Source of the DNA: a virus
Virus record (IMG/VR): IMGVR_UViG_3300001870_000003
Location: 1 to 41,543 of that record
DNA length: 41,543 nt
Direction: 5' to 3' (one strand)
The translations under genes were made by a program, and so were the position numbers. How positions within the stretch are numbered: position 1 is the stretch's first letter; every line of letters starts with the position of its first letter. Below the pieces are notes generated by a model, which was given only the letters and a program-made list of their open reading frames with translations, did no database searches and was not told the DNA's origin. Shown here piece after piece: positions 1 to 41,543 of this stretch.

Positions 1-2
1 CA

Positions 3-233
3 ATGGACGGCAAGGTAATGCACATTATGGAACTTACAACCGACGGGAGAGATACTATGCCGTCTTATTTCGTTCCTGCCTCCGTCCTTACCCCGAAGGA
101 GCAGGTTATGCAGAAGCAAATGGAAGAACAGGTTATGGAAGACCAGCAGAAAGAGGACATGCTTGCGGAAGAGAGGAAACGTAACGAGCGACAGGCGGAC
201 GTTGAACGATGGAATGAGGAGAACAAGCCATGA
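3..233 (+). CDS. Hypothetical charged small protein, 5' end possibly outside window
   Basis: The first ATG is at base 3, so the true start may lie upstream of the window. The 76-residue product has a Glu/Gln/Lys/Arg-rich C-terminal half (about residues 33-76) that looks like a coiled coil. Its phrase PASVLTPKEQ resembles the ends of the proteins at 24447 (PASALASEVKP) and 23750 (LAPKEKP), which suggests a family of small phage proteins. Its TGA overlaps the ATG of the next gene by 4 bases. Function unknown. Confidence 0.65.
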   Translation: MDGKVMHIMELTTDGRDTMPSYFVPASVLTPKEQVMQKQMEEQVMEDQQKEDMLAEERKRNERQADVERWNEENKP

Positions 234-568
234 CCCTTGAACAGTTGGTTCCATCTCTTGAAGTCTGCCAGCAGTTGAAGGCCGCAGGGTTCCCGCAGGA
301 CACGGCGATGGTGTGGTTCTTCCGTTCCGACGCACTCAATCACTATTCATGGGTCAGTCCAAGAACCAAAACGTCTGACGACGAGAACACCGTTGCCGCA
401 CCCACGGCTGGCGAACTGGAAGAATGGCTGTTTGCTCAATATCCATTTGTCACCCTTGCCTTCTGCCATGATGACAAGGGGTGCTATGTAAAAATTGGAG
501 ACAGGGGATATCAGAAGAAGAAGTCTCTTGACGCCCTTGCCGCTCTTGTCCTGGAGGTAGCGGGATGA
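230..568 (+). CDS. Hypothetical phage protein (112 aa)
   Basis: ATG overlaps the upstream stop (ATGA), so translation is probably coupled. The N-terminal segment SLEVCQQLKAAGFPQDTAMV followed by a Trp-rich stretch and APTAGELEEWL is of a type often seen in small phage accessory proteins. The protein at 22204 has a comparable start (a Leu-rich helix, then EAGFKYRYDASWVEYPDG), so the two may be distant relatives. No catalytic motif is visible. The next gene again overlaps by 4 bases. Confidence 0.75.
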   Translation: MTLEQLVPSLEVCQQLKAAGFPQDTAMVWFFRSDALNHYSWVSPRTKTSDDENTVAAPTAGELEEWLFAQYPFVTLAFCHDDKGCYVKIGDRGYQKKKSLDALAALVLEVAG

Positions 569-825
569 ACTATGGCACGATGAGCGTTGACCGCCTCATA
601 GATGTGTTGATAGGAACGGTTGCGCCGGACTATGTGTGGACGAACGAGTATAGGGGCAAGGTTCGGGATATTGAATCCGCCCTCCGCAAGGCCGTGGTGA
701 GTGAGGCAAGCGTGGGCACCCTGACGAAGACGAAGAGAAGGAAGGGGCAAATGGAATGGAAGACGAACGACAACCTGAACTATCATGCGGGCATCTATGA
801 CGTTGTTCCAAGAGGGGGTAAATGA
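565..825 (+). CDS. Hypothetical small protein (86 aa)
   Basis: Starts at ATG overlapping the preceding TGA by 4 bases and ends overlapping the next ATG by 4 bases. The product has a helical N-terminal part (SVDRLIDVLIGTVAPDYVW) and a basic middle (KTKRRKG). No recognised domain. The fixed overlaps on both sides are the main evidence that it is translated. Confidence 0.65.
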   Translation: MNYGTMSVDRLIDVLIGTVAPDYVWTNEYRGKVRDIESALRKAVVSEASVGTLTKTKRRKGQMEWKTNDNLNYHAGIYDVVPRGGK

Positions 826-1073
826 GAAGCGCGATTGTTTCTTCCGCCTTTCCTCTCTACGTCGTGGCAGAGAAGACAAAGGCAGGTTATTACCGCTACT
901 ATACAGGGCGCAAAGATAACAACAAGGAACTCGTTTGGGACTTGAGTATTGCATCAGCGAAGCACTACAGTGAACCGCAATACGCTATAGCCGCGATTAG
1001 ATATCACAAAATGGCCGACGCCTACGCCTACCAGTTGTCTGTTCGAGCCGGGGCAATACCCGTAGGAAGGTGA
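822..1073 (+). CDS. Hypothetical small protein (83 aa)
   Basis: ATGA-coupled to the previous gene. Rich in Tyr and Ala (for example YYRYYTGR) with no membrane segment or catalytic motif visible. The stop is followed by GTG of the next gene after four bases, with the SD-like AGGAAGG lying inside the end of this gene. Function unknown. Confidence 0.65.
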   Translation: MRSAIVSSAFPLYVVAEKTKAGYYRYYTGRKDNNKELVWDLSIASAKHYSEPQYAIAAIRYHKMADAYAYQLSVRAGAIPVGR

Positions 1074-1077
1074 AACC

Positions 1078-1338
1078 GTGATTTCTCGAAGTTTCCGGGA
1101 CAAGGTTTCTGACGATGGCTTCTGGTTTGCTGTATTCCATCCGTTTGTTTGTCCGGCTTGCGGCGGTGAGGGCGACTGTGGCAACTACGATTTTTATGAT
1201 AGCTGCAGATTCTGCGATGGTGCAGGAACGGTTGGATTATGGGCGAAGATTCTCACATTAAACGATTGGTTTCTTGACGGCATCTTTAGCAACATAAGGA
1301 ATGCCCGATACCAACGGACGCACAAGGAGACTCCATGA
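1078..1338 (+). CDS. Small protein with DnaJ-type CxxCxGxG cysteine motifs
   Basis: GTG start at 1078, with AGGAAGG about 5 bases upstream. Two CxxCxGxG-like motifs, CPACGGEG (about residues 25-32) and CRFCDGAG (about 43-50), match the zinc-binding repeats of the DnaJ central domain, giving one probable zinc site. There is no J domain, so it is not a DnaJ chaperone; isolated motifs of this kind are common in small phage proteins. The C-terminus is basic. The next gene overlaps by 4 bases. Confidence 0.7.
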   Translation: MISRSFRDKVSDDGFWFAVFHPFVCPACGGEGDCGNYDFYDSCRFCDGAGTVGLWAKILTLNDWFLDGIFSNIRNARYQRTHKETP

Positions 1339-1568
1339 AAGAAGAAGTGTGGTCGAAAGAAGAGCAGGTTGCTGTCGACGCCCTTGCAGCAGTCATTATT
1401 GGTAAGGAGCGCACGGGAATAGGCGGTGAAATCCGTAGACTGCTGAGAGCCGCACATACTGCAGAACAAGAGAAAGTATGGAAGGCGGCTGTTGCCCGCA
1501 GAAAGAACTTCGACTTGGCGATACTGGCAGATATCATCGACAAGATTGCAGAGGACGAAAAGCGATGA
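1335..1568 (+). CDS. Hypothetical helical protein (77 aa)
   Basis: ATG overlaps the upstream TGA. Predicted mostly alpha-helical from composition: Ala, Glu, Lys and Ile rich, ending IIDKIAEDEKR. No domain recognised. Its TGA overlaps the next ATG, continuing the chain of coupled genes. Confidence 0.65.
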   Translation: MKEEVWSKEEQVAVDALAAVIIGKERTGIGGEIRRLLRAAHTAEQEKVWKAAVARRKNFDLAILADIIDKIAEDEKR

Positions 1569-1852
1569 AGTCAGCTATGCAAGATGAAGAACGTGAGAAG
1601 TATGAGCGGGCATTGAGGATGCTTGGAGACCTTCGCGTGCGAGCAAATGAGGGTGACATGGGTTTTGATGAAGGACGGTTCCTGAACGTCTTTGGCAAGA
1701 TGATGGAGATGCTGTATCAAATCTGGCGGACACATTATCTCGTCGGTGGTGGCATGGCAAAGATGAAGGGGCGTGCGAACGCAATGTCGGCTGTAGCCAA
1801 GGGGTACGTCGCTGCTGGTGAACGCCTCATCGGAAAGGACTTCAGACCATGA
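1565..1852 (+). CDS. Hypothetical protein (95 aa)
   Basis: The ATG at 1565 is preferred over an upstream alternative at 1478 because it makes the same 4-base overlap seen throughout this operon. The N-terminus is acidic and helical (MQDEEREKYERALRMLGDL); the C-terminal part is Gly/Ala/Met-rich and basic. No known motif. Confidence 0.65.
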   Translation: MKSAMQDEEREKYERALRMLGDLRVRANEGDMGFDEGRFLNVFGKMMEMLYQIWRTHYLVGGGMAKMKGRANAMSAVAKGYVAAGERLIGKDFRP

Positions 1853-2145
1853 GAGACTTGGCGCGTACAGTCTTGCGGAAAGCTCTCGACACTTGGGGTT
1901 TTGATGCTCAGTTGATGATGGTGATTGAAGAGAGTGGGGAGCTCGTCCAAGCTGCTGCAAAGTTCCTTGGCGGGCGCGAACAGTCTCCCGAGAGTCTTAT
2001 AGAGGAACTTGCAGACGTGAGCCTTATGGTCGACCAAATGCGCCTGCGGTGGGGGCCAGAAATCTCCGAAGCCAGACTTGCAAAACTGGAACGACTGGAG
2101 CAGAGATTGGAGGTAGATGCCGCGTGCGTCAAGGAGAAGACATGA
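1849..2145 (+). CDS. MazG-like NTP pyrophosphohydrolase
   Basis: 98 residues containing the all-alpha NTP-pyrophosphatase signature: an EExxE pair (IEESGELVQAAAK, about residues 26-38) and a second acidic helix EELADVSLMVDQM (about 52-64), which in MazG, MazG-like and dCTPase families bind Mg2+. These enzymes hydrolyse (d)NTPs to NMP and pyrophosphate, cleaning the nucleotide pool or lowering host (p)ppGpp. The size fits single-domain phage MazG-like proteins. Family assignment is good, substrate unknown. It fits with the dUTPase, NrdD and NrdG genes downstream. Confidence 0.85.
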   Translation: MRDLARTVLRKALDTWGFDAQLMMVIEESGELVQAAAKFLGGREQSPESLIEELADVSLMVDQMRLRWGPEISEARLAKLERLEQRLEVDAACVKEKT

Positions 2146-2339
2146 CAATCGAACTCGAGGAACTAAAAAAGGTCAATCTGAAGTCGGGTGATGTAGTGGT
2201 ATGGTCGCTGACGGAGCACATAACGAAACTTGGGAAAGACGCGCTGTTTCCCCAACTACAAGAGATGTTTCCTGACAACAAGTTCATATTCCTGAATCCC
2301 GGGGAGACATTGCAGGTCGTCAGCAAGGAGAAGACATGA
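2142..2339 (+). CDS. Hypothetical small protein (65 aa)
   Basis: ATG at 2142, preceded by AAGGAGA and overlapping the MazG-like stop by 4 bases; a longer reading from 2049 is not needed. The product is mixed alpha/beta by appearance, with a Val-rich strand (SGDVVVWSLTEHITKL). No motif recognised. Confidence 0.65.
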   Translation: MTIELEELKKVNLKSGDVVVWSLTEHITKLGKDALFPQLQEMFPDNKFIFLNPGETLQVVSKEKT

Positions 2340-2581
2340 CGATGGCACAGGCTTGGGAACGACTTGATTACGAAATCGCCGCCTACGCACATCCCGACTG
2401 CTCAATGGGAGACCTTCTTCCGAGGCTCTCTTTCCATATTCTCAACGCCATGAAAGAGTTTGAGACCTTTGTGCGGCAGGACGAGCGAGCAAAATTGCAT
2501 GTCAAAGAAGATGGTTCAATAGACGTCTGCGGCATATCACAGATGGTGGACAGGATTCTGGCAGAGGATGACGGGACATGA
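2336..2581 (+). CDS. Hypothetical protein, member of a tandem small-protein family (81 aa)
   Basis: ATGA-coupled at both ends. Its first half (TMAQAWERLDYEIAAYA ... LSFHILNAMKEFETFVRQDERAK) resembles the next two proteins, which share a start of the MTxxxAxxxL type and a helix ending near FVRQDER/YVRQEER. This looks like tandem gene duplication with a longer C-terminus here. Function unknown. Confidence 0.65.
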   Translation: MTMAQAWERLDYEIAAYAHPDCSMGDLLPRLSFHILNAMKEFETFVRQDERAKLHVKEDGSIDVCGISQMVDRILAEDDGT

Positions 2582-2718
2582 CGGTCGAGCAAGCGAAGCA
2601 GGAACTCAAACAGGCAATCCTCGAGACTAAGAGTCGTCAGGACTTAGGATACAGCGTCATCCTTGCCATCGAAGACTTCGAGTTTTACGTCAGACAGGAA
2701 GAGAGGGGGAAGAAGTGA
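2578..2718 (+). CDS. Hypothetical 46-aa protein, tandem paralogue
   Basis: A short frame with ATG overlapping the upstream TGA by 4 bases and its own TGA overlapping the next GTG. Begins MTVEQAKQELKQAILETK and ends EFYVRQEERGKK, similar to the core of the preceding protein. The conserved overlaps and paralogy support it as a real gene. Confidence 0.6.
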   Translation: MTVEQAKQELKQAILETKSRQDLGYSVILAIEDFEFYVRQEERGKK

Positions 2719-2864
2719 CGGCCAAGGAAGCAGAAGACAAATTGAGATTTGCACTCTGTGAAGTTGAGGGTATAGACAATCTCGCATGGAAGAAAATCTG
2801 GTATTTTGTTCGGAATCTCGAAGAGGCTGTCAGGGCTGAGTGCGCGGAGGACAACAGAGAATGA
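2715..2864 (+). CDS. Hypothetical 49-aa protein, tandem paralogue
   Basis: GTG start at 2715 (GTGA overlap) with a GA-rich SD region just upstream; ends at TGA 2862-2864, overlapping the next ATG. Starts MTAKEAEDKLRFALCEVEG and continues into WYFVRNLEEAVRAE, echoing the helix-plus-FVR pattern of the two upstream proteins. Function unknown. Confidence 0.6.
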   Translation: MTAKEAEDKLRFALCEVEGIDNLAWKKIWYFVRNLEEAVRAECAEDNRE

Positions 2865-3103
2865 CGCGCGATGAATATCTGACTACCAAGAACGAGAGAG
2901 ATGTCCTCAAGGAAGAAATTATCAGCTTGTGCGAGTACAGTACGGGACACAGGGACGAGTATCGACAGAGGGTTGAGAAACTCTTGACCCTTACTCGAGT
3001 TCTAGATAGAGCTGCCGCTTTTTATGCTCAATGTCGAGAACATGGAGACATAATGTCCTTTCTGCCAGACGGACGCGAAATCGACTACCAGAACGGTGAC
3101 TGA
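2861..3103 (+). CDS. Hypothetical protein (80 aa)
   Basis: ATG 2861 chosen because it makes the 4-base overlap; an in-frame start at 2840 is possible. Charged and helical in the first 50 residues, ending FLPDGREIDYQNGD. No known domain. Confidence 0.65.
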   Translation: MTRDEYLTTKNERDVLKEEIISLCEYSTGHRDEYRQRVEKLLTLTRVLDRAAAFYAQCREHGDIMSFLPDGREIDYQNGD

Positions 3104-3104
3104 A

Positions 3105-3341
3105 ATGACATACCATTCGCACGTCTATCAACCGTCCTTTGTCGACGAAGGAGAGCAAGTACGTGTCACTGTTATCACTTGGACATACCGTAATTGGCTT
3201 GAGGTTGGTCATTGGGAAGGTTGGAATTGGCACTCGACTCGCAGCAAGTTGATTTCTCAAAGAAGAGCCCGAAGGTTGAGATGGCTGGAAGGCAAGCGAA
3301 TTGGTGCTCTGTGGTATCGGTTACTGGGACTGAAGACATAA
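3105..3341 (+). CDS. Hypothetical Trp-rich basic protein (78 aa)
   Basis: ATG at 3105, one base after the preceding stop; GTG at 3096 is an alternative. Several Trp residues cluster in the middle (TWTYRNWLEVGHWEGWNWH), followed by a strongly basic segment (QRRARRLRWLEGKR). It could bind nucleic acid, but there is no defined motif. Confidence 0.6.
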   Translation: MTYHSHVYQPSFVDEGEQVRVTVITWTYRNWLEVGHWEGWNWHSTRSKLISQRRARRLRWLEGKRIGALWYRLLGLKT

Positions 3342-3351
3342 GGAGGATGTA

Positions 3352-3651
3352 ATGATGAAACTGACTGATGCCGAAATCAAGAAGACCCCGATATTTCTGA
3401 CGTGGGCGGCTTTGTGGAATGCCATTCATCGCAAAGGGTTTGACGATGTCCACATGAAGAACCTGATAGACGACTTCGCGTGGGCCGTTACAGAGAAGAC
3501 GAAGGCTGAGATTTTTGAGAGCCGAATAGCAAGCACTGACTTCTTCGACGTGAGCGTCCAAGACTACTTTCCAGCTTGGGTCATTTCAGAATCCTCACTC
3601 AGACCGACGAGGAAACCCATCCATAGGAAGAAAAAGGAGAGTGTGAAGTGA
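3352..3651 (+). CDS. Hypothetical protein (99 aa)
   Basis: A clear AAGGAGG sits just upstream of a double ATG (3352 and 3355). The product has a basic tail (RPTRKPIHRKKKESVK). The small break in the overlap chain and the strong SD suggest independent translation initiation here. Function unknown. Confidence 0.7.
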   Translation: MMKLTDAEIKKTPIFLTWAALWNAIHRKGFDDVHMKNLIDDFAWAVTEKTKAEIFESRIASTDFFDVSVQDYFPAWVISESSLRPTRKPIHRKKKESVK

Positions 3652-3923
3652 ACACACAGACCATCATCTGTCCATATTGTGGCAAGGAAACAAGAGTTGA
3701 AGCGCACTATGAAGAGAGAGTAAGGGGGACGACAACGCTCGAGTTCGGGACAAACACGCTCTTCGAAGAGTGGGAGCACTTTGAACATTTTGACGACGAG
3801 GTTCTCGAGCAGGAGGACTTCTGCTACACCGAGTATCTCTGCGATTCCTGTGGCAACACCCTCGACCTCGACAAGGTTACTGAGGGGCGCAACAAGTACC
3901 TTGCGAAGAACGGAGTGACATGA
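3648..3923 (+). CDS. Zinc-ribbon-type small protein
   Basis: GTG start overlapping the previous TGA. Two CxxC knuckles, CPYCGKE (about residues 8-14) and CDSCGNT (about 65-71), frame an acidic middle segment rich in Glu, Phe and Asp. This is the layout of a zinc ribbon. Such proteins may bind DNA, RNA or a protein partner; nothing narrows the role further. Confidence 0.7.
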   Translation: MNTQTIICPYCGKETRVEAHYEERVRGTTTLEFGTNTLFEEWEHFEHFDDEVLEQEDFCYTEYLCDSCGNTLDLDKVTEGRNKYLAKNGVT

Positions 3924-4219
3924 AGGTCATCCCTCTGCTTCCTGCTGATTCCTTCGGATTTGACCGCTATGACCGAGACATGTGGTCGCGTCTTCGAGAT
4001 GAGGCACACGAACAAGAGATGACTCTTGAGAAGGCATTCTATACCTTCTGTTACGGATACATTCCGTCCACAAGTCTTCCGGTGCGACAGCGCAATCACG
4101 GATATTCGGTGCTCGTCATTTTTGACGACGACAGCGCTCATTGGGCTCACCTTCCACTGGAGGACGAGATGGAGAACAGTGACTGGGATTTCGTCTATGA
4201 CGCTTTTGATAAGGAGTAG
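3920..4219 (+). CDS. Hypothetical acidic protein (99 aa)
   Basis: ATGA-coupled to the zinc-ribbon gene. Rich in Asp, Tyr and Trp with an acidic C-terminus (EDEMENSDWDFVYDAFDKE). No catalytic motif, signal or membrane segment visible. Confidence 0.65.
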   Translation: MKVIPLLPADSFGFDRYDRDMWSRLRDEAHEQEMTLEKAFYTFCYGYIPSTSLPVRQRNHGYSVLVIFDDDSAHWAHLPLEDEMENSDWDFVYDAFDKE

Positions 4220-4221
4220 AT

Positions 4222-4533
4222 ATGAATGCTGCAGTCGAACGAATGTGGACAGCCCGGAAGAAGATGTGTATCGGGTATGACAACGCGATGGGGCTGCTTA
4301 TGTTGGGATGGCGCGTCATCGACAAGAATGACAGAGTGAACAACTACCTCGACTACCCGAACCTCACCATCCAGAGCCTCGACAAGACGGAGTGGAAGCG
4401 TCTGTATAAGCCAACCTACTTCAAATTGCAGAGAAAGGGCGTCCTTGTGTGGCTCAACTCGGAGAAGTCGACCCTCGCTGGCGGACAAATTGAACGGTCT
4501 ACACTTATCTACGGTCTCCGGAAGGGAGCGTAA
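4222..4533 (+). CDS. Hypothetical protein (103 aa)
   Basis: ATG two bases after the previous stop, with AAGGAG upstream. N-terminal helix (AAVERMWTARKKM) and basic C-terminal half. No recognised family. Confidence 0.65.
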   Translation: MNAAVERMWTARKKMCIGYDNAMGLLMLGWRVIDKNDRVNNYLDYPNLTIQSLDKTEWKRLYKPTYFKLQRKGVLVWLNSEKSTLAGGQIERSTLIYGLRKGA

Positions 4534-4610
4534 CGAATCGGATAGTACCCATTCTTGGTCGCGAGTTCACGGTCAACCTTGAAAAGGATGGAGCAGTTAC
4601 CGTATCGGAA

Positions 4611-4916
4611 TTGAACCATACGGTTTTGACTGTCAACGACTACTTTCCAGACCTCATTTGTTCTCTCTTATACCAGAGGGCTGTGTCCTATACCCCACGG
4701 GTTCTCCTCGAGCGCATTGCCTCGACCGTAAAATTTGGATATGAGGAGAAAAGCGTGTACAATAGATTAGAACAAGAGGTACGATGGGGATTCATCGACG
4801 CCGAGAAAAAGGCGGTCGCAGCTACGATAGCCCGCAGAAACCGCCGCATGTTTACCGTATTCGGAAATGACGTACTTGAGATATTATGCCATAACGCAAG
4901 GATGGAGGCCGCATGA
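4611..4916 (+). CDS. Hypothetical protein with unclear, probably more upstream, start
   Basis: The only standard start in this frame is TTG 4611, without a good SD. The frame is open back to 4494, and the peptide encoded from about 4542 (VPILGREFTVNLEKDG then AVTVSEL) looks coding. GGGAG at 4524-4528 precedes an in-frame ATA at 4542, although the spacing is long. The true product may therefore be 101 to about 125 residues. The C-terminal half is a basic helical region (AATIARRNRRMFTVFGNDV). Ends with an ATGA overlap to the next gene. Confidence 0.55.
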   Translation: MNHTVLTVNDYFPDLICSLLYQRAVSYTPRVLLERIASTVKFGYEEKSVYNRLEQEVRWGFIDAEKKAVAATIARRNRRMFTVFGNDVLEILCHNARMEAA

Positions 4917-5164
4917 AGGGAATTATGTTCTACCGGGGGGATGCAGAGCACCTCGAGAACGTGACGAAGATTCCGATGAAGGGATGGAGAGGTCGATACT
5001 GGCGCGCGAATATGTCACCACAGGAGATTGATAGCAAGGTACTGCTGGACGCACACTGGGATATTGCCTGTATCATTGACGGCAAGAAAGGGAAGGCAAT
5101 GTCCCGTAGAGATTTCCTGTCACTGGCTCGGCCTAATGACCCAAAGGAGGGGGACTATAGCTAA
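4913..5164 (+). CDS. Hypothetical basic protein (83 aa)
   Basis: ATGA-coupled start. A beta-rich N-terminal part is followed by KGWRGRYWRANMSPQEI and a basic segment. The end of this gene contains AAAGGAGG, which serves the next gene. Function unknown. Confidence 0.65.
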   Translation: MKGIMFYRGDAEHLENVTKIPMKGWRGRYWRANMSPQEIDSKVLLDAHWDIACIIDGKKGKAMSRRDFLSLARPNDPKEGDYS

Positions 5165-5360
5165 AAAGAAGGAAAGGAAAGAGGTCACGCTGGATGAACT
5201 GTCGAAGTTCATCGACACGCATGACGTCAAGGAAATTGAGATTTTCGTCGACAACGGCGAGGGGGAACGATGTATTTACAAAGGGACAACGGAAGAAGAA
5301 GGGCTGTCGCAGGAATCCTTATTGCGATTGCTCTCACGACGCAAACGCAAACTGTCTTAG
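5157..5360 (+). CDS. Hypothetical basic protein, apparent ATA start (67 aa)
   Basis: The frame is open but no ATG, GTG or TTG lies near the right place. AAAGGAGG at 5143-5150 is followed 6 bases later by ATA, giving an N-terminus (M)AKKKERKEVTLDELSKFI that is typical of a small phage protein. A much longer reading from ATA/ATT-like codons at 5028 would overlap the preceding gene in the wrong style. The C-terminus is basic (RLLSRRKRKLS). The start codon is inferred. The 3D-domain gene begins inside its 3' third. Confidence 0.55.
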   Translation: MAKKKERKEVTLDELSKFIDTHDVKEIEIFVDNGEGERCIYKGTTEEEGLSQESLLRLLSRRKRKLS

Positions 5361-5965
5361 CAAGGGTTGACAACAACTTACAAAAGGTTATTATCTTCTC
5401 AGAAATCACTGCCTATTCACCTACGGTCGAAGAGTGTGACGGAAATCCTTTTCGTACCGCTTCAGGGCAGCGCGTAAGAGTCGGAGGTATCGCCGCCGAC
5501 CTCAGCGTGCTTCCTTTCGGGTCTTTAGTTCTGATTCCCAACTACAACGATAATCAACCGTGCCAAGTTATTGACACTGGCGGGGCGATTGTCGGTACGG
5601 ATATTGACGTCTTTTTCTGGACAGAAAGGGAGGCAATACAGTGGGGACGACGGAAGCACGTACTCATCAAAGTTCTACGGTTCGGAAAAGACGACTCTGT
5701 TGGCTCGAACAGTCCTGCTTCGAGGGAATTGTCTCGTCAACGAAAGCGCGATGCAAGAATCGTTCAACTCCTGAAGGAATCCTTGCGTCCTATGCGCGTT
5801 CTACAGGTGCACCCGCCGACGTCGTTCATATCCCAAATCCAACCGCCCCTGAGCGGGAGATGGTCATTGGACGGGTCTTTCACCGAGACGACGGTTACGA
5901 CCTCTATATTCTTTTCGTCACAGACCCTCGTACTCGGCAATTTCTCGACATTGGGCGAGTGGTGA
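5270..5965 (+). CDS. Secreted 3D-domain (RlpA-like double-psi barrel) protein
   Basis: ATG follows GAGGGGGAACG. The N-terminus has a positive stretch (RDNGRRR) then a hydrophobic segment (AVAGILIAIALTT), a likely signal peptide or anchor. A 3D domain follows (about residues 45-145), with ITAYSP, the conserved Asp/Gly-rich GGIAADLSVLPFGSLVLIP and VIDTGGAIVGTDIDVFF. 3D domains occur in cell-wall-active proteins related to lytic transglycosylases (MltA/RlpA). It may help with peptidoglycan. After about residue 145 coding signature weakens, and another frame (ending 5973) looks better, so the C-terminal third of this frame is doubtful. Confidence 0.7.
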   Translation: MYLQRDNGRRRAVAGILIAIALTTQTQTVLARVDNNLQKVIIFSEITAYSPTVEECDGNPFRTASGQRVRVGGIAADLSVLPFGSLVLIPNYNDNQPCQVIDTGGAIVGTDIDVFFWTEREAIQWGRRKHVLIKVLRFGKDDSVGSNSPASRELSRQRKRDARIVQLLKESLRPMRVLQVHPPTSFISQIQPPLSGRWSLDGSFTETTVTTSIFFSSQTLVLGNFSTLGEW

Positions 5966-5973
5966 AGAGATGA
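5641..5973 (+). CDS. Overlapping ORF, probable real C-terminal protein with uncertain start
   Basis: The last about 60 codons of this frame (from STGAPADVVHIPNPTAPE to DIGRVVKR) have the purine-N-pyrimidine codon habit and acidic/aliphatic balance of its neighbours, unlike the overlapping end of the 3D-domain frame. The only standard start in frame is GTG 5641, deep inside the 3D domain; ATT 5728 and ATC 5779 are candidate non-standard starts but their SD spacing is poor. A frameshift joining it to the 3D gene is another explanation. Confidence 0.4.
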   Translation: MGTTEARTHQSSTVRKRRLCWLEQSCFEGIVSSTKARCKNRSTPEGILASYARSTGAPADVVHIPNPTAPEREMVIGRVFHRDDGYDLYILFVTDPRTRQFLDIGRVVKR

Positions 5974-5995
5974 ACCTGAAAGAAAGGAGGGTGCT

Positions 5996-7321
5996 ATCAA
6001 TTTAGAAGCGGAACGGTATTGTCTAGGCGCATTCCTTGGGAACAGCGCAAATTTACTTCATGCAATGGATAAGGTCAAACCTGAATTTTTTCAGGAACCG
6101 AAGAATCAGATGGTCTACAAGATTCTCGTCCAACTTGTGACGAACGGTCTTACCCCATCTCCTGCTCTTATTCAGGAAAAACTCGGGCCACAGGGATGGG
6201 ACTATATCGGTGGTGATTCCTTTATCGGTGACGTTCTCGCCGGAGAGCCCCCAATGGTCGCTCCATACATCGAAATCATCGAACGGGAGTTCCAACGGGC
6301 GCAGTTACAACAGATAGCCTTCGACATCCAGAAGTCGATGAGGGATGGCGGAGACCCTGTAGACATCATCGGGGGAATCCAACAGAAGACCATCGGGATG
6401 CTCCCTGACACCAACGATACTGCAGACATCATGGCATCGTGGGTATCGGAGATTATGGGAAGCAAGGAACCTCGGATAACGACAGGACTCAAACCGGTCG
6501 ACGAACTTCTGAAGTTGAGGGATGGGAAAATGTTCATTGTGGCGGGGAGACCGCAGGAAGGCAAGACGACCCTAGCCCTGAACATCATGCTCAATTGTCT
6601 GAAGGAGAACAAGAAGGTCGCCATGTTCTCACTCGAGATGGGGAAGGACGACGTCTTGAGTAAATTGTTCTCACAGTATTCGCAGATTCCACTGTCGCGT
6701 ATCACAGACGGAGCGCTGACAGTTGATGACTGCAAGTCTCTAAGTGGATTCAATGACTTCTTGTCATCAAAAACCTTCCTTCTTGATGACAGAGGCGGCG
6801 TCCCTGTCAACTACATTTTCTCAAAAGCGAAGACGATGATGATGATGCGCGGTCTAGATGTAGTTATCATCGATTACTTCCATTTGCTCTCACACGAAGA
6901 CAGTGAAGGCGAAGTCACAGGATTGTCAAAGATGAGTTGGTCACTCAAGACGCTCAGCAAAGAACTAATGAGACCAGTCATTGTTGTAGCGCAGCTCAAC
7001 AGAGGTTCAGTAGCGTCTCAGATGGGCAGCGGAGAACCCGGCGAGAGTAAACCTAAGTTCAAGGAGCCAGAACTGCACAACCTTCGAGGAACAGGTTCCC
7101 TCGAGCAGGACGCCGATGCTGTCGCTTTTATCTATTCTAAACCAGACGGCACGACGGAACTGAAGATAGCGAAGAACAGGATGGGAATGAAGGGTTATGT
7201 TCCGCTCATCTTCGATGCGGGGTACAGTACATTCCGCGCTCGCACCGACCATCCAACGGAATTGTTTTCATGGGCACACCCCCTGACGGAAGAGGTAGGC
7301 GAACCAAAGGAGGTACATTGA
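5996..7321 (+). CDS. dnaB-like: Replicative DNA helicase, DnaB family (apparent ATC start)
   Basis: 441 residues when read from ATC 5996, which sits 5 bases after AAAGGAGG. No ATG/GTG/TTG exists between the stop at 5963 and ATG 6065. The 23 residues before that ATG (starting NLEAERYCLGAFLGN) are the conserved first helix of the DnaB N-terminal domain, so they belong to the protein. The RecA-fold C-terminal domain has Walker A GRPQEGKTT (about residue 184), ExG-type LEMGKDD and Walker B VVIIDYFHLL (about 288-297). DnaB hexamers unwind the replication fork; it should work with the primase at 9107 and perhaps the DnaA-like protein at 28966. Confidence 0.93.
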   Translation: MNLEAERYCLGAFLGNSANLLHAMDKVKPEFFQEPKNQMVYKILVQLVTNGLTPSPALIQEKLGPQGWDYIGGDSFIGDVLAGEPPMVAPYIEIIEREFQRAQLQQIAFDIQKSMRDGGDPVDIIGGIQQKTIGMLPDTNDTADIMASWVSEIMGSKEPRITTGLKPVDELLKLRDGKMFIVAGRPQEGKTTLALNIMLNCLKENKKVAMFSLEMGKDDVLSKLFSQYSQIPLSRITDGALTVDDCKSLSGFNDFLSSKTFLLDDRGGVPVNYIFSKAKTMMMMRGLDVVIIDYFHLLSHEDSEGEVTGLSKMSWSLKTLSKELMRPVIVVAQLNRGSVASQMGSGEPGESKPKFKEPELHNLRGTGSLEQDADAVAFIYSKPDGTTELKIAKNRMGMKGYVPLIFDAGYSTFRARTDHPTELFSWAHPLTEEVGEPKEVH

Positions 7322-7491
7322 TGCCGGAAACACCCTTTGATGCTGGAGCGCGTTGCGCAGCCTATGATTTGCTGAGCGGAACGGTTACAACGAACCCCTT
7401 CAACACGGGGCTTGGTTTAGAGGCACACAACGCGTGGCAATCCGGATACGATGAGTTGAAGCGCCGAGAGGCGGGGGCTTTAGGGGGTTGA
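7321..7491 (+). CDS. Hypothetical small protein (56 aa)
   Basis: AAGGAGG precedes ATG 7321, which overlaps the helicase stop by one base. Product begins MPETPFDAGARCAAYDLLSG and contains LEAHNAWQSGYDEL, a short motif common in small phage proteins that resemble Rmf-type or ribosome-associated peptides only superficially. Function unknown. Confidence 0.65.
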   Translation: MPETPFDAGARCAAYDLLSGTVTTNPFNTGLGLEAHNAWQSGYDELKRREAGALGG

Positions 7492-7656
7492 AGAACAACA
7501 GCATTCTCCCGGGCTGGTACTTTAAGGGGGGAGAGTCGTTGGGACGAAACAGAAGTCTCGACTCTCCTGTGAACAGTATAGAAACGTTTCAAAATTATGC
7601 AATAAAGGAGTGGCAGAATTGAAAACGGTAATAAGGATGGTGTGTTTACGTGGCGG

Positions 7657-7693
7657 GGTACTTGTACTATGTGTTCTTCATAGTACAAGTACC
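7657..7693 (+). promoter_or_regulatory. Perfect 15-bp hairpin in leader
   Basis: GGTACTTGTACTATG (7657-7671) is the exact complement of CATAGTACAAGTACC (7679-7693), with a 7-base loop. No U-run follows, so it is not a standard terminator. It could be an mRNA stability or translation-control element, or a protein-binding inverted repeat. Confidence 0.6.
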
Positions 7694-7718
7694 TATACTA
7701 CTAGCTTCTTTAAAGATT

Positions 7719-7760
7719 CTTTTAAAAGAAGTAGTAGTTCTTTTAAAAGAAGTAGTAGTT
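7719..7760 (+). repeat. 21-bp direct tandem repeat, two exact copies
   Basis: CTTTTAAAAGAAGTAGTAGT plus T occurs at 7719-7739 and again at 7740-7760. Each unit contains the palindrome CTTTTAAAAG. It lies 60 bases upstream of the sigma-like start. The period is a multiple of 3, so it keeps the frame entering the sigma-like gene open. Confidence 0.85.
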
Positions 7761-7823
7761 CTTTCTTCTTCAGTTTTCCTTCTTCTTTCTCGTGGCTACG
7801 ACTTTTCTCCCCATGAGAAAGAT

Positions 7824-8345
7824 ATGAGTAGCATGGATGTTGTCTTCAAAGCAAATAAGAGTTGGGTGCGGGGGTACTTCCATAAAAGACTGGGAAAGAT
7901 GCAGGAGAACGATATCGACGACTTGATTCTGCAGTCGTTCGCGTACCTGTGGACATGGATGCAGAAGAACCCCAACCTCTCGGACGACTTCGCACGGGGT
8001 CATCTGTTCACTCTCTGCCGGGACGTGCTCTTGAACTACTGGAAAGCGGAGGGAAGGACAAGCGCGCGCATCGTTGTCTGTTGCATCGAGGATGGGAAGA
8101 TGGTCGACCACGAACTCTTCCTCAAGGATGACGAGTACCTGAAGAATGCCGCTATCATTGAGACCGTCAAGGTTGCCTTTTCCGGTCTGACTAACCCCCA
8201 ACAGGACGCCATTAAACATGTCGAATACGGAGGGGAGCCGCTAAAAGACTTTGCCAAGCGGAACTGCATCAGTTATCAAGCAGTACAGGCCCGGGTCAAA
8301 CAAGCAAAGGTTTCCCTGAAACATCTCCTTGATAGAGACTTGTGA
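7824..8345 (+). CDS. Sigma-70 family (ECF-like) RNA polymerase factor
   Basis: 173 residues from ATG 7824 (the frame stays open upstream to GTG 7650). A region-2-like segment (ENDIDDLILQSFAYLWTWM, then a basic helix ending LLNYWKAEGR) and a region-4 helix-turn-helix (LTNPQQDAIKHVEYGGEPL ... YQAVQARVKQAKVSLKHLL) match small group-IV sigma factors. Such a phage protein would redirect host RNA polymerase to middle or late promoters. Family is well supported, target promoters unknown. The leader contains unusual hairpin and repeat structures. Confidence 0.8.
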   Translation: MSSMDVVFKANKSWVRGYFHKRLGKMQENDIDDLILQSFAYLWTWMQKNPNLSDDFARGHLFTLCRDVLLNYWKAEGRTSARIVVCCIEDGKMVDHELFLKDDEYLKNAAIIETVKVAFSGLTNPQQDAIKHVEYGGEPLKDFAKRNCISYQAVQARVKQAKVSLKHLLDRDL

Positions 8346-8534
8346 AAGCGGGGTCGGTGTTTATTCTATTAGTGGAAGGACGATGAGAATCGTTCCTCCC
8401 GGTAACAGGGGGATTCAAAGGGACGCGGGCAACTAGCCCGCAGAAGTCACACATACATAAGGCAGAACCCAATCCCCGTCGTACCTTGACAATTAAAGGA
8501 GTTGGGTTCTTGTCTATCCATAAGGGAGAGAGAC
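8346..8534 (+). other. Hairpin-rich intergenic segment before first HNH gene
   Basis: 189 bases with several potential stems: GGAAGGACGAT/ATCGTTCCTCC (about 8374-8399), GCGGGC-AACTA-GCCCGC (about 8427-8443) and AGAACCCAA (about 8464) with TTGGGTTCT (about 8503). The last stem would enclose AAAGGAG. A TTGACA at about 8487 has no good -10. It could be a structured leader or small RNA; nothing decisive. Confidence 0.35.
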
Positions 8535-9116
8535 ATGTCCCGCAAACACAAAACAAGAACCTGTCAACGGTGTGAAATAGTTTACACCCCGACAGGTGGA
8601 AGACAAAAGTATTGTCCTGAGTGCAAACCAATTGTAGAGAGAGAAAAAGACACCGCCGCTCACGGCGCGAAGTACGGGGAAGACCCTGAAAAGTTCATTG
8701 CTCGCGTTAGAGCGGCATACAAGAAAGACCCTGAGAAGTTCAGAACTCTCAAGAGGACAGAATATGCCGCTAATCCGGAAAAGTCCATTGCTCGTAGCAG
8801 GGCATGGGTTGAGAAGAATCCTGAGAGGGTCTCTGCCTACAACGCTATGTGGTGTAAGGATAATCCTCAGAAACAGATAACAAAGCACAAGAAGCAAAAC
8901 GCAAAACGACGAGCTCTCGACTTTGTTCCGCTCAACGAGCCATTCGAAGGTTGCGAGGCGCACCACGTCGACGACAGGCACATTATCTATATCCCAAAGA
9001 CCCTGCATCGCAGCGTTTACCACAATCAATGGACAGGGGAAGGGATGGAAGAAATCAACGCCTTAGCCTATCGGTGGTTAAACGAGCATCAAGAAGAGGG
9101 GGCTGTATGCTTATAG
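8535..9116 (+). CDS. HNH-type homing endonuclease-like protein, copy 1
   Basis: 193 residues from ATG 8535 (SD AAGGGAGAG). The N-terminus has a zinc finger (CQRCEIVY ... YCPECK). A middle region follows of imperfect repeats around (D/N)PEKxxAR. The C-terminal domain FVPLNEPFEGCEAHHVDD ... LHRSVYHNQWTGEGMEEIN is shared with the genes at 12017 and 12891. Paired His and a distal HN resemble HNH/beta-beta-alpha-Me nucleases. A selfish mobile gene between replication genes is the likely role. Its 3' end overlaps the primase start. Confidence 0.75.
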   Translation: MSRKHKTRTCQRCEIVYTPTGGRQKYCPECKPIVEREKDTAAHGAKYGEDPEKFIARVRAAYKKDPEKFRTLKRTEYAANPEKSIARSRAWVEKNPERVSAYNAMWCKDNPQKQITKHKKQNAKRRALDFVPLNEPFEGCEAHHVDDRHIIYIPKTLHRSVYHNQWTGEGMEEINALAYRWLNEHQEEGAVCL

Positions 9117-10189
9117 AATTGCTAGAACGGTACATCCCCAATCTACGAAGGTCAGGTGCGGAATACACTGGGAGTTGTCCTTTCCATCGTGATGACCGTC
9201 CATCGTTAAGTGCCAATCCCGAAAAAGAACTTTGGTACTGTTTTTCCTGTCATAGGGGGGGCAACGCCATAGACTTCCTTGCGGAGATACTTCACATAAC
9301 CAAGGAAGAGGCTGCGTTGTCGCTTCTTCCAAACGACCCACGGCTACTTGCGAACGAAGAGTTCACAGTAGCATCCCATGATTACCTCCTGAAGCACGGG
9401 TGTGAGTACATCGAAAAGAAGGGTTTTTCTGCAAAATCCATCGAAAAGTTCAGACTGGGGCTCGCTCCTCCGGAAGTGCCGAACGACTTCTGGCTCTTCC
9501 GTGGGCGCGCCCTGTTTCCCATCTGTGACGGTCAGGGTATCGTGCGCGGGTTCTCCGCTCGCACCTTGACTGCTGAAATGCCGAAGTTTATTAACTCAAG
9601 AGGTTCTGACATCTTCGAGAAGCGCAGAATTCTCTACGGTTACAATCTCGCCAAAGATGTTATCCGGAGCCGGAACGAAGTGCTGTTACTCGAAGGGCAA
9701 GCGGACGTTATCATGGCGCACGAACGTGGATACCCGATGGCTGTTGGCCTCATGTCTACGGAGTTTACGGAAGAACAGCAGAAGATGCTTGGCAAGGCTC
9801 GTGTCGCCCTCTGTCTCGATGGCGATGAAGCAGGGCGGCAGGCGACACAACGTATCCTTGAGAAAACAAACATCTCGAGCGTTGTGATACTGCCAGATGG
9901 TATCGACCCTGACGAGTACCTGAGTTCAGGCAGAAAGTTGGTGGGGACAAGTGCTCCACTATATCAGTTCGCTTCCCTTGACCGTGGAGACCTGAATTAT
10001 GCAGATGAGGTCTTCGACCTGTTGTCAAAACAGTATAACTCGCTTGTCACAAAGGAAGTCCTTACTAAACTTTCCATCGAAACAAGTGTTCCTATGCGTA
10101 TTGTATGGGATAACTATATTCGCTACGTTAGCGAGAAAAGGAGAAAAAAGAATGCAGCAGGCAGTTATCCAAGCAGTCGAACTCAATGA
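9107..10189 (+). CDS. dnaG-like: DNA primase, DnaG type
   Basis: 360 residues from ATG 9107 (AAGAGGGGG upstream); a longer frame from 8951 would run through the HNH gene and is rejected. The CHC2 zinc domain has SCPFHRDDRPSL (about residues 23-34) and YCFSCHRGGNAIDFL (about 44-58). The Toprim domain has LLLEGQADVIMA (about 193-204) and the DxD motif in LCLDGDEAG (about 234-242). It lays RNA primers for the DnaB-type helicase. It is shorter than bacterial DnaG, with only a short region after Toprim, usual for phages. Confidence 0.93.
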   Translation: MLIELLERYIPNLRRSGAEYTGSCPFHRDDRPSLSANPEKELWYCFSCHRGGNAIDFLAEILHITKEEAALSLLPNDPRLLANEEFTVASHDYLLKHGCEYIEKKGFSAKSIEKFRLGLAPPEVPNDFWLFRGRALFPICDGQGIVRGFSARTLTAEMPKFINSRGSDIFEKRRILYGYNLAKDVIRSRNEVLLLEGQADVIMAHERGYPMAVGLMSTEFTEEQQKMLGKARVALCLDGDEAGRQATQRILEKTNISSVVILPDGIDPDEYLSSGRKLVGTSAPLYQFASLDRGDLNYADEVFDLLSKQYNSLVTKEVLTKLSIETSVPMRIVWDNYIRYVSEKRRKKNAAGSYPSSRTQ

Positions 10190-10514
10190 AGGGTTCAAGA
10201 TTGTCGGTTGGAGAAATGTTCTCTGTGTCGAAGACCTTCCAGATGACTACTTTAACAAGTTTCCCGTTTTCTACGAAGACGTCGACGAAAATGACGACAG
10301 CCTTCTAGTCATTATCAAGGGGATGACCGTGGAAATGAACGGTGGCACAGCAAACATTCATATCAGAAAACGAGAGATTCAACTCGGCGAAATCATTCAA
10401 GAGAAGGAGTTCAATGAGTTGCTCGGGTTAATGAAACAAGCCGGAGAGCGACTTGCTGTAATTGGAAGAGCGGCAAAATATGAGGAAGACAATGCCATCT
10501 CCTTCGCCATCTGA
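10152..10514 (+). CDS. Hypothetical protein (120 aa)
   Basis: ATG 10152 with AAAGGAG about 9 bases upstream, inside the 3' end of the primase gene. Mixed alpha/beta product, acidic in the middle (YEDVDENDDSLLVIIKG). No known motif; the overlap with the primase suggests co-expression in replication. Confidence 0.7.
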   Translation: MQQAVIQAVELNEGFKIVGWRNVLCVEDLPDDYFNKFPVFYEDVDENDDSLLVIIKGMTVEMNGGTANIHIRKREIQLGEIIQEKEFNELLGLMKQAGERLAVIGRAAKYEEDNAISFAI

Positions 10515-10653
10515 GTTACGGAACGCAGAGGATGAGGCAAGAGAACTCGTCGAATGGATAATGATGCACGACATCGCGCGCTCGACACTGGTTGACAAAG
10601 TGGCGCACTTGATGGATACAGTCAAAAAGGAGAACAACATTGCGCGTGATTGA
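10492..10653 (+). CDS. Hypothetical small helical protein (53 aa)
   Basis: ATG 10492 preceded by GAGGAAG; ATG 10480 is an alternative. Product is a charged helix (ELRNAEDEARELVEWIMMHD) and ends with a lysine-rich segment. Overlaps both neighbours slightly. Function unknown. Confidence 0.55.
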   Translation: MPSPSPSELRNAEDEARELVEWIMMHDIARSTLVDKVAHLMDTVKKENNIARD

Positions 10654-11005
10654 TGATGTCACAAATTTTGAAGTTTTCTATCACGACCACAAGTTCTGGA
10701 ACGGCGAGAACACATCAGAACACGTCATGGATTTGTTTACGGACGAGACCGACATCAGTAAACAGCGAGCCATCGCACGCATCGACTTATGGAACATGCT
10801 TGCGCCCGCTGAAAGCAATTATGACAAAGCGAGCGAGAAGGGTCTCGAGGAAATACACTTGACATTTGAGACAGCGCTGGATTTGGAACTTACGATGTTC
10901 ATCCAGCCACTAATCGAGCAGGGGGTGATAGACGAACATGGCAAACCCACAAGTCAGACGCTTCTTGCTCATCCTCGAGGCATTCCGACCCCCGCAGGAG
11001 ATTGA
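10640..11005 (+). CDS. Hypothetical protein (121 aa), TTG start
   Basis: TTG 10640 follows AAAAAGGAG with 7-base spacing, so this start is well supported. The product is mostly helical and acidic. No domain recognised. It overlaps the next gene by 68 bases. Confidence 0.65.
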   Translation: MRVIDDVTNFEVFYHDHKFWNGENTSEHVMDLFTDETDISKQRAIARIDLWNMLAPAESNYDKASEKGLEEIHLTFETALDLELTMFIQPLIEQGVIDEHGKPTSQTLLAHPRGIPTPAGD

Positions 11006-11201
11006 ATATGCAAAAGAGGCTGCAGTCATATCGAGACTGCTAGCCTCTCACACGCCGTATGAACTAATCACGGCAGTCAATCAGACCAACCACTTTCGTA
11101 GCTATCTCAGTATAGCAAAGAAGTTCAAAGAAAAAAGAATTCTGGAAGAAGATAGGGCGCGCGGTCGCAAGGCTCTCGCTTCCTTTTTCTCCCAACATTG
11201 A
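10938..11201 (+). CDS. Hypothetical basic helical protein (87 aa)
   Basis: ATG 10938 lies within the upstream gene, preceded by a GA/GGGGG-rich sequence. The product has a basic C-terminal half (SIAKKFKEKRILEEDRARGR). It might bind nucleic acid, but there is no specific motif. Confidence 0.6.
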   Translation: MANPQVRRFLLILEAFRPPQEIEYAKEAAVISRLLASHTPYELITAVNQTNHFRSYLSIAKKFKEKRILEEDRARGRKALASFFSQH

Positions 11202-11260
11202 TTCATGGCAGAAATCAATGCCAAAGCCGATATTCGGCTGAAGGAGAACGTGTAACGACA

Positions 11261-12013
11261 ATGATGAAAAAGTTCATAACAGAAAAATACCCACAGTTCG
11301 ATGTCCCCAGTCACGAAAAGAACGTCTTGCACATCAAGACCGCTGGTATCGCCATCATTGGCGACTACCACTTTCCGTTCTTCTCAACGGAATTTTTCGA
11401 ACGGTTCGTTGCATTTGCCAAGAAGATGGGAGTTCACGACTGGCTTCACGCCGGGGACATCCTCGACTGGCCGTATCTGAACAATCATCCAAAGACTTCT
11501 GCTGGTTATGGACTACCTACCCCAAAGGACGCAGTACAAGGATGGCACAAGATGACCGACCAACTTCTGAGGGATGGGTTCAATCGCCAGTTTGTGCTCT
11601 ATGGAACACATGACTTCCGTGTCTCTTTCAAAACGGAAGGGCAGATAACCCCGGATATGTTCGACCGCGAGTATCTCATCAGCAGCCCCTACGGACTAGC
11701 TTTCGTTGAAGACGGTTATAGAACCGCCGTCGTCGTACACCCGGGCGAATACAGTAAGATTCCCGGGCGCGTAGCCAACAACTACGCACTCGCGTATTCG
11801 ATGGATGCCATCTGCGCCCACAGCCACACATCGTCTTTCGGTCAGGCGGACAACGGCCATTTTATTTACGACATCGGTGGCTCGTATCTGGAAGGGGCAA
11901 TCGAGTATCTATATGTGAGGCCGAATGCTTCGCGTCGACGGATGCTTGGTGGTCTTGTGATGAAGGATGGCCAATATTTTCCCTTCTTTCAGGAAAACGA
12001 CAGGGAGATATAA
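11261..12013 (+). CDS. Calcineurin-like metallophosphoesterase
   Basis: 250 residues from the double ATG at 11261, with AAGGAG upstream at longer than usual spacing. Family motifs are in order: GDYH (about 31-34), AGDILDW (about 61-67), YGTHD as the GNHD equivalent (about 111-115), a late HPGE and AHSHTSS (about 188-194). These bind two metal ions. Related phage enzymes act on DNA ends, nucleotides or phosphoesters; the substrate here cannot be told. A 16-codon frame at 11205-11255 ends just before it and could be a leader peptide. Confidence 0.8.
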   Translation: MMKKFITEKYPQFDVPSHEKNVLHIKTAGIAIIGDYHFPFFSTEFFERFVAFAKKMGVHDWLHAGDILDWPYLNNHPKTSAGYGLPTPKDAVQGWHKMTDQLLRDGFNRQFVLYGTHDFRVSFKTEGQITPDMFDREYLISSPYGLAFVEDGYRTAVVVHPGEYSKIPGRVANNYALAYSMDAICAHSHTSSFGQADNGHFIYDIGGSYLEGAIEYLYVRPNASRRRMLGGLVMKDGQYFPFFQENDREI

Positions 12014-12016
12014 CTA

Positions 12017-12550
12017 ATGCCAGCGAAAGGTAAAGAGTACCAACATGATTGGTATCTCGCTCATCGAGAGAGTGAAATAGCAAAGGCTCTTGTCCGAATG
12101 AAAGTTCGCTATGAGGAACATGGAGAAGAGATTAGAGCATACGAAAAAGACTATCGAGTCAAGAACCTCGACAAGCTAAAAACGTATGACAGGGAGCGCT
12201 ATCCTGCGCGTCGCGACGATTCATTAGTTAGAAGTCGGCTTTGGGATGTCGAACATCCCGGGGTTGTGTCTGCCAGAGTGAGAGAGTGGCAGAAAGCCAA
12301 CCCTGAAATTGTGGCAGAATACCGAAGGAAGAGCAAGGCTAAACGCAGGGTTCTCGGTTTTATCCCCCTTAACGAACCGTTTGACGGTTGCGAAGGACAT
12401 CATCAGGACAAAGAATACGTCTGGTATGTTCCACATTGGTTACATCGCAGCGTTTATCATAACGTCTGGACAGGACAAGGAATGGAAGAAATCAATGCCT
12501 TGGTCTATCAATGGCTTAGCGGACAGGAAAGAGTTGGGTTGGCGATATGA
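12017..12550 (+). CDS. HNH-type homing endonuclease-like protein, copy 2
   Basis: 177 residues. The N-terminal two thirds are charged and repetitive (KEYQHDWYLAHRESEIAKAL and similar). The C-terminal domain FIPLNEPFDGCEGHHQDKEY ... LHRSVYHNVWTGQGMEEIN is nearly the same as in the 8535 gene. The different N-termini with a shared C-terminus suggest domain swapping of the DNA-recognition part. Starts three bases after the phosphoesterase gene. Confidence 0.75.
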   Translation: MPAKGKEYQHDWYLAHRESEIAKALVRMKVRYEEHGEEIRAYEKDYRVKNLDKLKTYDRERYPARRDDSLVRSRLWDVEHPGVVSARVREWQKANPEIVAEYRRKSKAKRRVLGFIPLNEPFDGCEGHHQDKEYVWYVPHWLHRSVYHNVWTGQGMEEINALVYQWLSGQERVGLAI

Positions 12551-12873
12551 GGGTAGAAATTGATGACAACCATATTCTCGAAGCTCAGGAATCTCTGGAG
12601 AAAGATTTGGAAGAGATTCGGGACACCCTCACCTCGGGAGGTCTGGAACTCACGGCCAGCTTACAACCACAGTTGCACAAATTGGTGGCGAACGCCGATA
12701 GATTCTCTGAGACGCTGGAGCCCTACCGAAGACTCTACAAGCAACTCGAAGGCGTCCTCGAAATGGGAGAGCACCTTCTTGACCGAAAAAAGACCATCGT
12801 AAACAATTTACAGCGGGATATGAGTATAAGTAAAAAAGCGGACTCCTATCGTGGCTTCACAAAAATAACCTAG
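12547..12873 (+). CDS. Hypothetical coiled-coil protein (108 aa)
   Basis: ATGA-coupled to HNH copy 2. The sequence is almost wholly helical with heptad-like Leu spacing (AQESLEKDLEEIRDTL ... YKQLEGVLEMGEHLLDRKK). No catalytic residues visible. Function unknown. Confidence 0.65.
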   Translation: MRVEIDDNHILEAQESLEKDLEEIRDTLTSGGLELTASLQPQLHKLVANADRFSETLEPYRRLYKQLEGVLEMGEHLLDRKKTIVNNLQRDMSISKKADSYRGFTKIT

Positions 12874-12890
12874 AAAAGAAGACGGTAAAA

Positions 12891-13388
12891 ATGAGAAAAG
12901 GAAGTCACGCAACGGATGAACAGAGGGCAAAACTCTCTGCAGCACACAAGAATCCGTCCCCCGAAATGCGAGCAAAAATGGTTGCGACGATGTCAAAACC
13001 CGAAACTCGGGCAAAACTCTCTGCAGCGTTGAAGGGAAATACAAATTGTCTAGGACATTATCCTTCAGACGAGACTCGCGCAAAAATCTCTGCTGCAAAC
13101 TGGAAGGGTGGAACAAGGATATCTTGTGCTAAGAGTTGTGCCAAGCATCGTGTGTTAGGCTTCACCCCGTTGAACGAACCATTTCCCGGTTCTGAAGGGC
13201 ATCACGTTGACAGCGAACAAGTCATCAATGAACCGAAGGCATTGCACCGGAGCGTTTGGCACTGTCAACGGACTGGTAAGGGCATGGCACAAAGTAATGC
13301 TATTGCGTACAACTTCTTGTTCAAGCAAGAGGTAGATGCGGCATTGAGCGAGAGAACGAATGCTCTCGTTTATGAAGCGGCGGCTTGA
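12891..13388 (+). CDS. NUMOD3/HNH homing endonuclease-like protein, copy 3
   Basis: 165 residues. The N-terminal part contains at least four repeats of the type E(Q/M/T)RAK(L/M/I)SAA, the NUMOD3 motif of modular homing nucleases, which binds DNA. The C-terminal domain FTPLNEPFPGSEGHHVDSEQ ... LHRSVWHCQRTGKGM is a diverged copy of the domain at 8535 and 12017. Here the Cys before HH is Ser and YHN is WHC, so catalysis may be altered or lost. Confidence 0.75.
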   Translation: MRKGSHATDEQRAKLSAAHKNPSPEMRAKMVATMSKPETRAKLSAALKGNTNCLGHYPSDETRAKISAANWKGGTRISCAKSCAKHRVLGFTPLNEPFPGSEGHHVDSEQVINEPKALHRSVWHCQRTGKGMAQSNAIAYNFLFKQEVDAALSERTNALVYEAAA

Positions 13389-13719
13389 CGTGAGACTCTA
13401 CCGTGTGGATGAAAAAGCCTATGAACGATGGCAGGAGAAAGTGTATCGTTTGTTTCGCCGGAACTTCAGCGTTCGGCATGAGCACTACCTGCTTGATGAC
13501 CCGGAGTTCATGCACGACCTGCTCTCTGTCATCGAACAGAAGAAGATGTGTCGCACCGTCAATATTGGTAGCAGCATCGCTGAACTTCGAAAACTCTACC
13601 GGAAGCAGTCCGGCTTCCACCGCACAACACAATTGACAGAAGGTAGTGAACACTATGTTTTCTGCGACGATAGACCCGAAAGGGACGTTGTAGAGTTAAA
13701 GAAAGGGGACGACGAGTGA
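13360..13719 (+). CDS. Hypothetical protein (119 aa)
   Basis: ATG 13360, with ATG 13372 and GTG 13390 as alternatives; it overlaps the end of HNH copy 3. N-terminal half basic and aromatic, C-terminal half acidic (CDDRPERDVVELKKGDDE). No recognised family. Confidence 0.6.
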   Translation: MLSFMKRRLDVRLYRVDEKAYERWQEKVYRLFRRNFSVRHEHYLLDDPEFMHDLLSVIEQKKMCRTVNIGSSIAELRKLYRKQSGFHRTTQLTEGSEHYVFCDDRPERDVVELKKGDDE

Positions 13720-13720
13720 A

Positions 13721-13813
13721 ATGACCATCAATATCGCGTGGGGATTTGCTGCATGGCTTTTACTGTTGTTATGGCTTATGTACTGTAGCAACCGTAATGG
13801 AAGGATGAAATGA
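13721..13813 (+). CDS. Single-span membrane peptide (30 aa)
   Basis: ATG 13721 follows GAAAGGGGACG. The 30-residue product is one transmembrane helix (WGFAAWLLLLLWLMY) with a basic tail (NRNGRMK). Its TGA overlaps the ATG of the next gene by 4 bases, matching the style of the operon. Role unknown; inner membrane is likely. Confidence 0.6.
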   Translation: MTINIAWGFAAWLLLLLWLMYCSNRNGRMK

Positions 13814-14124
13814 TTGTCAACGAGACTATCGACAGCATTCTGTCCCTTGGCGCACAGTTCGTCGGGTACTCTCAGAAGAAGACGCTCCTGACCTATCCGA
13901 TGGTCGAGGACGAGGAAGCGGACATCTGCATCCAGCCGTTCAGCGACGGTATCGTCTTCTCATACGTCAATGACGATGAACCGCTCGGTATTCTGCTCTC
14001 AACCGGAAGAGTCTGGTCATATCAGGAGTACGCCATCGTTCGTGTCGGAGATATGTTCGACGAAGGGGGATGGAAGGCGATTGAACGCGCCCTCGAGGGG
14101 GTACTTCAAGATGCTGACGACTGA
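13810..14124 (+). CDS. Hypothetical acidic protein (104 aa)
   Basis: ATGA-coupled to the membrane peptide. Beta-rich first half (FVGYSQKKTLLTYPMVEDEE), acidic overall. No motif. Its 3' end contains GAGGGGG, the SD for the FTR-like gene. Confidence 0.65.
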   Translation: MIVNETIDSILSLGAQFVGYSQKKTLLTYPMVEDEEADICIQPFSDGIVFSYVNDDEPLGILLSTGRVWSYQEYAIVRVGDMFDEGGWKAIERALEGVLQDADD

Positions 14125-14407
14125 ACAGAAGACAGCCGCGAGTGACGTCATCTCGAACTTCACAGTCGAGGAAATGCGGTGGATTGAACAGGTGCATACA
14201 GTCTCGCAGCAAAACGCGGAACTTTATGGTATGACGTTAAACCCTAATGTGGACATCGTTCTCGCCATCTGTTACCGCCTCACGTTGACGGATGGTTACT
14301 GTCCTTGTATCGCGCCCGCTGCAAGGAACTATGACACCTGTTGCCCCTGCAAGGGGATGCGGAACGACAAAGTGTGTCATTGCACCCTGTTCGTCGACAA
14401 AGTTTAG
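14111..14407 (+). CDS. Ferredoxin:thioredoxin reductase catalytic-subunit-like protein
   Basis: 98 residues from ATG 14111, SD GAGGGGG upstream. The C-terminal half carries CPC-x11-CPC-x8-CHC followed by LF, the signature of the FTR catalytic beta chain (classically CPC-x16-CPC-x8-CHC). Those cysteines bind a [4Fe-4S] cluster and form the redox-active disulfide that passes ferredoxin electrons to thioredoxin. The preceding LNPNVDIVLAICYRL also fits the family. In a phage with anaerobic NrdD it could supply reducing power for nucleotide reduction (inference). Confidence 0.8.
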   Translation: MLTTEQKTAASDVISNFTVEEMRWIEQVHTVSQQNAELYGMTLNPNVDIVLAICYRLTLTDGYCPCIAPAARNYDTCCPCKGMRNDKVCHCTLFVDKV

Positions 14408-14598
14408 TCCACGTTCAGAAACCGCGATTTACGGTATAGCGACTTGACAGTCGCCCTGCAAGGGGCTCTCCATTTTGACTATATACCCCACAGGGTATGC
14501 AACTCTTTCCATTTTGGAAACAACTGAGGAAATATCGGTAGTCTAGCGGGGCATACCCCCACCATTTTTGCCATCCCAAATAGAAAAAAGGAGTACGA
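14408..14598 (+). other. Hairpin-rich intergenic segment before dUTPase
   Basis: 191 bases with a row of short stems: GCGAC-TTGACA-GTCGC (about 14438-14453), GCCC/GGGGC, ATACCC-CACA-GGGTAT (14483-14498), TTTCCA-TTT-TGGAAA and GGGG-CATA-CCCC. CCATTTT recurs three times. The TTGACA/TTGACT hexamers lack a well-placed -10. It may be a structured 5' leader for the dUTPase gene. Confidence 0.4.
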
Positions 14599-15024
14599 AT
14601 GAATGTAAAGATTTCACTTGAAGAGGGGGCACTTTTCCCAAAGAAAGCGACACTCGGAAGCTCGGGATATGACCTCTGTGCCAACGAGAATATTTCACTC
14701 ACTGCTGGAAGCGTGTCTGTTGTCAAGACGGGCATTCATCTCGAACTCGAGCCCAATACAGAAGCGCAGATACGGAGTAGGTCAGGACTCGCAGCTAAAC
14801 ATGGAGTGTTCGTCCTGAACAGTCCCGGGACTATCGACAGTGACTACCGGGGTGAGGTCTGTGTCATCCTTGCCAATTGCGGCAACAAGGACATGGCCAT
14901 AACGAAGGGGGCGCGTATCGCACAGATGACCTTCGAAGTTATGCCAGAGGTCGATTTTATCCTGACCCCAATTTTGGGCGAAACGAAGCGTGGGGACGGC
15001 GGTCTAGGTTCGACGGGAGAATAA
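14599..15024 (+). CDS. dut: dUTPase (deoxyuridine 5'-triphosphate nucleotidohydrolase)
   Basis: 141 residues with all five trimeric dUTPase motifs in order: GSSGYDLCA, RSRSGLA, GTIDSDYRGE, GARIAQM and the C-terminal RGDGGLGSTG, which closes over the substrate. AAAAAAGGAG precedes the ATG. It hydrolyses dUTP to dUMP and pyrophosphate, limiting uracil in DNA. Full length for the family. It probably works with NrdD/NrdG and the MazG-like enzyme in nucleotide supply. Confidence 0.95.
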   Translation: MNVKISLEEGALFPKKATLGSSGYDLCANENISLTAGSVSVVKTGIHLELEPNTEAQIRSRSGLAAKHGVFVLNSPGTIDSDYRGEVCVILANCGNKDMAITKGARIAQMTFEVMPEVDFILTPILGETKRGDGGLGSTGE

Positions 15025-15025
15025 C

Positions 15026-15229
15026 ATGAGCGCGATAAAGGAGAAAGTCGCAGAACGGGCAACGCAGAAGAAGGTAGGATACGTTGCCATTTACAGCACG
15101 GGTGATTATGGAGGCCGAATCTTAGATAGGGGTAATGCCTACCTTTACGAGAACAAGCACGAATGTGAGGATAACTGCTCAGGAGATGACAATTTTGTCA
15201 CCGTCGCTGAGGTCACTTGGGAAGACTGA
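15026..15229 (+). CDS. Hypothetical small protein (67 aa)
   Basis: ATG one base after the dUTPase stop. Basic N-terminal helix (KEKVAERATQKK), acidic C-terminus with two Cys (HECEDNCSGDD). No recognised motif. Confidence 0.6.
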   Translation: MSAIKEKVAERATQKKVGYVAIYSTGDYGGRILDRGNAYLYENKHECEDNCSGDDNFVTVAEVTWED

Positions 15230-15230
15230 T

Positions 15231-15827
15231 ATGGAAAACAGGTACATGCTGAAAGACGCCCTGCTGTTGCTCGAGCAGGGGGAATATCTTGGGTGTCATT
15301 ATCGTATCATCTCCTATGGACGGTTCCCGGGTGTCTACATCGCCCCGAACGTTCACTCCTGTTACTACTGCAACGTGAAGATGTCCGAGGAAGTGTTCAA
15401 TACCGACCCAATGTTCAAAGACAAGAAGTGTTTCTTCGACTTAGGCGGTTTTCCCGACCAAGCATCGCAGCTCAACCCGCAGTATACGCCAGACGGTAAC
15501 GTCGCGTGGTGGTTCGGATGGGCGTATAACGGGATTGGTGACTATCAGGCGGGAAGAGAGGTGGGTAGGGAATGGACGACCGCAGAGATGGTCGAAGCGG
15601 CCAAGCGTGTCATTGACACCATAGTCGGTGAAGAACAACAGAGGCTCATACTCGGTGTGAAGAAGGACGAAATACTCGACACGGAGAAGGACGAAATACT
15701 CGACGTGAAGAAGGACAACATTCTCCTCATCGAAGGGGATGCAAAGCCAAAGAACAAAGGGGGCAGACCGCGTGGCACGGGTAAAGGACATACAAATAAA
15801 CCAACGAAACGAAAGCCCTCTTCCTGA
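15231..15827 (+). CDS. Hypothetical protein with AT-hook-like tail (198 aa)
   Basis: ATG 15231 preferred over 15135, which overlaps the previous gene heavily. The N-terminal domain has a Cys pair (SCYYCNVKM). Residues about 142-162 are a short tandem repeat of KKDEILD/EKDEILD (24-bp unit, 15657-15728). The tail GGRPRGTGKGHTNKPTKRK has the GRPRG core of AT-hooks, which bind the minor groove of AT-rich DNA. A DNA-associated role is plausible; otherwise unknown. Confidence 0.7.
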   Translation: MENRYMLKDALLLLEQGEYLGCHYRIISYGRFPGVYIAPNVHSCYYCNVKMSEEVFNTDPMFKDKKCFFDLGGFPDQASQLNPQYTPDGNVAWWFGWAYNGIGDYQAGREVGREWTTAEMVEAAKRVIDTIVGEEQQRLILGVKKDEILDTEKDEILDVKKDNILLIEGDAKPKNKGGRPRGTGKGHTNKPTKRKPSS

Positions 15828-16677
15828 TTTCATAGCGGGGCAGAATGACGGATACGACTTTATGCAGAATCTCGTACAGCTCGAGGCGGAAGCACTTACG
15901 GCGTTAGGAACTCCGGCTCTCCCGGCAGAGGAACCGAAGGCTGTCGTTCAGCGCCCGTGGAGTTATACCCGTCTGAGTAAGTTCGACATCTGTCCTTCCT
16001 CTTACAAGAAGGTTTACATTCAACACATGAAACCGCCACAGGCTCCTGCTGCGCTGTACGGTATCATTCTCCACGAGTATGCGGCAGAACTCCTTGCAAA
16101 GAAAGCGGGTATCGAGTTCACTCCCAAGAGTCTCGCGCAAAACATCTTCGATTCATCGCCTGTCGATTGGAGTCAAGAGTCACTCGAGGACATGCTCGAC
16201 CGGATAGAAAAGATACGCTCGAGTCTATTCTCCTATGACTTCCCGTACATGCCGAAGGTTGTGGAACACAAGTTCAACATCACTGTCGACGGCGACGACT
16301 TCACGGGGATAGGCGACGTTATCACGGACGACAACCGTCTTATCGACCACAAGTTTGTGACAAAGAAGCACTCGAGCAGGAGTCCGATGCAACTCGGCCT
16401 CTACTCGATGGGTTTTCCAGAAGTGACGTCGGGGGTGTATGAGGAAATCTACCTGACAAAGGGTGGCAAGTTCTCGGTGAACATGATTTCCGTGACCGCC
16501 GCTGAATTAGAGGAAGGGAAGGCACAGGCGTTCTATATCTTGTCGCAGATTAAGAAGGCGACTGTTGACGGTGTTTTTCCTCACCACTATGGCTGGATGT
16601 GCAAAAACTGTGCATTCAAAGAGACGTGCGCGACAGAGGTAGCAGCGGGCGAGCCCGTTGTCAACATATCACACTAA
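15772..16677 (+). CDS. PD-(D/E)XK nuclease, Cas4/RecB-like with Fe-S cysteines
   Basis: 301 residues from GTG 15772 (AAAGGGGG 9 bases upstream); ATG 15739 is an alternative. A first Cys in SKFDICPSSYKK (about residue 74) and a late cluster CKNCAFKETC (about 277-286) match the [4Fe-4S] ligands of Cas4 and AddB. Between them are LHEYAAELL, GIGDVI and LIDHKF, the catalytic His, Asp and (D)-x-K elements. Such phage nucleases act as 5'-3' exonucleases in recombination or repair. No CRISPR array or cas genes are near, so no CRISPR role is claimed. Confidence 0.85.
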   Translation: MARVKDIQINQRNESPLPDFIAGQNDGYDFMQNLVQLEAEALTALGTPALPAEEPKAVVQRPWSYTRLSKFDICPSSYKKVYIQHMKPPQAPAALYGIILHEYAAELLAKKAGIEFTPKSLAQNIFDSSPVDWSQESLEDMLDRIEKIRSSLFSYDFPYMPKVVEHKFNITVDGDDFTGIGDVITDDNRLIDHKFVTKKHSSRSPMQLGLYSMGFPEVTSGVYEEIYLTKGGKFSVNMISVTAAELEEGKAQAFYILSQIKKATVDGVFPHHYGWMCKNCAFKETCATEVAAGEPVVNISH

Positions 16678-16682
16678 CACAC

Positions 16683-16710
16683 TTGTGTAAGTACGTCATT
16701 ATGCTATACT
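16683..16710 (+). promoter_or_regulatory. Sigma70-type promoter with extended -10
   Basis: TTGTGT (16683-16688), 16 bases, then TATACT (16705-16710) preceded by TGC, a good extended -10 (TGnTATAAT). It lies in the 64-base gap before the gene at 16742 and would drive the OB-fold/HNH/nrdD block. Confidence 0.6.
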
Positions 16711-16741
16711 ATTAATGTACAACAACATAAAAGGGAGAGAG

Positions 16742-16897
16742 ATGATTAGAGTCACCGCTATTGATGACGAAGGGCTTGAAATGACTGTTGCGGAAATCAA
16801 AGATAACGAATACGAGGAAATTTACCCGTCCTTTTTTGCATACGGAGTTTTTCTTAAGATTGAATACCTTGGCAACGCCAAAAAGGAGAAGAAATGA
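16742..16897 (+). CDS. Hypothetical small protein (51 aa)
   Basis: ATG 16742 with AAGGGAGAG upstream, just after the promoter. Acidic first half (DDEGLEMTVAEIKDNEYEE), hydrophobic patch, basic tail. Overlaps the next ATG by 4 bases. Function unknown. Confidence 0.6.
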   Translation: MIRVTAIDDEGLEMTVAEIKDNEYEEIYPSFFAYGVFLKIEYLGNAKKEKK

Positions 16898-17655
16898 TAG
16901 TAGAGGTGCGCGAAGTTATCAAGTTGCAGGAAGGTATCCAGACCCAGTACGGCACGAAGGCCCACAGCACCCTGAAGGTTTACTTGCCCGATAATCAAAC
17001 GGAATATGTGATTGGCCTGTGGCGCAAGGCTGCGGTCGGAGACACCATCGTGGGCGAATTCAAGGAGTATGACACTAAGAATGGCTATTACCCCTTCAAG
17101 ATGGAGAAACTCATCGCTAAAGACCCGAGTGCCGCTGCTCCCGCTCCTGCTGCTCCTGCTGCTGGCGCTCCTGTTCCGCCACCTCCCGGTCAGACTCCGC
17201 CGCCGCCCATGCCAGCGCCCGCTGCACCTGTTTCTGCACCTGCGGCAACGCCCGCTGCACAGAGTCCCCCGCCGCCACGCACGGACAAGGAAGAGTTCGA
17301 GAGGAAGAAAGACCCCGAATCTCAGGGGTATATCAATAGAAACGCCATCTTTGGACACGTTATGGACGCCCTGTCCAATCGCAAGGAAATCGATGACATC
17401 GACGTCGAGAAGTTACTTATGACGGGCGAGGAGTTTGTTTTTAACGGAAAGCATGTCAACTGGTCGACGAAGGAACAGCACACAGACCTCGTCAAGACGT
17501 ATGGAGAAGAGCAGGTTCACACCTTCATCCAACTTACAAAGGGGAAGAGAAGTCTGCGCCTGTTGACGTATGAGGAAGCGGAGGAACTGATTGAAGCCAA
17601 CAGCGAAAAGAAGGGAAGCGAAAGCACCACAGAAAAGCTTGGAGAGCCCGACTAG
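16894..17655 (+). CDS. Possible OB-fold DNA-binding protein with Ala/Pro linker
   Basis: 253 residues. The N-terminal about 75 residues (IKLQEGIQTQYGTKAHSTLKV ending in GYYPFKMEKL) have the strand spacing and GKYGTK-like, Trp and KGYY features seen in OB-fold single-strand-binding proteins. A low-complexity Ala/Pro linker follows (about 79-128), then a C-terminal helical domain (about 130-253). It sits between the Cas4-like nuclease and the HNH/NrdD genes, which fits replication or recombination. The OB assignment is only suggestive. Confidence 0.65.
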   Translation: MIVEVREVIKLQEGIQTQYGTKAHSTLKVYLPDNQTEYVIGLWRKAAVGDTIVGEFKEYDTKNGYYPFKMEKLIAKDPSAAAPAPAAPAAGAPVPPPPGQTPPPPMPAPAAPVSAPAATPAAQSPPPPRTDKEEFERKKDPESQGYINRNAIFGHVMDALSNRKEIDDIDVEKLLMTGEEFVFNGKHVNWSTKEQHTDLVKTYGEEQVHTFIQLTKGKRSLRLLTYEEAEELIEANSEKKGSESTTEKLGEPD

Positions 17656-18043
17656 AGAATACAGAGCTCCGTTTGCTCCAAAGATACTTGCACCGAAAAC
17701 GAAAAAAGACCCGGACTACCATCCAGCGTTTGAACCAACGATAGCAAAGAAAAGTGCATCGCGGGACTTCGATGAAGAAGCCCGCGATGCGTACCTTGAA
17801 GAAAATGAGTTCTGTTTCTTTTGTCTGCTCAAGGGCATCCTACGTCCGGCCATATATGTCCATCACCTTCTCCGGCGTATCACCCATCCAGAACTCATCA
17901 ACAACAAGCGCAACTTTGTCCAAGTCTGCGCCATCTGTCATCTCGTCCTGCACAATCAGGCGGGGACTATTGAGGAACAACAGCTCTACGAAAAACTGGA
18001 ACAGAAATTACTACTTGAAAGGGGTCTCAATGTCAGAGATTGA
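17591..18043 (+). CDS. HNH nuclease family protein (150 aa)
   Basis: TTG 17591 follows GGAGG with 6-base spacing. The N-terminus is basic and Pro-rich. The C-terminal domain has CFFCLLKG, then YVHHLLRR and VCAICHLVLH: a CxxC ... HH ... CxxCH arrangement typical of zinc-stabilised HNH nucleases, where the first His of HH is catalytic. This family is different from the three HNH-like genes at 8535, 12017 and 12891. It could be a recombination or packaging nuclease, or a homing gene. Confidence 0.75.
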   Translation: MKPTAKRREAKAPQKSLESPTREYRAPFAPKILAPKTKKDPDYHPAFEPTIAKKSASRDFDEEARDAYLEENEFCFFCLLKGILRPAIYVHHLLRRITHPELINNKRNFVQVCAICHLVLHNQAGTIEEQQLYEKLEQKLLLERGLNVRD

Positions 18044-19781
18044 AAGTTATATCAACCATTCGAACTGGAGAATCAAACAAAACTCCAATACATCTTTTTC
18101 CGTTTCCGATATGGAAGCAAAGATTGCAGAGAAGGAATCTGCAAGGTGGTGGTTCTCACAGTATTCATCGGAAATTGCTGAGGCCCATCGCGTCGGGGCG
18201 CTCTACCTGCACAACCTCGGGAGAGTCACGACCTACTGTATGGGATGGGACTTGCGGGCATTGCTCGCCAAGGGCTTTGGGGGAAACCCTGACTTCCTGA
18301 GTTCAAAACCGCCGCATCATCTGCGGGTCGCTTTTCTGCAGATGGCAAACTTTCTGTATACCGTACAGGGCGAGGCTGCAGGCGCACAGGCGTTTAGTAA
18401 CGTCGACACCCTACTCGCGCCCTACATCCGCTACGAGAACATGTCGGACAAGGAACTCGAGCAGGCTATCCAAGAGCTCGTCTACAATCTGAATGTTCCG
18501 ACCCGCGCTAGCGGACAGCCCCCGTTCCTCAACTTCCAACTCGACCTCGTCGCGCCGAAGAGCCTCGCGTCTCAACAGGTGATGATAGGCGACATCAAGT
18601 ATACGACCTACTACACTTACGGCGATTTTCAGCCAGAGATGGACAGGTTTAACAAGGCGTTTGCCAAGGTCATGATGACGGGTGACGGTGGGGGCAAACC
18701 ATTCAGCTTTCCTATCCCAACGTATTCTCTTCCGAATCTGCAGCGCGTAGATATCCCCGAGATTTGGGAGATGACTGCGAAATATGGTCTCCCTTACTTC
18801 ATGATGGATGCGACCAGTGATGACGCCTACTCGATGTGCTGTCATCTCAGACTTGAGAAAAAACTTCTGATGTTCAGGAGCGGCGGTATCTTCGCCAAGT
18901 TCCCGCTCACGGGTTCCATCGGTGTTGTGACTATTTCGCTCCCGGCAATGTCCGCGATGAAGGGACACTCAAGTTTCTTCGATGTCTTGGCGCACTACAT
19001 GGACTTGGCTAGGGATTCCCTGCTTATCAAGGGGAAAATCCTCGAAGGATTCATGGACAAGGGACTCTATCCTTACAGCAAATACTGGCTGCAGGACATC
19101 AAGAGTAATACGGGCAGTTACTTTGGCAACCACTTCCGCACCATTGGTCTCGTCGGGATGAACGAAGCGTGTCTTATGGAGACGGGCAAGGGCATCAACA
19201 CGGAGGGCGGGCGCGATTGGGCAAAGAGAGTCCTCGAGTTCATGGCACTGACTACGAATGACTACACCGATGAAACAGGATTCCTCTTCAATCTTGAGGC
19301 GACCCCCGCCGAGACAGCCGCGCACTATTGCGCCCGGGGCAACATCAAGGCTGGTTTGGACGTCAAACACTCCGGTACGAAGGAGACTCCTTACTACACA
19401 GCGAGTTCACTGCTCCCATCTTCTTTCGATGGCGGACTGTGGGCTGCGCTAGATAACCAGAACAAACTACAACCGCTGTACACGGGTGGAACTGTGTTTC
19501 ACATCTTTAGCGAACACCAGTTCACCCCAAAGCAGACAGAGAAGCTCATCTTCGCCATCAAGGAGAAGTACCAGCTTCCCTACATCACCTTCACTCCGAA
19601 CATCCGTATCTGTCCCGAGCACGGTTGGATTCCCGACGATGTGCAGGGAAAGTGTCCCATCTGTGGGGCTGAGGTTACGGTTTACAGCCGCCCGGTCGGA
19701 TACCTGCGACCCGTCAAGGGATTTTCTGATGCGAAACAGGAAGAGTTTAGGGCTCGTCACTTCTTCGATGAGGGTCTCTAG
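18030..19781 (+). CDS. nrdD: Anaerobic (class III) ribonucleoside-triphosphate reductase
   Basis: 583 residues from ATG 18030 (GAAAGGGG upstream). The family's active-site cysteines are in SMCCHLRL (about residue 270). Near the end is a Zn-type site (ICPEHG ... CPICGAE) and the glycyl-radical loop RPVGYLRPV, with Gly about 557. The N-terminal ATP-cone of cellular enzymes is missing, as in T4 NrdD, so dATP inhibition is probably lost. It reduces ribonucleotides to deoxyribonucleotides using a glycyl radical made by NrdG (21154). This implies replication without oxygen. Confidence 0.95.
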   Translation: MSEIESYINHSNWRIKQNSNTSFSVSDMEAKIAEKESARWWFSQYSSEIAEAHRVGALYLHNLGRVTTYCMGWDLRALLAKGFGGNPDFLSSKPPHHLRVAFLQMANFLYTVQGEAAGAQAFSNVDTLLAPYIRYENMSDKELEQAIQELVYNLNVPTRASGQPPFLNFQLDLVAPKSLASQQVMIGDIKYTTYYTYGDFQPEMDRFNKAFAKVMMTGDGGGKPFSFPIPTYSLPNLQRVDIPEIWEMTAKYGLPYFMMDATSDDAYSMCCHLRLEKKLLMFRSGGIFAKFPLTGSIGVVTISLPAMSAMKGHSSFFDVLAHYMDLARDSLLIKGKILEGFMDKGLYPYSKYWLQDIKSNTGSYFGNHFRTIGLVGMNEACLMETGKGINTEGGRDWAKRVLEFMALTTNDYTDETGFLFNLEATPAETAAHYCARGNIKAGLDVKHSGTKETPYYTASSLLPSSFDGGLWAALDNQNKLQPLYTGGTVFHIFSEHQFTPKQTEKLIFAIKEKYQLPYITFTPNIRICPEHGWIPDDVQGKCPICGAEVTVYSRPVGYLRPVKGFSDAKQEEFRARHFFDEGL

Positions 19782-20098
19782 TGAAAAAGAAAGTCACTGC
19801 AGATAGTTCTGAACCGAAGAAGATACTCGAAAAGGATGTCTGTAAGACTCTTAGAGTCTACTGGAAGAAAAACGGTTGGTTCTACGCACGGAATCAGCAA
19901 GGTTTAGGCTGCAAGCGAGGCGTAGCCGACTACACGGTCATCTATAAAGGGAAAACCGCGTATGTCGAGGCAAAATCCCCAATAGGCAGACAGAGCACAC
20001 CACAGAAAGAGTTCGAAGCAGAAGTCAAGGAAGCAGGCGGTTTGTACATCGTAGTCCACAGCCTCGATGAATTTTTTAGACTTTGGAACGTAACCTAG
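19781..20098 (+). CDS. VRR-NUC domain nuclease
   Basis: 105 residues, GTG 19781 sharing a base with the nrdD stop. The VRR-NUC signature is complete: GVADYTVIYKGKTAYVEAKS (Asp and ExK of the PD-(D/E)XK core), GRQSTPQKEFE and AGGLYIVVHS. Stand-alone VRR-NUC proteins are common in phages next to replication genes and are thought to cut branched or single-strand junction DNA. Full length for the small type. Confidence 0.9.
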   Translation: MKKKVTADSSEPKKILEKDVCKTLRVYWKKNGWFYARNQQGLGCKRGVADYTVIYKGKTAYVEAKSPIGRQSTPQKEFEAEVKEAGGLYIVVHSLDEFFRLWNVT

Positions 20099-20118
20099 TC
20101 ATAGAAAAAGGAGAATCT

Positions 20119-20385
20119 ATGCCTGATTTTAGTAATGTTAGTCCAAACGCTTTTGAGAAGTACCTGAACAAGCCGAACACCCTCGAGGTCATCTTCACGG
20201 CGCTTATCGGTCTCATTGTCACCCTTCTCGTCGACTTCGGCTTTGCACTCCTGTGGGTGAAGTGGGTCATCCTGCCGACTTACCTGTCACTCAAACATGT
20301 CGCGCTTCCCTACTGGGGGGTTGTCGGACTCTACATGATTGTCATCTCACTGATTCACCAAGCGACGCCAAACAAGTTGAAGTAA
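20119..20385 (+). CDS. Small membrane protein with two transmembrane helices (88 aa)
   Basis: ATG 20119 follows AAAAAGGAG. Two hydrophobic segments, VIFTALIGLIVTLLVDFGFA (about 24-43) and a second around YWGVVGLYMIVISLI (about 66-80). No family recognised. Could be a host-membrane-directed early protein. Confidence 0.7.
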   Translation: MPDFSNVSPNAFEKYLNKPNTLEVIFTALIGLIVTLLVDFGFALLWVKWVILPTYLSLKHVALPYWGVVGLYMIVISLIHQATPNKLK

Positions 20386-20397
20386 TAGGGGGAGAGC

Positions 20398-20847
20398 ATG
20401 GGACAGACAGAGACGTTGTTCGAACAGTGGATGAACCAGAAATACCTCGTCGAAGACCTTGCCAAAGCCCCTGAAATCAAACTGTACGCCGAGGCTCAGG
20501 CAAAAGTCAGTGAAATCGAGTCGCAGTTCAAACAGGCGATGAAGGACGAAGACATCGACGAGTTGAAGGCTGGCAAGTGGGAAGTCACGATGAAGACCCG
20601 CACGAACAAACCAACAGTCGAGTACAAAATCGACGCTATCGAGAAAGAACCGTGGGCTGCTGGTTGTATCATTAAGGCGGTCAACTCGACAGTCTTCGAC
20701 GCCATCATCAAGGGTTTAGGCGTGAAACCCGACCCTTACGTCACGGTCACAGCCGGAACGACAACAAAGGCAGTCACCATTAAGGAACTGCCAGAAGGAT
20801 ACGAGTTCTTCGGCAAACCTGCCACGAAAAAGGAGGCAGCAGCATGA
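20398..20847 (+). CDS. Hypothetical protein (149 aa)
   Basis: ATG 20398 with GGGGGAG upstream. Helical, acidic N-terminal half (QAKVSEIESQFKQAMKDEDI) and a beta-rich part (GKWEVTMKTRTNKPTVEYK). Ends in a basic-Ala tail. In these replication-type operons such proteins are often DNA-associated, but no motif proves it. Confidence 0.7.
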   Translation: MGQTETLFEQWMNQKYLVEDLAKAPEIKLYAEAQAKVSEIESQFKQAMKDEDIDELKAGKWEVTMKTRTNKPTVEYKIDAIEKEPWAAGCIIKAVNSTVFDAIIKGLGVKPDPYVTVTAGTTTKAVTIKELPEGYEFFGKPATKKEAAA

Positions 20848-21185
20848 TTATAAGAATAAAAGACGCCAAGACGGGAAAAATGAAGGTCATCGGAATGGTT
20901 GAGAACGGCATCTTCTTCAAGACGGTCAACAGCCAGCGGCACAAATTCCTCAAGTTTAACGCTTATGGCATCCAGAGCAGCGTTGTCGAGAAGTTCGGAG
21001 AGAACGACGTGCGCCGCGTTCGCATCACAGAATCGGATACCGGAGACATCTACGAGAGCACGAAATCTGATTGGGAGAATGCCGACTCGGTCAACCTTGG
21101 GTATGGGAAACAACAGATGGTTCCCGTCTCTGCGATGAGGAAAATCGGATTCTATGACCAGTCACATCAACTTGTCAAGTTCTAG
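20844..21185 (+). CDS. Hypothetical protein (113 aa)
   Basis: ATGA-coupled to the previous gene. Beta-rich and basic (MIIRIKDAKTGKMKVIGM ...), with no catalytic signature. Its end overlaps the NrdG start by 32 bases. Confidence 0.7.
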   Translation: MIIRIKDAKTGKMKVIGMVENGIFFKTVNSQRHKFLKFNAYGIQSSVVEKFGENDVRRVRITESDTGDIYESTKSDWENADSVNLGYGKQQMVPVSAMRKIGFYDQSHQLVKF

Positions 21186-21693
21186 GAGTTACACTAGCGT
21201 CCACTCGTTTGTCGATTTGACAGCAGAAGTCCCCGGGTGTATCTCCGGGACGCTGCTCTTCCAAGGTTGTAACTTGGAATGTCCCTTCTGTTTCAACAAA
21301 GAACTGATGGTTGAGTACGAATCCCCCTTCTCCCGGTATCAGTCTATCTTGAAGAACATCCTCGAGCACCCGTACAATGGCATCGCATTTGGCGGCGGGG
21401 AGCCGTTGCTATACCAGAAGGAACTTGTCGGCATCATCATGAACGACATCCCCGAAGTGTGGCACAAGGCAATCTACACGAACTTCACGGAATCCTTCAT
21501 GCCCGGACTGTTCGACCTCATAGACTACTGGTTCGTCAGTCTGAAGCCAAAAGACTACTACGCAGTCGCACAATGGCGTCGACTCACCTTCAATCTCGGA
21601 CTGTATGGTCAGTCGCCGAAGGTTAAGTTTGTTGAGGTTGAAGGACATGGACTTGCTGAACAACTCAAATACGTCGACCCAAAGGAGTTGTGA
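21154..21693 (+). CDS. nrdG: Anaerobic RNR activating enzyme (radical SAM)
   Basis: 179 residues. CNLECPFC (Cys 39, 43, 46) is the CxxxCxxC [4Fe-4S] motif of radical-SAM enzymes, and FGGGEPLL is the SAM-binding GGE motif. It makes the glycyl radical on NrdD using SAM and a reduced flavodoxin or ferredoxin. ATG 21154 lies inside the upstream gene. A strong AGGAG at 21184-21188 is followed in frame only by non-standard codons, so the real start may be a little downstream. Confidence 0.9.
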   Translation: MTSHINLSSSRSYTSVHSFVDLTAEVPGCISGTLLFQGCNLECPFCFNKELMVEYESPFSRYQSILKNILEHPYNGIAFGGGEPLLYQKELVGIIMNDIPEVWHKAIYTNFTESFMPGLFDLIDYWFVSLKPKDYYAVAQWRRLTFNLGLYGQSPKVKFVEVEGHGLAEQLKYVDPKEL

Positions 21694-21854
21694 TGTGGTG
21701 GTTAGCAATCTGGCTTTTGTTATGTTCCCTTGGCGCGGCGGGTCAACCTATTGCAACAGCAATCTATGTTGTTGGCTTCGTTGTGGCAATCGGACTGGCA
21801 ATCATCATCAACCATCTTGAAGAGGGCGTCGTAGTCAGAAAGAGGCAACCATGA
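21693..21854 (+). CDS. Small membrane protein, two helices (53 aa)
   Basis: AAAGGAG precedes ATG 21693, which overlaps the nrdG stop. Two hydrophobic segments, WWLAIWLLLCSLGAA and IYVVGFVVAIGLAIIIN, with a basic tail (VVVRKRQP). Ends overlapping the next ATG by 4 bases. Function unknown. Confidence 0.65.
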   Translation: MWWLAIWLLLCSLGAAGQPIATAIYVVGFVVAIGLAIIINHLEEGVVVRKRQP

Positions 21855-22207
21855 GAGTCTATATTGTCTGTCCTGTCCGTCATCTGACGGAAGTTGAACG
21901 CACAAGGATTCTGTCGTATGTCGCTGCCCTAGAAACAAGGGGGTATCAAGTACGTTGCCCGTTCCGTGACACCAATCAAAGCGGAGATGGTCTATCCATC
22001 ACTGAAGCACACGAACAAGACATCATGTGGGCCGATGAAGTTCATGTGTGGTGGAATCCTGCTTCCGAGGGCTCATTGTGGGACGTAGCACAGGCGCGAA
22101 TGGCGCGGTACTTCCAGCCGGAGAAGCGTATTGTGGTTATCAATGTTGATGACATCCAGCTAACCTCCGAGAAGAGCTACACCAATGTCGTTTTGAGAAC
22201 GCCATGA
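21851..22207 (+). CDS. Nucleoside 2-deoxyribosyltransferase-like protein
   Basis: 118 residues. The start MRVYIVCPVRHLTEVERTRI, the middle AHEQDIMWADEVHVWW and ASEGSLWDVAQARMARY have the order of the NDT/TIR-like Rossmann fold (E-x-D in the middle, S-x-G-S/D near the end). Such proteins cleave or transfer N-glycosidic bonds of nucleosides or nucleotides; related folds bind signalling nucleotides in anti-phage defence. A nucleotide-salvage or counter-defence role is possible, not shown. Confidence 0.65.
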   Translation: MRVYIVCPVRHLTEVERTRILSYVAALETRGYQVRCPFRDTNQSGDGLSITEAHEQDIMWADEVHVWWNPASEGSLWDVAQARMARYFQPEKRIVVINVDDIQLTSEKSYTNVVLRTP

Positions 22208-22617
22208 CAGCCGCAGAACTTTCTATCGAACGGCTCAGACCAATAACATCATTCGACGTTTCGCTGAGGCTCTACGAGGCAGGATTTAAGTATCGTTATG
22301 ACGCTTCATGGGTTGAGTATCCAGACGGAAGTATTCACTTGGGTATCGAGGACATCTTCCTTCCTACAGCAAGAGAGTACGCGGCCTATCGTCTCGACAC
22401 GCTGCAGATGTGGATGATGACCAGTCCTATCTTCTCGAACAGGGCAATGACCGTCGAGGTCGATTGGCGAACCTTTGAAGGTGAGAAGGGAAAGTACGAA
22501 CCACGTTTCATCGTGCGGGCGTTCGGTTCTGACAACATAGTCTTCAAGTTCTCGGCAGTCAATCCTGTCGACGCCTATGGAGAGGTCGTCCTGAAAATGA
22601 TGGAAGGAGCAGCATGA
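22204..22617 (+). CDS. Hypothetical protein (137 aa)
   Basis: ATGA-coupled. Starts ELSIERLRPITSFDVSLRLY then EAGFKYRYDASWVEYPDG, reminiscent of the 230-568 protein. Mixed alpha/beta, no catalytic motif. The 3' end carries AAGGAG for the lipoprotein gene. Confidence 0.7.
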   Translation: MTAAELSIERLRPITSFDVSLRLYEAGFKYRYDASWVEYPDGSIHLGIEDIFLPTAREYAAYRLDTLQMWMMTSPIFSNRAMTVEVDWRTFEGEKGKYEPRFIVRAFGSDNIVFKFSAVNPVDAYGEVVLKMMEGAA

Positions 22618-22898
22618 AACGCATCGTATGTCTTCTCATCATCTGCTTCGTACTCGGGATAGCAAGTGGTTGTGACCTGCCAGAACAACATCTACCTTCT
22701 GTCTATGAAGGCACAGTAGTCAGCATGAACATGAACCCCTACTACGGCGGAGCCGAGTACCACCTTGTCGTCAGGGTGGATGGTTCTCTGTGGACAGTGT
22801 GGACAGACTCTATCCTGTTCCATAAGGTCTCGTTAGGTTCTCGTGTACGAATCACAGAAGGGTACAATGGCCCGTGTGCAATCGCGGTACTGCCGTGA
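22614..22898 (+). CDS. Putative lipoprotein (94 aa)
   Basis: MKR start, hydrophobic core (IVCLLIICFVLGIASG) and a lipobox-like IASGC with Cys at residue 20, so signal peptidase II processing is likely. The mature part is a short beta-rich domain (VYEGTVVSMNMNP ... SLGSRVRITEGY). A phage lipoprotein made early could block superinfection or modify the envelope; inference only. Confidence 0.7.
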   Translation: MKRIVCLLIICFVLGIASGCDLPEQHLPSVYEGTVVSMNMNPYYGGAEYHLVVRVDGSLWTVWTDSILFHKVSLGSRVRITEGYNGPCAIAVLP

Positions 22899-23101
22899 GC
22901 GATGACATCAAGGTTGTGTGGGACAAGGAGTATTGGCTTGCCACCACGGAGAACCCTCCGGTTCACGGGACTGGCAAAACGAGAGAAGACGCTGTGGATG
23001 ATTACTGGGATTCTCTGAGAGAACTAATAGAAGACCTCAAGGAAACACCCAACACTGAACTGTCTTCCTATTGGCTGTCATTCAAAAAGGAGAACTCATG
23101 A
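22895..23101 (+). CDS. Small protein with HicB-like features (68 aa)
   Basis: GTG 22895 overlaps the previous TGA. The sequence VVWDKEYWLATTENPPVHGT then GKTREDAVDDYWDSLRELI has the strand, G-T-REDA helix order of HicB-type partial RNase H folds (consensus near G.T.eEA). No HicA partner is next to it, so an antitoxin role is not claimed. Confidence 0.55.
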   Translation: MSDDIKVVWDKEYWLATTENPPVHGTGKTREDAVDDYWDSLRELIEDLKETPNTELSSYWLSFKKENS

Positions 23102-23322
23102 TAGCTGGACTCATCCTCGAGAAGAGCCACTCAGGTCTGCACCCCGGCTGTGAATATGGGTTCTGGATTTGCATCGACAGTACAAGGCACCCTGACTTTT
23201 GTGGAGCGACCAAGACACTGCACGACGAATTGAACATCGGAGACTTCGTCGTCTGTGACCTTATAGAAACCTTCTCGAACCACTGGGAATACTGGGCTGT
23301 TGAGAAACTACGGAGAGTGTGA
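23098..23322 (+). CDS. Hypothetical protein (74 aa)
   Basis: AAAAAGGAG precedes ATG 23098. A compact beta-rich product with several Cys and Trp (CEYGFWICIDSTRH, FVVCDLIETF). Unknown. Confidence 0.6.
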   Translation: MIAGLILEKSHSGLHPGCEYGFWICIDSTRHPDFCGATKTLHDELNIGDFVVCDLIETFSNHWEYWAVEKLRRV

Positions 23323-23323
23323 G

Positions 23324-23734
23324 GTGAAGTTCTATGAGGCCAAAGGAGTTTATCTCAATGAACGTCCAGAAATCGTGGCAGCCGGAGCCAATTTTGACCC
23401 GGATAACCCGGCAACTATCGACTACTACCTGATGTTCCGGTATCACCTTGTCGACTCCCCCGATGGAGAAGGTTTGCTATGGGGTATGTGGCGCAACGAC
23501 AAGTGGGGTGTCATCTGCAGAGACGATTCGGAAAAGGGGATGTCGATTCACTACTTCTCTCCGGAACTTATTCAGATGACCGACAAATCTTTCGATGCTC
23601 CCGACGAGAGTGACGACAGACTTCCGTGGGCGAAGAAGGAAAAGAAACGGCGAGGAAAAAACGTGATTCTCAAAGTGGAAGACCGTCCTATCAAAAAGAG
23701 TGAAAGTCTGTTCAGTTCCGTCATTAGGGTGTAG
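23324..23734 (+). CDS. Hypothetical protein (136 aa)
   Basis: GTG 23324 chosen after the upstream stop; a start at 23300 is also open. Beta-rich N-terminal region with an acidic patch (APDESDDRLPW) and a strongly basic C-terminal segment (KKEKKRRGKN). Unknown. Confidence 0.6.
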   Translation: MKFYEAKGVYLNERPEIVAAGANFDPDNPATIDYYLMFRYHLVDSPDGEGLLWGMWRNDKWGVICRDDSEKGMSIHYFSPELIQMTDKSFDAPDESDDRLPWAKKEKKRRGKNVILKVEDRPIKKSESLFSSVIRV

Positions 23735-23749
23735 CAAAGGAGGCAGAGA

Positions 23750-24094
23750 ATGTTGAGCAAGGTTGATGAGGCGATGTGTCTTATTGGTAGGTGGACTTTC
23801 ACGTCAGAACAATGCGAAGATGCAACTCGCCTTATGAATGCGTCTCTTGAGCAAGGTCGTGCAGAGGGGGCAGAGGAATTAGAGAAGAGAAACTCCGACG
23901 CATTCAACAAACTTATTGATGACCATGATACCGCTTTTGCGGCAGGAAAGACAGAGGGGGAAGAGCAGGAGAGGGAAAGGATACGAACGCTTGCAATGCC
24001 AGTTGATGACTTTCTTCATCAGATGTCATTGATTATCCCCCTTTCTGCGTTCAATGACCCCACTTTTGTCCTCGCGCCGAAGGAGAAGCCATGA
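23750..24094 (+). CDS. Hypothetical protein sharing GRAEGAE motif (114 aa)
   Basis: AAAGGAGG precedes ATG 23750. The motif SLEQGRAEGAEELEK also appears in the protein at 24447 (CLAQGRAEGAEQEK), and both end in a short Pro/Lys tail near LAPKEKP. They are probably paralogues. Charged helical middle, unknown function. ATGA-coupled to the next gene. Confidence 0.65.
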   Translation: MLSKVDEAMCLIGRWTFTSEQCEDATRLMNASLEQGRAEGAEELEKRNSDAFNKLIDDHDTAFAAGKTEGEEQERERIRTLAMPVDDFLHQMSLIIPLSAFNDPTFVLAPKEKP

Positions 24095-24457
24095 TAGTGA
24101 CGATGAAGGGAAAGTATCTGACAAGAGAGGGCGATATCGTAGAGATTCTCCGCGACAATGTTAAGAATGAGGACTTTCCCATCGTCGGCATTATTACGTT
24201 TCCGAGTGGTTTACAAGAACAGATGGCAGGCCGATGGAAAATACAACGGCTATTCTGATGAACATCCTCTCGACCTCATCCCCATTCCCTACGAGGGATG
24301 GATTGTCGTGGATTTGGAAGGAGCCCCCGTTGCAAAGTTCGGAGGGACTATATGGGAGTCGGAAATGGTTGCGCGACAGTATTTACGGTGGGGACTAGAA
24401 AGGGGCGGAAACTATATTCTTGCTCGCGTTACTGGGGAGGCCGACAATGGCATATAG
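24091..24457 (+). pseudogene. Small phage protein split by a frameshift
   Basis: ATG 24091 (AAGGAGAAG upstream) reads MIVTMKGKYLTREGDIVEIL through IVGIITFPSG and then stops at 24258. The overlapping frame +1 reads RWQADGKYNGYSDEHPLDLI through to the stop at 24457. Together they look like one family of phage proteins (KGKYRTRDG ... PVVG ... W.ADG.Y ... EHPLDLI), so a single-base shift near 24216-24224 is likely. It may be a mutation, an assembly error or a programmed +1 shift. Confidence 0.65.
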
Positions 24458-24701
24458 CAAGGTTAATACAGCCGAGACCACTCTTATCCATGCAGTCGCT
24501 GACCATTATTTCCCCGGGCATAGAGCATTCGGGGCTGAGATTGCTGCGTTCAAGGAAGCCTGTCTCGCTCAGGGCCGTGCAGAGGGGGCAGAGCAGGAGA
24601 AAGCAGACCTGCTGAAGGGGCAGATTCATTGTGACATGCACGGTCGGAATGGGTGCATTGTTGTTCCCGCCTCCGCCCTTGCCTCCGAGGTGAAGCCATG
24701 A
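24447..24701 (+). CDS. Hypothetical protein, paralogue of the 23750 gene (84 aa)
   Basis: ATG 24447, with GGGGAGG upstream and an 11-base overlap with the upstream stop. Contains LAQGRAEGAEQEKADLL and ends VVPASALASEVKP. ATGA-coupled to the next gene. Unknown function. Confidence 0.65.
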   Translation: MAYSKVNTAETTLIHAVADHYFPGHRAFGAEIAAFKEACLAQGRAEGAEQEKADLLKGQIHCDMHGRNGCIVVPASALASEVKP

Positions 24702-24910
24702 ATGGATTTACTGTTCATGTAATTGATGCAGTCCCGCCCAAACCAACATGGGAATGCCGGTTGTTCGGCGGTGACAAAATGGGAATTGTGTGGAGTGTTG
24801 CCGAACCGCCCCATTGGTTCTGGCGCTGGATGCAGTTCATTATCTTAGGAAACCGTTGGCAAAGGATAGCCGCAATCGCGGCAAAGGAGAACCATGAGAA
24901 CAGTAATTGA
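24698..24910 (+). CDS. Hypothetical Trp-rich protein (70 aa)
   Basis: ATG 24698, ATGA overlap. A Trp-rich amphipathic stretch (PPHWFWRWMQFIILGNRW) could associate with the membrane. Basic tail. Unknown. Confidence 0.6.
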   Translation: MNGFTVHVIDAVPPKPTWECRLFGGDKMGIVWSVAEPPHWFWRWMQFIILGNRWQRIAAIAAKENHENSN

Positions 24911-25115
24911 AGCCGTTTATACCGACATGAGTGACTATGTTGCTAACAACGTTATCGACTGGCGCACGAACGACAATGACCTGTACTTCCGTGAAGCAGC
25001 TAGTCCAAATAGAACGACCTACATTCCTCTCGCAGCTTTGAAGCGGTATTCCGTCGAGAATGTTCCGTCTCCCGGGATAGGGGGAAGAGGTCTTCCAATA
25101 GAAAAGCAGTTGTAA
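24894..25115 (+). CDS. Hypothetical protein (73 aa)
   Basis: ATG 24894 with AAAGGAG upstream. Last gene of the operon before the 2.3-kb gene-poor region. N-terminal part acidic and aromatic, ending PSPGIGGRGLPIEKQL. Unknown. Confidence 0.6.
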   Translation: MRTVIEAVYTDMSDYVANNVIDWRTNDNDLYFREAASPNRTTYIPLAALKRYSVENVPSPGIGGRGLPIEKQL

Positions 25116-25409
25116 GCAAATCCTTTACCCCCGGTTCCAATGACTTCCCTCTGTCGCCTCGTTCATGGATTAAATGAGTAGACGATACCGTAGGTACTCA
25201 GCCGGGATGGTTCGCAGGAGAGGGGCGCAAGTACCCCTTACAGCGATTAAAGCGACAACGAGTGCGGCTGTCCGCCATATATTCCTTGCCCTCGGCGAAG
25301 GTGCAGAAAAGAACCGAGGTGGTTCCTTACCCCGCGCAAGGCGGGATGGGCTCCCGACCCTGTGGGCACCGTGCAGGGTCTCTACAACAGAAGAAGGGGG
25401 TAATGCGTA
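25116..25409 (+). ncRNA. Candidate structured non-coding RNA segment
   Basis: No gene is evident, but stems are packed end to end: GAGTA/TACTC (25176-25199), AGGGG/CCCCT (25221-25238, GCAA in loop), CCTTGCC/GGC-AAGG (25284-25301), GAACC/GGTTC (25311-25325), CCCGC-GCAAG-GCGGG (25331-25345) and GACCCTG/CAGGGTC (25356-25380). GATTAAA motifs sit at 25168 and 25245, and similar motifs recur further on. No U-tract ends the hairpins. Which strand is transcribed and the exact ends are unknown. It does not show group I or II intron core sequences that I could find. Confidence 0.35.
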
Positions 25410-25574
25410 ATGAAGAAAATGTCTAAAACTGAAAAATTGTGCGATAGTCTTGTTGAATATGAAGACCTTCTTGACGATGAAATCTTTAAGTTGAACGGAA
25501 TTATTGCGGATATTTTGGTTATTAAGGGAAAAATTGATGCTGTTGTAGATGGGTTCATGGATGATGCACGATAA
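25410..25574 (+). CDS. Small acidic protein (54 aa)
   Basis: ATG 25410 preceded by AAGAAGGGGG. The product (MKKMSKTEKLCDSLVEYEDL ...) is acidic, Ile/Asp-rich and helical, and codons are more AT-rich than in neighbours. It lies inside the gene-poor region, which hints at recent acquisition or a role there. Confidence 0.5.
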   Translation: MKKMSKTEKLCDSLVEYEDLLDDEIFKLNGIIADILVIKGKIDAVVDGFMDDAR

Positions 25575-25815
25575 GGCACAACGAATGTCGGCTTCGGGTG
25601 TAGCGGTAATGCTACAAGGCTCTGGACTAACGGTGCGACAGTATGCCAGCAAGACCGGGTGCGATGCGCAAATCAAGCGTATCGTCACCGTTCTCCGGTC
25701 GGCACTTGGCCCTAATGCCCCCGAAAAAATGCTTCAAGCCTCTGCCAAATCTTATTATCAAGTGTTGTGTCGTGTATTAAATGACCGAAAATCAGTCAGG
25801 AACAATAAGGTTTGA
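25564..25815 (+). CDS. Putative small DNA-binding-like protein (83 aa)
   Basis: ATG 25564 (25549 possible) overlapping the end of the acidic gene. The stretch LTVRQYASKTGCDAQIKRIV looks like a helix-turn-helix, followed by LRSALGPNAPEKMLQASAKS and a basic tail. The DNA also carries hairpin-like GTAGC/GCTAC and an ATTAAATGACC motif, so the frame could be part of a structured RNA instead. Confidence 0.4.
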   Translation: MHDKAQRMSASGVAVMLQGSGLTVRQYASKTGCDAQIKRIVTVLRSALGPNAPEKMLQASAKSYYQVLCRVLNDRKSVRNNKV

Positions 25816-26244
25816 CCGAATGGTTCGGGTCGCAGGAAACGCGCTCCCGATTAAACGACAAGTGAACCCCGCACCGGGTTGCTAGGGCAAATGAATGTCG
25901 GCCAGATAAGGCAACGAGGCCCGCTAGCCTTGACCTCCTATTCCCCTCTTCTAAAGATACAGGACGCGGTGCAGTAAGCCAAGCGGGGCGAATGGCCGTG
26001 AATAAGGGGTTGAAGTTCCCCTTGAGGAATAGTGTTTGAGTTGTAAACAATTTCTTTACTGCTGGTTCTCTCCATTAGAGAGATTAAATGGGACTTCCGG
26101 AGCGCAACAGCCAGCAATTTCCGGTTCAGCATAAGCGCCGTACAATCGCGGAATGGACGAACCGCTGATTAAATGGGACGATTGACCAGCCGGAAACGAA
26201 TTCGCTGCTACATTTTCACTCCAGTTGACTCTGAGTGGAGTGGT

Positions 26245-26288
26245 TCTGCTCCGGTTTTATTAAAGTTCTTACACAAAACTGGAGCAGA
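26245..26288 (+). promoter_or_regulatory. 14-bp hairpin
   Basis: TCTGCTCCGGTTTT (26245-26258) pairs with AAAACTGGAGCAGA (26275-26288), 13 Watson-Crick pairs and one G-T. The 16-base loop contains ATTAAAG, like the recurring GATTAAA element to the left. No U-run follows. Confidence 0.6.
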
Positions 26289-26394
26289 CTTGCCATCATA
26301 CCGAGTATCCATGCGGTTCTCTTATTTAAGCGTTTGGCACAATCATTTGGCATAAGGCAGAATTATTCTAGTGGAATTATGCTACTAGCATAAA

Positions 26395-26433
26395 GTGCAG
26401 CAGGCTGCTGCACAACCCCTTAACCAAGTTAAG
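26395..26433 (+). repeat. Two adjacent palindromic elements
   Basis: GTGCAGCAG-G-CTGCTGCAC (26395-26413) is a 19-base palindrome. It is followed by CCTTAAC-CAA-GTTAAGG (about 26417-26433). Near-zero loops suggest protein-bound DNA sites more than RNA hairpins. Confidence 0.6.
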
Positions 26434-26587
26434 GTTGCGGGGTACTTGCGGGGTCGCTATTATCGGATAATGCCCTTTTTCAATAATAGCGGGATTCTTA
26501 TTATTGTTTTGAGAAAGATACGGACTTTCGTATACATCTCGGTTGAACAATTATACCTTTCGTGCATTTACTGCACATTGCTTCCAG

Positions 26588-26649
26588 TATGTGCATATTC
26601 TGCAGCAACTCGAATGCACATATGTCCAAAGTTTGCCGTTCTTTGGACA
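26588..26649 (+). repeat. Two perfect 9-bp inverted repeats in series
   Basis: TATGTGCAT (26588-26596) with ATGCACATA (26614-26622), immediately followed by TGTCCAAAG (26623-26631) with CTTTGGACA (26641-26649). Perfect pairing in both. Confidence 0.65.
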
Positions 26650-26874
26650 CGTTCACAATACATGTCCGTTGAATGTACATGACTTTCTCGCACACTTTTG
26701 GCAACTATGTGTGCGTGTTTGGCAACTTTCTGTCAACCGACTACAGATTGTAGCCAGTTGACCGCCACAACGGATATTTCTGAAAAACGAAGGCGTGACG
26801 GATAGTCACGGTTTGAAGCCGCCATAAACCCGCCAAACGCGCCATGAACCCTTAAGAAATCCTTATCAGTTGCC

Positions 26875-26897
26875 AACCTTAAAATTATTTTAAGGTT
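26875..26897 (+). repeat. 10-bp inverted repeat with 3-base loop
   Basis: AACCTTAAAA (26875-26884), TTA, TTTTAAGGTT (26888-26897). AT-rich core, suited to strand opening or protein binding. Confidence 0.65.
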
Positions 26898-26932
26898 TGT
26901 GCAGTCGGAGTCAAACCGTCACCACCTGACGA

Positions 26933-26952
26933 TTTTGCTGACGTCAGCAAAA
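26933..26952 (+). repeat. 20-bp perfect palindrome
   Basis: TTTTGCTGAC followed directly by its complement GTCAGCAAAA. A dimeric repressor or initiator binding site would look like this. Confidence 0.75.
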
Positions 26953-27070
26953 CATCGCCATTTTGTCCACATGGGCGAAATGGGAGGGAAGTGTCCGGGA
27001 TTTCCGGACGGTTGGCGTTACTACCGGAAAAGTGTACCTACCCCACACTTTTTGGGCCGTAAAAGTGTCA

Positions 27071-27130
27071 GACACCTCCCGACACCTTCGAACACCTCCC
27101 GACACCTCGGGACACCTTCGGACAGACCGG
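27071..27130 (+). repeat. 10-bp tandem repeats (iteron-like)
   Basis: Five head-to-tail units of consensus GACACCTYCS: GACACCTCCC, GACACCTTCG, AACACCTCCC, GACACCTCGG, GACACCTTCG (27071-27120), and a degenerate sixth, GACAGACCGG (27121-27130). Units are exactly 10 bases, about one helical turn, so a protein would bind all on one face. Candidates are the RHH or DnaA-like proteins encoded about 2-3 kb to the right. Confidence 0.85.
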
Positions 27131-27251
27131 ACAAACCCATTTCGGATTATTAACAAAAAACGTAACAATTGGGAACGGACTTTTGCATTCCAATGTCGGA
27201 AACAATACAGAAATGTATAGTATTCGACACCCAAATGCAACTTAGTCCCAA

Positions 27252-27287
27252 CTTGGTCACGACTTGGGCCCCTAAAATGTGACCAAG
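27252..27287 (+). repeat. 9-bp inverted repeat
   Basis: CTTGGTCAC (27252-27260) with GTGACCAAG (27279-27287), perfect. Followed at about 27301-27317 by ATTTCCA-AAA-TGGAAAT, another perfect inverted repeat. Confidence 0.65.
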
Positions 27288-27451
27288 AGGCCCATGAGCT
27301 ATTTCCAAAATGGAAATGGTTCGATTAGAACCCCGTGGCGACGATTTCAACAGAAAAGACTAACTGGGACACGTCTTTTGACATTACTATGCACCATCAA
27401 GCTGCAGCACGTTGCAGCGAGAAAATAGAGCTACTTCAAGGAGGGCTAACC

Positions 27452-27805
27452 GTGGAAAACAAGGAACTTATCGTCGAATCGACCCCGTTTGAACAAGACC
27501 TCGACAGAGTGTACCGGGAACACGTCCGTAGTGCCCTCTCGGGAAGGAACAAAGAGTACGGCGATACCAACCTGATGACGTGGGGAGAGATAGGCATCGT
27601 TGTCCGTCTCTATGACAAACTCGCTCGTATGAGCAACGAACTCGAGACAGCCGGGTTAATGTCGATGCAATGGTCAAAGTACGAACAGACCAAGGAGTCT
27701 AAGAAAGCCCGCAAGGAAGTATGGCGAGACATCGCCGGGTACGCGCTGCAGGCACTTCGTCTTGTCGATGAGACAATGGGAGCACTGCCGGAAGAAGCGA
27801 CATGA
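27452..27805 (+). CDS. DUF1599/Nmad1-like protein
   Basis: 117 residues from GTG 27452, preceded by CAAGGAGG. RNKEYGD, WGEIGIVVRLYDKLARMSN and WRDIAGYALQALRL match the nucleotide-modification-associated domain 1 (DUF1599) pattern. That family is found in phages with altered thymine or other modified bases, but it is also widespread without a proven enzymatic role. First gene of a short operon after the gene-poor region. Confidence 0.75.
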   Translation: MENKELIVESTPFEQDLDRVYREHVRSALSGRNKEYGDTNLMTWGEIGIVVRLYDKLARMSNELETAGLMSMQWSKYEQTKESKKARKEVWRDIAGYALQALRLVDETMGALPEEAT

Positions 27806-27957
27806 CGGAGAAACTCGAGAAGATGCGAAAGGGCATTATCGAACTAGCGACCGAAGGGTTTGGTTGTCCTTACGAAGAGGCAGTAGAACGCGCTACAGAA
27901 TGGGTCGACCATTTTGTCGAAGCTATTCTGGATGAGTACGTAAATCCAAGTAGATGA
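27802..27957 (+). CDS. Hypothetical helical protein (51 aa)
   Basis: ATG 27802, ATGA overlap upstream and downstream. Product is acidic and helical (EYLEKMRKG-like start MTEKLEKMRKGIIELATEG, then AVERATEWVDHFVEAILDEY). Unknown. Confidence 0.6.
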   Translation: MTEKLEKMRKGIIELATEGFGCPYEEAVERATEWVDHFVEAILDEYVNPSR

Positions 27958-28175
27958 CTCCTTCCGAAACGAAACTTTCGTGCAGGAAACATCCCTCTTA
28001 TGCCGGACGCGGCGAACCGATGAGTCTCTGTGAAACGTGTTGGGACGTTTATGTCGCAAACCACTGGCGACTACAGTGGTACATCCGTGTCAAGGGAGTT
28101 GAACTCTACGATTTTGCGAAGGCTGAAGGTGCTCGTCAGGAACGCGACAAGATACTTGGAGGACAACATGAGTAG
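27954..28175 (+). CDS. Hypothetical Cys-containing small protein (73 aa)
   Basis: ATGA-coupled. CRKHPSYAGRGEPMSLCETC gives a C-x2-H ... CxxC arrangement that could bind one zinc. The C-terminal half is charged (KAEGARQERDKIL). Confidence 0.6.
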   Translation: MTPSETKLSCRKHPSYAGRGEPMSLCETCWDVYVANHWRLQWYIRVKGVELYDFAKAEGARQERDKILGGQHE

Positions 28176-28377
28176 TTCGAACTGCATGGAGTGCGCCAAC
28201 TCCGTCTTTCATGCGGGGATTCAGGGATTTGGAAAGCATGACTGTGAGCCGACCCACACCTGTACTGCACTCGGCGTCACAAGACTCCGGTACAAGTACA
28301 GCATCCCGAGACTTGCAGACTGCAACACAAGACACCTATTCGTCAAACAGGAGAAGACATGCCAGACAAAACTTTGA
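28168..28377 (+). CDS. Hypothetical Cys-rich protein (69 aa)
   Basis: ATG 28168 with GGAGGA upstream, overlapping the previous gene by 8 bases. Seven Cys (CMECANSVF, HDCEPTHTC, ADC, KTC) suggest metal binding. A longer frame from 28030 is unlikely. Confidence 0.6.
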   Translation: MSSSNCMECANSVFHAGIQGFGKHDCEPTHTCTALGVTRLRYKYSIPRLADCNTRHLFVKQEKTCQTKL

Positions 28378-28535
28378 CCGCAGAACAACTCAAAAAGCTC
28401 GACGCTATCTCGGACTACGCCCTCAAGGTTTCTAAAAAGGCGAGCAACGACAAGTGGGGCGACCGCAAGATTAGTGCAGAACTCAATAACATTGAGCTCA
28501 TGATACGGTTACTCCGAGCTGAACTGGACATCTAG
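28359..28535 (+). CDS. Hypothetical helical protein (58 aa)
   Basis: CAGGAGAAG precedes ATG 28359. Charged helical product (LTAEQLKKLDAISDYALKV ... NNIELMIRLLRAELDI). Last gene before the terminator at 28545. Confidence 0.6.
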   Translation: MPDKTLTAEQLKKLDAISDYALKVSKKASNDKWGDRKISAELNNIELMIRLLRAELDI

Positions 28536-28544
28536 AAATACACG

Positions 28545-28569
28545 AGCCCCTCGCGAGAGGGGCTTTTTT
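28545..28569 (+). terminator. Rho-independent terminator
   Basis: AGCCCCTC-GCGA-GAGGGGCT followed by TTTTTT. Ends the 27452-28535 operon. Confidence 0.92.
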
Positions 28570-28965
28570 CATATGTTGGTAACTCTGTCTCCCTTGCTGT
28601 CTCCTTTCCCAATGTACTTCCGAAATCCCGAAGAGAGTGTCGCCTTCTGTCCCCAAAGCAATAAAAAGGGGACAAAGCTATTCACAGCGCACTCTCAATT
28701 TCCAACGACAATCCATCCACTTCTCCACACTACCAACCGCCTTATTAAGTCGATGATGATTAAGTAAGTTTTTTCTTACTCATAGTAGGAAGAGAAAAAG
28801 GAGACAAGGGGACAGAGAGATTGGCAACATTCGTTTTGGCAACATTCTGAGCGACCAGTGTAGCAAAGAACTCCGCGCGTGGCTTAGATACTTCTTTCCA
28901 AGGTGAGTAGACAGGAATCCAAAAAGGTGATACACTTCCACCATCAGAAGTAAGGGGGAGAAGCC
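28570..28965 (+). other. Gene-free regulatory/origin-like region before the DnaA-like gene
   Basis: 396 bases without a gene. It holds six GGRGACA motifs in both orientations: TGTCTCC at 28586 and 28598, TGTCCCC at 28648, GGGGACA at 28668 and 28808, GGAGACA at 28800. Also TTGGCAACATTC twice (28821, 28836), AGTAAG-TTTTTT-CTTACT (about 28762-28779), and CTATTCACA (about 28679), one base from a DnaA box. Layout resembles an origin or initiator operator. Confidence 0.5.
28908..28936 (+). promoter_or_regulatory. Candidate promoter of DnaA-like gene
   Basis: TAGACA (28908-28913), 17 bases, TACACT (28931-28936) with TGa in front as extended -10. It lies 30 bases before the SD AAGGGGGAG. Confidence 0.45.
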
Positions 28966-30201
28966 ATGAAGATTGACGAGCTTGTACCTAATACCGACGA
29001 GATGATGGTTTCCAAGAAAGTGCTCCGCGACTGTGACTTTCACCTTGAGGGTAAGAAGATTACGGCGTTCTGCGGGAATGCAGCAGAAGCATCTTACCTT
29101 GAACTCATCTTCAAGGAACCGTTGCTGCGGGCGGCTCAGGAGAAGAAAGGAAAAGCCTTCACCCTAGAGATTGTCCGCAGTTATACCTTTCCAAGCGTTG
29201 CGGCAGCCGCCGAACAGAAAGGGGCTCTTCAGGGAACCGCGCAACTCAACTACGCCTATACCTTCGACACGTTTATAGCCGGACAGAGCAACAAATCTGC
29301 GCTGACTGCGGCGATGAACATGGTGTCGGCGAAGCCATACCAGAGCACTAGCGCCAATTTCCTGTACATCTACGGAAGTATCGGTTCCGGCAAGACCCAC
29401 CTGCTCCATTCGGCCCTGCACGCCCTGCTCGAGAGAGGAAAGCATATTGCCTTCTTTAACTCTTCGGAGTTTGCCGACTATGTCCTCAAGGGGATGCACA
29501 AAGGTGGGGAAGAGTACATCGAACAGATGCACTTGTTCCGAGACGTCAATGTCCTCGCCATCGACGACATGTCGTTTCTGCGAAGGATGCCGCGCGTTCA
29601 GGAGGAGTTGAAGGGCATTCTCGACCATCTCATCAGTTCCGGCAAGATGGGTCTGTTCACAGGAGAGGAACTTCCAACGGATGAACGCTTCAACCTTATC
29701 CCCGAGGTCTCGTCCCGCCTTATTACTGGAATGACGGCGAAGATAGAGCCGCCTGACAAGAATCTCCTGCGGGACATCCTCGAGAGCCAGTTTGCTCAGA
29801 GAAGGATTCTCCTGCAGCCCGAAGCGTTCGATTACCTTGCGGAAGTAAACATCACGAGTATCCGCAGCATCCTCTCTGTTGCCAATGCCGTAGCAAATGC
29901 AATGACACTGGACGGGCAACCAATGACGCTGGACAAGGCGCGGGCAATCTTGCACAACCTGAAAGTCACTACCCCATCGACCTCTGAACAACTCATCTCG
30001 AGACTCATGGAGAAGATGAACGTCATCGTTCCGATGCAGGAGCTGCAGCAGACGCGAGCAAGCAAGGAGGTGCGCGTCATGCGAGACAACATTATCATGG
30101 AACTGCTCAAGAACGGAAACATCCGGCAAGCCGATATAGCCCGGGCATTCAAGTTAAAACCACAGTACATATCGAAGGCTGTCGCCCGCCACAACAAGTA
30201 G
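28966..30201 (+). CDS. dnaA-like: DnaA-like AAA+ replication initiator
   Basis: 411 residues, ATG after AAGGGGGAGAAG. The AAA+ domain has a DnaA-type entry YTFDTFIAGQSNKSALTAAM, Walker A GSIGSGKTHL (about 137-146), Walker B VLAIDDMSFL (about 196-205), and sensor-like SSRLITGM. The C-terminus (about 365-411, KEVRVMRDNIIMELLKNGNI then RQADIARAFKLKPQYISKAV) is a helix-turn-helix but not the canonical DnaA domain IV signature, so its DNA target probably differs from a standard DnaA box. Likely opens a phage origin and loads the DnaB-type helicase. It meets the RHH gene tail to tail. Confidence 0.85.
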   Translation: MKIDELVPNTDEMMVSKKVLRDCDFHLEGKKITAFCGNAAEASYLELIFKEPLLRAAQEKKGKAFTLEIVRSYTFPSVAAAAEQKGALQGTAQLNYAYTFDTFIAGQSNKSALTAAMNMVSAKPYQSTSANFLYIYGSIGSGKTHLLHSALHALLERGKHIAFFNSSEFADYVLKGMHKGGEEYIEQMHLFRDVNVLAIDDMSFLRRMPRVQEELKGILDHLISSGKMGLFTGEELPTDERFNLIPEVSSRLITGMTAKIEPPDKNLLRDILESQFAQRRILLQPEAFDYLAEVNITSIRSILSVANAVANAMTLDGQPMTLDKARAILHNLKVTTPSTSEQLISRLMEKMNVIVPMQELQQTRASKEVRVMRDNIIMELLKNGNIRQADIARAFKLKPQYISKAVARHNK

Positions 30202-30204
30202 TCC

Positions 30205-30441
30205 TTACTTCATGTCATCTTTTGGCGCAAACGGTTTCGCCCGTTCAGGTATCTCAAAGTCGGACATTTCTCTCTCGAGCGCCCGCTGCATGATGCCTGA
30301 ACAATCTTCTCGGTTGTAGGCGGCATAGACCCGAAGTTTGTATGTCAGTTTCTTGGGAAGGTAGGATGTAAAACGCTCCTTCTTGTCTTTTGCCGTATCC
30401 ATGTTGTCGAGGAAATCCCCCGACCCTTTTTGTTGTTTCAC
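30205..30441 (-). CDS. Ribbon-helix-helix protein, probable partition ParB partner
   Basis: 78 residues, GTG start overlapping the ParA stop. The core KKERFTSYLPKKLTYKLRVY then AAYNREDCSGIMQRALERE has the short beta strand and two helices of RHH/CopG-Arc dimers. Directly following ParA, such proteins (ParG, Omega, ParR-like) bind centromere repeats and repress their own operon. Candidate binding sites are the TGTCA repeats at 31186 and the 10-bp repeats at 27071. Confidence 0.78.
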   Translation of the reverse strand: MKQQKGSGDFLDNMDTAKDKKERFTSYLPKKLTYKLRVYAAYNREDCSGIMQRALEREMSDFEIPERAKPFAPKDDMK

Positions 30442-31175
30442 TCTAATCTCCCCTCAATCTCCTTGAATAATGACAGGAAGGCTTCTTTTGCCTTACCCGA
30501 ATCAACAGGTTCTCGATTGTATATGGCTTCGCGCACTCTGACCGAAGATGGAATAGACGTCCTGAACAGAGTACCGTCGTAGTCTCTCTCGAGTTGCTCA
30601 CGGATTTGTTGCGTAAGCAGTAGACGTTCTTGGACGTCAGCCAAGGCGATACCGAGGATTTTCGGGGTCTCTGTATCCTGTTTTTCCCGGATACGGTCGA
30701 CCGTGTGGAAGAGGTCACGTAGTCCGTCGACGGAGAACTTGGATGCGTCTGCCGGGACGAGGATATATTCTGCTGCAAGTAGTGCGTTCGTCGTAAAGAG
30801 CGCCAGTGACGGCGGTGTGTCGATGAGGACATATTCGAACTCTCCCGATTTCCTGAGTGTCTTCATGAGACCCTTCAGCAACGAGAAATTATCGTACTTC
30901 GTGTCTGCCTCATATCTACTGAGCGAAAGGTTACTTCCAATGACGGACAGATAGTCCGCGACGAGTAACGGTTGTGGATGTCCTTCTTCAAAGAGCAGTT
31001 TCACATTGTTGGCATCCGCGAGTTCGTCGACGAGGCAACTCGTCAGGTTTGCCTGCGGGTCGATGTCTATGCAAAGGGTATTCTTCTCCTGCGCTGCGAG
31101 GTATTGCGCGAGGTGAAACGTGATGGTCGTCTTGCCTACACCGCCCTTCTGGTTCGCTATAGCAATGACCTTCAT
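30438..31175 (-). CDS. parA: ParA-family partition ATPase
   Basis: 245 residues. Deviant Walker A KGGVGKTT (about 10-17) with the signature Lys, DIDPQAN (about 38-44) and Walker B EYVLIDTPPS (about 114-123) define ParA/MinD ATPases. No N-terminal HTH, so it is a short (type Ib-like) ParA, usually paired with an RHH partner, as here. It would segregate a low-copy replicon on the nucleoid. Its promoter and operator lie at 31186-31235. Confidence 0.93.
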   Translation of the reverse strand: MKVIAIANQKGGVGKTTITFHLAQYLAAQEKNTLCIDIDPQANLTSCLVDELADANNVKLLFEEGHPQPLLVADYLSVIGSNLSLSRYEADTKYDNFSLLKGLMKTLRKSGEFEYVLIDTPPSLALFTTNALLAAEYILVPADASKFSVDGLRDLFHTVDRIREKQDTETPKILGIALADVQERLLLTQQIREQLERDYDGTLFRTSIPSSVRVREAIYNREPVDSGKAKEAFLSLFKEIEGRLE

Positions 31176-31185
31176 GCAATCCCCC

Positions 31186-31235
31186 TATGTCAGAATGTCA
31201 TAATGGGAGTATAGAGTAATTGCATAATGTGTCAA
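31186..31235 (-). promoter_or_regulatory. parA promoter with TGTCA operator repeats
   Basis: On the - strand, TTGACA (plus coordinates 31230-31235), 16 bases, TATACT (31208-31213): a strong sigma70 promoter. Between the -10 and the start lies TATGTCA-GAA-TGTCATA (31186-31202 on the + strand), with TGTCA repeated 10 bases apart and again in the -35. This is a natural site for autorepression by the RHH protein. Confidence 0.75.
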
Positions 31236-31246
31236 GAGTAGAAATG

Positions 31247-31277
31247 AAAAAGCCCCGCTTTTCGGCGGGGCTTTTTT
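31247..31277. terminator. Bidirectional rho-independent terminator
   Basis: AAAAAGCCCCGC-TTTTCG-GCGGGGCTTTTTT; A-runs and T-runs flank both sides. It ends the - strand lysis operon just before the parA promoter. Confidence 0.93.
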
Positions 31278-31289
31278 GTGTTGTAGTGA

Positions 31290-31706
31290 CTATATCTGTG
31301 CGGTCTCTTGTTCGAACACTGGAGTCAGAACTGTTTCTTCGCCCTCCGGGGCCGGAGTCGTTTCCCCAAGTTTTGCCCATTCCTCACCCCACGTGAGTGT
31401 CAAAATTGAAACTGCTTGCTCAATGAGTTGCTGCAACTGACCAGTAGGGAGATGAAGTTGTGCGTTCAATTTATCGAAAGCAGCCTGATATTTCTCACTG
31501 CTTGTAAACGCCTTATACCTATTTTGGACTACTGCCACAATCCCATTGGCAATGTCCTGATTGTTGTCAGCCAGTACCTTCAATTGTTCGAGCTTTGCCG
31601 TGTTCATATTGACAAATGCTGTAACCATCACGGGAACTAACGTGACGATGATGGTGCCGATAAGAGTGATAATCGCTATTGATACCTGAGTCCAATCCAT
31701 TGCCAT
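31290..31706 (-). CDS. Holin, LLH type
   Basis: 138 residues. One N-terminal transmembrane helix (VSIAIITLIGTIIVTLVPVM) followed by a soluble part with QNRYKAFTSSEKYQAAFDKL then LPTGQLQQLIEQAV, which matches the layout of phage holin LLH-family proteins (helix, AVxx-Y-, LIExAV). It lies right behind the amidase lysin. The C-terminal tail is longer and acidic (ETTPAPEGEETVL). Forms membrane lesions to release the lysin. Confidence 0.75.
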   Translation of the reverse strand: MAMDWTQVSIAIITLIGTIIVTLVPVMVTAFVNMNTAKLEQLKVLADNNQDIANGIVAVVQNRYKAFTSSEKYQAAFDKLNAQLHLPTGQLQQLIEQAVSILTLTWGEEWAKLGETTPAPEGEETVLTPVFEQETAQI

Positions 31707-32425
31707 TATATCTTTACTCCCTTTGCCAAGGCGTCAGCAAAACGGCACAGGATAACCGCCAACTCGTCCTTTGGCACAGCCGTCGTGTCCGGTATCGCTG
31801 AACTGAGAATACCAACCTTCTTCAGGCGGGCCCAGTCCTGCGTCCTTTCTACTTCATAGTCGCTCACGACTACCTCCGGGATTCTTAGTTGCTTGATAAT
31901 TTCGTCGAACTGAAAAGCAGAGCCCGGGCAGTTTGGTTTGTTTACCGGAGAGATTTGGTAGTGCCCGACGATGTGTTCCCTGTCGAGTGGAATGTCCACC
32001 CCATAGATTCTCTTGACCTCTGCCCGGATATATCTGATAAGTTCGATAGTCGCCGCCAACTGCGCGTCCGCTAGTTTACCATGCGCGTCGGCCCATATGC
32101 CCTCATGTTCAATGGATATGGTGTAGTAGTTAGCGTTGGTCTTTCTATCTCTAACCGCTGAGAGGGTAGATTTGCCGAAGTATATCCTGCTAGCCGGGTC
32201 TGAACTGGTTCCGTTACACCATGAACCATCAGTCAACTCTACCAATTGTGTGATTCGGCCATCTTTGGCTACCACAAAGTGAGCCGACGCTTCCGAGACC
32301 GGGTTGGATAACCAGCTTACGGCCCCCATGTATGCGCCCTCCGTGATGTGGCAGACGATACAGTCGGGTTTCCAGCCCGAGCGACCTTTGTACTTATTGG
32401 GGCTTAGACGTTTAGTGATGTTCAT
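31706..32425 (-). CDS. Endolysin, N-acetylmuramoyl-L-alanine amidase (Amidase_2)
   Basis: 239 residues. Amidase_2 features: CIVCHITEG (Zn-ligand His about 26), HFVVAKDG, ISIEHEG, REHIVGHYQIS and NKPNCPG near residue 170. It cleaves the bond between MurNAc and the L-Ala of the stem peptide. The C-terminal 60 residues (YEVERTQDWARLKKVGILSS ... DELAVILCRFADALAKG) look like an SLH/peptidoglycan-binding-like helical module. Works with the adjacent holin. Confidence 0.92.
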   Translation of the reverse strand: MNITKRLSPNKYKGRSGWKPDCIVCHITEGAYMGAVSWLSNPVSEASAHFVVAKDGRITQLVELTDGSWCNGTSSDPASRIYFGKSTLSAVRDRKTNANYYTISIEHEGIWADAHGKLADAQLAATIELIRYIRAEVKRIYGVDIPLDREHIVGHYQISPVNKPNCPGSAFQFDEIIKQLRIPEVVVSDYEVERTQDWARLKKVGILSSAIPDTTAVPKDELAVILCRFADALAKGVKI

Positions 32426-32474
32426 TTATCCTCCAAAGAGGGGGCCTTTCGACCCCCTGCCAACCCGTTTATCC

Positions 32475-33143
32475 CTACTTGGGTTCGTCTAAGAAGCTCA
32501 GAGGAACGTTCATCCAAGTGAAGGAATACTTGTCCTTCCCCTCGCAGAAGCTGTATCCAACAGAATGGAAATACTTGTCGCCGACCGTGAACATGTGAGT
32601 GCCAACTGCCAGTGTTGCCTTGGCTCCGTCAGCATGGTCGCCGGTCGTTGTTGCTGTGTTGTGTTCCGAAATGTAGGCAGAGGCTTTGGGATGCTGGTAG
32701 ATGGCGATTGCTGCGTCCTGAATCGCCGTGTGGACTGTGGGCGTCCAACCCTCAAAAAGTTTCTTCAAGTCCACGATACCAATGCTCTCGAGCTGCCGCT
32801 TCTCTGCCTCACTCAACGCAGCAAGTTTCTCTGGCTCGTCAAGAAACGACAAAGCGGGAATGATTGTATTGGCTTCGTGCATTCCTGCGACAACCTGTGT
32901 CTTCGGAGCCACCGTGCCAAGCGACTCGAGCGTGAACGTGACTGGAATCTTGGACGCAGGTCTGCCATATGCACCAACGCACTCATAGACCTTGGGGTTA
33001 GCGGTAGACTGCTTCATCGGCTGTATCCCGAGATGCGCGGACTCATTGACCTTGACGACCTTGCCGTCCTTCGCCACCCATGTCTCAATCTGAAGTGACT
33101 TGACTTTTTCCGTAACTTCCACACCATTCACAAACGTTTCCAT
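32475..33143 (-). CDS. Hypothetical virion-region protein (222 aa)
   Basis: GGAGTAACAC precedes the ATG. No recognised motif; N-terminal beta-rich segment (VKSLQIETWVAKDGKVVKVN), later Ala/His-rich. Position between lysis and tail-fibre genes suggests a structural or accessory virion role. Confidence 0.7.
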   Translation of the reverse strand: METFVNGVEVTEKVKSLQIETWVAKDGKVVKVNESAHLGIQPMKQSTANPKVYECVGAYGRPASKIPVTFTLESLGTVAPKTQVVAGMHEANTIIPALSFLDEPEKLAALSEAEKRQLESIGIVDLKKLFEGWTPTVHTAIQDAAIAIYQHPKASAYISEHNTATTTGDHADGAKATLAVGTHMFTVGDKYFHSVGYSFCEGKDKYSFTWMNVPLSFLDEPK

Positions 33144-33175
33144 GTGTTACTCCTTTGGCTCATAGAGCCATCAAC

Positions 33176-33835
33176 CTACTTTGAAAACACGGTAATAAGC
33201 GTTATGGCAATCGACACAAAAACTAGGAAAAGACTGATAAAAGAGATTATCTGTGATGTGTCAAGCCGCTTGTTAGTGCGCGAATCAGCAGAACCGATAT
33301 CTTGTCCGGCTCTTCCGGCTAATTGAGTCGTCAGACGCAAATTCATATCGCTCATCGCTTTGTCCTGAGCGGCGTTCATATCGCTAATCTGTTTGTCCCG
33401 AGCGACGCCAGAGTCCTGAAAGCGTTGTGATTCGTACCCTAGTTTCTCGTTTACAGCATTGATGCGTAATTCTAGGTCATTACGAGTCGCAAAGGTCGCA
33501 GCTTGGTCTCCTAACTGTGCTCGAAACTCATTAACAGCTTCAAACCGTTTGTCAGAAGAAATCTCAGCTTTGGCGGTAGCCTTATCCGCTGCAGCCATAG
33601 CCGTATTGACGGCTTCCTTCTGGACGGCCAAGGCCGTTTGCATGGCAGTAGCCTGTTCAGTTTTTGCCACTTGCATAGCAATCTGCTGAGATGAAAATGC
33701 GGCGTCAACAGCCTTCGTTTGTTGTTCATATCGTTCTTGGAGCATGTCGTGCAAGTCGGATATTTTGGCAGACAGGAACACTCGTAAGGTGTCCACCGTC
33801 CATGAACTAGGTGTTTCGTCTTGTACATCACTCAT
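33176..33835 (-). CDS. Coiled-coil protein with C-terminal membrane anchor
   Basis: 219 residues. Long helical region with Ala/Lys/Gln heptads (ATAMQTALAVQKEAVNTAMA then ADKATAKAEISSDKRFEAVN) and repeated DMNAAQDKAMSDMN. A single C-terminal transmembrane helix (IISFISLFLVFVSIAITLIT). Proteins of this layout are common next to phage lysis genes and may assist membrane disruption; exact role unknown. Confidence 0.75.
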   Translation of the reverse strand: MSDVQDETPSSWTVDTLRVFLSAKISDLHDMLQERYEQQTKAVDAAFSSQQIAMQVAKTEQATAMQTALAVQKEAVNTAMAAADKATAKAEISSDKRFEAVNEFRAQLGDQAATFATRNDLELRINAVNEKLGYESQRFQDSGVARDKQISDMNAAQDKAMSDMNLRLTTQLAGRAGQDIGSADSRTNKRLDTSQIISFISLFLVFVSIAITLITVFSK

Positions 33836-33884
33836 TTCGTCCCCCCGTCGTTCTGGTATTCCTTATGATTTCATTGCCCTCATG

Positions 33885-35606
33885 CTAGAGTTTTACCGCT
33901 TTCCTAATGAGACACTCTCGCTCGAGTCCGTCGACGACAGGATAGACTGCAAACCAACTAATGCCCGCTACAAATGGAGTTCTGTAAGCGGGGAGGGTTT
34001 CCTGTTTGGTTTCTAGATTGTAATCGACACTATTGATGAGAAACGTTGTATAGGTATTTGTTTCGTTTCGGAGAAGAGTCCCTTTTGCGTGAGGGTCGAG
34101 ACTGTAATAAATGTTGTACGACTGCGCGCGATAGGTGCTGTACCACTCAAGGACAAGAGACGCCCGCATTGGATAACGTTTAAAGGTTGTGTCGAGAGAC
34201 ATCTCAAAAAACAACATCTTCTCCACTTTCCTGACGTACCCAACAGCGAGGGAAAGCGCTCCGGTAAATTTCTTAGTTAGGCTTTTCGCTAACTGTCCGG
34301 TAACGGTAAGTCGGCTCGTGAAATTTAACAAGAAGTTCTTAGAACCCGCCGAGAAGAAGAAAAGATATGCCGTTATCGTTTTTGTAATAGCCTTCTTGGT
34401 CGAAACCAGAATCGAAAGAGTTCCAGCAAACAACTTCGCGACAGACGTTCGGAAAATGGAACCCAACAGAGCGAGGGATGCTACAACCCTCCTCACGACG
34501 GTCTTATTCACTGTACCCATAGCCGTAAGCAATGCGGCGAGGGAATAAACGACGGCTCTTTCAATGGACGTGACAGTAAGCGCCAGAGAAGCCGAGAGTA
34601 ACCGCGCTCCTCTGGAGATAGTGCCAACGGCGGTAAGTGTTATCGTGAAGAGTTTCTCTCTCAGGAACTCCATCTTCGTCACAGCCGCCGAAATAAAAAT
34701 GGTGACTGAGAGCATGACGTTTTTGGTGATGGTCGTCGTGAAGGTTAGCGTCGCCTGTGTGAAATGGAGACGGGCAATTCTCGATGGACTTACCAATGAT
34801 AATGTGGTCACAAGCGTTCTGTAGAATGCCTTGACTACGCTTAGAGTTGCTAGAGTCAATGAAGCCACTACGGCTATTGTATATTCCCGGATGTAGTTTA
34901 CCTGAGCCGTGAGCGTTCCGTATAGGTCGCGCGACCGCCCGGTGAGTTCCGCAATTAGCGTCATCCACGCCGTCAGTTCCCTCTCGTAGGTGCGGAGAAT
35001 TGTAGTAGAGAATGTCATCGTCATCGAGAGTAACTTGTTGACCTCGCGACTTACCGCGCCCCCAAGACCGATGACACCAGTTAGGAAGAGTGTTTTCGTA
35101 AAGCTGACGACCGCGCCGATGGATATTCCCAAGGTATAAGCAAATTCCCTGAGTTTGGCATTGATGCTCGAGAGGGCCAGGGACGCGGTGAACTCGCGAA
35201 TTGCTATACGGAAGTGGTTGGTAACAAAAGTGAGTGTTGCCGAGAGCGTCTTTGTTATGGAAGGGACGAATGTGACTGCAAGCGCGACCGCCCCCGTTAT
35301 CGTGCGAGCGATAGCCCGCTTGAATGTCGAAGCAAGAGCAAGAGCTCCCGCGAAAGCGCGATACGCAGTTTTGACAATCGTCGCCCCAAGAACGAGAACC
35401 CCCGCGTGCGTGGAACGCTGGATGGACTTCAGCCATGTTCCTGCAAAGGACATTGTTGCAGTCAGAACCCTCTGGAGGTCTTTGATAAACCCCAAGAGGG
35501 TGGCTGCAAGGTAGAATGTCGTTACATAGGTGAAAAACCGGGGGGTTCTGTTTCTTGAAGACTTACTTCCAAATGGGGCGCTTCCATGAGGGGAGGCCCC
35601 GTACAT
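33885..35606 (-). CDS. Long 18-residue-repeat hydrophobic protein
   Basis: 573 residues. From about residue 50 to 470 there are some 20-25 imperfect repeats of 18 residues, pattern (F/L/I)(T/S/A)(A/G)xLxLxxxxxxxxx(R/K)x, for example FTGALSLAVGYVRKVEKM and FTSRLTVTGQLAKSLTKK. The regular hydrophobic/basic period suggests a fibrous or beta-solenoid shaft. The last about 100 residues are a distinct domain (SLVLEWYSTYRAQSYNIYYS ...). Located among tail genes; probably a tail or surface fibre. Confidence 0.75.
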   Translation of the reverse strand: MYGASPHGSAPFGSKSSRNRTPRFFTYVTTFYLAATLLGFIKDLQRVLTATMSFAGTWLKSIQRSTHAGVLVLGATIVKTAYRAFAGALALASTFKRAIARTITGAVALAVTFVPSITKTLSATLTFVTNHFRIAIREFTASLALSSINAKLREFAYTLGISIGAVVSFTKTLFLTGVIGLGGAVSREVNKLLSMTMTFSTTILRTYERELTAWMTLIAELTGRSRDLYGTLTAQVNYIREYTIAVVASLTLATLSVVKAFYRTLVTTLSLVSPSRIARLHFTQATLTFTTTITKNVMLSVTIFISAAVTKMEFLREKLFTITLTAVGTISRGARLLSASLALTVTSIERAVVYSLAALLTAMGTVNKTVVRRVVASLALLGSIFRTSVAKLFAGTLSILVSTKKAITKTITAYLFFFSAGSKNFLLNFTSRLTVTGQLAKSLTKKFTGALSLAVGYVRKVEKMLFFEMSLDTTFKRYPMRASLVLEWYSTYRAQSYNIYYSLDPHAKGTLLRNETNTYTTFLINSVDYNLETKQETLPAYRTPFVAGISWFAVYPVVDGLERECLIRKAVKL

Positions 35607-35975
35607 TTAGGATTGGGTGATTTCGACGGTGAACGTAATTTTGTCACCGCTCGAAACGGCGGTTGTCCCGGTCAGTCCCCTCCCGAGCATAACACCGACT
35701 GCAGCAGCGTTGAAAAGGCCGACCTCTTCGATGCTAGAATTTCCACTGAAGGTGAAGAGTTTCGAGATGGTTGCCTTGTTTGCGGTATAGGTGATTTCAG
35801 TACCTGTCGCACAGAGTTGACGCATGACTTCTGACCCCTGAAGGGCTGTCTGCGCTGCCGCGACTGCAATTGAACTTGTACCAACCGCAATGTAGTTGAA
35901 GGGATTGAACCCAGTGTCGAATAATCTCTGAACAGCCCCGGCCTTGCCAGCATCTACAATCGTCATTGTGGCCAT
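35607..35975 (-). CDS. Putative tail/virion protein (122 aa)
   Basis: ATG 35975, 11 bases after AGGAGG; TTG 35984 is also in frame. Contains FNPFNYIAVGTSSIAVAAAQ, a phrase typical of phage structural proteins near fibres, and a beta-rich Ala/Gly/Thr-rich C-terminus. Ends one base before the next gene (35606). Confidence 0.7.
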   Translation of the reverse strand: MATMTIVDAGKAGAVQRLFDTGFNPFNYIAVGTSSIAVAAAQTALQGSEVMRQLCATGTEITYTANKATISKLFTFSGNSSIEEVGLFNAAAVGVMLGRGLTGTTAVSSGDKITFTVEITQS

Positions 35976-35980
35976 ATTTG

Positions 35981-36148
35981 TCAAATCCTCCTGTTGCGTC
36001 TTGCGACCATGTTTCTCAGTCGCAGAATAAATTGAGGGACTTCAAAAGAATGTCCCCTTCGTGAATCCATGACGGAATACTTCTTGATGTTCCCTTCGGC
36101 GTCTTCCTGTACTAACTTTGCTCGAACAGTTACTCTCTGCTTTACCAT
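35981..36148 (-). CDS. Hypothetical basic protein (55 aa)
   Basis: AAAAAGGAG lies just upstream of ATG 36148. The product is basic (MVKQRVTVRAKLVQEDAEGN ... RLRNMVARRNRRI). Its stop touches the start area of the next gene. Too short to classify. Confidence 0.65.
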   Translation of the reverse strand: MVKQRVTVRAKLVQEDAEGNIKKYSVMDSRRGHSFEVPQFILRLRNMVARRNRRI

Positions 36149-36185
36149 GTCATCTCCTTTTTTCGATTGTCCTCATAGACCCGTC

Positions 36186-36593
36186 TTATCCCGTCCCCAA
36201 CCCTATCTTCGCTTTTTCAGCCCTTCCCCATGCCCGACACTGTTTGACATATGCGCTGCACGCTGGCGCATCAACGTCCGTGGCATCTCGCAACAGTTTC
36301 AGTTCATCGTCAATGCTGTATCTCTTTCTGATTTTCTCCACAACGCGGGCATTAATCAGCCGCACATGAGGACTGGCAGCCTTGATGGCATCCAATAGCT
36401 CAGGAGTCAATGTCACGCTCTCTACGGTGATTTCCGGTGACTGCAACGGCAAGGTCTCAGTATCAGGTACGTACACATACGTCGTGCCATCAACGGTTGC
36501 CAGCTCTGTCCCGAGACGCTCCATCCCGTCTACAGGTAGGGAAATTTCAACCGTTCGCGAACTGTCGATATGCTTTTGGTAACTGTAAATCAT
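36186..36593 (-). CDS. Hypothetical tail-region protein (135 aa)
   Basis: AAGGAG precedes ATG 36593, 47 bases inside the RT gene end. The C-terminal half (NARVVEKIRKRYSIDDELKL ... YVKQCRAWGRAEKAKIG) resembles small phage tail-assembly proteins with an RYSxDDE pattern. Assembly chaperone is possible. Confidence 0.65.
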   Translation of the reverse strand: MIYSYQKHIDSSRTVEISLPVDGMERLGTELATVDGTTYVYVPDTETLPLQSPEITVESVTLTPELLDAIKAASPHVRLINARVVEKIRKRYSIDDELKLLRDATDVDAPACSAYVKQCRAWGRAEKAKIGLGTG

Positions 36594-37542
36594 GGTATTT
36601 CTCCTTCATTGTTCTGACGAGGTATCGTACGCTGTGTGTCCTTCTGGCGTGACCGAGAATCGAGATGGCGCTTTGTATCCTTCCATCTCGCAGTGCCCGC
36701 GAGAAGACAAACAGGCTGCGTTTGCGGACGAAACGTTTGTCCGTCCAGGTACGGTAGCCGACAAAATTGACGCCTCGCTTAATGAGAGCAATGGTATAGC
36801 GTGACAGCTCGAGGCTGAGCGTCTTGATGAAGGCAATGATGCGAGCGAGATATTCATCTGCCTGCTTTCTGGTGATTCCGAAGAGAATAAAGTCATCAAC
36901 ATATCGGCAATAACGTTTCGCTTTTAACTCTCGTTTGATGAAGTGGTCAAGCGGATTCAGATAAATTAGGGCATAGACCTGAGAAAGTAGGTTTCCGATA
37001 GGAATCCCGATTGGTTGGCCATAATCAGCAAACAACATCATGACGTCGATAAAACGTCTATCCTTGATTTTGCGTTCAATGAGTTGTCGCAGCACATTCC
37101 TGTTAATCCGGTAGAAAAACTTGCGGATGTCCAACTTGAGGGTATAACTGTCGACTGGTGATGCTGTCAATGCTGTCTGTGCGTAGTTTGCACAGGCATG
37201 AGTTCCTTTTCCTTTTCGACAGGCATATGACTGGTCTATGAACGCCCGGTCAAAGATTAGACGGATAACCCGGTAGATGGCATGTTGCACAACCAAGTCG
37301 CGAAACGCCGGAGCGTAAATCTTGCGTTCCTTCGGTTCATAAACGGTAAACGTAAGGTACGGTCGTGGTTTATAGGTTCCGCTCTGCAGTTCATCATAGA
37401 GACTGTCCAGATTGTAACTCAACCGTCGCTCGAACTTGAAACAGGCTTGATTCCCGTGTTTGTGCTTGCTGGCATCGAGATATGCCTGATAGAGATTGTC
37501 CCTGGTAAACGCTTGTTCGAAGAGATAGCCAACACGCTTCAA
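36547..37542 (-). CDS. DGR reverse transcriptase
   Basis: 331 residues from TTG 37542, with AAGGAG 7 bases upstream. RT motifs in order: FTVYEPKERKIYAPAFRDLVV, TLKLDIRKFF (motif 3), GIPIGNLLSQVYALIYLNPL (about 180-198, the IGxxxSQ motif typical of DGR and related RTs) and YCRYVDDFILF (YVDD, Asp 216-217). It copies the template RNA into cDNA with adenine-specific errors. Gene order target-Avd-TR-RT on one strand is canonical. Length suits DGR RTs. Confidence 0.95.
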   Translation of the reverse strand: MKRVGYLFEQAFTRDNLYQAYLDASKHKHGNQACFKFERRLSYNLDSLYDELQSGTYKPRPYLTFTVYEPKERKIYAPAFRDLVVQHAIYRVIRLIFDRAFIDQSYACRKGKGTHACANYAQTALTASPVDSYTLKLDIRKFFYRINRNVLRQLIERKIKDRRFIDVMMLFADYGQPIGIPIGNLLSQVYALIYLNPLDHFIKRELKAKRYCRYVDDFILFGITRKQADEYLARIIAFIKTLSLELSRYTIALIKRGVNFVGYRTWTDKRFVRKRSLFVFSRALRDGRIQSAISILGHARRTHSVRYLVRTMKEKYHDLQLPKAYRQFANG

Positions 37543-37681
37543 AAGTTCACTCCTTGACGTTCGAGACTGTTGCCAGCCCTACCAGAAATGGAGTGATAAA
37601 CCGATTTCGCAGTCAACAGAACCTGCCGGAAAACGCCTCCCTTTGTTCCACCATTCGATTGTTCGATGCGAGGAGAAGCAG
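37543..37681 (-). other. TR-RT spacer (DGR RNA 3' part)
   Basis: 139 bases between the template repeat and the RT start. In known DGRs this spacer is part of the template RNA and is needed for cDNA priming. It has no gene of its own; a frame crossing TR and spacer (37539-37841) is a by-product. Confidence 0.7.
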
Positions 37682-37795
37682 AGTCGGAGCGAAACCCGAT
37701 GTTGTTGTTCGAGTTCGCTCGGTTGTTGTTCAAATTGAGTGTCCATATACCTGCGTTTGAAGCATTGTTCCAATTGCCACCTGAAATCGGACACA
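37682..37795 (-). repeat. DGR template repeat (TR)
   Basis: About 114 bases, ungapped match (offset 578) to the VR at 38260-38373. On the - strand it would read CPISGGNWNNASNAGIWTLN continuing LNNNRANSNNN, rich in AAC/AAT codons (12 Asn), the hallmark of a DGR template. It starts directly at the Avd stop codon. Similarity may extend weakly to 37800. Confidence 0.97.
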
Positions 37796-37797
37796 TT

Positions 37798-38193
37798 TTA
37801 AGACGTTTCCCGTTGATTCTCGTGTACAATCCATCCACCAATCATTCTGCCAAGTTCATCGATGAGTCGACTGATTGCCATAAATCTATGTTCAGCCAGT
37901 GGCTCACCACCTTCTTTCGTTCCATCCTTGAATTGAAAATAGTCCAGACTGTAGGCCAGATTCACAAACATGCGGAGTTGTTCATGCCGTATGTCCAGTG
38001 TAGTCAGTGTCGTCTTCTTATGATATCGTTTCTGCGTTTCGACAATCAGGGCATACACGTCATACATAGCAGAACGAATCGTCTGACAGAGAGCATATTT
38101 TTCATATTTTGGAAAATGGTTGAGATAGATGTTCATCAGTTTTGCCGTCTCGATAAACTTCCTGTTCAATTCCGCTTCTGAGTGCCGCCCCAT
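37798..38193 (-). CDS. avd: DGR accessory variability determinant (Avd)
   Basis: 131 residues, ATG after AAAGGAG. Helical, basic protein (FIETAKLMNIYLNHFPKYEK, ALCQTIRSAMYDVYALIVET, HEQLRMFVNLAYSLDYFQF, RFMAISRLIDELGRMIGGWI), four helices as in the Avd bundle that forms a pentamer, binds the RT and the template RNA and is needed for mutagenic cDNA synthesis. Its stop abuts the TR. Confidence 0.9.
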   Translation of the reverse strand: MGRHSEAELNRKFIETAKLMNIYLNHFPKYEKYALCQTIRSAMYDVYALIVETQKRYHKKTTLTTLDIRHEQLRMFVNLAYSLDYFQFKDGTKEGGEPLAEHRFMAISRLIDELGRMIGGWIVHENQRETS

Positions 38194-38214
38194 ATGGTCT
38201 CCTTTAGAACAAAT

Positions 38215-38237
38215 GGGTGGACGCTACCGCGTCACCC
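38215..38237 (-). promoter_or_regulatory. Hairpin downstream of VR (DGR homing element)
   Basis: GGGTG-G-ACGC-TACC-GCGT-CACCC on the + strand: 9 base pairs, one bulge, 4-base loop. It lies about 22 bases past the VR end, after the target stop. In phage BPP-1 an inverted repeat of 8 bp with 4-base loop just after the VR raises retargeting. Confidence 0.75.
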
Positions 38238-38245
38238 TGACATGA

Positions 38246-39721
38246 TTACAACAAATATAAGGCGGAGCGAAACCCGATGCCGCCGGTCGAGTGCGCCCGG
38301 TAGTTGCTCAAATCGAGCGACCATAAACCCGCGAGCGAAGCATTGTCCCAACTGCCACCCGAAATCGGACACAACTCATTAGGCCGATAATCAGTCAGAT
38401 AGTCATTGCCAAAGAGGTTTGACCCTCCAACACCACCGACCAATGGGATGCCTAAACCGGCCGCCGCCCAATCGTTGCCGCTTACTGCTGCAGAAAGGAC
38501 TTGCGTGGCACTACCATAGTTTTTTACTGTGGAGGACGCGAGCACTGCTCCATAGGTTGCCCCTATATTGTCGTAGTTGGCCGCGAGGCCAGTTGCTCCG
38601 AACAAGTCAGTAGCCAGAGTATTGCTGCCTGTCAGCTCCTTCATGGCCTTGATAGTCTTGAGGACGAACAAATTTGTCCCGTCCGATGATAAGCCATATC
38701 CGGTTTCCCAAATGAGTCCGTTCAGGTCGCATACCCCGCTATTCTGTCCATTGTGAGTTGTCTTGGCAAAGTAGTTGGCTGACCCAGTCTTACCGACGTT
38801 GTAGGTCCCGTTCGCGTCGCTGTCGTAGAGGATGGTTGCATCTTGCGAGTCGCCGAGGGCATTATTGTTGCAGCCCTTCGGGAACATGCTATTCGTCATG
38901 AACCATGCACAGTTGAACACTGATGTTGCGGCCTGACCATGCGCGAGGGCAAGCAATGCGAGTCCAGCCTGAATAAAGCGGCTGTTGGCGAAGAAACTGG
39001 CGCCTCTCGTCTTGGCTGCGGCTTGCGAACCTCCGAGGTTGTTGGCGGGGGCACCCGTCAGGGCAGAATACATGGCTGTCGACAGACTACCGCGTTGTGC
39101 GCTGGTCAGGACGATGCCGTTCTTGATGCTGGAGGCTATTCCTCCGTTGTTCGAGCAGATGTACTTGTCGACGAACACGCCCGGCTGAACAAACCCGCCA
39201 TCATAGAACATGCGGTGAAGGGCATAACCTGCGGCGTTGGCTGTGGCGACATCTGCGTAATAGGAAAATGCTTTGATGTCCACAACGTTGACCGCGAGTC
39301 CATTTGCTCCAGTCCCATATTTGTACCAGAACGCCGGAATCCAGACCATCGCAGAACCATCAGAAAACTGATAGTTGCCATAGTTGTCGGCGGTCGGGTC
39401 ACGAGTTCCATTGAGTTCCACCATGCCCGTTGGCAAGGCCCCCGGACAGATACCGACGCCAAATCCCATCTGGCCCGCAATACCGATATTGTTGGTCGGG
39501 GCTATCGCCATTCCGCTATCTTGAACCACCTGACCACTTGTGTCTGTAAACATGAGAAGGTGATTGGGCGTGGAAGTTGAGAGACTTGTGACGTTTGCGG
39601 TTGGGGTAATAACGGTTGTTCCGACAGTGATTTGATTAGCAATGACTTTTGCCCACTTCTTTGCAACAGTTCCTATTTGACCTTCTCCGTCTGTTCTTGG
39701 TACAAAATTTTTAGTAGCCAC
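38246..39721 (-). CDS. DGR target: probable tail fibre with variable C-terminus
   Basis: 491 residues, GTG start after GGAGATAT. The N-terminus is short-repeat fibre-like (FVPRTDGEGQIGTVAKKWAK). The middle contains MVWIPAFWYKYGTGANG and GVCDLNGLIWETGYGLS, features of the C-type-lectin-like/DUF1566-type fold used by DGR targets. The C-terminus PISGGSWDNASLAGLWSLDL, SNYRAHSTGGIGFRSA is the variable repeat, ending in the GFRS motif shared by many targets. It probably displays the receptor-binding tip of the virion. Confidence 0.88.
   Translation of the reverse strand: MATKNFVPRTDGEGQIGTVAKKWAKVIANQITVGTTVITPTANVTSLSTSTPNHLLMFTDTSGQVVQDSGMAIAPTNNIGIAGQMGFGVGICPGALPTGMVELNGTRDPTADNYGNYQFSDGSAMVWIPAFWYKYGTGANGLAVNVVDIKAFSYYADVATANAAGYALHRMFYDGGFVQPGVFVDKYICSNNGGIASSIKNGIVLTSAQRGSLSTAMYSALTGAPANNLGGSQAAAKTRGASFFANSRFIQAGLALLALAHGQAATSVFNCAWFMTNSMFPKGCNNNALGDSQDATILYDSDANGTYNVGKTGSANYFAKTTHNGQNSGVCDLNGLIWETGYGLSSDGTNLFVLKTIKAMKELTGSNTLATDLFGATGLAANYDNIGATYGAVLASSTVKNYGSATQVLSAAVSGNDWAAAGLGIPLVGGVGGSNLFGNDYLTDYRPNELCPISGGSWDNASLAGLWSLDLSNYRAHSTGGIGFRSALYLL
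38260..38373 (-). repeat. DGR variable repeat (VR)
   Basis: Aligned base by base with the TR, 21 differences, all at positions that are A in the template strand sense (T on the + strand at 37684, 37702-37703, 37705-37706, 37708, 37715, 37719, 37724, 37729, 37736, 37740, 37742, 37748, 37752, 37756-37758, 37769, 37774, 37782), and none at the other positions. At protein level 13 residues change, including 10 of the 12 Asn. Confidence 0.97.
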
Positions 39722-39729
39722 ATATCTCC

Positions 39730-40191
39730 TTATGCGACAGGTTGAAGGTCGCCATTTACATCTGCTTCAAGATACGTTCCCGTTTGGTACGCGGTTGCTG
39801 GCATCAAATCCCCGTTCACATCTAGTTCTAACCAAGTTTTCACCACATTCGCATCAATGGCACTCTGAATCCCATCCATGACTGATTTTGTCAGACCGTT
39901 CATCAACCAATACTCTTTGTCAGCCGTGTTGTGGTCGACAGCCGCTGTCCCCTCCTGCGCGCGCGCGATAGTCAATGTATAAGTTCCCGCGTTGAGGCCC
40001 GTGACACGAACTATTTCAACTGCCGAGTCATCTTCGGGAGATGGAAAATCCGTATGGTTCCACCAGACGAGGTTGTAGGGCGCTGTCTGCGGAAGTTTTG
40101 CAAAATCTGTAGGAGAAAGGACAATGCTCGTTGCCGAGGCATCGTAGCTAGTCGATAAAACTGCCTTGCCAAAATTTACAAGATTGTCCAC
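39730..40191 (-). CDS. Fibre-associated structural protein (153 aa)
   Basis: Starts NFGKAVLSTSYDASATSIVL and continues PYNLVWWNHTDFPSPEDDSA then IARAQEGTAAVDHN, a recurring pattern in phage tail/fibre-region proteins. Its end carries two nearly identical segments (ELDVNGDLMPATAYQTGTYL / EADVNGDLQPVA). It lies next to the DGR target. Confidence 0.75.
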   Translation of the reverse strand: MDNLVNFGKAVLSTSYDASATSIVLSPTDFAKLPQTAPYNLVWWNHTDFPSPEDDSAVEIVRVTGLNAGTYTLTIARAQEGTAAVDHNTADKEYWLMNGLTKSVMDGIQSAIDANVVKTWLELDVNGDLMPATAYQTGTYLEADVNGDLQPVA

Positions 40192-40194
40192 GAG

Positions 40195-40368
40195 TTACTC
40201 CTTATTCTCGGATGGCTCCTTTGGTGTCAAGAGCTCCGACAGCCGCTGATAGAGCGGCTGTTTTGCTTGTTCAAGCTGATTGTATCGGTTCTGAAGACCC
40301 TTCTGTTCGTTCTCGAGGTCGAAGATTTCCGATTTTGTTTTTAGAATGTCTATCTCGTTTTCGTTCAT
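40195..40368 (-). CDS. Short coiled-coil protein (57 aa)
   Basis: AAAAGGAG precedes ATG 40368. Product is a charged coiled coil (MNENEIDILKTKSEIFDLEN ... LEQAKQPLYQRLSELL). Ends just before the 39730 gene's start. Possible fibre chaperone or assembly factor. Confidence 0.65.
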   Translation of the reverse strand: MNENEIDILKTKSEIFDLENEQKGLQNRYNQLEQAKQPLYQRLSELLTPKEPSENKE

Positions 40369-40379
40369 AGGTTCTCCTT

Positions 40380-41543
40380 TTAGATAAGGTAACTTCCGTT
40401 TATGTAGATGTGACCATTACTTACCGTGAGAGTGTCATTCCCAAACGCTATTCCACGTCCATACGGCAACGATAGTCCACCGGAAAATAAGGCGAGACCA
40501 TTCGCCCAATTCTGAAATATGACGCCGACACCGTATGCGTTGGATATTGCCACCTGACCTGCGGCATAGATGTTCAAGGAAGAATCATTTGCGTAACCCT
40601 TTATGTAGGCATACTCGGAATAACCGCTGTTGAAGGACATGTATTCATAGTTCGTGTCATATAGGTGGAGGTAGTCGCTTTTGACGTCGCATCCGCTTGT
40701 AAGTTCTATTCTGTGCGTTCCGTAATAGTTAGTTCTAAACGCTCCGGAGTTGACATACCTAGCGTTTACCATCCCAGTTGTTATTTTTGCTCCATCGATG
40801 GTCGTAACATTGTATGTAATTGCATTTTGGACACCGTTAGCGTCGATTTTGCCAGCAGCAAGGCCGTACGCATTTCCTGCGTAGGTATAAGCGGCACTAG
40901 CGGCAGATTGCGCACTCACCGCCTTACCGTCGGCTACTGAGGCGGCACTCGCAGCGCCATCGGCTGTACCCTGCGCGACACTAGAGGCACTCGCAGCGCC
41001 GTTGGCCGTTCCCTGTGCGGTGCTGGCGGCAGAAGAAGCACCGTTGGCCGTCGCTTGCGCGGCATTTGCTGCCGCATCAGTTGTCCAGCCTGCGTTGTTA
41101 TTGAGTGCACTCGTACTGATACCAAAGAGTTGTATCTTTCCTGCAACAATTGACCCTGTTGTTATCTTTGCTCCATCGATGGTTGTAACGTTATTGTTGA
41201 TTGCATTGGCAACATCAGCAGCGGCGATTTTTAGGTTGGCGACAGCCAACGCATTAGCCGCTGCAATCTGTGCGGTACTGGCAGCAGAGGCGGCACCGTT
41301 GGCTGTGTCTTGAGCGGTCACTGCCTTACCGTCCGCTATTAATGCGGCACTCGCAGCGCCGTTGGCCGTTCCCTGTGCGGTGCTGGCGGCAGAAGAAGCA
41401 CCGTTGGCCGTCGCTTGCGCGGTACTGGCGGCACCCGCAGCACCATTGGCCGTACCTTGAGCGGCATTTGCCGCTGCATCAGTTGTCCAACCAGCGTTGT
41501 TGTTGAGCGCACTTGTGGTGATACCAAAGAGCTGTATCTTTCC
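40380..41543 (-). CDS. Large tail-fibre-like protein, 5' end outside window
   Basis: The frame is open to the right edge, so only the last 387 residues are visible. Low-complexity Ala/Gly/Asn/Ser/Thr repeats (AQGTANGAASAAS-type units), alternating with VTTIDGAKITTG and GKIQLFGISTSALNNNAGWT. The C-terminal 130 residues are a different domain (SGCDVKSDYLHLYDTNYEYM ... GLSLPYGRGIAFGNDTLTV), of the kind ending phage side fibres or tail-tip proteins. Probably a long trimeric fibre. Confidence 0.8.
   Translation of the reverse strand, partial: GKIQLFGITTSALNNNAGWTTDAAANAAQGTANGAAGAASTAQATANGASSAASTAQGTANGAASAALIADGKAVTAQDTANGAASAASTAQIAAANALAVANLKIAAADVANAINNNVTTIDGAKITTGSIVAGKIQLFGISTSALNNNAGWTTDAAANAAQATANGASSAASTAQGTANGAASASSVAQGTADGAASAASVADGKAVSAQSAASAAYTYAGNAYGLAAGKIDANGVQNAITYNVTTIDGAKITTGMVNARYVNSGAFRTNYYGTHRIELTSGCDVKSDYLHLYDTNYEYMSFNSGYSEYAYIKGYANDSSLNIYAAGQVAISNAYGVGVIFQNWANGLALFSGGLSLPYGRGIAFGNDTLTVSNGHIYINGSYLI
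41101..41543 (-). repeat. 402-bp direct repeat inside the fibre gene
   Basis: GGAAAGATACA(G/A)CTCTTTGGTATCA recurs at 41543 and 41141 on the - strand, 402 bases (134 codons) apart. Between them is a run of short 5-15 residue Ala/Asn-rich repeats that also recur with shifts. Confidence 0.85.

Follow-up and report, generated by a model that had tools for sequence, protein, structure and literature searches.

A complete and probably functional phage-type diversity-generating retroelement in the tail and lysis region of an uncultivated virus

Introduction

More than 30,000 diversity-generating retroelements (DGRs) have been catalogued in six lineages, three of them mainly phage, and the DGRs of phages usually target tail or attachment proteins (PMC8144416). 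Target recognition in the DGR of Bordetella phage BPP-1 (mtd, avd, TR, brt) depends on a hairpin whose loop is of the GRNA type (Guo et al.; PMC3240598). The corresponding hairpin rule describes a GC-rich stem of 7–10 bp with a GRNA loop, placed 4–34 bp after the variable repeat (VR) (PMC3240598).

The window analysed here is the whole 41,543-bp virus record IMGVR_UViG_3300001870_000003. It carries a cassette with the order and strand logic of BPP-1: on the minus strand the target gene (39721–38246) is followed by Avd (38193–37798), the template repeat (TR; 37795–37682) and the reverse transcriptase (RT; 37542–36547). A preliminary description had placed these parts on one strand in canonical order and had called them a complete DGR in a phage fibre locus. 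Both statements are borne out, the first by open frames at these coordinates and the second, for a tail and lysis region, by the RT and Avd families, the target fold, the adenine-only TR/VR differences, the fibre-type neighbours and a hairpin. The cassette is a phage-type DGR, a well-preserved further case of a known mechanism, and we are highly confident that it is complete and probably functional.

The likeness to BPP-1 extends to the dimensions of the element. The repeat at the C-terminus of the target is 134 nt in BPP-1 and 114 nt in the window, the TR lies directly after avd, the spacer between TR and RT is 144 nt in BPP-1 against 139 nt in the window, and in both a GRNA-loop hairpin follows the target stop codon. 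An Avd gene (bAvd, phrog_3206) is also present in the window cassette. The two systems differ in that the window RT is 34% identical to Brt, and in that the window target is not Mtd-like over its body, Foldseek giving only local alignments to Mtd (E 0.6–2).

Other described phages share single components with the window. The RT of Pseudomonas phage Bise (OR683401) is 61% identical to the window RT, and an Avd-like gene annotated as ‘four helix bundle’ lies upstream of it; Bise is nevertheless a different phage, the likeness resting on the RT and the Avd-like gene, and a search of a phage DNA collection gave weak matches only, with Bise the best. Vibrio phages VHML and VP58.5 have TR DNA that is 75% identical to that of the window over ~100 nt, and a target annotated as SUMF1/EgtB beside Avd and RT in the tail region, but their RT is only 36% identical and their TR is contained within the frame annotated as RT. 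The annotated RT protein of VP58.5 (L093:3971-5248) opens with the translation of a TR-like segment, probably through an error in the annotation of the start codon.

Template and variable repeats

The TR (37795–37682, minus strand) starts 2 nt after the avd stop codon, and the VR (38373–38260, minus strand) forms the C-terminus of the target and ends 11 nt before its stop codon. As the preliminary description had claimed, the two align without gaps over 114 nt with 21 differences, all of which lie at template adenines; 21 of the 35 adenines are changed (13 A>G, 4 A>C and 4 A>T) and none of the 79 other positions (hypergeometric P = 5.4e-14). Its count of 12 Asn codons in the TR, 10 of which encode a changed residue in the VR, was likewise reproduced in the target reading frame. 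The adenine-only match can be extended by 5 nt at the 5′ end (119 nt, with 24/39 adenines changed), and the 5′ boundary of the repeats is therefore soft by a few bases. The window contains no second VR, the next-best place matching 39 of the 79 non-adenine positions. Two VRs for a single TR are found in four related DGRs (L044:5257-5894, L048:5228-5885, L053:4728-5851 and L054:4761-5884).

The same lectin segment is encoded by both TR and VR, as would be expected of a plain duplicated segment whose divergence was due to ordinary mutation together with selection acting on the lectin tip. This origin is exceedingly improbable, since such a history does not account for the confinement of 21/21 differences to template adenines (P=5e-14), nor for the recurrence of TR/VR pairs with adenine-only differences in 53 of 60 related loci. 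Several of the changes are moreover synonymous at third-position adenines (Ser TCA>TCG, Ala GCA>GCG and Arg CGA>CGG), so that their origin is mutational and is unexplained by selection on the protein. The earlier view that so strict a pattern is hard to explain otherwise thus holds.

Reverse transcriptase and Avd

The RT (37542–36547, minus strand; 331 aa) begins at a TTG start codon after AAGGAG. A comparison with family models, suggested in the preliminary description, gave a DGR-type match (phrog_1423, E=2.8e-93) together with PF00078. Both the (I/V/L)GxxxSQ motif and the YxDD active site of DGR reverse transcriptases are present; mutated motif residues had been named as evidence against the reading, and the motifs are intact, YVDD and IGNLLSQ aligning with YMDD and IGSLTSQ of BPP-1 Brt. 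The best solved structure is 8ub7 (E=3.5e-48), deposited as ‘Reverse transcriptase’, which we take to be the BPP-1 DGR enzyme. Avd (38193–37798, minus strand; 131 aa) matches PF22296 (bAvd, E=1.9e-15) and phrog_3206 (‘Avd protein of DGR’, E=9.9e-23).

In the tree that had also been proposed, built locally from 21 RTs, the window groups with the related loci L002–L004 (support 100/100). The next neighbours of this group are other metagenomic phages and Pseudomonas phage Bise, and BPP-1 and VP58.5 are distant. For the assignment of DGR clades there is reportedly a six-clade RT tree by Roux et al. 2021.

The end of the RT gene is overlapped by a gene of 135 aa (36186–36593) that is conserved in L002 and has no family match. 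A gene of similar size sits after the target in L063.

Hairpin and spacer

Directly after the target stop codon lies a hairpin or cruciform (38237–38215, minus strand) with the sequence GGGTGACGC-GGTA-GCGTCCACCC, which folds alone and contains one bulged base. Its stem is GC-rich and begins 22 nt after the VR, and the GGTA loop is of the GRNA type, in agreement with the rule derived for such hairpins (PMC3240598). A simple ungapped hairpin score gave p ~0.04 for the window and p ~0.5 for L032; it missed bulged stems, and an aligned covariation count was therefore used. Across 13 related loci 95% of the inner-stem cells are paired and every one of the five pairs has changes in both of its partners, a covariation score reached by 0/500 shuffles. 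The outer pairs are less well supported than the inner stem.

The spacer between TR and RT (37681–37543, minus strand) is 139 nt long, with a range of 125–147 nt in relatives; a value of 159 nt for L003 arose because its TR had been trimmed too short, and was left out of this range. A covarying stem at 37673–37648 is 100% paired in 13 sequences, and 4/4 inner pairs are changed on both sides. The spacer presumably forms the 3′ portion of the template RNA, and the stem is presumably part of the fold of that RNA. Rfam gave no match anywhere in the 41,543-bp window, and no tRNAs were found in it.

Target protein and its setting

The target (39721–38246, minus strand; 491 aa) has a GTG start codon and consists of a variable N-terminus and a C-type-lectin-like body that ends in the VR. 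It matches PHROGs 20912/2889 (unknown function) and, weakly, 5302 (tail protein), and has no Pfam match. The best match by both phmmer and Foldseek is the DGR variable protein TaqVP of Thermus aquaticus (5vf4). The fold match covers ~420 columns (E=4.7e-8, Foldseek), and the sequence match found by phmmer falls at the VR-bearing C-terminus. As identity is ~16% and the alignment has an rmsd of 9–10 Å, the claim is limited to the general class of fold. The AlphaFold model of the target reaches moderate confidence, with a mean pLDDT of 65 and poor values within part of the VR, and on this model the protein in whose coding frame the VR lies has a C-type-lectin-type fold match.

Among homologues of the target (L002–L033) the N-terminal ~70 residues are variable and the remainder is conserved, an arrangement that would fit a tip carried on exchangeable anchors. 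The adjacent upstream gene (39730–40191) matches tail fibre PHROGs, and lysis genes lie downstream of the target region. A repeat-rich fibre-like gene adjoins the tail-fibre-type gene; this Ala-rich repetitive gene (40773–41543), with 234-nt and 42-nt-phased repeats, runs off the end of the record.

The fold and position of the target suggest that it is a binding tip, and by analogy with BPP-1 it may bind a receptor. A working DGR could also diversify a protein with a role other than attachment, such as virion decoration or a moron-like surface protein, given that the virion role of the target is only predicted and that Pfam is silent. This is improbable in view of the tail fibre matches of the upstream neighbour and the repeat-rich gene beside it, the lysis genes downstream and the match of the target itself to the tail protein PHROG. 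A role at the binding tip is thus preferred.

Activity of the retroelement

When viral_contigs was scanned with a degenerate VR/TR pattern, no near-identical phages were found, and the closest relatives of the window have ~84% DNA identity. The TR is 89–95% conserved in the nearest relatives, and their VRs differ mostly at TR adenines: the window VR differs from those of L003 and L004 at 19–20 of 39 template-adenine positions and at 5 of 80 others, and from that of L002 at 22/39 and 7/80 respectively. Near-identical pairs among more distant members of the family allow a direct comparison. L019 and L020 have 6 differences in 9058 positions and L050 and L051 have 12 in 9737, all in the VR at TR adenines, and the 20 differences between L059 and L061 over 2773 positions are similarly placed (20/20). 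As the VRs of these pairs have changed at adenines only, the mechanism works in the related family of cassettes.

The dN/dS values of the window against L002 are 0.065 for RT, 0.04 for Avd, 0.13 for the target body and 1.0 for the VR segment. Judged by these ratios, purifying selection acts strongly on RT and Avd and not on the VR segment.

A DGR that is intact but silent or recently inactivated in the window phage, with the VR as the frozen product of past homing, would be compatible with the single assembled VR of this phage and with relatives (L062 and L063) that have such targets and no detectable DGR on their own records. It is nevertheless unlikely, because RT and Avd are intact with low dN/dS values, the hairpin is retained, and TR and VR still agree at all 79 non-adenine positions. 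That the DGR is active or was recently active in the window phage is instead supported, indirectly, by the intact RT motifs, the purifying selection and the adenine-only VR differences among relatives. Activity at present may be supposed from the example of BPP-1.

The biochemical steps envisaged for the cassette are likewise those of BPP-1. A transcript spanning the end of avd, the TR and the structured spacer would be copied by a complex of RT and Avd, and misincorporation by the RT opposite template adenines would yield cDNA with random bases at these positions. Terminal homology would then let this cDNA take the place of the target VR, aided by the hairpin past the target stop codon, which would mark the recipient copy. 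The TR would remain unchanged and the cycle could be repeated. The diversified residues, mainly at Asn AAY codons, would lie in the C-type-lectin-like domain of a tail-region protein and so provide varied binding tips among the progeny.

Targets on records without a detected DGR

Two relatives contain homologues of the target on records that show no DGR. The L062 homologue (L062:2760-4403) is 84% identical, and its VR differs from an L003-type template at 21/31 adenines and at 1/83 other positions. No RT or TR is present on the 7.5-kb contig of L062 and the hairpin is absent after the target stop codon. In L063 the homologue (L063:4989-6707) is 45% identical, and there is no RT match on the 38-kb record.

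From its pattern of substitutions the L062 VR is clearly a DGR product, orphaned on a contig fragment that lacks a DGR. Two accounts can be given: transfer of the target by recombination with subsequent fixation, or a DGR located beyond the ends of the fragment. The loss of the hairpin favours recombination and fixation. It is therefore conceivable, as a tentative proposal, that a diversified target may move between phages of the window's group without its DGR.

Host and lifestyle

The window encodes the large subunit of an anaerobic ribonucleotide reductase (17754–19781) and a radical-SAM protein resembling the activase of that enzyme (21154–21693). Together these genes give a slight indication that the host is anaerobic. 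Among cellular assemblies, the closest RT (70%) comes from a Geobacteraceae MAG. A ParA-like partition protein is also encoded (30438–31175) and may point to a plasmid-like prophage state.

Implications

With the known DGRs being so numerous, three lineages mainly phage and tail proteins the usual phage targets, the cassette adds one member to a known type and leaves the existing knowledge of DGRs unchanged. It is a clean and whole case, from an uncultivated phage, of the targeted diversification of a protein. The relatives fall into a graded series for the parts of a DGR, in which the hairpin, the stem of the spacer RNA and the VR have diverged enough for tests of covariation and rate. If diversified targets do move between these phages, tips of the L062 type would be lectins that a DGR had matured before they became fixed, or ones served by a DGR in trans.
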